DNA of 34,545 bases from Microbacterium sp. (GTDB lineage: Bacteria; Actinomycetota; Actinomycetes; Actinomycetales; Microbacteriaceae). Under the pieces are notes generated by a model that had not been told where the DNA came from, did no database searches, and was given only the letters and a program-made list of their open reading frames with translations. The stretch spans positions 68,168 through 102,712 of the forward strand of contig NZ_WOYQ01000006.1 of assembly GCF_011620665.1 (NCBI RefSeq), in the 5' to 3' direction. Positions 1 to 34,545 of this stretch are shown here, one piece after another; position 1 is the stretch's first letter, and the number at the start of each line of letters is the position of its first letter. Made by a program: the position numbers and the translations under genes.

Positions 1-1
1 C

Positions 2-901
2 GACATGTCCACACTGCCTGATCACCTCATCGTCGTGGGTTCGGGGGTGACGGGCGCTGAGTTCGCGTCCGCCTACATGAACCTCGGCGCGAAGGTCACC
101 TTGATCTCCAGTCGCGACCAGGTTCTTCCCGGGGAGGATCGAGATGCCGCCGCCGTCCTCGAGAAGGTGTTCACGCGCGGAGGCATGACCGTGCTCGCGC
201 GCTCGCGCGCCGATCGGGTCGAACGGTCCGGCACGGGCGTGGTGGTCACGCTCTCGGACGGTCGCACCATCGCAGGCAGCCACTGCCTCATGGCCGTCGG
301 CTCGATCCCCAACACGGCCGGAATCGGCCTCACGGAGGCGGGGATTCAGCTGACGGGATCCGGGCACATCCGGGTCAATCGGGTCGCGCGCACGTCGGTG
401 CCCAACGTCTATGCCGCCGGAGATTGCACGACGTTCGTGCCTCTGGCGTCGGTCGCCTCGATGCAGGGGAGGACGGCGGTGTTCCACGCGCTGGGAGATA
501 CGGTCATTCCGCTGGACCGCCGCCGGATCACCGCCAACATCTTCACCGCACCCGAGATCGCCACGGTCGGCAGGCAGGAGAAGGATCTCGAGTCCGGCGC
601 GATCAACGGCTACGTCCACAAACTGCCACTGGCCGCAAACCCGCGCGCGAAGATGATGGGCGTCAAGGATGGATTCGTCAAGATCCTCGCCCGGGAAGGG
701 TCGGGCACCGTGATCGGCGGCGTGATCGTCGCCCCGCGCGCCTCGGAGCTGATCTACCCCATCGCGATCGCCGTCGAGCGTCGTCTGACGGTCGACCAGA
801 TCTCTCGCATCTTCGCCGTGTACCCGTCACTGACCGGCTCGATCACGGACGCGACCCGTGCGATGCACCAGGTCACCACCGACGAGGACACGATCACCTG
901 A
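2..901 (+). CDS. lpdA: NAD(P)H dehydrogenase (quinone), LpdA-type, 5'-truncated by window edge
   Basis: Flavoprotein of the pyridine nucleotide-disulfide oxidoreductase family, expected to move electrons from NAD(P)H to quinones. The visible 298+ residues closely resemble the C-terminal two thirds of mycobacterial LpdA (Rv3303c type). The NAD-binding Rossmann motif VVGSGVTGAEFASAY is at the very start. The second FAD-binding motif VYAAGDCT lies near residue 135, followed by the dimerisation domain (NPRAKMMGVKDGFVKI and AVYPSLTGSITDA). The ATG at position 5 is probably internal: the frame is open back to base 2, and the family needs about 170 more N-terminal residues, including the first FAD-binding fold. 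The redox-active Cys pair of true lipoamide dehydrogenases would lie in the missing part, so it cannot be checked. The gene converges on the carboxylase alpha gene 37 bp away. Confidence 0.88.
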   Translation, partial: DMSTLPDHLIVVGSGVTGAEFASAYMNLGAKVTLISSRDQVLPGEDRDAAAVLEKVFTRGGMTVLARSRADRVERSGTGVVVTLSDGRTIAGSHCLMAVGSIPNTAGIGLTEAGIQLTGSGHIRVNRVARTSVPNVYAAGDCTTFVPLASVASMQGRTAVFHALGDTVIPLDRRRITANIFTAPEIATVGRQEKDLESGAINGYVHKLPLAANPRAKMMGVKDGFVKILAREGSGTVIGGVIVAPRASELIYPIAIAVERRLTVDQISRIFAVYPSLTGSITDATRAMHQVTTDEDTIT

Positions 902-938
902 GCCGGCCAGAGGCGGGCGGGGGGCGGCGCCGGGAGGC

Positions 939-2720
939 TCAGGAGATCGTGAGCAGTTGGTGACCGGCCGACACCGTCGTGCCCGGCGCCGCATCGACCG
1001 CGCCGACGACGCCGTCCTTGTGCGCCTGCAGCGGCTGCTCCATCTTCATCGCCTCGAGCACGACGACCAGGTCGCCCTTGATCACCTGCTGGCCCTCGCG
1101 GACGGCAAGTTTGACGATCGTCGCCTGCATGGGCGCCTTGACGGAATCGCCCGCAGCACCCGGGGCGGCGACGACGGAGTGCGACCGACGCGAGGGCGGC
1201 ACCGATGCGGGTCGGCGGACCTTCGCGGGCGCGTGCGCGATACGGTCGGGCAGGCTCACCTCGAGGCGTTTGCCGGAGACCTCGACGACGACCGTGTGCC
1301 GGGGCTCCGGCTCTGCCGGAGATTCGAGTTCCCCGTCCCACGGCGGGATGTCGTTGACGAACTCGGTCTCGATCCAGCTCGTGTAGACGCCGAACCGCCC
1401 GTCGACCGCAGTGAAGGCGGGGTCGCGGACGACCTTGCGGTGAAAGGGGAGCACGGTCGGCATGCCGGCGACCTCGAACTCGTCCAGCGCCCGACGGGAG
1501 CGCTCGAGCGCCTCGGCACGATCACGGCCGGTCACGATGATCTTGCCGAGCAGCGAGTCGAATGCCCCGCTGACGCTGTCACCGGCCGTCACTCCGGAGT
1601 CGAGCCGGATGCCGGGCCCACCGAACGTCTTGAACTGGTGGATGCGACCGGGCTGCGGCAGGAAGTTGCGACCCGGGTCCTCGCCGTTCAGGCGGAACTC
1701 GAAGGAGTGCCCCGTCGGTCGCGGGTCGCCGTAGTCCAGCGTGCCCCCCTCGGCGAGGCGGAACTGCTCGCGGACGAGGTCGATGCCCGTCACCTCTTCG
1801 GAGACCGGATGCTCAACCTGCAGGCGCGTGTTGACCTCGAGGAAGGAGATCGTGCCGTCTGCTCCGATCAGGAATTCGCAGGTGCCGGCGCCGACGTAGC
1901 CGACCTCGCGGAGGATGGCCTTCGACGATTCGTACAGCGTGCGATTCTGCTCGTCGGTGAGGAACGGCGCGGGGGCCTCCTCGACGAGCTTCTGGTGGCG
2001 CCGCTGCAGTGAGCAGTCGCGCGTGGAGATCACGACGACATTTCCGGCGGCATCCGCGAGGCACTGCGTCTCGACGTGCCGGGGCTTGTCGAGGTACTTC
2101 TCGACGAAGCACTCGCCGCGTCCGAACGCCGAGATGGCTTCGCGCGTCGCCGACTCGAACTGCTCGGCGACCTCGTCGAGTTCGCGGGCGACCTTGAGCC
2201 CGCGTCCGCCGCCGCCATAGGCCGCTTTGATGGCGATCGGCAGACCGTGTTCCTGTGCGAAGGCGATGACCTCGTCGGCGCCCGACACCGGACCGGGTGT
2301 GCCGGGGGCCAGGGGCGCGCCGACCCTCGCGGCGACATGGCGGGCGGTGACCTTGTCGCCGAGCGCTTCGATCGCTTGGGGCGACGGACCGATCCAGACC
2401 AGCCCGGCGTCGATGACGGCGCGCGCGAAGTCGGCGTTCTCCGCGAGAAAGCCGTAGCCGGGGTGGATGGCATCCGCTCCCGAGCGACGCGCGACCGAGA
2501 GGATCTTCTCGATCGACAGGTAGGTTTCGGCGCTGGTGGAGCCCTCGAGCGCATAGGCCTCGTCGGCGAGCCCGGTGTGCAGAGCGTCGCGATCCTGATC
2601 GGCATAGACCGCGACCGACCCCTTGCCGGAGTCGCGTGCGGCGCGGATCACGCGGACAGCGATCTCGCCGCGGTTCGCGATGAGCACTTTGGTGATCGGC
2701 GTACTCACGGTTTCAGGCAT
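939..2720 (-). CDS. accA3: Acetyl/propionyl-CoA carboxylase alpha subunit (biotin carboxylase + biotin carrier)
   Basis: Carboxylates its own biotin with ATP and bicarbonate, then passes the carboxyl group to the beta subunit to make malonyl- or methylmalonyl-CoA for lipid synthesis. The 593-residue protein has an N-terminal biotin carboxylase domain starting [20 protein letters not shown]. It carries the ATP-grasp glycine loop [14 protein letters not shown] and the catalytic stretch [17 protein letters not shown] biotinyl carrier domain ends the protein, with EAMKMEQ at 556-562 (biotinylated Lys559). The length and two-domain layout fit actinobacterial AccA3/BccA. The ATG at 2720 is supported by a TAGGCT box ending 7 nt upstream, so the mRNA is probably leaderless. 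The partner subunits AccD and AccE lie about 10 kb away (13301-15144) and the biotin ligase BirA beyond them. Confidence 0.96.
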
Positions 2721-2727
2721 GGATGCC

Positions 2728-2733
2728 AGCCTA
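2728..2733 (-). promoter_or_regulatory. Putative -10 box (TAGGCT) for a leaderless accA3 transcript
   Basis: TAGGCT on the minus strand lies 7 nt before the ATG at 2720. A transcript starting about 7 nt after a -10 box would begin at or next to the start codon. The 81 bp between maf and this gene can therefore hold a separate promoter. No convincing -35 was seen. Confidence 0.55.
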
Positions 2734-2801
2734 CCCAGCGCAACCTGCTGATCTTTGGATCACCCGCACAAGATCCTCGCGAAATCGTATGCGAGACCCT
2801 C

Positions 2802-3455
2802 CTAGCGCGTCGGGTCGTTCCAGAGGTCAGGCCACGCGATGCCGAGCTCCGCGACGAGGCGCCGCACGGTGGAGAGCGACATCCCCACAACGGTCGACGG
2901 ATCGCCCTCGACGCGCTCGATGAACGCCCCGCCGAGGCTGTCGACAGTGAAAGCCCCCGCGACCTCGAGGGGTTCGCCGGAGGCGACGTAGGCGTCGATC
3001 TCCGCATCGGTCATGTCGGCGACGAAGCTGACCGATGCCGCGGCCACCGCGTGCGCCTCGCTCGGCGGGGCGCCCGGTCGAAGCCGGAACACGCTGTGTC
3101 CGGAGTGCAGGATTCCGGTGCGTCCCCGCATGGCGCGCCAGCGCGCGGCAGCGACCTCTGGCGTGTGCGGCTTGCCGAAGACGTCGCCGCCCAGCTCGAA
3201 CATCGAGTCTCCGCCGATGATGAGCCCGTCGAACTCCGGGTCCTCTGCCGCGAGGGATGCCGCGACGTCCGCGGCCTTGCGCCGAGCAAGGAGCAGCACG
3301 TGTTCGTCCGGGGCGAGCGTGCGTCCTTCGTGCGCCTCGACGGCGCCGATGACAGCTTCTTCATCGACGCGCGGGGCTCGGATGAGCGGCTCGATCCCGG
3401 CGTGGCGGAGCAGCATCAGACGAGCCGGGGAGGTGGATGCCAGGCACACGCGCAT
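2802..3455 (-). CDS. maf: Maf-family nucleoside triphosphate pyrophosphatase
   Basis: Maf proteins hydrolyse non-canonical or modified nucleotides (dTTP/UTP or m7GTP class) to monophosphates and are linked to septum control. The N-terminal motif CLASTSPARLMLLRHAGIEP is the family signature, followed by the central IIGGDSMFELGG segment. From the ATG at 3455 the protein is 217 residues, normal for the family. A GTG at 3479 in the same frame would add 8 residues and would start just 3 nt after the kinase stop. I prefer ATG 3455 because a TACGCT box ends 7 nt before it and the family motif begins right after it. In other actinobacteria maf sits next to the carboxylase epsilon gene; here it is separated from it by a kinase/regulator and redox block. 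Confidence 0.92.
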   Translation of the reverse strand: MRVCLASTSPARLMLLRHAGIEPLIRAPRVDEEAVIGAVEAHEGRTLAPDEHVLLLARRKAADVAASLAAEDPEFDGLIIGGDSMFELGGDVFGKPHTPEVAAARWRAMRGRTGILHSGHSVFRLRPGAPPSEAHAVAAASVSFVADMTDAEIDAYVASGEPLEVAGAFTVDSLGGAFIERVEGDPSTVVGMSLSTVRRLVAELGIAWPDLWNDPTR

Positions 3456-3462
3456 GCGCTCC

Positions 3463-3468
3463 AGCGTA
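3463..3468 (-). promoter_or_regulatory. Putative -10 box (TACGCT) for leaderless maf
   Basis: TACGCT on the minus strand ends 7 nt before the ATG at 3455. It lies inside the short N-terminal extension that a GTG start at 3479 would add. It therefore bears on the start choice and suggests maf can be transcribed independently of the upstream kinase. Confidence 0.5.
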
Positions 3469-3482
3469 GGCGCCGTCACCGG

Positions 3483-4871
3483 TCAGCGTGGTGCGCCCGG
3501 CAGTGTGAGGGATGCGTCGAGCCCGCCGCCCGTGCGGGGTTCGAGCCGAGCGGATCCGCCACTGGCCCGGGCGAGGCGCTCGACGATCGCGAGGCCGAGG
3601 CCGCTGCCCTCGCCGTCGGAGGAGCCCCGCCAGAATCGGTCGAACGCTCGCGCGCGCTGCGCGGGCGAGAGCCCGGGTCCCTCGTCGAGGACGTGGACGG
3701 TCACGCGGTCCGTCGACTCGACCCGCACGGTGATCGTCGAGCCGGCGGAACTCGCACCGAGGGCGTTGTCGATGAAGTTGTCGACCACCTGTTCCAGCGC
3801 TGTCTCGATCGCCACCGCGGGAGCGACGGTCGCCCCCTCGTAGCGGATGGTGATCCCCGCCTCCTGGCCCAGCGGCATCCATTGCTCGACCCGCTCGCGG
3901 GCGATCGCGGCAACGTCGTACACGGCAGTGGTGGCCGATTCAGCCTCCGCACGGCTCAAGGTGAGCAGCCCTTCGATGAGGGAGCCGAGGCGATCCAGTT
4001 CGGCGTCGGCGGCGGCGAGTCGTTCGGCGGCGGCGTCCGGATCCGATTCGATCAGCTCCGACGCACCCTCGAGCCGCAACCGCAGCGCCGTGAGCGGGGT
4101 GCGCAACTGGTGCGAAGCGTCGGAGGCGAAGGATCGCTGCAGCTCGATCAGGGCCTGCAGCCGTTCCGCCATCAGATTGAAGGAACGGGCGAGCGATCGT
4201 ACCTCCGGCACGCCGGCGCCCTCCTCGGCGCGCGACTCGAGATCGCCCCTCGCGAGACCGTCGGTGGCCGCCTGGAGCAGCCTCAGCCGACGGGTCACCC
4301 CCGATGCGAAGACGAACGCGACGAGTCCCGCGAGCACGACTGTGGTCGCGGCGACCGGCAGGAGGCCCCAGACCTGTCGCATCGCGGCATCCGTCACGAC
4401 TTGCGCCGGGTAGCTGAGCCGCACCGAGCCCAGGACTCCCTCGGCGCTCAGCACCGGCACCGCCACGTAGAGAAGTCGCACGCCGAGGGTCTCGGAGTCT
4501 CGCTCTCCGGTCGCGATGCGTCCCTCGAGCGCTGCCGCGAACTCAGGCCGGCTCGCGTAGGAGGCCCCCACACGGGATTGGTCGGCGTCGCTCGTCGCGA
4601 CGGCGACCCCCTCGGCGTCGACCACGACGACGCGGGCGCCGCTTGAGGCGCTGTACTCGGCGACCACGCGGGCCGCCGCCGGATCGGTCGCTGCGGTGCC
4701 CGCCTCGAGCAGGTCCTCCAGCCGGCCGGCGAGCACGAACGCGTCGCGTTCGAGCGTGGTGACCATGCGCTCGCGTTCGACTCCCGTGAGGTAGAACGCG
4801 AAGGGCACGTTCTGCACGGCCAGCATCAGCAGCGTGAAGCCGGTCATGGCGAGGATGAGCCGGAGCCTCAT
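3483..4871 (-). CDS. Sensor histidine kinase with extracytoplasmic PDC/Cache-like domain
   Basis: Membrane kinase that autophosphorylates on His and passes the phosphate to the regulator encoded just upstream. The 462-residue protein has a first membrane segment (about 5-28). An external sensor of about 135 residues follows, with the PDC-like pattern VVVVDAEGVAVATSD and LLYVAVPVLSAEGVLGSVRL. The second membrane segment is about 169-190 and a HAMP region spans about 192-245. The H-box is SDASHQLRTPLTAL with His254. The N-box is VVDNFIDNA (Asn369), the G1 box is DEGPG (396-400) and the G2 box is GSGLGL (422-427), so all kinase motifs are intact. It starts 25 bp after the regulator stop, giving the order regulator-kinase. 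The ligand is unknown. The divergent neighbour is the redox/flavin unit, so a redox or metal cue is a reasonable guess. Confidence 0.92.
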   Translation of the reverse strand: MRLRLILAMTGFTLLMLAVQNVPFAFYLTGVERERMVTTLERDAFVLAGRLEDLLEAGTAATDPAAARVVAEYSASSGARVVVVDAEGVAVATSDADQSRVGASYASRPEFAAALEGRIATGERDSETLGVRLLYVAVPVLSAEGVLGSVRLSYPAQVVTDAAMRQVWGLLPVAATTVVLAGLVAFVFASGVTRRLRLLQAATDGLARGDLESRAEEGAGVPEVRSLARSFNLMAERLQALIELQRSFASDASHQLRTPLTALRLRLEGASELIESDPDAAAERLAAADAELDRLGSLIEGLLTLSRAEAESATTAVYDVAAIARERVEQWMPLGQEAGITIRYEGATVAPAVAIETALEQVVDNFIDNALGASSAGSTITVRVESTDRVTVHVLDEGPGLSPAQRARAFDRFWRGSSDGEGSGLGLAIVERLARASGGSARLEPRTGGGLDASLTLPGAPR

Positions 4872-4896
4872 ACTCGTGCGCCGCCGCTGGGCGCCG

Positions 4897-5574
4897 TCAC
4901 AGCAGCGCCTCGAACCGGAAGCCGATCCCGCGCACCGCCTCGATCCAGGCGGGGTCTCCGAGCTTCTTGCGGATCGCGGCCACGTGCGCGTCGAGAGTCT
5001 TCGTCGTGCCGTACCAGCTCGTGCCCCACACGTCCCTCAGGATGTCGCCGCGACGCATGACCGCACCGGGGTCGCTGGTCAGGTACTCGAGCAGTTCGAA
5101 CTCCTTCGCCGTCATGTGGACGGCGTTCCCTCGGAGGCTCACCCTGCGGCTGCGCGGGTCGAGGATGAGTGCGCCGAGCGTGCGGGCAGATGACGCGTCG
5201 TCACCCGCCGCCTCCTGGGTGACGCGGCGCATGACGGCGCGAATCCGTGCGGCCAGCTCTCGGAATCCGAACGGCTTCACGAGATAGTCGTCGGCCCCCA
5301 TCTCGAGGGCGAGCACCCGGTCGAGCTCGTCGTCGCGCGCGCTGACCACGATGACGGGAAGTGTCGAGGTCGCTCGGATGCGGCGGCAGACTTCGACCCC
5401 GTCGATGTCGGGCAGGCCGAGGTCGAGGAGCACGACCTCGGTGGTCCCGGCCTCCACCGCGGCAAGACCTTCCGCACCCGTTGCCGCGTGCGCTGCGTCG
5501 AATCCCGACCGGCGCAGGGCATCGAGGATCCCCGCCGCGATCGCGGAGTCGTCTTCGATCAGCAGGACCCTCAT
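4897..5574 (-). CDS. OmpR/PhoB-type DNA-binding response regulator
   Basis: Receives phosphate from the kinase encoded downstream and binds DNA through a winged helix. From the ATG at 5574 the protein is 225 residues. The receiver domain has the acidic pair Asp8/Asp9, phospho-acceptor Asp51 (VVLLDLGLPDIDG) and Lys100 (YLVKPFGFRE). The C-terminal winged-helix domain contains HMTAKEFELLEYL and ends with TLDAHVAAIRKKLGD and VRGIGFRFE, typical of the family. The frame is open a further 29 codons upstream, but that stretch lacks receiver homology and overlaps the intergenic promoter. A GAGAAT box 6 nt before the ATG resembles the leaderless -10 boxes elsewhere here. The gene is divergent from the flavin/redox unit, its most obvious candidate target besides itself. 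Confidence 0.93.
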   Translation of the reverse strand: MRVLLIEDDSAIAAGILDALRRSGFDAAHAATGAEGLAAVEAGTTEVVLLDLGLPDIDGVEVCRRIRATSTLPVIVVSARDDELDRVLALEMGADDYLVKPFGFRELAARIRAVMRRVTQEAAGDDASSARTLGALILDPRSRRVSLRGNAVHMTAKEFELLEYLTSDPGAVMRRGDILRDVWGTSWYGTTKTLDAHVAAIRKKLGDPAWIEAVRGIGFRFEALL

Positions 5575-5685
5575 GGCCCCATTCTCGGTGCACGACGACG
5601 TGCGCACGGGTGAGTCACGGAAATTGGATGAATCTTGGACGTCTCGGGGGCGGTCGCTCACCGTCCAGTCCGTAGCGTCGTCGTC
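5575..5685. promoter_or_regulatory. Divergent promoter region between the regulator and the flavin/redox operon
   Basis: These 111 bp separate the minus-strand regulator start (5574) from the plus-strand ATG at 5686. TAGCGT at 5673-5678 ends 7 nt before the plus-strand ATG. A GAGAAT-like box precedes the minus-strand ATG by 6 nt. Both fit leaderless transcripts. The compact divergent layout suggests shared control by the regulator. I did not find a clear direct-repeat operator by eye. Confidence 0.5.
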
Positions 5686-6051
5686 ATGAAGACCACAATC
5701 GTCACCACCCTCTCCGTGCTGGGCGTCGTCGCTGCCGCGTCGGCGGCGATGGCCGTGAACGCCCAGACGCTCGGGTTGCTCGAGTCCCAGGATGGCGTGT
5801 CCTCAAGCGTGATCGGCCCGAGCGGCGACTCACCGCTTGGACCGGTACCCGGCGCGATCGCACCCGCGGCATCGACAGTGCCTTCGACGTCGACCGTACC
5901 CAGGCCCACACCCGCGCTCGCACCGGCACCGGCACCGGCACCGAGAGTCGACGGCACGACCGGCGGATCATCGTCTTCCGAGGGCGATGACGAGGAGTAC
6001 GACGACGAGAGCGAATCCGATGACGACCGGTATGAAGACGATGACGACTGA
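5686..6051 (+). CDS. Small secreted protein with Pro/Ala linker, ApbE-like flavinylation motif and acidic tail
   Basis: I do not recognise this as a named family. The 121-residue protein starts with a signal-peptide-like segment (MKTTIVTTLS then Ala/Val-rich to about residue 25). It continues as a Pro/Ser/Thr/Ala-rich stretch without predicted fold and an (Ala-Pro) run at about 78-86. The motif VDGTTGGS follows at 88-95, then a tail made almost entirely of Asp, Glu and Ser. Asp89-x-x-Thr92-Gly93-Gly94-Ser95 resembles the Dxx(S/T)GA(T/S) acceptor site of ApbE with Gly in place of Ala. The ApbE gene is two genes downstream. I infer an extracytosolic flavin-carrying or metal-binding peptide; covalent FMN is untested. 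The ATG at 5686 was chosen over one 51 nt upstream because it starts the signal peptide and follows TAGCGT by 7 nt. The next gene overlaps its end. Confidence 0.72.
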   Translation: MKTTIVTTLSVLGVVAAASAAMAVNAQTLGLLESQDGVSSSVIGPSGDSPLGPVPGAIAPAASTVPSTSTVPRPTPALAPAPAPAPRVDGTTGGSSSSEGDDEEYDDESESDDDRYEDDDD

Positions 6052-6358
6052 TCGCCGGCACCCGGCGCGAATCGCGCGAGCCGCGGTCGGCGCAGCGACG
6101 GGGCTCGCATTCACCGGCATGCTCACCGGATTCCTGCTGTTCCCGCAGGATGACCTGCCCGCGCCCGCCGAGGTGCCGTCGGGTGCAGGTGTCACACCCG
6201 CGCCCGCCTCAGCGCCCGACCCAGCCCCCGTGGCCGTCCCCGCTCCGGCGCCTGCCCCGGCGCCCGCGCCGGCACCTGCCCCCGCTCCGGCACCTGCCCC
6301 CGCTCCTGCACCAGCCCCCGCGCCGGTCGACGCCACGACCGGTGGCTCCGGAGGCTGA
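6032..6358 (+). CDS. Membrane-anchored Ala-Pro-repeat protein ending in an ApbE-like flavinylation motif
   Basis: No recognised family. From ATG 6032 the protein is 108 residues; ATGs at 6020 and 6041 are alternatives. A basic N-terminus (DRRHPARIARA) is followed by one hydrophobic segment (about 18-37), which by the positive-inside rule places the C-terminus outside. The rest is a long (Ala-Pro)n arm. The protein ends in VDATTGGSGG, with Asp100-x-x-Thr103-Gly104-Gly105-Ser106 fitting Dxx(S/T)Gx(S/T). The DNA for this octapeptide matches that in the preceding gene at 20 of 24 positions (5947-5970 versus 6326-6349), which suggests a shared module. The start overlaps the preceding stop, and the apbE GTG begins 1 nt after its stop, so translation is coupled. 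I infer a tethered flavin arm that can swing between the reductase and an outside acceptor. A purely structural role is the alternative. Confidence 0.7.
   Translation: MKTMTTDRRHPARIARAAVGAATGLAFTGMLTGFLLFPQDDLPAPAEVPSGAGVTPAPASAPDPAPVAVPAPAPAPAPAPAPAPAPAPAPAPAPAPAPVDATTGGSGG
6253..6324 (+). repeat. 18-bp tandem repeat coding for Ala-Pro
   Basis: Two adjacent perfect copies of an 18-bp unit (ggcacctgcccccgctcc at 6271-6288 and 6289-6306) are flanked by degenerate copies on both sides. The unit encodes three Ala-Pro pairs, so gain or loss of copies keeps the frame and changes only the arm length. Confidence 0.75.
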
Positions 6359-6359
6359 C

Positions 6360-7322
6360 GTGATCTCGCACATCGCTCGGGATGCCGTGCTGGCCGCCGC
6401 CGCGAGCGGCGATCTCCCCGTGACAGCGACCCTCCGCGCACGCCGCATGGGCAACCTGTTCGCGATGACGGTGGTCGGTGCCGACGACCGCTCCGCCCGG
6501 GCGGGGCTCGCCCTTGCTGCGCACCTCGAAGCGCGCTGGAGCCGATTCCTCACCGACAGCGACATCACGTCGCTGAACCTCGCAGAGGGCGCGGTGCGGC
6601 AGGTGCACCCGCACACCGTCCGCCTGGTCCGCGAGATGCTCGACGCCCACCGGCGCACCGACGGCGACTTCGACCCGACGCTGCTTCCGGCTCTCGTCGC
6701 CGCCGGGTACGGGACCTCGCGCGTGGACCCGGGGAGAAGCACGCTGCTGCCTGCCTCGGCGGTCGCGCCCGGTCGCGTCGACTCGATATCGATCGACGGC
6801 GATCACGTCTCACTCGGACGCGGCACAACGCTCGACCCCGGCGGCATAGGCAAAGGCCTCGCCGCCGACCTCGCGGTCGAACAGGCCATCGCCGACGGAG
6901 CCCTCGGAGCGATGGCCCAGTTCGGCGGCGACGTGGTGGTCGGCGGGCATGCGCCCGACGGTGTCGCGTGGCGCATCGGCGTGGAGGACCCCTTCCAGCC
7001 GGGCCGGCACCTCGCGGTGATTCGTCTCGCCAGGGGCGCCGTCGCCACGTCGAGCCGGCGAAAGCTCCGCTGGACCGCTCCGGACGGCACACAGGCGCAC
7101 CACCTGCTCGACCCGCGCAGCATCCGGAGCATCGAGACCGATGTGCAGGCCGTCACCGTCATCGCGCCGACCGGTGCGCGGGCGGAATCCCTGACGAAAC
7201 CGGGCTTCCTCCGCCCGCTCGACGCGTTCCTCGCCTGGCTCCCGACCCAGGGTGCCGCGGGACTCGCGGTGACCGCGGACGGCGGTGAGCACGTCTCGCC
7301 GAACTGGAGCCGCTACCGATGA
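6360..7322 (+). CDS. apbE: FAD:protein FMN transferase (ApbE family)
   Basis: ApbE splits FAD and attaches FMN through a phosphoester to Thr/Ser of target proteins. The 320-residue product from GTG 6360 shows the family motifs: LDPGGIGKG (158-166), GGDVVVGG (189-196), VATSS (about 228-232) and HHLLDPRS (247-254). A C-terminal AVTVIAPTGARAESLTK segment corresponds to the Mg-binding AD...T region. In that segment Glu275 replaces the usual Asp, and Lys279 stands where Thr is usual. No signal peptide or lipobox is seen at this start, so the enzyme looks cytoplasmic although its likely substrates are exported. The GTG is 1 nt after the preceding stop, and the stop overlaps the reductase ATG (ATGA). 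The frame is open further upstream, but only as a mirror of the Ala-Pro coding region. Confidence 0.9.
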   Translation: MISHIARDAVLAAAASGDLPVTATLRARRMGNLFAMTVVGADDRSARAGLALAAHLEARWSRFLTDSDITSLNLAEGAVRQVHPHTVRLVREMLDAHRRTDGDFDPTLLPALVAAGYGTSRVDPGRSTLLPASAVAPGRVDSISIDGDHVSLGRGTTLDPGGIGKGLAADLAVEQAIADGALGAMAQFGGDVVVGGHAPDGVAWRIGVEDPFQPGRHLAVIRLARGAVATSSRRKLRWTAPDGTQAHHLLDPRSIRSIETDVQAVTVIAPTGARAESLTKPGFLRPLDAFLAWLPTQGAAGLAVTADGGEHVSPNWSRYR

Positions 7323-8833
7323 ACGATCCGCAGTTCTGGTGGTACGTCTCCCGTGCGAGCGCGATCATTGCCTGGACCCTCCTCACCGCCACCGCGCTCT
7401 GGGGCGTGCTCCTGTCGACACGCGTGCTGCGTACAGCCGACAACCCGGCCTGGCTCAAGGACCTGCACCGCTATCTGAGCGGCACGGCGATCGCGATGAC
7501 CCTGGTGCACGTCGGCTCTCTGCTCCTTGACCCCTACCTCCGCGACCAGGCGGGTTTCGGCGTCGCCGCGACCCTCGTGCCGTTCGCATCGGAGTTCAAG
7601 CCTGTGCCCGTCGCGCTCGGCATCGTCGCGCTCTACCTCATGGTCGGCGTCGCGCTCTCCGCACTCGCGGCCCGCTGGCTCCCGCACCGGGTGTGGAAGG
7701 GCGTGCACTACCTCAGCTACGCGGTGGTCGCGCTCATCACCTTTCACGCGGCGCTCGCCGGAACCGACCCGGGCACCTCGTGGTACACCGTGCTGTCGAC
7801 CGCGCTCATCGTCGTCACTGCGCTTGCGGTGGTGGTGCGCCTGCTCGTCGGAACGGTCGCCGCGCAGCGCCGACGCTCGGCCCGCTCGCCACGCGTCGCC
7901 CGCGGGAACGAGCGGCTGCGCATGGTCGTCGCGCGCAGGGTGCCGCTGGCCGACGGTGTCCTCGGCCTTCGCCTGGTGCCGGAAGGCGGAGGCACATTGC
8001 CGGTGTGGACGCCAGGATCCCACGTCGTGCTGCACGTGCCGGGCGGGCTCGAGCGGCACTACTCCCTCTGCGGCGACCCGGCCGACCGGTGGGGTTTCGA
8101 CATCGCCGTCCGGCTCGCGGAGCAGTCGCGGGGCGGGAGCCGCTTCATCCATGAGCACCTGCGCGTCGGCGACCCGCTCGAGGTGACGACGCCGCGCAAC
8201 CGATTCGGCCTGGAGCCGGCGAATGACTACCTCTTCATCGCGGGGGGGATCGGCATCACACCTCTGATCTCGATGATCACGTCACTTCCGGCATCACGTC
8301 ACTGGTCGCTCGTCTACATCGGCCGCACCCGTCGCAGCATGCCGTTCGCCGACGAGCTGATCACCCGATATCCGGGCCGGGTGACGGTGCACGCGTCCGA
8401 TGAGCAGCGCGGGCGGTATCCCGCCGCCGCGGCGGCGTCGGCCAGTTCCGCTGAAGTGTACTGCTGCGGCCCGGCCGCGCTCATGGACGAACTCGCCGCA
8501 GTCGTTCCGGCGGGGCGGCTCCATCTGGAACGGTTCGTCGCGGCCGATCGCACCGCCGGAGTCGTGGCGCGTCCGATCGAGGTGGACATGCCGGGCATCG
8601 GTTCGCTCCGCGTGCCCGCGGATCGCAGCATCCTCGATGTGCTGGAGGACGCCGGCGCACCCGTGACCGGATCCTGCCGATCCGGAGTATGCGGAACGTG
8701 CGAACTCCGGGTGACCGGGGGTACTCCGCTGCACCTGGATTCGGTGGCGGACGACGCCGAGAAGGATGCCGCCGGCGTCATGTATCCGTGCGTCTCGCGC
8801 GCACTGAGCCCGCAGCTCTCGCTGGACCTCTAG
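7319..8833 (+). CDS. Ferric-reductase-like membrane domain fused to FAD/NAD(P) reductase and 2Fe-2S ferredoxin
   Basis: A 504-residue predicted NAD(P)H-driven transmembrane electron-transfer protein. About residues 1-180 form a multi-helix membrane domain with candidate haem ligands His50, His64, His123, His130 and His143. A ferredoxin-reductase-type flavin domain follows (RHYSL, 246-250), then a nucleotide-binding domain (AGGIGITP, 308-315). A C-terminal plant-type 2Fe-2S domain has Cys453, Cys458, Cys461 and Cys491. The soluble half resembles phthalate dioxygenase reductase-type modules. It overlaps the apbE stop by 4 bp (ATGA). I infer that it takes electrons from cytosolic NAD(P)H, moves them across the membrane through haem, and passes them to flavin groups that ApbE installs on the two upstream proteins. 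Direct ferric iron or oxygen reduction is an alternative role. Confidence 0.88.
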   Translation: MNDPQFWWYVSRASAIIAWTLLTATALWGVLLSTRVLRTADNPAWLKDLHRYLSGTAIAMTLVHVGSLLLDPYLRDQAGFGVAATLVPFASEFKPVPVALGIVALYLMVGVALSALAARWLPHRVWKGVHYLSYAVVALITFHAALAGTDPGTSWYTVLSTALIVVTALAVVVRLLVGTVAAQRRRSARSPRVARGNERLRMVVARRVPLADGVLGLRLVPEGGGTLPVWTPGSHVVLHVPGGLERHYSLCGDPADRWGFDIAVRLAEQSRGGSRFIHEHLRVGDPLEVTTPRNRFGLEPANDYLFIAGGIGITPLISMITSLPASRHWSLVYIGRTRRSMPFADELITRYPGRVTVHASDEQRGRYPAAAAASASSAEVYCCGPAALMDELAAVVPAGRLHLERFVAADRTAGVVARPIEVDMPGIGSLRVPADRSILDVLEDAGAPVTGSCRSGVCGTCELRVTGGTPLHLDSVADDAEKDAAGVMYPCVSRALSPQLSLDL

Positions 8834-8842
8834 CGTGGGGGG

Positions 8843-10150
8843 ATGCAGCCCGGAGACTTCCTCGACCTTGACATCACGGATGTCGCCCACGGCGGGGTCT
8901 TCGTCGCCCGCCACGAGAACCGCGTCGTGTTCGTCCCCGACGCGGTTCCCGGCGAGCGCGTGCGGGTGCGGTTGACCGAGACCGGAAAGTCGTCGTTCTG
9001 GCGTGCGGAGGCGATCGACGTGCTCGAGGCCTCGCGGCATCGTCAGGCGCATGTCTGGAGCGCGGCCGACATCGCGAATCCACCCGAGGAACGCCCGGGC
9101 GGCGCCGACTTCGGCCACATCGCGCTGGACCATCAGCGCGTGCTCAAACAGCGCGTGCTCGAAGACGCGCTCCGTCGGTTCGGCGGCATCGCGGAACCCG
9201 TCGTCACGATGCGGGGCGCCGGCGCGGATGAGACGTCCGACGGAACGCGGTGGCGAACACGGGTCAGCCTGCACGTGGACGATGCCGGGCGCATCGGACC
9301 GTTCGCGGCGCGCAGCCACCGGGTGATCGGCGTGACCGACCTGCCGCTGGTGACGAGCGAGATCGAGGAGGTCGCACGGGGCCTCGAGGGATTTGCGCCC
9401 GGGCGCATCGACCTGGTCCAGCCGGCGGACGGCAGCGTCCGGGTGATCGTGCGGCCCGAGGCACCACGCGAAATCCGGCCCGCCCGCGGCCGGGGGTCAC
9501 GATCGGCACCGCGCGCGCCGCGACCCCGCCCAGACCCGACGGCGCACGAGGTCGTGAGCGAAATCGTCGGCGGACGCCCGTTCCGCGTGGATGCCGGCGG
9601 GTTCTGGCAGGTGCACCGCCTCGCCGCGGTGGAACTGACGGGCCTGGTGCGCCGGGCATTCTCGGGTGATGACCGGATCGACCCCGAAGCCCAGCACCTG
9701 GATCTCTACGGCGGTGTCGGGCTGTTCGCGGCGACACTGGCGGAGCTGGCGGGCCCGAGCGCGCAGGTGACCTCGATCGAATCCGATGCCCGCGCCACCG
9801 AGCACGCGGGCGAGAACCTCTCCGAGTGGGTCGGTGCGCGCGCCGAGACCGGCCGGGTCGACCGGTGGCTGGCGGCGCACGCGACCGACGCCGGGCCCCG
9901 CGAGCGCGGCCGACTCCGTCGCGGTGTCGTGCTGCTGGATCCCCCGCGCGCGGGGGCGGGGCGGCAGGTCGTCGAGCACGTCGCGAGGCTCGCGCCTGCC
10001 TCCGTCGTCTATGTCGCCTGCGATCCGGTCGCGCTCGCTCGCGACATCGCCACCTTCGCAACCTTCGGCTACCGGCCCGACCGGATCGACGCGGTCGATC
10101 TCTTCCCGAACTCCCATCACATCGAGACCGTCGCCGTCCTCTCGCGGTGA
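8843..10150 (+). CDS. TrmA/RlmD-like class I RNA (uracil-C5) methyltransferase
   Basis: S-adenosylmethionine-dependent enzyme expected to make 5-methyluridine in tRNA or rRNA; the target base cannot be told from sequence. The 435-residue protein has an N-terminal TRAM-like domain (GGVFVARHENRVVFVPDAVPGE). The SAM motif is LDLYGGVGLFAATLAEL, and the LLDPPRAGAGRQVVEH motif carries substrate-binding residues. The nucleophile is Cys393 in YVACDPVALARD, and HHIETVAVL near the end carries the conserved Glu. Cys393 is the only cysteine in the protein. The region where RlmD-type enzymes hold their 4Fe-4S cysteines (about 70-90) has none, so no cluster is expected. The start lies 9 bp after the reductase stop behind a strong G-rich ribosome-binding site. 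It may therefore be co-transcribed, though a functional link to the redox genes is not obvious. Confidence 0.88.
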   Translation: MQPGDFLDLDITDVAHGGVFVARHENRVVFVPDAVPGERVRVRLTETGKSSFWRAEAIDVLEASRHRQAHVWSAADIANPPEERPGGADFGHIALDHQRVLKQRVLEDALRRFGGIAEPVVTMRGAGADETSDGTRWRTRVSLHVDDAGRIGPFAARSHRVIGVTDLPLVTSEIEEVARGLEGFAPGRIDLVQPADGSVRVIVRPEAPREIRPARGRGSRSAPRAPRPRPDPTAHEVVSEIVGGRPFRVDAGGFWQVHRLAAVELTGLVRRAFSGDDRIDPEAQHLDLYGGVGLFAATLAELAGPSAQVTSIESDARATEHAGENLSEWVGARAETGRVDRWLAAHATDAGPRERGRLRRGVVLLDPPRAGAGRQVVEHVARLAPASVVYVACDPVALARDIATFATFGYRPDRIDAVDLFPNSHHIETVAVLSR

Positions 10151-10169
10151 TGACGCCGGTGGCTGTCGT

Positions 10170-10175
10170 TAGGCT
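10170..10175 (+). promoter_or_regulatory. Putative -10 box (TAGGCT) for the NarL-type regulator
   Basis: TAGGCT ends 6 nt before the ATG at 10182, the same arrangement as at accA3, ugd and others. It suggests a leaderless transcript for the regulator-kinase-pseudokinase unit. Confidence 0.55.
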
Positions 10176-10181
10176 GACCGC

Positions 10182-10847
10182 ATGACTCGGGTGGCACTGA
10201 TCGATGATCACGAATCGGTGCGCCTCGGCCTCGAGTCGGCGTGTGCGCGGTCGGGCATCCACACCGTCATCTATTCCGGCAGCGCCGTGCGGGGGTATCT
10301 CGACTGGCGTGCGTTCGCGCGCGCGGCGCCGGCCGACGTCGTCGTGCTCGATCTCACCCTGGGGGACGGGACGACGGTCGCGGAGAACGTCGTGCTGATC
10401 GTCGGCGACGGATCCCAGGTGATCATCCACAGCGTCGCCGACCGTCCGGTCGCGGTCCGCGAAGCGCTCGCCGCCGGGGCCGCCGGGATCGTCAGCAAGT
10501 CGTCGCGAATCGACGACGTCGTGTCGGCGATCGCGATCGTCGCCTCTGGAATGCCGCTCGACAACGTCGAATGGGCCAGCGCCGTCGAGGGTGACCGCGC
10601 CTTCGCCGACGCCCAGCTTTCCGCGCGCGAGCGCGATGTCCTTCGCCTGTACGCGGCGGGACTTCCATTGAAGGCCGTCGCCGATCGCCTCGGCATCGCA
10701 TACTCGACGGCGAAGGAGAACATCACCCGCATTCGGGTGAAGTACGTCGAGGTCGGTCGCCCGGCGCCGACGAAAGTGGATCTGCTGCGTCGGGCGATGG
10801 AGGACGGCCTCGTCGCGGGCGATGCGGGCGGCCCCGGTGGCCGCTGA
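10182..10847 (+). CDS. NarL/LuxR-type response regulator
   Basis: Two-domain transcription regulator of 221 residues. The receiver has Asp8/Asp9, phospho-acceptor Asp57 (VVVLDLTLGDG) and Lys105 (IVSKSSR). The C-terminal LuxR-type helix-turn-helix reads LSARERDVLRLYAAGLPLKAVADRL, followed by STAKENITRIRVKY. The kinase gene overlaps its last 26 nt, so the two proteins are almost certainly partners. The receiver is less canonical than the first regulator in this window: after the phospho-acceptor Asp it reads LTLGDG rather than the usual Met/Leu-Pro. Targets are unknown. The unit is preceded by its own TAGGCT box, so it need not share control with the upstream methyltransferase. Confidence 0.9.
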   Translation: MTRVALIDDHESVRLGLESACARSGIHTVIYSGSAVRGYLDWRAFARAAPADVVVLDLTLGDGTTVAENVVLIVGDGSQVIIHSVADRPVAVREALAAGAAGIVSKSSRIDDVVSAIAIVASGMPLDNVEWASAVEGDRAFADAQLSARERDVLRLYAAGLPLKAVADRLGIAYSTAKENITRIRVKYVEVGRPAPTKVDLLRRAMEDGLVAGDAGGPGGR

Positions 10848-12075
10848 GCAGCCTGCCATCGCGGTCGACCCCGCGGTGCGCCGGCTCCTGGGAGACATCT
10901 CGACGGGGGCGGAGCGCTTCGCCGAGGGTCGCGTCGAACGCATTCTCTCGCTCGTCGTCGGCATCGGGTCGGCCGTCATGGGTGTGCAGGCGTTTCTGAA
11001 TGCCCTCGGATCGCTGCAGGAGCATCCGCGCTGGCACGTGCCCCTCATGGTGGTCGTCTTCGCGCCGCTCGCCATGATGATCGTGGCGCTGCTCACCGGC
11101 CTTTCGGCGCGCGCCGGGGCGGCCGCCTTCGCCCTCACCTTCCCGCTCGCTCTGCTCTGCTGGCCGGTCGTGACCGCCGGCCGTGCGGCGTACGCGCCCG
11201 GCGAGCCCTGGGTCTGGTACCCCTTGAACATTGCGACGGTCGCGGCCGTGATGGCCTTTCGCGTGCCGCTTCAGATCGCGTGGGCACTCGCCGTTCCGCT
11301 CCTCTATGGCGGTGTCCGTCTCGTGCAGGTCGGCGGTGGAGCGGATCAGGTGACACGTGTCGTCCTGGACGTCGTCTTCGCCATGATCCTCGCTGTCGTG
11401 CTCCTTTCGCTGGGATGGATACTGCGCTCCACGGCCGTGACCACCGACGCAGCGCGGCGAGAAGCCGTGGCGTCTTATGCCGCCGCGGCGGCCGCGGACG
11501 CGATCGAGCAGGAACGGGTCGCGGTGGCCGCCCTCATGCACGACAGCGTCCTGGCAGCGCTGATCGCGGCCGAACGGGCGGACAGCGATCGTGAGCGGAG
11601 CCTGGCCGTCTCGATGGCGCGCGAAGCGCTCACCCGGCTCGCCAACGCCGACCAGGACCCCGGCGAGGGGTCCGATGAGCCGGTGGATCCTGCGGCGATC
11701 GTTCGGGGTCTGCAGTCGGCGGCCGCCGAGCTGGGTGCGGGGGTCATCATCGAAGCCCACCTGGATGCCGCGGCCCCCGCCGTGCCCGGCCGGGTGGCCC
11801 GGGCTCTCGTGCTGGCGGCGATGCAAGCGCTCGCGAACTCCGCGCAGCACGCCGCCGGAAGTGATGTGCGCGGTGAGGTGATCGCCGATCATGCCGGCAT
11901 CCGGATTCGCCTCTCCGACACCGGGGGAGGTTTCGATCCGACCGCGGTGCCCGATGACCGGCTCGGCATTCGGGGATCTATCGTCGCGCGAATCGCCGCG
12001 GTGGGCGGGAGCGCGAACGTGCACAGCGACGACTCGGGCACTGTGGTCACCCTGGCGTGGGAGCACGCGCGATGA
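10822..12075 (+). CDS. Membrane sensor kinase paired with the NarL-type regulator
   Basis: 417-residue kinase. The N-terminal half has about five or six hydrophobic segments (roughly 40-62, 73-93, 97-117, 133-165, 180-201) with short loops and no large external domain. This suggests the signal is sensed in or near the membrane. The dimerisation/phosphotransfer segment ALMHDSVLAAL holds His240. The ATPase domain has the N-box ALANSAQHA (Asn339), DTGGGFDP (Asp366) and RLGIRGSI. It resembles the compact HATPase domains found next to NarL-type regulators. ATG 10822 overlaps the regulator gene by 26 nt, and its stop overlaps the next ATG (ATGA), making a coupled three-gene unit. The stimulus is unknown. 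Confidence 0.88.
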   Translation: MRAAPVAAEQPAIAVDPAVRRLLGDISTGAERFAEGRVERILSLVVGIGSAVMGVQAFLNALGSLQEHPRWHVPLMVVVFAPLAMMIVALLTGLSARAGAAAFALTFPLALLCWPVVTAGRAAYAPGEPWVWYPLNIATVAAVMAFRVPLQIAWALAVPLLYGGVRLVQVGGGADQVTRVVLDVVFAMILAVVLLSLGWILRSTAVTTDAARREAVASYAAAAAADAIEQERVAVAALMHDSVLAALIAAERADSDRERSLAVSMAREALTRLANADQDPGEGSDEPVDPAAIVRGLQSAAAELGAGVIIEAHLDAAAPAVPGRVARALVLAAMQALANSAQHAAGSDVRGEVIADHAGIRIRLSDTGGGFDPTAVPDDRLGIRGSIVARIAAVGGSANVHSDDSGTVVTLAWEHAR

Positions 12076-13121
12076 CGCTCGGCATCAGAACCGTCCTCAC
12101 GGCGCTCGCGGTCGCCTTCACGGCTTACCTGGCCGTCGGAGCGCTCGTGTGGACAGTGCCCCCCGAGCATCCGCTGCTGCTCGTCTCGGCGGTTGCGGTG
12201 TACCTGGCGGTGACCTGGCTGTGCACCTTCTGGAATGTTCGCAGGCCCCCGGGTGAGGGCCCGGACGCCGTCGCGGGCGGTCTCGGGGGTCGCTCGGTCC
12301 TTCCTCGCTGGGCCGCCGCGCTGAGTGTTCTGGTGGCTGCCGTCGTCCCTTCGGCGAGCTGGTCGGCCGCGGGCGAGTCCGCGCGGCTGGAGAGCTTCGC
12401 GACGTGGAGCCTGGGCGGGATCGGCGCGATGATGTCGATCGTCATGGTTCGCCGCCGCCCGTGGGCCGCCTGGGTCGGCGTCGCGCTCGTCGCGATCTCG
12501 GCGACGGCATGGATCGGGCTGTCCGACGCGCTGGCCCTCGGGCTCGTCGGCGCTGTGCTGTGGGTGGGCGTGGCTCAGCTGGCGACACGGCTCGTCGAGC
12601 GCGCCGCACGCGACACCGCAGAGCTCACCGGGCTCGAGCGGGCCGCGTCGGAGTGGCTGGCGTCGCAGGAGGGCATGCGGCGGGAGCGGCGCACGCACAT
12701 CCGGCGCGCGCTCGCCGTCGGGGGGCCCATCCTCGTGCGCACGATCGAGTCGGAGGGCGATCTCGATGAGGAGGAGCGCGTGCAGGCGCGCGTCGCTGAG
12801 GGGAGTCTTCGCGACGACCTGCGCGGGCCCGCGCTGCTGGATGATCTCGTGCGCGAGCGGCTTGCCGCCGTGCGCCGGCGCGGCGCCGCGGTGAGCGTAC
12901 TGGATGAGGGCGGCCTCGATGGAATGGTGGATGCCGAACTCCTCCGGATCCGGCGCGACCTGGCCGCCGTGCTCGCGGGCGCGACATCGGAGCGCCTCTA
13001 CATCCGCGCGTCGAGGGACGAAAGCATCGCGGTGACGGTCGTCGGCCGATCTGCGGGCGACGACAGCGACGGGAGCGTCGACCTCTGGCACGAGATTCCT
13101 CGCCTCGGCGATGGCCGATGA
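12072..13121 (+). CDS. Membrane protein resembling a kinase without an ATPase domain; unknown function
   Basis: 349 residues from ATG 12072, which overlaps the kinase stop by ATGA. Hydrophobic segments at about 8-28, 34-55, 80-97, 112-126 and 130-170 resemble the membrane half of the preceding kinase. The cytoplasmic part has a helical stretch REATHIRR-like (actual residues RRERRTHIRRALAVGG, 203-218, His209) where a kinase would carry its phospho-accepting helix. It continues as LLDDLVRERLAAVRRRGAAVSVL and a C-terminal alpha/beta-like end (ERLYIRASRDESIAVTVVG). I see no N-box Asn, no DxGxG and no glycine lid, so ATP binding is unlikely. I infer a degenerate kinase paralogue that may regulate the pair or form hetero-oligomers with the kinase. 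It could also be an unrelated membrane protein. Confidence 0.7.
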   Translation: MTLGIRTVLTALAVAFTAYLAVGALVWTVPPEHPLLLVSAVAVYLAVTWLCTFWNVRRPPGEGPDAVAGGLGGRSVLPRWAAALSVLVAAVVPSASWSAAGESARLESFATWSLGGIGAMMSIVMVRRRPWAAWVGVALVAISATAWIGLSDALALGLVGAVLWVGVAQLATRLVERAARDTAELTGLERAASEWLASQEGMRRERRTHIRRALAVGGPILVRTIESEGDLDEEERVQARVAEGSLRDDLRGPALLDDLVRERLAAVRRRGAAVSVLDEGGLDGMVDAELLRIRRDLAAVLAGATSERLYIRASRDESIAVTVVGRSAGDDSDGSVDLWHEIPRLGDGR

Positions 13122-13130
13122 GGAGAAGGA

Positions 13131-13159
13131 GGCGGGAGGCGGCGAAGCCGCCCCCCGCC
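13131..13159. terminator. Strong GC hairpin between converging genes
   Basis: Arms GGCGGGAGGCGGC and GCCGCCCCCCGCC pair over 13 positions with one mismatch around a GAA loop, starting 9 bp after the stop at 13121. There is no T-run, which is common in high-GC genomes. It lies in the 179-bp gap before the converging accE gene and could act in both directions. The rest of the gap (13160-13300) shows nothing I can name. Confidence 0.6.
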
Positions 13160-13300
13160 AGAGCGAGTGGTTACCCGAAAACCAACCCGCAAGATCGCTC
13201 TGCTACAGAGGGCAGGCGACCGAACGCAGAAGCGTTCCAGCGGATCCAGTCTTGCCGACCGCGTCCTCGGTGTCTGTAGGTATTTTGGGGGACACGGCCC

Positions 13301-13558
13301 CTACTGGCCGCCGAACCTTCCCCACGCGACGTCGCGCCGGAACGGAGCGCGCAGTGCGCGAGCGTGGACCTGCCAGGCGGGGGTCAGGGTGGCATCCTCC
13401 GTCGCGACCGTAGCCGCTTCGCCCGCATACGCTTCCGTCACGACGGCGATCACCGCCGCGAGCTCTTCGGGCGTCGGTTCCCCTCGAAGCACGCGCAGGC
13501 GCACAGGACTGGCGTTACCCTCCGCGGCGTCGGCGCGTGACTGATCAGGCCCGCTCAT
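13301..13558 (-). CDS. accE: Acyl-CoA carboxylase epsilon subunit
   Basis: Small 85-residue accessory subunit found in actinobacterial acyl-CoA carboxylases, where it binds and stimulates the AccA-AccD complex. The core [20 protein letters not shown] is the family hallmark, and the C-terminal Trp/Arg-containing tail ([14 protein letters not shown]) is also typical. Its ATG overlaps the accD stop by 4 bp (ATGA), so the two are translationally coupled. In related genomes maf follows directly; here the next genes are converging signalling genes. Confidence 0.9.
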
Positions 13559-15144
13559 AGCGGGATGTTACCGTGCTTCTTCGCGGGAAGACTGGCCCGC
13601 TTGCCGCGCAGCGCGCGGAGCGCCTTGGCAACAGTGACACGCGTCTGGGCGGGTTCGATGATGCCGTCGAGCTCACCACGTTCGGCCGCCAGGAACGGCG
13701 AAGCGACGTTGTACGTGTATTCGTTCGCGAGTCGTGTGCGGACCGCCGCGACGTCCTCACCCGCCTCCGCCGCCGCCTTGAGCTCGCCGCGGTAGAGGAT
13801 GTTGACGGCGCCCTGACCGCCCATGACGGCGATCTCGGCCGTCGGCCACGCGAGGTTGACGTCTGCGCCGAGCTGCTTGGAGCCCATGACGATGTATGCG
13901 CCGCCGTAGGCCTTCCGGAGGATCACGGTCACGAGCGGCACGGTCGCCTCGGCGTACGCATAGAGCAGCTTTGCGCCGCGGCGGATGACCCCGGTCCACT
14001 CCTGGTCGGTGCCGGGCAGATATCCGGGCACGTCGACGAGCGTGAGGATGGGGATCGAGAACGCGTCGCAGAAGCGCACGAATCGGCTGGCCTTCTCACC
14101 CGCCGCGATGTTGAGGGTCCCGGCCATCTGAGCGGGCTGATTGGCGACGATGCCGACCGATCTTCCCTCGATACGCCCGAATCCGATGACGATGTTCGGC
14201 GCGAACAGTGGCTGAACCTCGAGGAACTCGCCGCCGTCCACGATGTGTGTGATGACCTGGTGGATGTCGTACGGCTGGTTCGAGGAATCTGGGATCACCG
14301 TGTTGAGAAAGCGATCGGCATCCGTCGTCTCCCACTCGAACCCGTGCTCGTAGACCGGGATCTCGGCCATGTTGTTGTCGGGGAGGAAGCCGATCATCGT
14401 GCGGACGTAGTCGATCGCGTCGTCTTCGTCCTCGGCGAGATAGTGTGCGACCCCGGAGCGCGTGTTGTGCGTGTACGCGCCGCCGAGCTCTTCCATGCCG
14501 ACGTCTTCGCCCGTGACGGTCTTGATGACGTCGGGACCGGTCACGAACATCTGACTGGTCTTGTCGACCATGATCACGAAGTCGGTGAGTGCGGGCGAAT
14601 AGACCGCCCCACCCGCAGCCGGACCCATGATGATCGAGATCTGCGGGATGACTCCGGAAGCGGCCGTGTTGAGGCGGAAGATCTCGCCGTACTTGCCGAG
14701 GGCCACGACACCCTCCTGGATGCGGGCCCCGCCGGAGTCGAGAAGCCCGATGATCGGCATGCCGCCACGCAGGGCGAACTCCATCACCTTGACGATCTTC
14801 TCGCCGGCGACCTCGCCGAGCGAACCGCCGAAGGTCGTGAAGTCCTGCGCGTAGACCGCGACGGTCCGTCCGTGGATCGTGCCGATGCCGGTGACGACCG
14901 AATCGCCGTACGGGCGGGACCGATCCATGTCGAAGGCGGTCGTGCGATGGCGGACGTACTCGTCGAGCTCGACGAACGAGCCCGGGTCGACGAGCATCTC
15001 GATGCGCTCACGGGCGGTCAGCTTGCCCTTGGCATGCTGTTTGCCGAGGGCGACCGCTTCCGCATCGATGACGGCTTCCTGGTAGCGCGCGCGGAGGTCG
15101 GCGATCTTGCCGGCGGTCGTGGACATGTCGAAGCTGTCGGTCAC
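13555..15144 (-). CDS. accD: Acyl-CoA (propionyl-CoA) carboxylase beta subunit, carboxyltransferase
   Basis: Transfers the carboxyl group from biotin to acetyl- or propionyl-CoA. The sequence aligns closely with mycobacterial AccD5 (propionyl-CoA type) along its whole length. It begins with [16 protein letters not shown] and contains [24 protein letters not shown]. The N-terminal oxyanion-hole region is [10 protein letters not shown] and the C-terminal one is [13 protein letters not shown]; the protein ends [10 protein letters not shown]. From GTG 15144 it is 529 residues; ATG 15126 is an alternative. The GTG is favoured by a TAGGGT box ending 7 nt upstream. An upstream TTG at 15195 is also in frame but unlikely. 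It is coupled to accE and divergent from birA, which biotinylates the alpha subunit. Confidence 0.95.
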
Positions 15145-15151
15145 GCGTTCC

Positions 15152-15157
15152 ACCCTA
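15152..15157 (-). promoter_or_regulatory. Putative -10 box (TAGGGT) for accD-accE
   Basis: TAGGGT on the minus strand ends 7 nt before GTG 15144. It supports that GTG as the start and a leaderless accDE transcript. Confidence 0.5.
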
Positions 15158-15240
15158 GCGATCGGGTCGGCGCCGAGGTTGGCGGACGCCGACAACGCGA
15201 TCGCGCTTCAGGTGTGCACAATCGCTCAGGAGGAGCGACG

Positions 15241-15246
15241 TAGGGT
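15241..15246 (+). promoter_or_regulatory. Putative -10 box (TAGGGT) for birA
   Basis: TAGGGT ends 6 nt before the birA ATG at 15253. With the minus-strand box at 15152-15157 it forms a divergent promoter pair for carboxylase and biotin ligase. Confidence 0.55.
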
Positions 15247-15252
15247 GGGCTC

Positions 15253-16029
15253 ATGTCCGTGCCATCCGAGGGATATCCGCTCGCCGCCGCCGTCAGCCCG
15301 CGTCTTCAGGTGATCGACACGGTCGACTCGACCAACACGAAGCTCCTGCGCGACGCCGAGGGCGATGCGCAGGGTCACCCTCATCTGTCGGTGCTGCTGA
15401 CCCGCGATCAGCGCGCCGGCCGGGGACGCCTCGACCGCACCTGGACGACGCCGGCAGGGTCGGCACTCGCCGTCTCCGTGCTGCTGCGCGTGAGCGCCGT
15501 CGCGACCGCCGACCGCGGGTGGATTCCCCTCATCGCCGGAGCCGCGATGACCCGCGCCATCGCCGCGCAGCTGCCGAGGCTGCACGTGACGCTCAAGTGG
15601 CCCAACGATGTGCTGGTGGAGGGGCTGAAGATCTGCGGAATCCTGGCCGAGGTCCTGCCGTCGGATCCCCATGTCGTGGTGGTGGGCGCCGGAGTCAACA
15701 CGAGTATGGCGGTGAGCGACCTTCCCGTCACGACCGCGACGTCATTCGCCGCTCTCGGGCACAGCGCCGACGAAGACCGCCTCCTCGCCGACTACCTGAC
15801 CTACCTGCGCGATGACATCGCCGCCCTCGCCGTGCACGGAGGGGCCGCCGTGGCGCCGAAGATCGCCGCGCTGTGCGCGACGATCGGCGCAGACGTCTCG
15901 GCACATTTGCCGGACGGTGCGGTCCTCGAGGGTCGCGCCGTCCGGTTGGATGACGAGGGACGCCTCGTGGTCGCGTCGGACGGCGTCGAGTCGGTCGTGT
16001 CGGCCGCGGATATCGTTCATCTGCGCTGA
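15253..16029 (+). CDS. birA: Biotin--[acetyl-CoA-carboxylase] ligase, non-DNA-binding type
   Basis: Activates biotin with ATP and attaches it to the carrier Lys of the carboxylase alpha subunit. The 258-residue protein has DSTN (25-28), the biotinyl-AMP loop GRGRLDRTW (56-64), the KWPND motif (115-119) and catalytic Lys126 in GLKICGILAE. A small C-terminal beta domain ends the protein. There is no N-terminal helix-turn-helix, so this is a class I enzyme that should not repress transcription as E. coli BirA does. The gene diverges from accD with its own TAGGGT box, and the same neighbourhood is conserved in many actinobacteria. Confidence 0.94.
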   Translation: MSVPSEGYPLAAAVSPRLQVIDTVDSTNTKLLRDAEGDAQGHPHLSVLLTRDQRAGRGRLDRTWTTPAGSALAVSVLLRVSAVATADRGWIPLIAGAAMTRAIAAQLPRLHVTLKWPNDVLVEGLKICGILAEVLPSDPHVVVVGAGVNTSMAVSDLPVTTATSFAALGHSADEDRLLADYLTYLRDDIAALAVHGGAAVAPKIAALCATIGADVSAHLPDGAVLEGRAVRLDDEGRLVVASDGVESVVSAADIVHLR

Positions 16030-16047
16030 ACCCGTGCCTGCGTCGAC

Positions 16048-16065
16048 GCCGTAGATGCCGTAGAT
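16048..16065. repeat. Two copies of a 9-bp unit (gccgtagat)
   Basis: Two perfect adjacent copies followed by a degenerate third (gccgtcgag), in the 131-bp gap after birA. They are too short to interpret. A small hairpin (CCCCG-TCCG-CGGGG) follows at about 16088-16101 and may help end birA transcription. Confidence 0.35.
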
Positions 16066-16160
16066 GCCGTCGAGAGGCGCAATCGACCCCGTCCGCGGGG
16101 AAGTGACGATTTCGGGCCGGTCGCGCCGCCTGCGCGCACGGTGACCGGCACAATGGAGGA

Positions 16161-16724
16161 GTGACCCAGCCGACGGCGTACCCGGGACGCCCCGTGACGC
16201 CCGCTCCGGGTGGTGCGGCGCCCGAGCTGCGCGTCGCGCGCCTGCGGCCGCACGCGCGGAGGCTGTTCTGGTGCGCCCTGGTGCTCATCGCGGTCACCGG
16301 AGCGGTCGGGTACTTCTGGGGCAACCTCCCCGCTCCCTTCGAGGACTGGATGCTGGGAGCGGGCGCCGCGCTCGCGGTCGCGCTGCTGGTGGTCGTGCCG
16401 TACGTCCGATGGCTCTCGCACACCTACACGATCACGACACGGCGCGTGATCGAACAGTCGGGGGTGTTCGGGCGCCGCCGGAGTGAGCTCAGTCATGCTC
16501 GCGGCTACGCGATCTCCGAGCGCCGGGGGCCGCTTCAGCGACTCTGGGGCGCGGGCACCCTGACTCTCACGGGCGCGGATCGGACGCTGCGTCTCGCGAA
16601 TATTCCCGCCGCACGCCTGGTCCACGAGACGCTCGCCGATCAGGTCGAGGTGAGCCAGATCCTGGCGCACCGCGACTCGCGCGGTCTCGGCGGCCGGCCG
16701 GGCGACCCGCCCCCGCTGTCCTGA
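16161..16724 (+). CDS. PH-domain (bPH2) membrane protein
   Basis: 187-residue protein of unknown role. The N-terminal 30 residues are polar and Pro-rich. Two hydrophobic segments (about 35-53 and 62-81) are followed by a bacterial PH-like domain. Its typical features are HTYTITTRRVIEQSGVFGRRRSELSHAR and GAGTLTLTGADRTLRLANIPAA. It corresponds in position and type to the conserved membrane PH protein beside birA in mycobacteria. The GTG at 16161 sits directly after GGAGGA, too close for a normal ribosome-binding site. A CACAAT box ending 6 nt upstream is instead compatible with a leaderless start. Confidence 0.83.
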   Translation: MTQPTAYPGRPVTPAPGGAAPELRVARLRPHARRLFWCALVLIAVTGAVGYFWGNLPAPFEDWMLGAGAALAVALLVVVPYVRWLSHTYTITTRRVIEQSGVFGRRRSELSHARGYAISERRGPLQRLWGAGTLTLTGADRTLRLANIPAARLVHETLADQVEVSQILAHRDSRGLGGRPGDPPPLS

Positions 16725-16793
16725 CTCGCGCGCGACGGTGGCTCGGTGCGCGTGCCGTGCGAGAAGATGGACGGGACGAAACAGGGGGCGCGC

Positions 16794-17912
16794 ATGGCAC
16801 TGCAGGTCGGAGTCGTCGGTGGCGGCCAGCTGGCCCGGATGATGATCGCGCCGGCGGTCGAGCTCGGTGTTCGGGTGCGGGTTCTCGCCGAACAGGCCGG
16901 GATGGCGGCGGAGCTCGCCGCAGAATCCGTCGGAGACTACCGCGACCTCGAGACCGTCCGCGCGTTCGCGGCGGGCGTCGATGTGGTGACGTTCGACCAC
17001 GAGCACGTCCCGCAAGAGGTGTTGCGCGCGCTCGTGGCCGATGGCATCGCCGTTCGCCCGGGGCCGGACGCCCTCCAGTACGCGCAGGACAAGCTCCTCA
17101 TGCGGGCCCGCCTCGATGAGCTCGGCATGCCGCAGCCGGAGTGGGCCGAGATCGCGGACGGCCCGGGCCTGCAGGCGTTCCTCGACTCTCACGGCGGCCG
17201 TGCGGTGATCAAGACTCCCCGCGGCGGCTATGACGGCAAGGGAGTGCGCGTCGTGACCTCGTCGGCTGACGCGGAGGATTGGCTGGCGGAGGGCGCTCCG
17301 CTGCTGGTCGAGGAGCTGGTGGATTTCACCCGCGAACTCGCCCAGCAGGTCGCTCGGCGTCCCTCCGGGCAGGTCGTCGCGTATCCCGCCGTCGAGACCA
17401 TTCAGCGCGACGGCGTGTGCGCCGAGGTGATCGCCCCCGCGCCGCACGCGACCGGTCGCCTCGCCGAGGTCGCCGCACGGCTCGGTGAGGAAATCGCGGA
17501 GGGGCTCGGCGTCACCGGAATGCTTGCCGTCGAGCTGTTCGAGACGGCCGATGAGCGCATCCTCGTCAACGAGCTCGCGATGCGTCCGCACAACTCCGGC
17601 CACTGGGGGCAGGATGGCGCGGTGACCGGCCAGTTCGAGCAGCACCTGCGCGCGGTGCTCGACCTGCCGCTCGGAGATCCCGGCATCCGCCAGCCGTGGT
17701 CCGTCATGGTGAACCTCCTCGGCGGCCCCGCGACCGACTCGCTCGAAAGCCGGCTGCCCGCGGCGCTCGCCGCGCATCCGGCGGTCAAGGTCCACCTCTA
17801 CGGGAAGGAGCCGCGACCCGGTCGCAAGGTCGGGCACGTCACAGCCGTCGGCGACGACCTGGATGCCGTGGTCTACGAGGCGCGGGCAGCCGCGGCGTTC
17901 TTCGGCGACTGA
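16794..17912 (+). CDS. purK: 5-(carboxyamino)imidazole ribonucleotide synthase
   Basis: Converts AIR, ATP and bicarbonate to N5-CAIR in purine synthesis; PurE (19375-19890) uses the product. From ATG 16794 the protein is 372 residues, usual for PurK. It starts with [13 protein letters not shown]. The ATP-grasp glycine-rich loop is [16 protein letters not shown], and the metal/phosphate end is [36 protein letters not shown] 16794 follows a ribosome-binding stretch (AGGGGG) at good spacing. A GTG at 16746 would add 16 residues with no family support. Its downstream hairpin separates it from the converging ugd gene. Confidence 0.95.
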
Positions 17913-17916
17913 GCCG

Positions 17917-17942
17917 CACCGCCGGACCGGGCCCCGGCGGTG
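17917..17942. terminator. Perfect 9-bp GC hairpin between purK and ugd
   Basis: Arms CACCGCCGG and CCGGCGGTG around an 8-nt loop, starting 5 bp after the purK stop and before the end of the converging ugd gene. It lacks a T-run. It probably works as a bidirectional terminator. Confidence 0.6.
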
Positions 17943-17967
17943 GGCCCGCCCGCTCCTGCCACTCCTC

Positions 17968-19269
17968 CTACGGACGTCCCATGCCGAAGTACGCCCAGCC
18001 CGCGCCGCGCCACTCGGCGGGGTCGAGGGCGTTGCGTCCGTCGACGATGACGCGGCCCGCGGTGAGGGTCGACACGTGGGATGCCGGCATCCGGCGTCGG
18101 TACTCGTCCCACTCGGTGACGAGGAGCACGGCCTCCGCACCGGCGAGTGCGGTGTCTCGGTCGTCCACATACGTCAGCTGAGGGTGGATCCTGCGGGCGT
18201 TCTCGATCGCTTCGGGGTCGGTGACGACCACCTCGGCGCCGAGGCCGTGGAGCCGGACGGCGGTGTCGAGCGCGGGGGAGTCGCGGATGTCGTCGCTGTG
18301 CGGCTTGAACGCGGCCCCCAGCACCGTGACCTTCTTGCCGTACACCGATCCGCCGAGGCCGGAGATGACGAGCTGAACCGCGCGCTCGCGGCGGCGCAGG
18401 TTGATCTCGTCGACTTCGCGCAGGAACGCGACGGACTCACCACGGCCGAGCTCTTCGGCGCGAGCCGAGAACGCGCGGATGTCTTTGGGCAGGCACCCGC
18501 CCCCGAAGCCGATCCCCGCGCCGAGGAATTTCCGGCCGATCCGATCATCGTGACCGATCGCCTCGGCGAGCTGGGTGACGTCGGCGCCGGTGACCTCGGC
18601 GATCTCGGCCATCGCGTTGATGAAGCTGATCTTGGTCGCGAGGAATGCGTTGGCGGCGACTTTCACGAGCTCGGCTGTGGCCAGATCGGTGACGATGAAG
18701 GGGGTGCTCTTGGCGATCGCGGGGTGGTACACCTCACGGAGCGTGTCCGCGGCATCCGAGCCCGCTGGAATGCCGACCACGAGTCGATCCGGGTCGATCG
18801 TGTCCTGCACGGCCCATCCTTCGCGGAGGAACTCAGGATTCCACACGAGCGTCGCTCCCGCGGACTCGATGCGCGGGGTCAGGGATGCCGCGGTTCCGAC
18901 CGGAACGGTCGACTTGCCCGCGACGATGTCGCCCGGCGACAGGTGCGGGAGGAGGGCGTCGATCGCCGCGTTGACATAGGTGAGGTCTGCGGCGTGGCTT
19001 CGCTCCTGCTGCGGCGTGCCGACGGCGACGAAATGCACCTTGGCGCCCTCAGCCGCCGCCATGTCGGTCGTGAAGGTCAATCGACCCGACGCGACGCCCT
19101 CGGCGAGGATCTCGGGCAGCCCCGGTTCGAAGAAGGGCGCCCGCCCGTGCGCGAGAGCATCGATCTTGTGCGGGTCGACGTCGATGCCGACCACCTCGTG
19201 ACCGATCGATGCCATGGCTGCCGCGTGGACAGCGCCGAGATAACCGCATCCGATGACAGACAGTCGCAT
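17968..19269 (-). CDS. ugd: UDP-glucose/GDP-mannose 6-dehydrogenase family protein
   Basis: Oxidises a UDP-hexose (probably UDP-glucose) to the uronic acid with two NAD+, supplying UDP-glucuronate for surface polysaccharides. The 433-residue protein has the N-terminal NAD fold [20 protein letters not shown] and the central [14 protein letters not shown]. Lys203 and Asn207 are in [20 protein letters not shown], and the catalytic Cys259 is in [12 protein letters not shown]. The C-terminal domain has [15 protein letters not shown]. All active-site residues are present. It lies on the opposite strand between purK and purE, genes that are commonly adjacent. A TAGGCT box ends 6 nt before its ATG. 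Confidence 0.93.
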
Positions 19270-19275
19270 CGTTCG

Positions 19276-19281
19276 AGCCTA
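19276..19281 (-). promoter_or_regulatory. Putative -10 box (TAGGCT) for leaderless ugd
   Basis: TAGGCT on the minus strand ends 6 nt before the ugd ATG at 19269, in the 105-bp gap diverging from purE. Confidence 0.55.
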
Positions 19282-19362
19282 CCGGGGCCCGCTCGGTGTG
19301 CCGGAGCGGGCGCGTGCGGGTCGGGTTGCGTGGCGCTCCGGGGTTCTTCCAGCCTCTCCACC

Positions 19363-19368
19363 TACCCT
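19363..19368 (+). promoter_or_regulatory. Putative -10 box (TACCCT) for leaderless purE
   Basis: TACCCT ends 6 nt before the purE GTG at 19375 and supports that GTG over other in-frame codons. Confidence 0.55.
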
Positions 19369-19374
19369 GGACGC

Positions 19375-19890
19375 GTGACTCGCGCGCTGCATTCCTCAGG
19401 ATCACCCCTCGTCGGCGTCGTCATGGGCTCCGATTCGGACTGGCGGATCATGAGCGATTCCTCGCAGATCCTCTCGGAGTTCGCGATCGGCCACGAGGTC
19501 GAGGTGGTCTCGGCGCACCGGACCCCCGACAAGCTGCTGCGCTACGGGCGCGAGGCCCGCGCCCGCGGGCTGAAGGTCATCATCGCCGGTGCGGGCGGGG
19601 CCGCCCACCTCCCCGGCATGCTCGCTTCGGTGACCGCTCTGCCCGTGATCGGCGTTCCCGTCCAGCTGGCCACTCTGGATGGCCTGGACTCGCTGCTGAG
19701 CATCGTGCAGATGCCGGCCGGCATTCCGGTGGCGACCGTATCGATCGACGGCGCGACGAACGCGGGCCTGCTCGCGGCGCGGATCATCGGCGCGGGGGAT
19801 GACCGGCTCGCCGACCGGGTCGAGCAATATGCACGCACGCTCGAGCTGCAGGTCGAGGAGAAGAACCGCCGACTCAAGGATTCCCTGTGA
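19375..19890 (+). CDS. purE: N5-carboxyaminoimidazole ribonucleotide mutase
   Basis: Converts the PurK product N5-CAIR to CAIR. From GTG 19375 it is 171 residues. The motifs are [44 protein letters not shown], and [27 protein letters not shown], all diagnostic of class I PurE. The reading frame stays open far upstream through the ugd antisense strand, but that part has no homology. The stop overlaps the next GTG (GTGA), coupling it to the LCP gene. Confidence 0.95.
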
Positions 19891-21338
19891 CCCTCGCGCC
19901 ACCGCGGTCCGGGACGCGGGCGGCCCCGCTGATCGAATCCCAGCCGCTCCGCCGACCCGACGCTTCATCTCCTGAGGTCATGACGCGCCGCGCCTGGTGG
20001 CTCGTGGCGCTCAACCTCCTCATTCCCGGATCGGCGCAGATCCTCGCGGGTTCGCGCCGGCTCGGCCGGGTCGGGATCGTCGCGACACTGGTCATGTGGG
20101 CGCTCGTGGTCCTGGCGGTCGTGACCGCACTCATGCGGCCGACGCTCTTCTATTCTCTTGCCAACGGTGCGACGCTCCTCGTGCTGCAGGTCGTGCTGCT
20201 GGCCTACGCTGCGCTGTGGGCGGTGCTGACGATCGACACTCTGCGCCTCGTGCGTTTCGTCAGCGTGGAGGGCTGGTCGAGGGCCGGCGCTGCCATCCTG
20301 GCGATCGTCGGGCTTGTCCTCTCCAGCGGCGGCGCCCTGTACGCGGCGCAGTCCCTCATCGGCCCGGCCCGTGAGGCGCTGGCGGCCATCTTCGGCAACA
20401 GCGGCCCCTCCGTGCCCCCCTCGGACGGCTACTACAACATCCTGCTCCTCGGGGCCGACAGCGGCTTGGGGCGCGACTCCATGCGCTTCGACAGCATCTC
20501 GGTCGTCTCAGTGGGCGCCGATACCGGTGCGGTGACCATCACCGGCATCCCCCGCGATCTGCAGAACGCCCCCTTCGCGGCGGGCCCGATGCAGGAGCGC
20601 TACCCCCAGGGCTTCGAGGGGCACGTGTCGCAGAGCTGCGGCTGGGCGGCCGGGGTCAATCAGCTCACCAACGCCGTGGAGGTCTGCCAGAGCGATCGCG
20701 GGGCGAGCATCTATCCGGATGCCGCCGGCCAGGGCTCCTCGCCGGCGATCGAGGCGACCAAGGATGCGGCCGCCGGCATCCTCGGCATCGAGATCCCGTA
20801 CTACGTCTTCGTCGACATGAAGGGGTTCGCCGACATCGTCGATTCCCTCGGCGGTGTCGACATCACCGTCACCGAGCGACTTCCCAAGGGGGGCGGGCCG
20901 ACCTACGACGGCCAGCCCGCCGAGGACTGGGCGATCGGGTGGATCGAGGCCGGACAGCAGCACATGGACGGCGACACCGCCCAGTGGTACGCGCGCTCGC
21001 GCTACACGACGAGCGACTGGGACCGCATGCGCCGTCAGCGCGAACTGCAGCAGGCGATTCTCGCACAGGCGACGCCGGCGAACGTGCTCCTGCGGTTCCA
21101 GGAGGTTGCCGGAGCGGGGGAGGACCTGGTCCAGACCGACATCCCAGAGTCGCTCCTGCCCTTCCTTTCGGGCCTGGCTGTGAAGGCGAAGGAGCAGCCG
21201 GTCGCGACGATCGAGCTCACGATGGACGGTGCCGGGATCGACCCGGACCAGCCGTCCGCTGACGACTGGGCGCACGTGCGCGACCTGGTCCAGACCACCC
21301 TGCACCCGCCGACCGCCACGCCGGCGGCGGGGGGCTGA
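19887..21338 (+). CDS. LytR-CpsA-Psr (LCP) family cell-wall glycopolymer transferase
   Basis: LCP enzymes move lipid-linked glycopolymers (teichoic-acid-like or capsular) onto peptidoglycan outside the membrane. The 483-residue protein has a cytoplasmic N-terminus and several hydrophobic segments (about 37-52, 62-84, 96-118, 134-155). A larger external LCP domain follows, starting [11 protein letters not shown] (183-193). The conserved Arg/Asp set is at [10 protein letters not shown] (195-204) and IPRD (221-224), and [21 protein letters not shown] lies near residue 370. Having extra membrane helices rather than one is a known actinobacterial variant. GTG 19887 overlaps the purE stop. It opens a unit with the following glycosyltransferase, placing polymer attachment beside polymer synthesis. 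Confidence 0.9.
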
Positions 21339-21340
21339 GG

Positions 21341-22453
21341 GTGACAGCGACGCTGCGCGTCATGCTCGATCAGATCGTCGCGCCGACGGACGCCGACCTG
21401 GCGACTGCGTCGCGGGAGCTCGCACGCGAACTTGTCCGCACCTCGCCGGCCGGGTGCGAGGTCGCGGCGATCGTCCCAGCCGGGGCGGATGCGGCTGCCG
21501 TGCTCGAGCGGGAGGTTGCCGGGCTTGCCGACCTCGTCCGTGCCGCGCTGCCCCGGCGGGAGCTCGCCGCCGCCTGGCAGTTCGGCATTCGGTCCGGCGC
21601 GCCGGGCGGAATGCTCCATTCGCCCACGCTGCTGGCGCCGCTCGTGGGCCACGATCGTGTGCACGATCACGATCAGACCGTGATCACCGTGTGGGACCTC
21701 GCCGCGTGGGAGCACCGTGAAGAGCTGACGAAGCCGGCGGTCGCCTGGCACCGGGGCATGCTCAGGCGTGCCGTCAAGCATGCAGACGCCGTCGTCGTTC
21801 CGACCTATGCGCTCGCCGATCGGCTGGCGGAGATCGCCCCGCTCGGCGAACGGATCCGGGTGATCCCCGGCGCCGCTCCGATGCGCTTCGTTGTTCCGAC
21901 GGATGAGGTGGGGCGCCGCCGTGCTCTCGGACTCCCGAGCGGATGCCTGGTGGTGCCGGGTGGGTCCGCGCCGTCCGCCGGACTCGACGCCGCGTTCGCG
22001 GCCATCGCCGAGGGCGGCTCGGATCTGCCGGTGATCGTCGTGGACGTGTCCATCAGATTCGAAGCGGCGGTGACCGAGCGGGCCGCGGCCGCCGGCCTTC
22101 ACCCCGGACGCGTCATCGTGCGAGGCTCGCTCGAGGCCGCCGACCGTGCCGCCGTGCTGGGCGGCGCCGTTGCGCTCGTGGCGCCGCGGACCGACAGCGC
22201 GTTCCCGTGGCGCGTCATCGAGGCGCTGACGCTCGGGGTGCCGGTCGTCGCGGCCGACAGCGCCGTCCACCGCGAGATCATTCTCGACGGCGGGCTGCTC
22301 GCCGAACCGGCAGCGCTCGGCAGTTCGTTGGCGACGGCGCTCGGGTCGACGGATGCCGTTGAACGGCTCGCCGTGTTGGCTGGAGACCGCGGTCGTGCGT
22401 TTTCGTGGACCGGTGCCGCGGAGCGCGTGTGGCAGCTGCACGCAGACCTCTGA
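21341..22453 (+). CDS. GT4-like glycosyltransferase
   Basis: Probable retaining sugar transferase of the GT-B fold. The 370-residue protein has a C-terminal half with VIPGAAPMRFVVPTDE, VIVRGSLEAADRAAVLGGAVALVAP and FPWRVIEALTLGVPVVAADSAVHREI, which matches the donor-binding half of GT4 enzymes. The usual Glu-x7-Glu is reduced: the residue before the conserved E in VIEAL is not preceded by a clear EGFG motif (it reads TDSAFPW). It therefore looks divergent and its donor is unclear. GTG 21341 is 2 nt after the LCP stop, so it is co-translated with the LCP gene. It probably adds a sugar to the polymer that the LCP protein attaches. Confidence 0.75.
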   Translation: MTATLRVMLDQIVAPTDADLATASRELARELVRTSPAGCEVAAIVPAGADAAAVLEREVAGLADLVRAALPRRELAAAWQFGIRSGAPGGMLHSPTLLAPLVGHDRVHDHDQTVITVWDLAAWEHREELTKPAVAWHRGMLRRAVKHADAVVVPTYALADRLAEIAPLGERIRVIPGAAPMRFVVPTDEVGRRRALGLPSGCLVVPGGSAPSAGLDAAFAAIAEGGSDLPVIVVDVSIRFEAAVTERAAAAGLHPGRVIVRGSLEAADRAAVLGGAVALVAPRTDSAFPWRVIEALTLGVPVVAADSAVHREIILDGGLLAEPAALGSSLATALGSTDAVERLAVLAGDRGRAFSWTGAAERVWQLHADL

Positions 22454-22533
22454 GGGTGCCGTGAGCGGCGTGTCCGTGGCGTGTCGCACCACCTGTAGTG
22501 GTATCGGAACTTGACTTCAGCAACAATGGTCAC

Positions 22534-24582
22534 ATGATCCCCCGAATCATCACCCGACCGTCCGGTCGCGCCCGGGCGGCGTGGAGCCCGGCCGCAGCGG
22601 TCCTCGCGCTGGTCGCCTTGATCGGATCGCTGCTCGCTTCGAGCCCGGCCGTCGCGGCCGTGCCCGCCCCGGCAGTGCCCCCCGTGGCCGGCGCGGCGCA
22701 TCCGGTGGACTCGGGCATGGTCGAGACTGCGGCTGAGGTCGGCTTCAACGCCGGGAACATCATCACCGATGCGCTGTTCTACGACGGGTCCGCCATGACG
22801 GCGTCCGAGATCCAGGCTTTCCTCGACGCCAAGATCGGCGCCTGCACCAACGGCAAGTGCCTGAACGTGCTCTCTGCGGGCATCTCCTCCCGCGCCGCTG
22901 TGACATCCCAGACCACCGGCAATCTCATCTGCTCTGCGATCCAGGGCGGAACCATGAAGGTCTCTGAACTGATCTACCGCGTGCAGGTTGCGTGCGGCGT
23001 CTCGGCGAAGGTCATCCTGGTCACGCTGCAGAAGGAACAGGGGCTGACAACCAGCAAGGCCCCCTCCGACTGGAATCTCTCGGCGGCGATGGGCGCCTCA
23101 TGCCCGGACACGGCGCCGTGTGACCCGGCGTTCGCCGGAGTCGGCCCGCAGATCCTCAAGGGAACGCAGCAACTCAAGACATACAAGGCGGCGAATTTCG
23201 CGAAGCAGCCGGGTGTGCACTACATCGCGTACAGCCCGAGTTCGTCGTGCGGCGGAAGCTATGTGAACATCCAGAATTACGCGACGGCGGCCCTCTACAA
23301 CTACACGCCCTATCAGCCCAACGCGGCAGCGCTCGCCGCCGGCTACGGGCTGGGTGACAGCTGCTCCGCCTACGGCAACCGGAACTTCTACAACTACTAC
23401 ACGTCGTGGTTCGGGTCGACGCAGGGCTACCTCGACCCCTGCCGGGTGCCGCCCGCAGAGGCGGTCACAGCAGCGAGCGGCGAGTACAGCACAACAGCGT
23501 CGCTCAACGGACGCGCCGCTCCGAGCACCGACTGCGCGAAGATCACAGCGGTCCTTCCTTCCGGCACGATCGTCACTCGCGTGGCCACCTACGGCGTGTG
23601 GTGGAACGTGCGCCTGAACGGCGTCATGTACTGGGTGCACAGCGATTACCTGACGCCGACGCCCGCCGTCGCCTATACGGTCGACAGGATTGAGGGCGCC
23701 GACCGATACGAGACGGCCGCGGCGATCTCGACGCAAACCAACCCTCAGTCCAGTGCGACGGTGTATCTCGCGTCCGGTGAGCACTACCCTGATAGCGTCG
23801 TGGGTTCACCTCTGGCAGCGCACGGGGAGTCCGCGCTACTGATGACGAGCAGGACGTCGCTCCCGCCGGCGACCGCGTCCCGCCTGGTCGCACTCAAACC
23901 GTCACGCGTCGTTGTGCTCGGCGGTACGGGTGCCGTGGCGGATGATGTCTTGGCGGACGTGCGCTCGTTGCTGGGAGCAGGAGTCCTCGTCGATCGCATC
24001 GCTGGGGTAGACCGCTATGACACCGCTCGTCTCATTGTCAAAGATGGTTGGACAAGCTCGAAGAGAATCTACCTCGCGACCGGGCGGGCATTTTCCGACG
24101 CGCTCTCCGCATCGTCGGCCGCGGCCATCCAAGACGCTCCGGTTTTGCTCGTCGATGGCGCCGCCGCGACGGTCGCGCCAGAGACCATCGCGTTGCTGCG
24201 CAGTCTGGGTGTCACCGATGTCGTCCTCGCAGGGGGCAGCGGGTCGATCAGCGATCAGGTCGAAACCGAATTGCGCGGCCTGGGGCTTGCCGTGGATCGC
24301 AAGGGCGGGTCCGACCGGTTCGCGACGAGCCTCCTGCTTGCCCTGGCCGTGAAGCCGTCGGCCGGAGATCGTGCGCTCGTGGCGTCGGGTCTTGACTTCC
24401 CCGACGCACTCAGTGGGGCAGTGCTGTCCGGAGCGACGGGAGCACCGCTGCTCCTCCAGCCGCCCTCGTGTATGTCGGGCGCGGCGAAGAACTACTTCAT
24501 CACCAGTCAGATATCGCTGATCACCCTGCTCGGGGGACCATCGGCGCTTGGCGCGACGGTTGAGTCGAGCACGCGCTGCTAA
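22534..24582 (+). CDS. Secreted surface protein with SH3-like domain and three CWB2 cell-wall-binding repeats
   Basis: 682 residues from ATG 22534. A long signal peptide (to about 38) precedes an N-terminal domain (about 45-300) of a type seen in actinobacterial surface proteins (ITDALFYDGSAMTASEIQAF, VSAKVILVTLQKEQGL, YNYYTSWFG). Its pattern resembles a lysozyme/transglycosylase-like fold, with Glu in KEQGL as a possible catalytic residue. An SH3-like domain follows (about 315-375: SLNGRAAPSTDCAKI to WWNVRLNGVMYWVHSDYL). Three CWB2 repeats begin near residues 383 (VDRIEGADRYETA), 485 (VDRIAGVDRYDTA) and 585 (VDRKGGSDRFATS). CWB2 domains bind anionic wall polymers non-covalently, which suits the LCP/glycosyltransferase genes upstream. 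The last codons and TAA lie inside a 22-bp tandem repeat, so the native C-terminus may be slightly altered. An AACAAT box ends 6 nt before the ATG. Confidence 0.87.
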   Translation: MIPRIITRPSGRARAAWSPAAAVLALVALIGSLLASSPAVAAVPAPAVPPVAGAAHPVDSGMVETAAEVGFNAGNIITDALFYDGSAMTASEIQAFLDAKIGACTNGKCLNVLSAGISSRAAVTSQTTGNLICSAIQGGTMKVSELIYRVQVACGVSAKVILVTLQKEQGLTTSKAPSDWNLSAAMGASCPDTAPCDPAFAGVGPQILKGTQQLKTYKAANFAKQPGVHYIAYSPSSSCGGSYVNIQNYATAALYNYTPYQPNAAALAAGYGLGDSCSAYGNRNFYNYYTSWFGSTQGYLDPCRVPPAEAVTAASGEYSTTASLNGRAAPSTDCAKITAVLPSGTIVTRVATYGVWWNVRLNGVMYWVHSDYLTPTPAVAYTVDRIEGADRYETAAAISTQTNPQSSATVYLASGEHYPDSVVGSPLAAHGESALLMTSRTSLPPATASRLVALKPSRVVVLGGTGAVADDVLADVRSLLGAGVLVDRIAGVDRYDTARLIVKDGWTSSKRIYLATGRAFSDALSASSAAAIQDAPVLLVDGAAATVAPETIALLRSLGVTDVVLAGGSGSISDQVETELRGLGLAVDRKGGSDRFATSLLLALAVKPSAGDRALVASGLDFPDALSGAVLSGATGAPLLLQPPSCMSGAAKNYFITSQISLITLLGGPSALGATVESSTRC

Positions 24583-24614
24583 TTGTACTTCCACGCGCTG
24601 CTAATTGTACTTCC
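24571..24614. repeat. Perfect 22-bp tandem direct repeat spanning a stop codon
   Basis: 24571-24592 and 24593-24614 are identical, each beginning acgcgctgctaattg. The first copy contains the last three codons and TAA of the CWB2 gene. The block stands at the edge of the IS3-derived scar. Repeated about 20-bp units are typical of IS21-family ends, but a simple duplication is also possible. Confidence 0.85.
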
Positions 24615-24693
24615 GTGGCGGGTTGCGAACGGGTGACGTAAGTGAAGACCTCTGGGCGGCATGCAGGTTACTACACCTACTTTCCTGACCTCT
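24615..24693. other. Non-coding junction sequence of unknown origin
   Basis: 79 bp between the 22-bp repeats and the point where IS3-type transposase homology stops. It contains ggcgggttgcgaac (24618-24631), close to the 18-bp repeat at 32348-32388. It also holds an 8-bp direct repeat, GACCTCTG, at 24647-24654 and 24687-24694. I recognise no gene in it. Confidence 0.6.
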
Positions 24694-24772
24694 GCACGCC
24701 CTGCTCACGCAGGACGCGGATGATCGACTCGACCGCGTGCCCCTCGGCGCGGAGCTGATCGATGAATCCCAT
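24677..24772 (-). pseudogene. IS3-family transposase OrfB, 5' remnant
   Basis: A 31-codon frame starting MGFIDQLRAEGHAVESIIRV matches the beginning of OrfB. Homology stops after LREQGVQ. The last residues (RSGK) and TAG come from the joined sequence. The whole DDE domain is lost. Confidence 0.8.
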
Positions 24773-25139
24773 GATCAGTGGTTGCGGGGGTCGAGTTCCC
24801 CCGCGAAGAAAGTCGCCGCGGCTTTGAGGATCGCGACGTCTTCACGGAGCCGCTTGTTCTCGGCCTTGAGACGGCCGATCTCCGCATGCTCCTCGCTGGT
24901 CTGCCCCTCCCGCTCACCGGCATCGATATCGGCTTGCAGCACCCACCGGCGCAACGACTCGGCACCGACCCCTTCCTGACGGGCCACAGCCGCGATCGCC
25001 TTCGCGTTCGACGGGTACTCGGCCCGATGCTCGCGCACGAGCCTGACAGCGCGCTCACGGAGCGCGGGATCGATCTCCTTCGGCATGATGACAACCAATC
25101 AACTCAAAAGGATGCGGCATCAAAACCCGGGGCGGTTCA
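24694..25139 (-). mobile_element. Truncated IS3-family insertion sequence
   Basis: The left end begins at 25139 on the minus strand with TGAACCGCCCCGGG, the type of terminus common in actinobacterial IS3 elements. It is followed by a complete orfA and only the first 27 or so codons of orfB. The remaining roughly 800 bp of orfB and the right terminal repeat are missing. The left end sits inside gmd. The other boundary is not an IS end, so a deletion removed the right part of the element together with adjoining DNA. Confidence 0.85.
24775..25086 (-). CDS. IS3-family transposase OrfA (element incomplete)
   Basis: 103 residues from ATG 25086 (MPKEIDPALRERAVRLVREH). A helix-turn-helix region (AIAAVARQEGVGAESLRRWV) is followed by a leucine-zipper-like coiled coil (IGRLKAENKRLREDVAILKAAATFFAGEL). 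This is the DNA-binding half of an IS3 transposase. Normally ribosomal frameshifting joins it to OrfB, which carries the DDE catalytic core. That part is missing here, so the element cannot transpose by itself. OrfA alone can act as an inhibitor of transposition of related copies. Confidence 0.9.
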   Translation of the reverse strand: MPKEIDPALRERAVRLVREHRAEYPSNAKAIAAVARQEGVGAESLRRWVLQADIDAGEREGQTSEEHAEIGRLKAENKRLREDVAILKAAATFFAGELDPRNH

Positions 25140-25530
25140 TCTCGGACGTGGAGGCTTGGTAAATTCGTGTGGCGCTACTCCGGTCGGTGACTCGGACTGC
25201 CTCCAGGATGTTCAGAACACCTTTCGCCGTGACGTCTGCAGTGAGTGTCGGATTCTTGAACGAGTATCCGGCGTGGCTGATCGCCGCCAGGTTGTATGTT
25301 TCGTGGGGGTCGGCTGTCTCGACAGCCCGGACCAGGGACGTCGGATCGGTCAGGTCGCCCTCGATGAGCTCGACCTCGGGGAACTCGGCCTCAACGAGCA
25401 CTCGTCGTGGATCATTCTGGCCGCGGATGAGGCCGTAAACTTCATAGCCCTTGGCGAGGAGCTGCTCGGCAAGGTGCCCACCATCCTGACCCGTGATTCC
25501 GGTGATGAGAGCGCGGCGGATGTCTGCCAT
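25120..25530 (-). pseudogene. gmd: GDP-mannose 4,6-dehydratase, truncated by IS3 insertion
   Basis: The first 131 residues are a clear Gmd N-terminus: ALITGITGQDGGHLAEQLLAKGYEVYGLIRG (NAD-binding Gly motif), EGDLTDPTSLVRAVE, NLAAISHAGYSF, and YQASTSEM with the catalytic Thr/Ser region. After STSEM the IS left end supplies NRPGF and a TGA. The Tyr-x-x-x-Lys active site and the whole GDP-sugar domain (normally about 200 more residues) are absent, so no activity is expected. Gmd makes GDP-4-keto-6-deoxymannose for GDP-fucose or GDP-rhamnose. The gene has a good AGGAGG ribosome-binding site and is the last remaining gene of the minus-strand polysaccharide operon, 75 bp after the flippase. Confidence 0.93.
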
Positions 25531-25605
25531 GGTTCCTCCTGCTGGATGACCATGACAGCTTAGTCGGTGCTGTGACGGGGCCGAGGAAGGCCGAAGGACT
25601 TCTTC

Positions 25606-26847
25606 TCAGTCGACGATCGGCTGAGTGTTGTCGAGGATGCGGAGTGATTCAAGGCACCTCCGCCAAAGCAGGAGTGTGGCCGCTCCCTCGGTCACCGCGT
25701 ATCCGACTGCGGCGCCGACGGGCCCGATCCACAGTGCCAGGGCGACCATGATCGGCACGCCAGCGGCCGTGGCTATCAGCGTCGCGCGCACCACGGCTGC
25801 GGCCTGACCTGCGGGGTAGAGCACATGGCGGGTCATTGATGTCCGTACAGAGAAGAACGCGAAGGTGAAGCCGAGAGCTATCAGAACCGGCGTCATCGAT
25901 GACGCGTCCGCCCCGAAAAGGATCCTGCTGGCCCACGCGCCGAAGGTTGCCAGAAATGCGCCGCCGATGCAGCCGATTCCGCCGTGGGCGAGCATCGCCA
26001 GGCGCATGCGACGTCCTCGACCAATGCCACGTGCTTCGACAATCCACGCCTGAAGCGCGTTGGCGAGTGTCATCGGGATGAACTGGCCGAGCTTGAGCAT
26101 CTTGTCCGCTGATGCGAAACCCGCGGCCTGGGCAGGTGGTGCCGTCATCGTCACGAACGGTGTCGGCACGCTTGAGTAGACACTGAGCCCGACGTCATTC
26201 AATGCGACGGGCGCGATGGATCGAAAGAGGCCCGGCAACTCCGGCCATCTCGGCCACGGCGAAGGAAATTGGTTCAGCACGCTTCGGGTGAATAATGCCG
26301 TTCCCACGAGGGTCACACTGATTCCGGCGAGCGGGTAGAGCTCGATCGGCGCTCCATGAGCGATGGCGAAGGCGCAGAGGGCAGCAATCACGAGACGGGG
26401 GAGTGAGTCATAGAAGACGATGGATGCTGGCCTTCCGATCCCCGCAGAGAACCAGGCGAACGACAGCGCGATGAGTGCGCCCTGCAGCCCCATCAGCGCG
26501 CCGAAGAGCTCGCTGCCGGGTGAGGCGACGATCCAGCAGATGACCCACATGACCGGGAGCGCGATCAGGGCAACCAAGAGTCGCACGACCAGCGACTCCC
26601 GGTACAGCTCGCCTCGTCTCTCCCTGTCTGCCATCGACACCAGCGCCGGCCCGATCGACGCCCAACCGAAGCCGATGGCGATGGAAGCGACCGTACCTAT
26701 CGATTCACCGGCGATGGCGCTGGCCCACCCCGCTTGACCCGCTGTTCGAGAGATGACAGGCAGGACCAGCAGCGGCGATATCGCGGCGATCCCCGGGATA
26801 AGGAAGAAGAGGAGGAGTCGACGCCAAAGCGGGCTTACCGGCGTCAC
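25606..26847 (-). CDS. Polysaccharide flippase (Wzx/MOP superfamily)
   Basis: 413-residue integral membrane protein with about 11-12 hydrophobic segments over its whole length. It begins WRRLLLFFLIPGIAAISPLLVLPVISRTAG, the typical start of Wzx-type proteins (cf. 'P.i.r..G...ygi'). It should flip undecaprenyl-linked oligosaccharide repeat units across the membrane. Its GTG overlaps the stop of the upstream glycosyltransferase (GTGA), so it belongs to the coupled operon. It is the only candidate exporter in this cluster; no ABC transporter is seen. Confidence 0.85.
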   Translation of the reverse strand: MTPVSPLWRRLLLFFLIPGIAAISPLLVLPVISRTAGQAGWASAIAGESIGTVASIAIGFGWASIGPALVSMADRERRGELYRESLVVRLLVALIALPVMWVICWIVASPGSELFGALMGLQGALIALSFAWFSAGIGRPASIVFYDSLPRLVIAALCAFAIAHGAPIELYPLAGISVTLVGTALFTRSVLNQFPSPWPRWPELPGLFRSIAPVALNDVGLSVYSSVPTPFVTMTAPPAQAAGFASADKMLKLGQFIPMTLANALQAWIVEARGIGRGRRMRLAMLAHGGIGCIGGAFLATFGAWASRILFGADASSMTPVLIALGFTFAFFSVRTSMTRHVLYPAGQAAAVVRATLIATAAGVPIMVALALWIGPVGAAVGYAVTEGAATLLLWRRCLESLRILDNTQPIVD

Positions 26848-27965
26848 GCCGTCATCCGACGTTGGATGACGGCAGCCTCAAGCACGCGGGCGGTTTCGGC
26901 CGCGGCTCGCTCCCACGTGAATGTGCCGGCTCGCCGGATCCCGGCGTCGCGGCGCAGCGAGGGGTCTTGACTCAACGCCGAGGAGATCGCCGTTGAGAGA
27001 TCTCGTTCGCTCCTCGCGTCAGCGTAGAGCGCGACGTCCCCCCCCACCTCCCGCAGGACGGGAACGTCGTTTGCGAGCACAACGCAACCCCGGCGCATTG
27101 CGTCGATGACGGGCAGTCCGAACCCCTCCGTGAGCGACGGGCAGACATACAAGGATGCAACTGCGTACAGGGCTTCGAGCTGCGGTGGTGTCACCCAGCC
27201 CGGCAGGATGACGTCGTGCTCCAGTCGGAGACGATGAATGAGCGGTTCGAGAGCATCGCGACCCCGCCCGCCGGGAAGGACGACGAGTGGGCGACGATGT
27301 TCGTCCATCGTCGCCACCGCTGCCAGAAGCGCCTCGAAGTTCTTGTGAGGCAGACGGTTGCCCGTGCTGAGCACCAGCGGCCTGCCCGGCTGGATTCCCA
27401 GTGCTATGAGTTGGGACCACGGGTCCGCCGGTGCCTCCGGCGCGGCGGTACCGTGCGGGATCACCGTGATCACTCCCGCGTCGATCCCGATGTGCTTCAC
27501 TACGTCCGCCTTGGCCGCAGCGGATCCCGTGATCACGGCGTCGGCCGTCAGAGCGGCCTTTGCTTGCAACCAGGACGTGACTCGTGTGACAGCAGTCTGC
27601 TTCGCGTTCAGCTGGTAGGTCGTGTCATGCGTCGTCGTCACACGTGGCACGGCCGACCGGGAAATCGGCCCGAAGTTCGCGGGACTCCACATCACGTCAG
27701 CGTCGACGCGCCTGGCCCATTTGTTGGCGGCGAGCACTTCGCCTAAGGCCCAGGTTGCGCGGTCAGCACCGACGCACCGCGCGACGCGCACATCACCTGG
27801 AAAGAAATCACGGACCCCGCTCGCCCCCGCCCTGTTCGCTAGGGCAATCAGCTGAGAGCCCGGGAGAGCTTCGGGGAGTCGCTTGACGACCTCGCGCGTG
27901 TAGGTCTCTGTTCCACCTCTTGTGCCCGTATAGAACAGGAAATCGACGAGCACCCGCACCGGCAT
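26844..27965 (-). CDS. GT4-family glycosyltransferase
   Basis: 373-residue GT-B enzyme, expected to be retaining and cytoplasmic. It has GTRGGTETYTREV (14-26), the family's N-terminal glycine-rich loop. THDTTYQ lies in the acceptor half, and STGNRLPHKNFEALL (200-214) lies before the donor domain. The donor motif EGFGLPVIDAMRRG (280-293) has the Glu-x7-type pattern with Asp289 in the second acidic position. It resembles mannosyl- or rhamnosyl-transferases, but the donor cannot be assigned. ATG 27965 is 4 nt after the stop of the upstream GT2 gene. Confidence 0.88.
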   Translation of the reverse strand: MPVRVLVDFLFYTGTRGGTETYTREVVKRLPEALPGSQLIALANRAGASGVRDFFPGDVRVARCVGADRATWALGEVLAANKWARRVDADVMWSPANFGPISRSAVPRVTTTHDTTYQLNAKQTAVTRVTSWLQAKAALTADAVITGSAAAKADVVKHIGIDAGVITVIPHGTAAPEAPADPWSQLIALGIQPGRPLVLSTGNRLPHKNFEALLAAVATMDEHRRPLVVLPGGRGRDALEPLIHRLRLEHDVILPGWVTPPQLEALYAVASLYVCPSLTEGFGLPVIDAMRRGCVVLANDVPVLREVGGDVALYADARSERDLSTAISSALSQDPSLRRDAGIRRAGTFTWERAAAETARVLEAAVIQRRMTA

Positions 27966-27969
27966 GTGT

Positions 27970-29169
27970 TCAGTTCTCGATTAGGGCGTCCGGGCGCGTT
28001 TCGCGGCGCGGGGTGGCGAGCACACCTGAGAAAAAGCTCATCATTATAGTCTGGAATCCGAGCATGATCCCGAGAGCGCTCGGAATCGCGATTCTTACCA
28101 CTTCCGCTGTGTCCAGCGGCCCAAAGTCGAGACTGCCCCACCGCACGACCTGCACGATACCGATGAAGATGCCGAGCACGAACAGAGCGAGTCCTATGAG
28201 CAGACCCCGCTCAGTTGACCAGTTTGCAACGATCGTGCGATAACCCGTGCTCGCGGGAAGAAGACCTTCCTGAGTGGCATACAGCTTCGTCAACCAGAAG
28301 AAGAGGAGCGCCTGGTATCCGATCACGCAGAGAGCGCTCGCGTAGACCATAGTGGTCACATCGAACCCGACGGCACCGATCTGCACGCCACCAAAGGCGA
28401 GGATCCCTACCCCTGACGCCCCGAGGAGGATCGCGACGAGTCCGGGGTAGACGAAGAGCCACCGTGGTGCAAAGAGCAGAAGGAAGCGCAGGTGGCGCCA
28501 TCCGTCGTGCCAGCTGCGCAGATGTGGAGGCCGTGATCGCCCGTCCTTCTTGAGCGTCGTCGGCACCTCTTCGATCCGGTACCGCGCGAGAGAGGACTTC
28601 ACGACCATCTCGGAGGCGAACTCCATGCCCGTCGTCTGAAGAGCGAGATCGCGGATGCGGTCGCGGTTGAAACCGCGCAAACCGCAGTGGAAATCTCCGA
28701 TATTCGGGCGGAAGAAGAGCTGACCGATGCCCGAGAGGACGGGGTTACCGAGGTATCTGTGCAGTGGAGGCATTGCGCCCGGCGCAATCCCTCCCTTGAA
28801 TCGATTGCCCATGACAAGGTCGGCGCCTCTACGGAGCCGTTCGACGAAGGCATCGAGATTCACGAAATCATAACTGTCGTCTGCGTCGCCCATGATGATG
28901 TAACGGCCGCGAGCATTCTCGATCCCGTTGATGAGCGCCGCCCCGTACCCGCGTTGTAGAGCGTGCGAAACGCGAGCTCCGAGCCGGGCCGCGATATCCT
29001 GGGACCCGTCGGTTGAACCGTTGTCGGAGATCAGAACCTCGCCGGAAATGCCAGTCCTCGCGAGGAATTCATTCGCTTTCTCAATGCACACGGCGAGCGT
29101 CTCCGCTTCGTTGAGGCAGGGCATGAGGATCGTCAGTTCGAGCGATACCGGCGGGGCGGGCTGAGTCAA
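27970..29169 (-). CDS. GT2-family (dolichol/polyprenyl-phosphate sugar synthase-like) glycosyltransferase with membrane domain
   Basis: 399 residues. The N-terminal GT-A domain resembles DPM1-type enzymes: LMPCLNEAETLAVCIEKA, ISDNGSTDGS (47-56), the metal-binding DADD (95-98), and HCGLRGFNRD. Four membrane segments follow (about 228-258, 276-300, 325-348, 362-385). This class transfers a sugar from a nucleotide to polyprenyl phosphate, making donors for GT-C enzymes outside the membrane. The neighbouring DUF6541-like protein is a candidate user. It overlaps the upstream GT4 stop by 4 bp. Confidence 0.88.
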   Translation of the reverse strand: MTQPAPPVSLELTILMPCLNEAETLAVCIEKANEFLARTGISGEVLISDNGSTDGSQDIAARLGARVSHALQRGYGAALINGIENARGRYIIMGDADDSYDFVNLDAFVERLRRGADLVMGNRFKGGIAPGAMPPLHRYLGNPVLSGIGQLFFRPNIGDFHCGLRGFNRDRIRDLALQTTGMEFASEMVVKSSLARYRIEEVPTTLKKDGRSRPPHLRSWHDGWRHLRFLLLFAPRWLFVYPGLVAILLGASGVGILAFGGVQIGAVGFDVTTMVYASALCVIGYQALLFFWLTKLYATQEGLLPASTGYRTIVANWSTERGLLIGLALFVLGIFIGIVQVVRWGSLDFGPLDTAEVVRIAIPSALGIMLGFQTIMMSFFSGVLATPRRETRPDALIEN

Positions 29170-30413
29170 TGTGTTCCTTCGGTCGTGTCGGCGGAGCGGG
29201 TTGCCGCGTCATCGGGTCGGGCGGCCGCGCCAGCGGGTGCACGGGGGATGAGGTCTAAGACCCTGAGGAGATTCTCGACTGTCCGAGCGACAGTGCGAGT
29301 GGTCACCGCCGATTCGTACCATGAGCGTGAAGAAAGCCGCAATTCGGTGCCACCGCGTATGGCCCGAACAATCGCGTCGCCGAGATCGGCTGCGGAAGCT
29401 GAGGGCGCCACGAATCCGTTCACCCCGGGCTCCACGAGCTCAGTGGCCGCATTGCCCGGGCCGCCGACGAGCACGACCGGCGTGCCGTGCGCCGCGGCCT
29501 CGACGACGACAAGTCCATATCCCTCGCGTCGTGAGGGATTGATCAGAGCCGCCGCGCCGCGCATCAATTCGACCAGGCGGTCTTGAGAGACGAATCCTGG
29601 ACGCTCGGCCCATTCGCTCGCCTGGGCTGACGCCAGTGCTGCATCGACATCGCTGCTGCTCGGCCCTTCTCCAAGAACGACCAGACGCAATCCAGGCACG
29701 GAACGCCGAGCTTCTGCAACGGCCGCAGGGAGCGCCTCGACCTGTTTGTCAGGGATGTGACGTCCTACATACAGAACGTAGGGAGGGAGGGTCGACTTAG
29801 CGGCGAAGCTGTTCACCGACTCGCCATCGATGAGTCCCGGACTGATGAGGGCGGTACTGCGCAACCCTTCGCGGACCAGTTGGTTCGCCGTCAGACGGGA
29901 GTGGCACGTTGCCAAGGGTGTGACCGCGACCGCGAGGCGCTGGAGGAGCCAAGCGGTATGGCCGATGATCGGACCTGCGTAATCCACCCACTGCCTCCGC
30001 CCCCAGACTTCGAGGTAGTCCACCACGACACGCGTACCCGATCCCACGAGGGCGGCGCGCGCGGCGAAGACATTGAGTACCGGTAGTGCGCTCACCACGA
30101 CCGTGTGATAGCTGCGACGGCGGCGAACGAGCGCGGCGAACAGCCCCACAGAAAACTGCAATGCGGCTGTCGAGCTCCGCACTCCAGTTCCGTCGTAGAG
30201 GCGCAACATGCGCGAGATCGGCACGATCCGGAATTCAGGTTCACTCGGCGTGGCTGGGTCGGACCACTGCCTGGCGGTCAGATAGTCCACCTGGAGCCCG
30301 TACCGGTGCATGTGTTCGGCGTACGAGCGGTACAGCCTCTCGCCCCCGCCCGTCGTATAGGGGAAGAGACAATCGTAAACGATCGCGATGCGACTGTTTC
30401 GCAAGGTCAACAC
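29166..30413 (-). CDS. GT4-family glycosyltransferase
   Basis: 415-residue GT-B enzyme with IAIVYDCLFPYTTGGGERLYRSYAE (N-terminal glycine-rich loop), VGRHIPDKQVEALPAAV (217-233) and VVLGEGP. The donor motif REGYGLVVVEAAAHGTPVVLVGGP (296-318) has Glu297 and Glu305. The last 30 or so residues are polar and probably disordered. The start is GTG 30413, immediately followed by TTG; it overlaps the stop of the upstream membrane protein by 7 bp, so translation is coupled. Donor and acceptor are unknown. Confidence 0.87.
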   Translation of the reverse strand: MLTLRNSRIAIVYDCLFPYTTGGGERLYRSYAEHMHRYGLQVDYLTARQWSDPATPSEPEFRIVPISRMLRLYDGTGVRSSTAALQFSVGLFAALVRRRRSYHTVVVSALPVLNVFAARAALVGSGTRVVVDYLEVWGRRQWVDYAGPIIGHTAWLLQRLAVAVTPLATCHSRLTANQLVREGLRSTALISPGLIDGESVNSFAAKSTLPPYVLYVGRHIPDKQVEALPAAVAEARRSVPGLRLVVLGEGPSSSDVDAALASAQASEWAERPGFVSQDRLVELMRGAAALINPSRREGYGLVVVEAAAHGTPVVLVGGPGNAATELVEPGVNGFVAPSASAADLGDAIVRAIRGGTELRLSSRSWYESAVTTRTVARTVENLLRVLDLIPRAPAGAAARPDDAATRSADTTEGTH

Positions 30414-32338
30414 CCGTCGACACGGAAGAGCCGCGCGTCGCCCTCGGCGTCGACGAGTGAGAGCCGTGACGAGGGTGACAGATCGACGACTCCGGAGTAC
30501 CCGCGCGGGTCTTGGTCTCCGCTGACATCAAAGCTGCCGAAGTCGAGCACGTAATCGACATCAAGCCGATTGATCGCCTCGCACACCGCCGGATCGTCGT
30601 CGATCTCGCGGAGATGTGCGTTGAGGAAACGCTCGTCACTACTCAGCGTTCCGAAGATGTGCATTTCGGTGACGTGGCGACCCGCAAGTGCGTATGCAAG
30701 CGAGGCCCCCGTGCGCGGACTGCCGATGAGGAGTGCTTCCTGCGGAACGATTCCCGGGAGCCGGGCCAGAAGCGCGCGCTCGTCGGCGGAGACTATCGAA
30801 TACTCCGCATCATCGGTGTACGCCGCGCGCGCGCTCGACAATGGCCCACGCACACTGTTGCCGAAGGCAACAGTGAACAGCAAGATGAAGCAGATCGCCG
30901 TCGCCACCGGAATCAGTATCCGGCGCGTGCCTTCGAACATGGCTGCGCGCATCCGAGACAGCCGCGCGCTCGCCATGTCTACCGCCCAGATCGCACCGGC
31001 CGTGAGCACCGGGATCGCCGTCATCGGCAGGAGCGCAGCGATTCGGTTCGGATCGCTGTACCAGGGATTGGTCAGCGCGATCCGTAGAGGGTGGTTGACC
31101 GGAAAAGCCGACACGAGCACGAACAGGGCCACTGACGCGATGAACGGAAGTGCGACAGGAAGGAGCCTGGGCTGTCGCGCGATTGCGATGAATCCGGCGA
31201 GAAGCAGCAATACGATCAGAATCGTCGGCGCATGGCCGCTGGGCGATATGACCAGTCCGGACCCGATCGCTTGTGGGATGTTCTGATACGGCGGCCACCG
31301 AGAGTGCTCAGCCGACGTCCGCGCATAACTCCATAGAGTGATGCACGCTATCACGGCAGCAACGGCGATGATCCCCGCTCTGATCCATGTGCGTCGTGCC
31401 GACTGCTCGATCGCGGACCTCACTGTTATGCCGATCGTGAGGAGCGAGCCGAAGAGCACCGCTGCCAGGAGCGCGTTCGGGTGAGCGAGGGTCGTACCCG
31501 CCGTGAGCACCAGGATCAGTAAGACATCTCGAATGAGCCGCCATCCGCGGGCAGACATCATCCTCACGACGACTGCGAGCACGGCCGGGATGAGGGCGTA
31601 TCCGAGAGCGTTCGGGTAGAGAACTCCCCAGTCGAAGAAGAGCGCAGGGAACGCGCCGAACGCGGTGGAGAGCGCTGCGGCCGTCACGAAAGCCGAGGCG
31701 CGATCGCGGAAAAGCGCGCCCGCGAGCGCCAAGTTTGATGCTGGCCAGATCGTAGCGACGATCGCAATGTTCGCGGCATTGACAGCCGTCGGCACATCAG
31801 CTCCGGTCAGCGACGCGGTGAGGGTGGCAAGTGAGTGCCATGCGTTCGGGTAGAAAGAGACATCCGCGATCTTGCCCACGTTGAATGCGGAGGCATTTCT
31901 GGTTTCCAGCGCATGCTGGAGGGCATTGAGGTGCAGGATGTTGTCGAATCGTTGTGCGATCGCCTCTGGACCGACGAACGCGTAGGCGAACTGCGTGACC
32001 AAAATCACACCGGCCATCGTAAGAGCGCCAAGCGCCCAGAGATACGCAGACTTGCTCGTGGGCACCTCGTCGTCCTGCGCCATTCTTCCCAGGAGGAAGG
32101 CGGCGGTTGCGGCGACCGCAGTGACGACCGCGGGCATGAGGAGCGACCAGGAGATGCCGAACCACGGAGCGATCACCGCGCTGCCCGCGTATATCGCCAC
32201 GGACAACGCAGGAGCCGAGAGGACGGGTCCGATTCGTCTCATGCCCCAACCCGCCCACACGACAATCAGGCCAGGACCTAGGAGCAGAAGCGTAGCGACG
32301 AGCGTCGGAACCGCCGCAGGTGCCCACACCTCGAACAT
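30407..32338 (-). CDS. DUF6541-like polytopic membrane protein, possible GT-C glycosyltransferase
   Basis: 643 residues from ATG 32338, which follows a good TGGAGGA ribosome-binding site. The frame is open 18 codons further but through repeat sequence. At least 12 hydrophobic segments are followed by a soluble C-terminal domain of about 150 residues (from SARAAYTDDAEYSIVSADERALL). The latter has SPRTGASLAYALAGRHV and DVDYVLDFGSFD, a pattern seen in actinobacterial membrane proteins assigned to DUF6541. An early external loop with acidic and aromatic residues (RFDNILHLNALQHALE, SFYPNAWHS) fits a GT-C fold. I infer a transferase using polyprenyl-phosphate sugars, possibly from the neighbouring DPM1-like enzyme. 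It is the first gene of the minus-strand operon. Confidence 0.75.
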   Translation of the reverse strand: MFEVWAPAAVPTLVATLLLLGPGLIVVWAGWGMRRIGPVLSAPALSVAIYAGSAVIAPWFGISWSLLMPAVVTAVAATAAFLLGRMAQDDEVPTSKSAYLWALGALTMAGVILVTQFAYAFVGPEAIAQRFDNILHLNALQHALETRNASAFNVGKIADVSFYPNAWHSLATLTASLTGADVPTAVNAANIAIVATIWPASNLALAGALFRDRASAFVTAAALSTAFGAFPALFFDWGVLYPNALGYALIPAVLAVVVRMMSARGWRLIRDVLLILVLTAGTTLAHPNALLAAVLFGSLLTIGITVRSAIEQSARRTWIRAGIIAVAAVIACITLWSYARTSAEHSRWPPYQNIPQAIGSGLVISPSGHAPTILIVLLLLAGFIAIARQPRLLPVALPFIASVALFVLVSAFPVNHPLRIALTNPWYSDPNRIAALLPMTAIPVLTAGAIWAVDMASARLSRMRAAMFEGTRRILIPVATAICFILLFTVAFGNSVRGPLSSARAAYTDDAEYSIVSADERALLARLPGIVPQEALLIGSPRTGASLAYALAGRHVTEMHIFGTLSSDERFLNAHLREIDDDPAVCEAINRLDVDYVLDFGSFDVSGDQDPRGYSGVVDLSPSSRLSLVDAEGDARLFRVDGC

Positions 32339-32347
32339 GTTCCTCCA

Positions 32348-32388
32348 GTCGGCGGGTTGCGGACAGTGGTGTCGGCAGGTTGCGGACA
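32348..32388. repeat. Two 18-bp direct repeats upstream of the polysaccharide operon
   Basis: gtcggcgggttgcggaca (32348-32365) and gtcggcaggttgcggaca (32371-32388) match at 17 of 18 bases with a 23-bp period. On the minus strand the distal copy reads as an imperfect palindrome, TGTCCGCA-ACC-TGCCGACA. The block lies 9-50 bp before the ATG at 32338. It could be a tandem operator or a leftover IS21-family end with multiple terminal repeats. Confidence 0.75.
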
Positions 32389-32448
32389 ACAACGAGCAAT
32401 CGTAGTCGATGACACATGTCTGGATCCCGGATGCGCGTCGACCATCGG

Positions 32449-32454
32449 TACGAT
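32449..32454 (+). promoter_or_regulatory. Putative -10 box (TACGAT) for the plus-strand glycosyltransferase
   Basis: TACGAT ends 6 nt before GTG 32461. It supports that GTG rather than the ATG 45 nt upstream. Confidence 0.5.
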
Positions 32455-32460
32455 TGGCCC

Positions 32461-33522
32461 GTGACAGTCGTTATCAACGGAAGGTTCCTGCTCAATTCCT
32501 TTGGAGGTGCTCGGCGATTCGCGACAGAACTCACCGAGCGGCTGTCACGCCTTCGAGGGGATATCCTTCTTGTTTCACCGCCGCTACCGGATGGCGTCAT
32601 AGCACCAGATGTACCCATGAAGACAATTGGTCGATTTCGCGGCCCAGCGTGGGAGCAGATCGAGTTGCCGATGTGGCTGCGCAAGCAGGGATATCCACTG
32701 CTGTTGAACCCCGCCACGATCGCTCCCGTCATCTACTCCCGGCAGATCGCAGCGCTGCATGACATCGCCCCAGCGGCTCGACCCAAGGACTTCGCACTGC
32801 TGTTCAGATTGCAGTGGCGGCTCGCCGTGCGATTCGGAATGTTGAGACGTGGTCAGCGCCTGGTGACCATTAGCGAGGCGTCGCAGCGGGAGATTGCTGC
32901 TCAGTTCGGTATTGACCCGCCCCGGATCGACGTGGTCTACCCGGGTGCCGACACCTTCGCCGGTGTTCCGCCGTCCCGCGGCGCGGAGGGAGTGGGCTCG
33001 TCATTTCTGGTGTTCGGACGGCACGGTGCCGCGAAGAATTTAAGAACAGTCATTGAGGCGGCGGGCGCGCTCCCTGATGCGTCAGCGATCGAGATCCGCT
33101 TCGTCGGCCAGCTGGACCCCGCACTGCGCTCGCATGCGGAGGAACAGGATGTTCCTTCGGCCCGCCTTGTCTGGCTGGGCCCGGTGTCGGACGCGGAGCT
33201 CGGGGAAGAGTACAGGTCTTCGGTCGCGTTCATCTGGCCGTCGTTGCACGAGGGCTTCGGTCTGCCTCCAGTGGAAGCTCAGACCCTCGGCGTTCCTGTC
33301 CTTGCCTCGGACACACCGGTCAACCGTGAAGTCCTCGGCGAATCCGCACACTATTTCCCGGCCATGGACGCGACAGCGCTCGCTTCGGCGATGGGACAGC
33401 TGGCCGGCGATCCCGTAGCGCGATCCGCTCTTTCAGCAGCGGGTCGCGAGAATGCGAAGCGCTTCACCTGGGACGCGACCGCAAGCGGTTGGAACGAGCT
33501 GATCGAGCAGACCGGATCGTGA
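32461..33522 (+). CDS. GT4-family glycosyltransferase
   Basis: 353 residues from GTG 32461. It starts VTVVINGRFLLNSFGGARRFATEL, the family's N-terminal loop. It carries AALHDIAPAARPKDF in the acceptor half, TISEASQREIAAQFGI, and the FLVFGRHGAAKNLRTVIEAA transition. The donor motif is LHEGFGLPPVEAQTLGVPVLASD, with Glu264 and Glu272. It resembles mannosyl/rhamnosyltransferases of O-antigen-type clusters. ATG 32416 would add 15 residues with no homology and would overlap the -10 box, so GTG is preferred. It diverges from the DUF6541-like gene with 122 bp between them. Confidence 0.88.
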   Translation: MTVVINGRFLLNSFGGARRFATELTERLSRLRGDILLVSPPLPDGVIAPDVPMKTIGRFRGPAWEQIELPMWLRKQGYPLLLNPATIAPVIYSRQIAALHDIAPAARPKDFALLFRLQWRLAVRFGMLRRGQRLVTISEASQREIAAQFGIDPPRIDVVYPGADTFAGVPPSRGAEGVGSSFLVFGRHGAAKNLRTVIEAAGALPDASAIEIRFVGQLDPALRSHAEEQDVPSARLVWLGPVSDAELGEEYRSSVAFIWPSLHEGFGLPPVEAQTLGVPVLASDTPVNREVLGESAHYFPAMDATALASAMGQLAGDPVARSALSAAGRENAKRFTWDATASGWNELIEQTGS

Positions 33523-33578
33523 CGGTCACCTCCTGGCCTGCCGCGGCGCTCAAGTTCCCGCATCCTCGTGGGATCGTG

Positions 33579-33584
33579 GACAAT
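33579..33584 (+). promoter_or_regulatory. Possible -10 box (GACAAT) for the terminal GT2 gene
   Basis: GACAAT ends 7 nt before GTG 33592. The first base departs from the TANNNT pattern, so support is weaker. Confidence 0.35.
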
Positions 33585-33591
33585 TGCTGAC

Positions 33592-34473
33592 GTGAACATA
33601 GCGCTTGTTGTCACCACGCTCGGTAGGGTCGAGGCGCTACGGACGCTTCTGACATCGCTCGAGGGTCAGCTAGCGCAGCAGGACCGCATCGTGCTTGTCG
33701 CCCAGAGTAACCATGACGAGGTCAGCGCTGTCGCGGAGCAGTTTGTCACCCGCGGCGTTCCTGTGGTTGCGACCCGCTCTGAGCGCGGCGCTTCGCTCGG
33801 CCGCAACACCGGTGTCGCTGCTCTGCCGTCTGGAGAGTTCGTGATCAACTTCCCGAATGACACCACGGTGTTTCCCGCGGGAATGATGGACCGCATCCGC
33901 GTGGGTGTCCGTGGGCCGAGTTTCGTTGCAGGTGCGTTTACCTCGTGGGATGAGCGCGGCCCGAAAACGCAGCTCCCACCGGCCGGCACTCCGATGGACC
34001 GATGGAACGTTTGGGCGGTCATCGAGATCGGCATCCTGATGCGGCGATCTCTGTTCGAGGAGATCGGCGGTTTTGATGAGGCGATAGGACCAGGTGCCAG
34101 CACCCCGTGGCAGGTCGCGGAGGGCACCGATCTCCTTCTGCGCGCTGTCCGCGACCGCCCGGACGTCGCGCATGGATTCACCTGGCTGCCGCACGGCGTC
34201 TATGTGGAGGGTATCTCCACGGCGTTCGGTCTGACGACGCGGGAGCGGCGCCGCAAGATGCGCGCATATGGGCGCGGCACTGGTCGCATGATCGCGGTGC
34301 ACCGGTATCCGATGTGGTGGCGCGCGGCGTTCACTCTCGCTGGACTCTTCTACGGTTTTCGGAATGCGGCGCCGGTCACGATCGCAGACGGCTGGTCGAT
34401 GTTCGCAGGCCGATTGGAGGGCGCGATCGGTCGCACGTTCGGTCAACATCAGTTGGTATCGACGACGCGGTAG
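33592..34473 (+). CDS. GT2-family glycosyltransferase
   Basis: 293 residues from GTG 33592; an ATG at 33568 would add 8 residues. GT-A fold signs are VNIALVVTTLGRVEALRTLLTSL, RGASLGRNTGVAALPSGEFVINF and GFDEAIGPGAS. The metal-binding position reads FPNDTT, with a single acidic residue (Asp90) instead of the usual DxD. A hydrophobic segment near residues 243-258 (WWRAAFTLAGLFYGF) may hold it at the membrane. It resembles sugar transferases of capsule clusters; the substrate is unknown. The 72 bp after its stop are clearly more A/T-rich than the rest and hold nothing I recognise. Confidence 0.83.
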   Translation: MNIALVVTTLGRVEALRTLLTSLEGQLAQQDRIVLVAQSNHDEVSAVAEQFVTRGVPVVATRSERGASLGRNTGVAALPSGEFVINFPNDTTVFPAGMMDRIRVGVRGPSFVAGAFTSWDERGPKTQLPPAGTPMDRWNVWAVIEIGILMRRSLFEEIGGFDEAIGPGASTPWQVAEGTDLLLRAVRDRPDVAHGFTWLPHGVYVEGISTAFGLTTRERRRKMRAYGRGTGRMIAVHRYPMWWRAAFTLAGLFYGFRNAAPVTIADGWSMFAGRLEGAIGRTFGQHQLVSTTR

Positions 34474-34545
34474 GTGCTCTTTAGTCGGCCCTCTAGTGTT
34501 GCGTGTCGTTAGTTCCTAAATGGTTGTTGGTTTGGGAGAATTGGC

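Follow-up and report, generated by a model that had tools for sequence, protein, structure and literature searches.

The window, a 34,545-nucleotide stretch of a Microbacterium sp. contig (NZ_WOYQ01000006.1), contains a tightly packed plus-strand operon encoding two small proteins (P1 and P2), an ApbE-family protein, and a membrane reductase with haem, flavin and 2Fe-2S domains (Table 1). P1 and P2 overlap by 11 nucleotides, a single nucleotide lies between P2 and the ApbE gene, and the ApbE gene overlaps the reductase gene by 4 nucleotides. These coordinates bear out the gene order given in a preliminary description of this DNA, namely two small proteins, ApbE and a reductase joined by overlaps or a 1-nucleotide gap. 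A two-component pair is transcribed divergently from the operon. Among 42 loci with a close ApbE (close loci), the response regulator is present at 40, and in the other two (L075 and L097) the contig ends before its position. The histidine kinase is present in 38 of the 42 stretches compared, with the stretch or contig ending first in L006, L075, L087 and L097. A scan of the locus for promoters and terminators found nothing.

Table 1. Features of the operon and of the divergent regulatory genes, in positions of the window.
Feature	Position	Strand	Description
Sensor histidine kinase	3483..4871	-	Paired with the response regulator
Response regulator	4897..5574	-	Transcribed away from the operon; reading frame open as far as GTG 5661, ATG 5574 the likelier start
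P1	5686..6051	+	121 aa; hydrophobic signal or anchor at the N-terminus, then a Pro/Ala linker, an acceptor-like motif and a tail rich in Asp/Glu
P1 motif VDGTTGGS	5947..5970	+	Residues 88-95; candidate flavin-bearing Ser95
P2	6041..6358	+	105 aa; 108 aa if started at upstream ATG 6032 (6032-6358)
P2 motif VDATTGGS	6326..6349	+	Residues 99-106 of the 108-aa form; candidate FMN-bearing Ser codon 6347-6349
ApbE-family protein	6360..7322	+	PF02424, E 7.5e-46; GGAGG before GTG 6360
Membrane reductase	7319..8833	+	Ferric-reductase-like haem domain, flavin/NAD(P)H domain, C-terminal 2Fe-2S domain

P2 consists of a basic N-terminus, one hydrophobic segment and a long Pro/Ala arm, and its motif ends two residues before the C-terminus. 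In a profile search neither P1 nor P2 matched any Pfam domain, FMN_bind (PF04205) included. Both motifs lie where the preliminary description had placed them (88-95 in the first protein, 99-106 in the second), the latter in the numbering of the 108-residue form. The known acceptor motif, D-x-x-[S/T]-G-A-[S/T], is not fully matched in the window, where DGTTGGS and DATTGGS have Gly for Ala. Elsewhere, the P1 of L105 carries a full match (DASTGAS) and the P2 of L103 ends as the textbook motif does (KASTGAS).

PF02424 placed the third protein in the ApbE family with a score of 157.2 bits against a cut-off of 25.6. The catalytic triad proposed for ApbE is Ser-His-Asp, according to a review that covers flavin tagging (PMC12052999). 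In the operon protein the His is kept, E276 aligns to the Asp of solved ApbEs, and K280 occupies the position of a nearby Thr; a more distant class has Asn at the Asp position. Because the proposed catalytic Asp is Glu276, we refer to an ApbE-family protein, with FMN transferase as its predicted activity. The altered Asp (Glu, or Asn in the distant class) and the Thr-to-Lys change weigh against reading P1 and P2 as flavin acceptors, as does the lack of a signal peptide in an ApbE whose supposed substrates look exported.

In the reductase, the candidate haem ligands H50, H64, H130 and H143 and Cys 453/458/461/491 are invariant across all 35 aligned sequences. Scored as a PF01794-type haem protein, it reached 27.2 bits with the Ferric_reduct profile, just below the cut-off of 28. 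Its soluble half groups with phthalate dioxygenase reductase, which is an FMN rather than an FAD enzyme. The NAD(P)H-dependent haem/FAD/2Fe-2S reductase originally described retains its haem and 2Fe-2S parts, and this kinship speaks for FMN in place of FAD.

Conservation of the motif in orthologous loci was one of the points on which the preliminary description had rested its proposal, and it was found. At 35 of 41 close loci the ORF directly upstream of apbE has [S/T]-x-[G/A]-S among its last nine residues, compared to 0.9 expected from shuffling. The pattern counted, a C-terminal [S/T][GSTNA][G/A]S written after the first matches were seen, has a background rate of 43 in 4129 ORFs. In an ApbE set at 31-37% identity, 19 of 20 adjacent ORFs carry the motif (3.84 expected). 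With positions 4, 6 and 7 fixed by the pattern that selected the 35 tails, position 1 is N in 19, H in 6, Asp in 5, S in 3, and Q and K in one each; position 2 is G in 26 and A in 9; and position 5 is G in 17, A in 10 and S in 8. The known motif has Asp at position 1 and Gly at position 5; the tails seldom keep the former and keep the latter in 17 of 35, which counts against the flavin-tag reading. The D-x-x-T-G-x-S form proposed earlier needs correcting to a C-terminal Ser motif nearer to [S/T]-x-[G/A]-S, and its leading Asp is not conserved.

The claim that both small proteins bear the motif holds for the P2 tail and less regularly for P1, where 28 of 34 resolved sequences from close loci have the strict motif. 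We saw none in the P1 of L070, L071 and L081 or in a Mycolicibacterium plasmid copy (L167), again contrary to a flavin tag, and the P1 of L092 carries repeats of it. Three loci (L094, L102 and L104) keep a P1-like protein and ApbE without P2 or the reductase. A search for related loci by ApbE led to one distant locus only. Six plasmid loci (H1, H2, H3, H4, H9 and H14, one of them Deinococcus), taken from 15 matches listed of 65 records, all have the motif near the C-terminus. In the plasmid records examined, such proteins are annotated as hypothetical or do not appear in the incomplete gene table.

The type of neighbour follows the type of ApbE. After dropping a duplicate (L130, the same place as L017), the tail motif occurs in 43 of 50 distinct loci of the Glu/Lys ApbE class (2.8 expected) and in 38 of 44 of the Asn/Thr class (8.5 expected, counting the last five residues). 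It occurs in one of 23 loci of the ordinary Asp/Thr class (1.1 expected), and in 20 of these 23 the tail-gene position, or a place close by, is taken by an FMN_bind-like protein. FMN_bind-like neighbours of the AGSSLTSGGF form were identified by eye, and L028 was counted by its tail, its FMN_bind regex match being spurious. The pattern is missed in 7 Glu/Lys and 6 Asn/Thr loci, which counts against flavin tagging. Only two changes on the tree are needed for this association, so the link between ApbE and neighbour may reflect descent. The preliminary description had a folded carrier replaced by a motif on a disordered arm; the comparison finds such a motif, on a low-complexity arm, at the gene position of the FMN-binding domain, and partly supports that reading.

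We also considered whether a folded FMN_bind protein elsewhere in the genome could be the only ApbE target, as the preliminary description had allowed. The search covered PF04205, an alignment of the AGSSLTSGGF type, DUF2271 and NqrB/RnfD. The window's genome has one PF04205 match, on another contig beside a second apbE (locus L036). Overall, 26 of the 42 genomes with a close ApbE have a PF04205 match and 16 lack one. Equating this lack with absence of an FMN_bind protein was rejected, as the AGSSLTSGGF-type search was positive in four of the 16 (G245, G366, G131 and G087), each with this other type beside a second apbE. Neither DUF2271 nor NqrB/RnfD was found in any of the 16. Twelve genomes lack both FMN_bind types, and in eight of these (L075, L087, L089, L095, L100, L101, L107 and L108; four of the genomes less than 90% complete) the close ApbE is the sole ApbE match and the tail is kept. 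In four more of the 16 (G307, G095, G240 and G393) a second ApbE belongs to the type that accompanies FMN_bind, and a folded partner there may have been missed. Indirectly, the eight genomes weaken the case for FMN_bind proteins as the sole target.

Since the tails are conserved, FMN_bind-like proteins stand in their place beside ordinary ApbEs and eight genomes keep the tail without a detected FMN_bind protein, we think from sequence comparison that P2, and P1 in most loci, are probably natural flavin tags. Taking the operon as a whole, its best explanation is probably that P1 and P2 are flavinylated by the ApbE-family protein and form an outward electron path from the reductase. The enzyme would take FMN from FAD and attach it to the final Ser in [S/T]-x-[G/A]-S. 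It would do so in the cytoplasm, before export, because it has no signal peptide; an unfolded tail would permit this. The N-terminal segment of P2 would anchor it in the membrane, leaving the Pro/Ala arm outside; that one small protein is secreted and one tethered, as first proposed, may be so. Electrons from NAD(P)H would enter the reductase by way of its flavin and 2Fe-2S domains, and FMN at the tip of P2 would accept them from the outer haem. They could then leave the FMN outward, directly or via P1, the acidic tail of which may be turned towards a metal ion or some other acceptor. The divergent two-component pair probably controls the operon.

The Asp-to-Glu or Asn and Thr-to-Lys replacements, which occur in the classes with short tails, could instead signal a changed activity, such that the enzyme adds AMP or another nucleotide to the motif Ser or binds the tail without catalysis. 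This seems unlikely given that the window's class largely preserves the GGxxKG, GD and HH residues and that a transmembrane haem reductase adjoins in 38 of 42 close loci, pointing to redox use. O-mannosylation is common in actinobacteria, the linkers are Ser/Thr-rich, and the tails depart from the canonical motif at the Asp and Gly positions, all of which would suit a docking or glycosylation signal linked to ApbE by operon membership only. We regard this as quite unlikely, since two ApbE classes and the six plasmid loci all have the motif close to the C-terminus, and FMN_bind-like proteins occupy the tail-gene position in other loci. It is more improbable still that ordinary FMN_bind proteins are modified in trans by the operon ApbE, with P1 and P2 unrelated envelope proteins: the PF04205 and second-type matches in 26 and four more of the 42 genomes, the window's included, would allow it, but the window's FMN_bind protein adjoins its own apbE, and 8 of 42 genomes contain no ApbE besides the close one and gave no match to either FMN_bind type. 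That the motif arose by chance in low-complexity proteins is very improbable and disfavoured by the shuffles, for although Ser/Gly/Ala/Thr-rich tails raise the chance rate (hence 8.5 of 44 in the Asn/Thr class) and the pattern was picked after a first look, 37 of 44 upstream ORFs in that class end exactly on the motif Ser (1.5 expected) and 43 of 50 Glu/Lys loci carry the motif (2.8 expected).

Returning to flavin tags, it is possible, and we suggest it only tentatively, that a whole natural class of them is in use in Actinobacteria and on at least one Deinococcus plasmid. These would be anchored disordered arms with [S/T]-x-[G/A]-S at the end, to which divergent ApbEs (Glu/Lys, or Asn for Asp) add flavin in the cytoplasm, and which are then exported and reduced by transmembrane haem reductases; some arms with sites in a row might act as a disordered flavin wire. 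If true, covalent flavin may serve as an extracytosolic electron carrier without a protein pocket, and a bare floppy tail may replace a folded electron-carrying protein. The ApbE subclass with altered active-site residues would also have its own acceptor rule, of use for protein labelling.

A search of open-licence PMC articles found no description of such short natural ApbE acceptors. According to a 2021 survey in eLife (PMC8238504), no substrate is known for the apbE of 4% of its genomes (670), and rarer substrates have yet to be identified; short tails are a direct candidate for this gap. To be retained in the survey, a cluster needed a signal peptide or lipidation site in its ApbE, FMN_bind, DUF3570 or DUF2271 protein, a filter that would probably leave out the operon type of the window. 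Its MsrQ-like systems, which often have an NAD-binding domain and are broad in Actinobacteria, combine ApbE with a PF01794-type transmembrane haem protein; the window has ApbE beside a reductase with four invariant His that scores just under the Ferric_reduct cut-off. Their clusters typically, though not strictly, include an FMN-binding-domain gene, whereas here there are only short tail proteins (PMC8238504). In flavin tagging, known ApbEs accept seven-residue synthetic tags, and a short terminal peptide is enough to make a protein an acceptor; those tags are engineered to D-x-x-[S/T]-G-A-[S/T], while the window's are natural and looser, [S/T]-x-[G/A]-S (PMC12052999). The FMN_red and Flavodoxin_4 substrates of a 2024 report in mSystems show that an ApbE-associated protein can bear the motif on a C-terminal extension without structure, but their extensions sit on a folded flavin-binding domain (PMC11334425) and P1 and P2 match none. 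A further close comparison is L036, the canonical locus in the window's own genome, where genes for a membrane-anchored acceptor, ApbE and a ferric-reductase-like protein also follow one another, but there the acceptor is an FMN_bind domain with QMVSGATYTS and the ApbE is of the Asp/Thr type.

Two short proteins, P1 and P2, are encoded directly ahead of an ApbE-family protein and a membrane reductase, and the four genes are tightly packed, with every junction an overlap or a 1-nt gap. The GTG start of the ApbE at 6360 is preceded by GGAGG. P1 had no match in Pfam, the sole Pfam match of P2 (E 0.26) was under the cut-off, and all NCBIfam matches of both proteins fell far under theirs. Searching PDB with the soluble half of the reductase returned P450-reductase fusions (6kbh, 2.7e-51) and phthalate dioxygenase reductase (2pia, 6.8e-49). 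Both P1 and P2 have a hydrophobic segment at the N-terminus, and no signal-like leader was found on the window ApbE, nor on the canonical one that this genome encodes elsewhere. Flavin would presumably be added to P1 and P2 ahead of export; ApbEs residing in the cytosol are known (PMC12052999).

Features of the proposed flavinylation locus in the window and of the canonical one elsewhere in its genome
Feature	Position	Strand	Description
P1	5686-6051	+	short protein
P2	6041-6358, or start at ATG 6032	+	short protein
ApbE	6360-7322	+	PF02424 match, E 7.5e-46
Membrane reductase	7319-8833	+	Fer2 match; ferric-reductase and NAD-binding families weaker
Canonical flavinylation locus L036 (G000:C35)	about 4325-7861		FMN_bind protein, Asp-type apbE, reductase and VIT1-like transporter, consecutive

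An ApbE at E 1e-12 or better was found in 116 of 398 genomes of the family. We compared 60 regions, comprising every one of the 40 additional hits that reached E 4.5e-50 or better (L069-L108) and 20 weaker ones (L109-L128). The former, together with the window and a second genome of the genus (G003), constitute a close set of 42 loci. G003 carries the same operon (ApbE 64% identity), in which one small protein carries PVHATTGGSGS and the other ends in PVNATTSGSGG. The motif in P1 and P2 to which the preliminary description drew attention is real and conserved: [S/T][GSTNA][G/A]S, a pattern formulated only once initial data had been inspected, lies within 9 residues of the end of the apbE-adjoining ORF in 35 of 41 close loci, versus 0.9 expected from shuffling the last 40 residues (L097, lacking upstream sequence, was left out). 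It was likewise present in 19 of 20 weaker loci (3.84 expected) and at a background rate of 43 in 4129 other ORFs. The close loci failing the pattern were L093, L094, L096, L098, L102 and L104, of which L098 ends in DATSQGS and fits if any residue is allowed at position 2.

Across the 35 matching P2 tails, the first three positions were N 19, H 6, D 5, S 3, Q 1, K 1; G 26, A 9; and T 25, S 6, others 4. Positions 4 (T 27, S 8), 6 (G 33, A 2) and 7 (S 35) are constrained by the selection pattern, and position 5 (G 17, A 10, S 8) partly so. The leading Asp of the D-x-x-T-G-x-S motif originally proposed is therefore not conserved, being present in 5 of 35 tails. Textbook motif ends also occur, namely DASTGAS (P1 of L105) and KASTGAS (P2 of L103).

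With the acidic tail as the criterion, P1 could be resolved in 34 close loci (not in L093, L094, L096, L102, L103 or L104, with L075 and L097 skipped), and 28 of these 34 carry the strict motif. Looser forms occur in L084, L098 and perhaps L080, and no motif was found in P1 of L070, L071 or L081. Among close loci with a readable start, P1 begins with a hydrophobic stretch. The P1 of L092, an ORF ending 361 nt before apbE, is a Ser/Gly-rich chain with several HGTSGGS-like repeats, an arrangement that would fit several acceptor sites on one protein; two or three such repeats occur in P1 of L095, L099, L100, L105 and L106.

In 38 of 42 close loci the gene after apbE encodes the reductase, and all 35 aligned reductase sequences keep the four His and the four 2Fe-2S Cys without change. 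The L069 sequence is cut, and no reductase gene was detected at L094, L102 and L104. These last three loci retain a P1-like protein and apbE, lack P2, and continue downstream with other genes, a transporter-like protein among them. A response regulator is present at 40 of 42 close loci and a kinase at 38 of 42, the remainder being cut.

The type of ApbE tracked the neighboring candidate acceptor. Glu276 of the window ApbE aligns with the Asp residue of the putative catalytic triad (Asp301 of FmnB in PMC12052999), assuming a numbering offset of 20, and Lys280 stands where solved ApbEs carry Thr. Among 130 aligned ApbEs minus one duplicate, and omitting L075, L097 and L158 (upstream sequence too short), the C-terminal motif adjoined 43 of 50 Glu/Lys ApbEs (2.8 expected), 38 of 44 Asn/Thr ApbEs (8.5 expected), with 37 exactly terminal against 1.5 expected; for Asp/Thr ApbEs the figure was 1 of 23 (1.1 expected). 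Rarer types had it in 1 of 4 (Glu/Thr), 1 of 1 (Gly/Thr), 0 of 2 (Asp/Lys) and 0 of 2 (Asn/Ala and Asn/Ser). Asp/Thr loci instead held an SGAT-type FMN_bind protein (9/23) or an AGSSLTSGGF-type protein (11/23, some called from the last 18 residues alone), with neither seen in L018, L126 and L142. Since two changes on a quick tree suffice to explain the acceptor state, this link does not represent many independent events. In FMN_bind-like lipoproteins adjoining Asp-type apbE in L013, L014, L016, L019, L021, L024 and L038, AGSSLTSGGF replaces SGATYTS; this type went unreported by the PF04205 search, at least in G003 (C20).

A folded FMN_bind protein elsewhere in the genome is an unlikely alternative substrate for the close ApbE. 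PF04205 matched in 26 of 42 genomes with a close ApbE and in none of the other 16, where searches for DUF2271 and NqrB/RnfD were also negative (0/16). PF04205 misses some FMN_bind-like proteins: 4 of the 16 (G245, G366, G131, G087) hold an AGSSLTSGGF-type protein adjoining a second apbE. Neither type matched in the remaining 12. A second ApbE in four of these genomes (G307, G095, G240, G393) gives a partial or split profile match like that of the canonical ApbE, and therefore a folded partner may have been missed. The other eight (G262, G212, G069, G419, G287, G328, G269, G350; completeness 90-94% in four and 77-88% in four) have a single ApbE match, of the close type, and all eight have the C-terminal tail. 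In the window genome, the FMN_bind protein adjoins a second, Asp-type apbE and a reductase, and no AGSS type was matched. We take the further protein of this locus to be a VIT1-type transporter.

Outside the family, nothing came near the close-type ApbE among 396 genomes of the order (best 2.8e-28), 24 of which had an ApbE match at 1e-18. A distant-class ApbE matched at 1e-30 in 16 of 296 genomes of the phylum. Tails in the order and phylum include PVTTGGS, ATSGGS and VPSSGS, along with non-matching ends (SGNVRCY, THHS, KTSSS). The three distant-class loci examined share the order short protein, apbE, haem membrane protein (~185 aa in L110 and L113) and NuoF-like protein, two having a ferredoxin-like ORF as well, and the annotated gene order on Arthrobacter, Rhodococcus and Gordonia plasmids is the same from apbE onward. 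A Mycolicibacterium aubagnense plasmid from mine sediment encodes a kinase, a regulator, a pair of small proteins listed as hypothetical, an ApbE (52% identical) and a reductase; its P2 ends in SKASGG and its P1 is without the motif. Five further plasmid loci end in TRSGGS, TRGS (Deinococcus), TTRAS, ARSAGS and HTAAS. Downstream of its operon, the Mycolicibacterium plasmid (L167) encodes a pair of small membrane proteins (7504-8095), and two exported, very Met/Gly/Asp-rich proteins are encoded upstream of the operon of a Streptomyces plasmid (L168, 2356-3641).

No description of short acceptors of the kind proposed for P1 and P2 was found in the parts of the literature consulted (PMC8238504, PMC12052999, PMC11334425, PMC5449479). 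The P1/P2 system is real, is conserved and, within the reach of the searches, has not been described. It appears to function as an MsrQ-like flavinylation system in which a tail takes the place of the folded acceptor.
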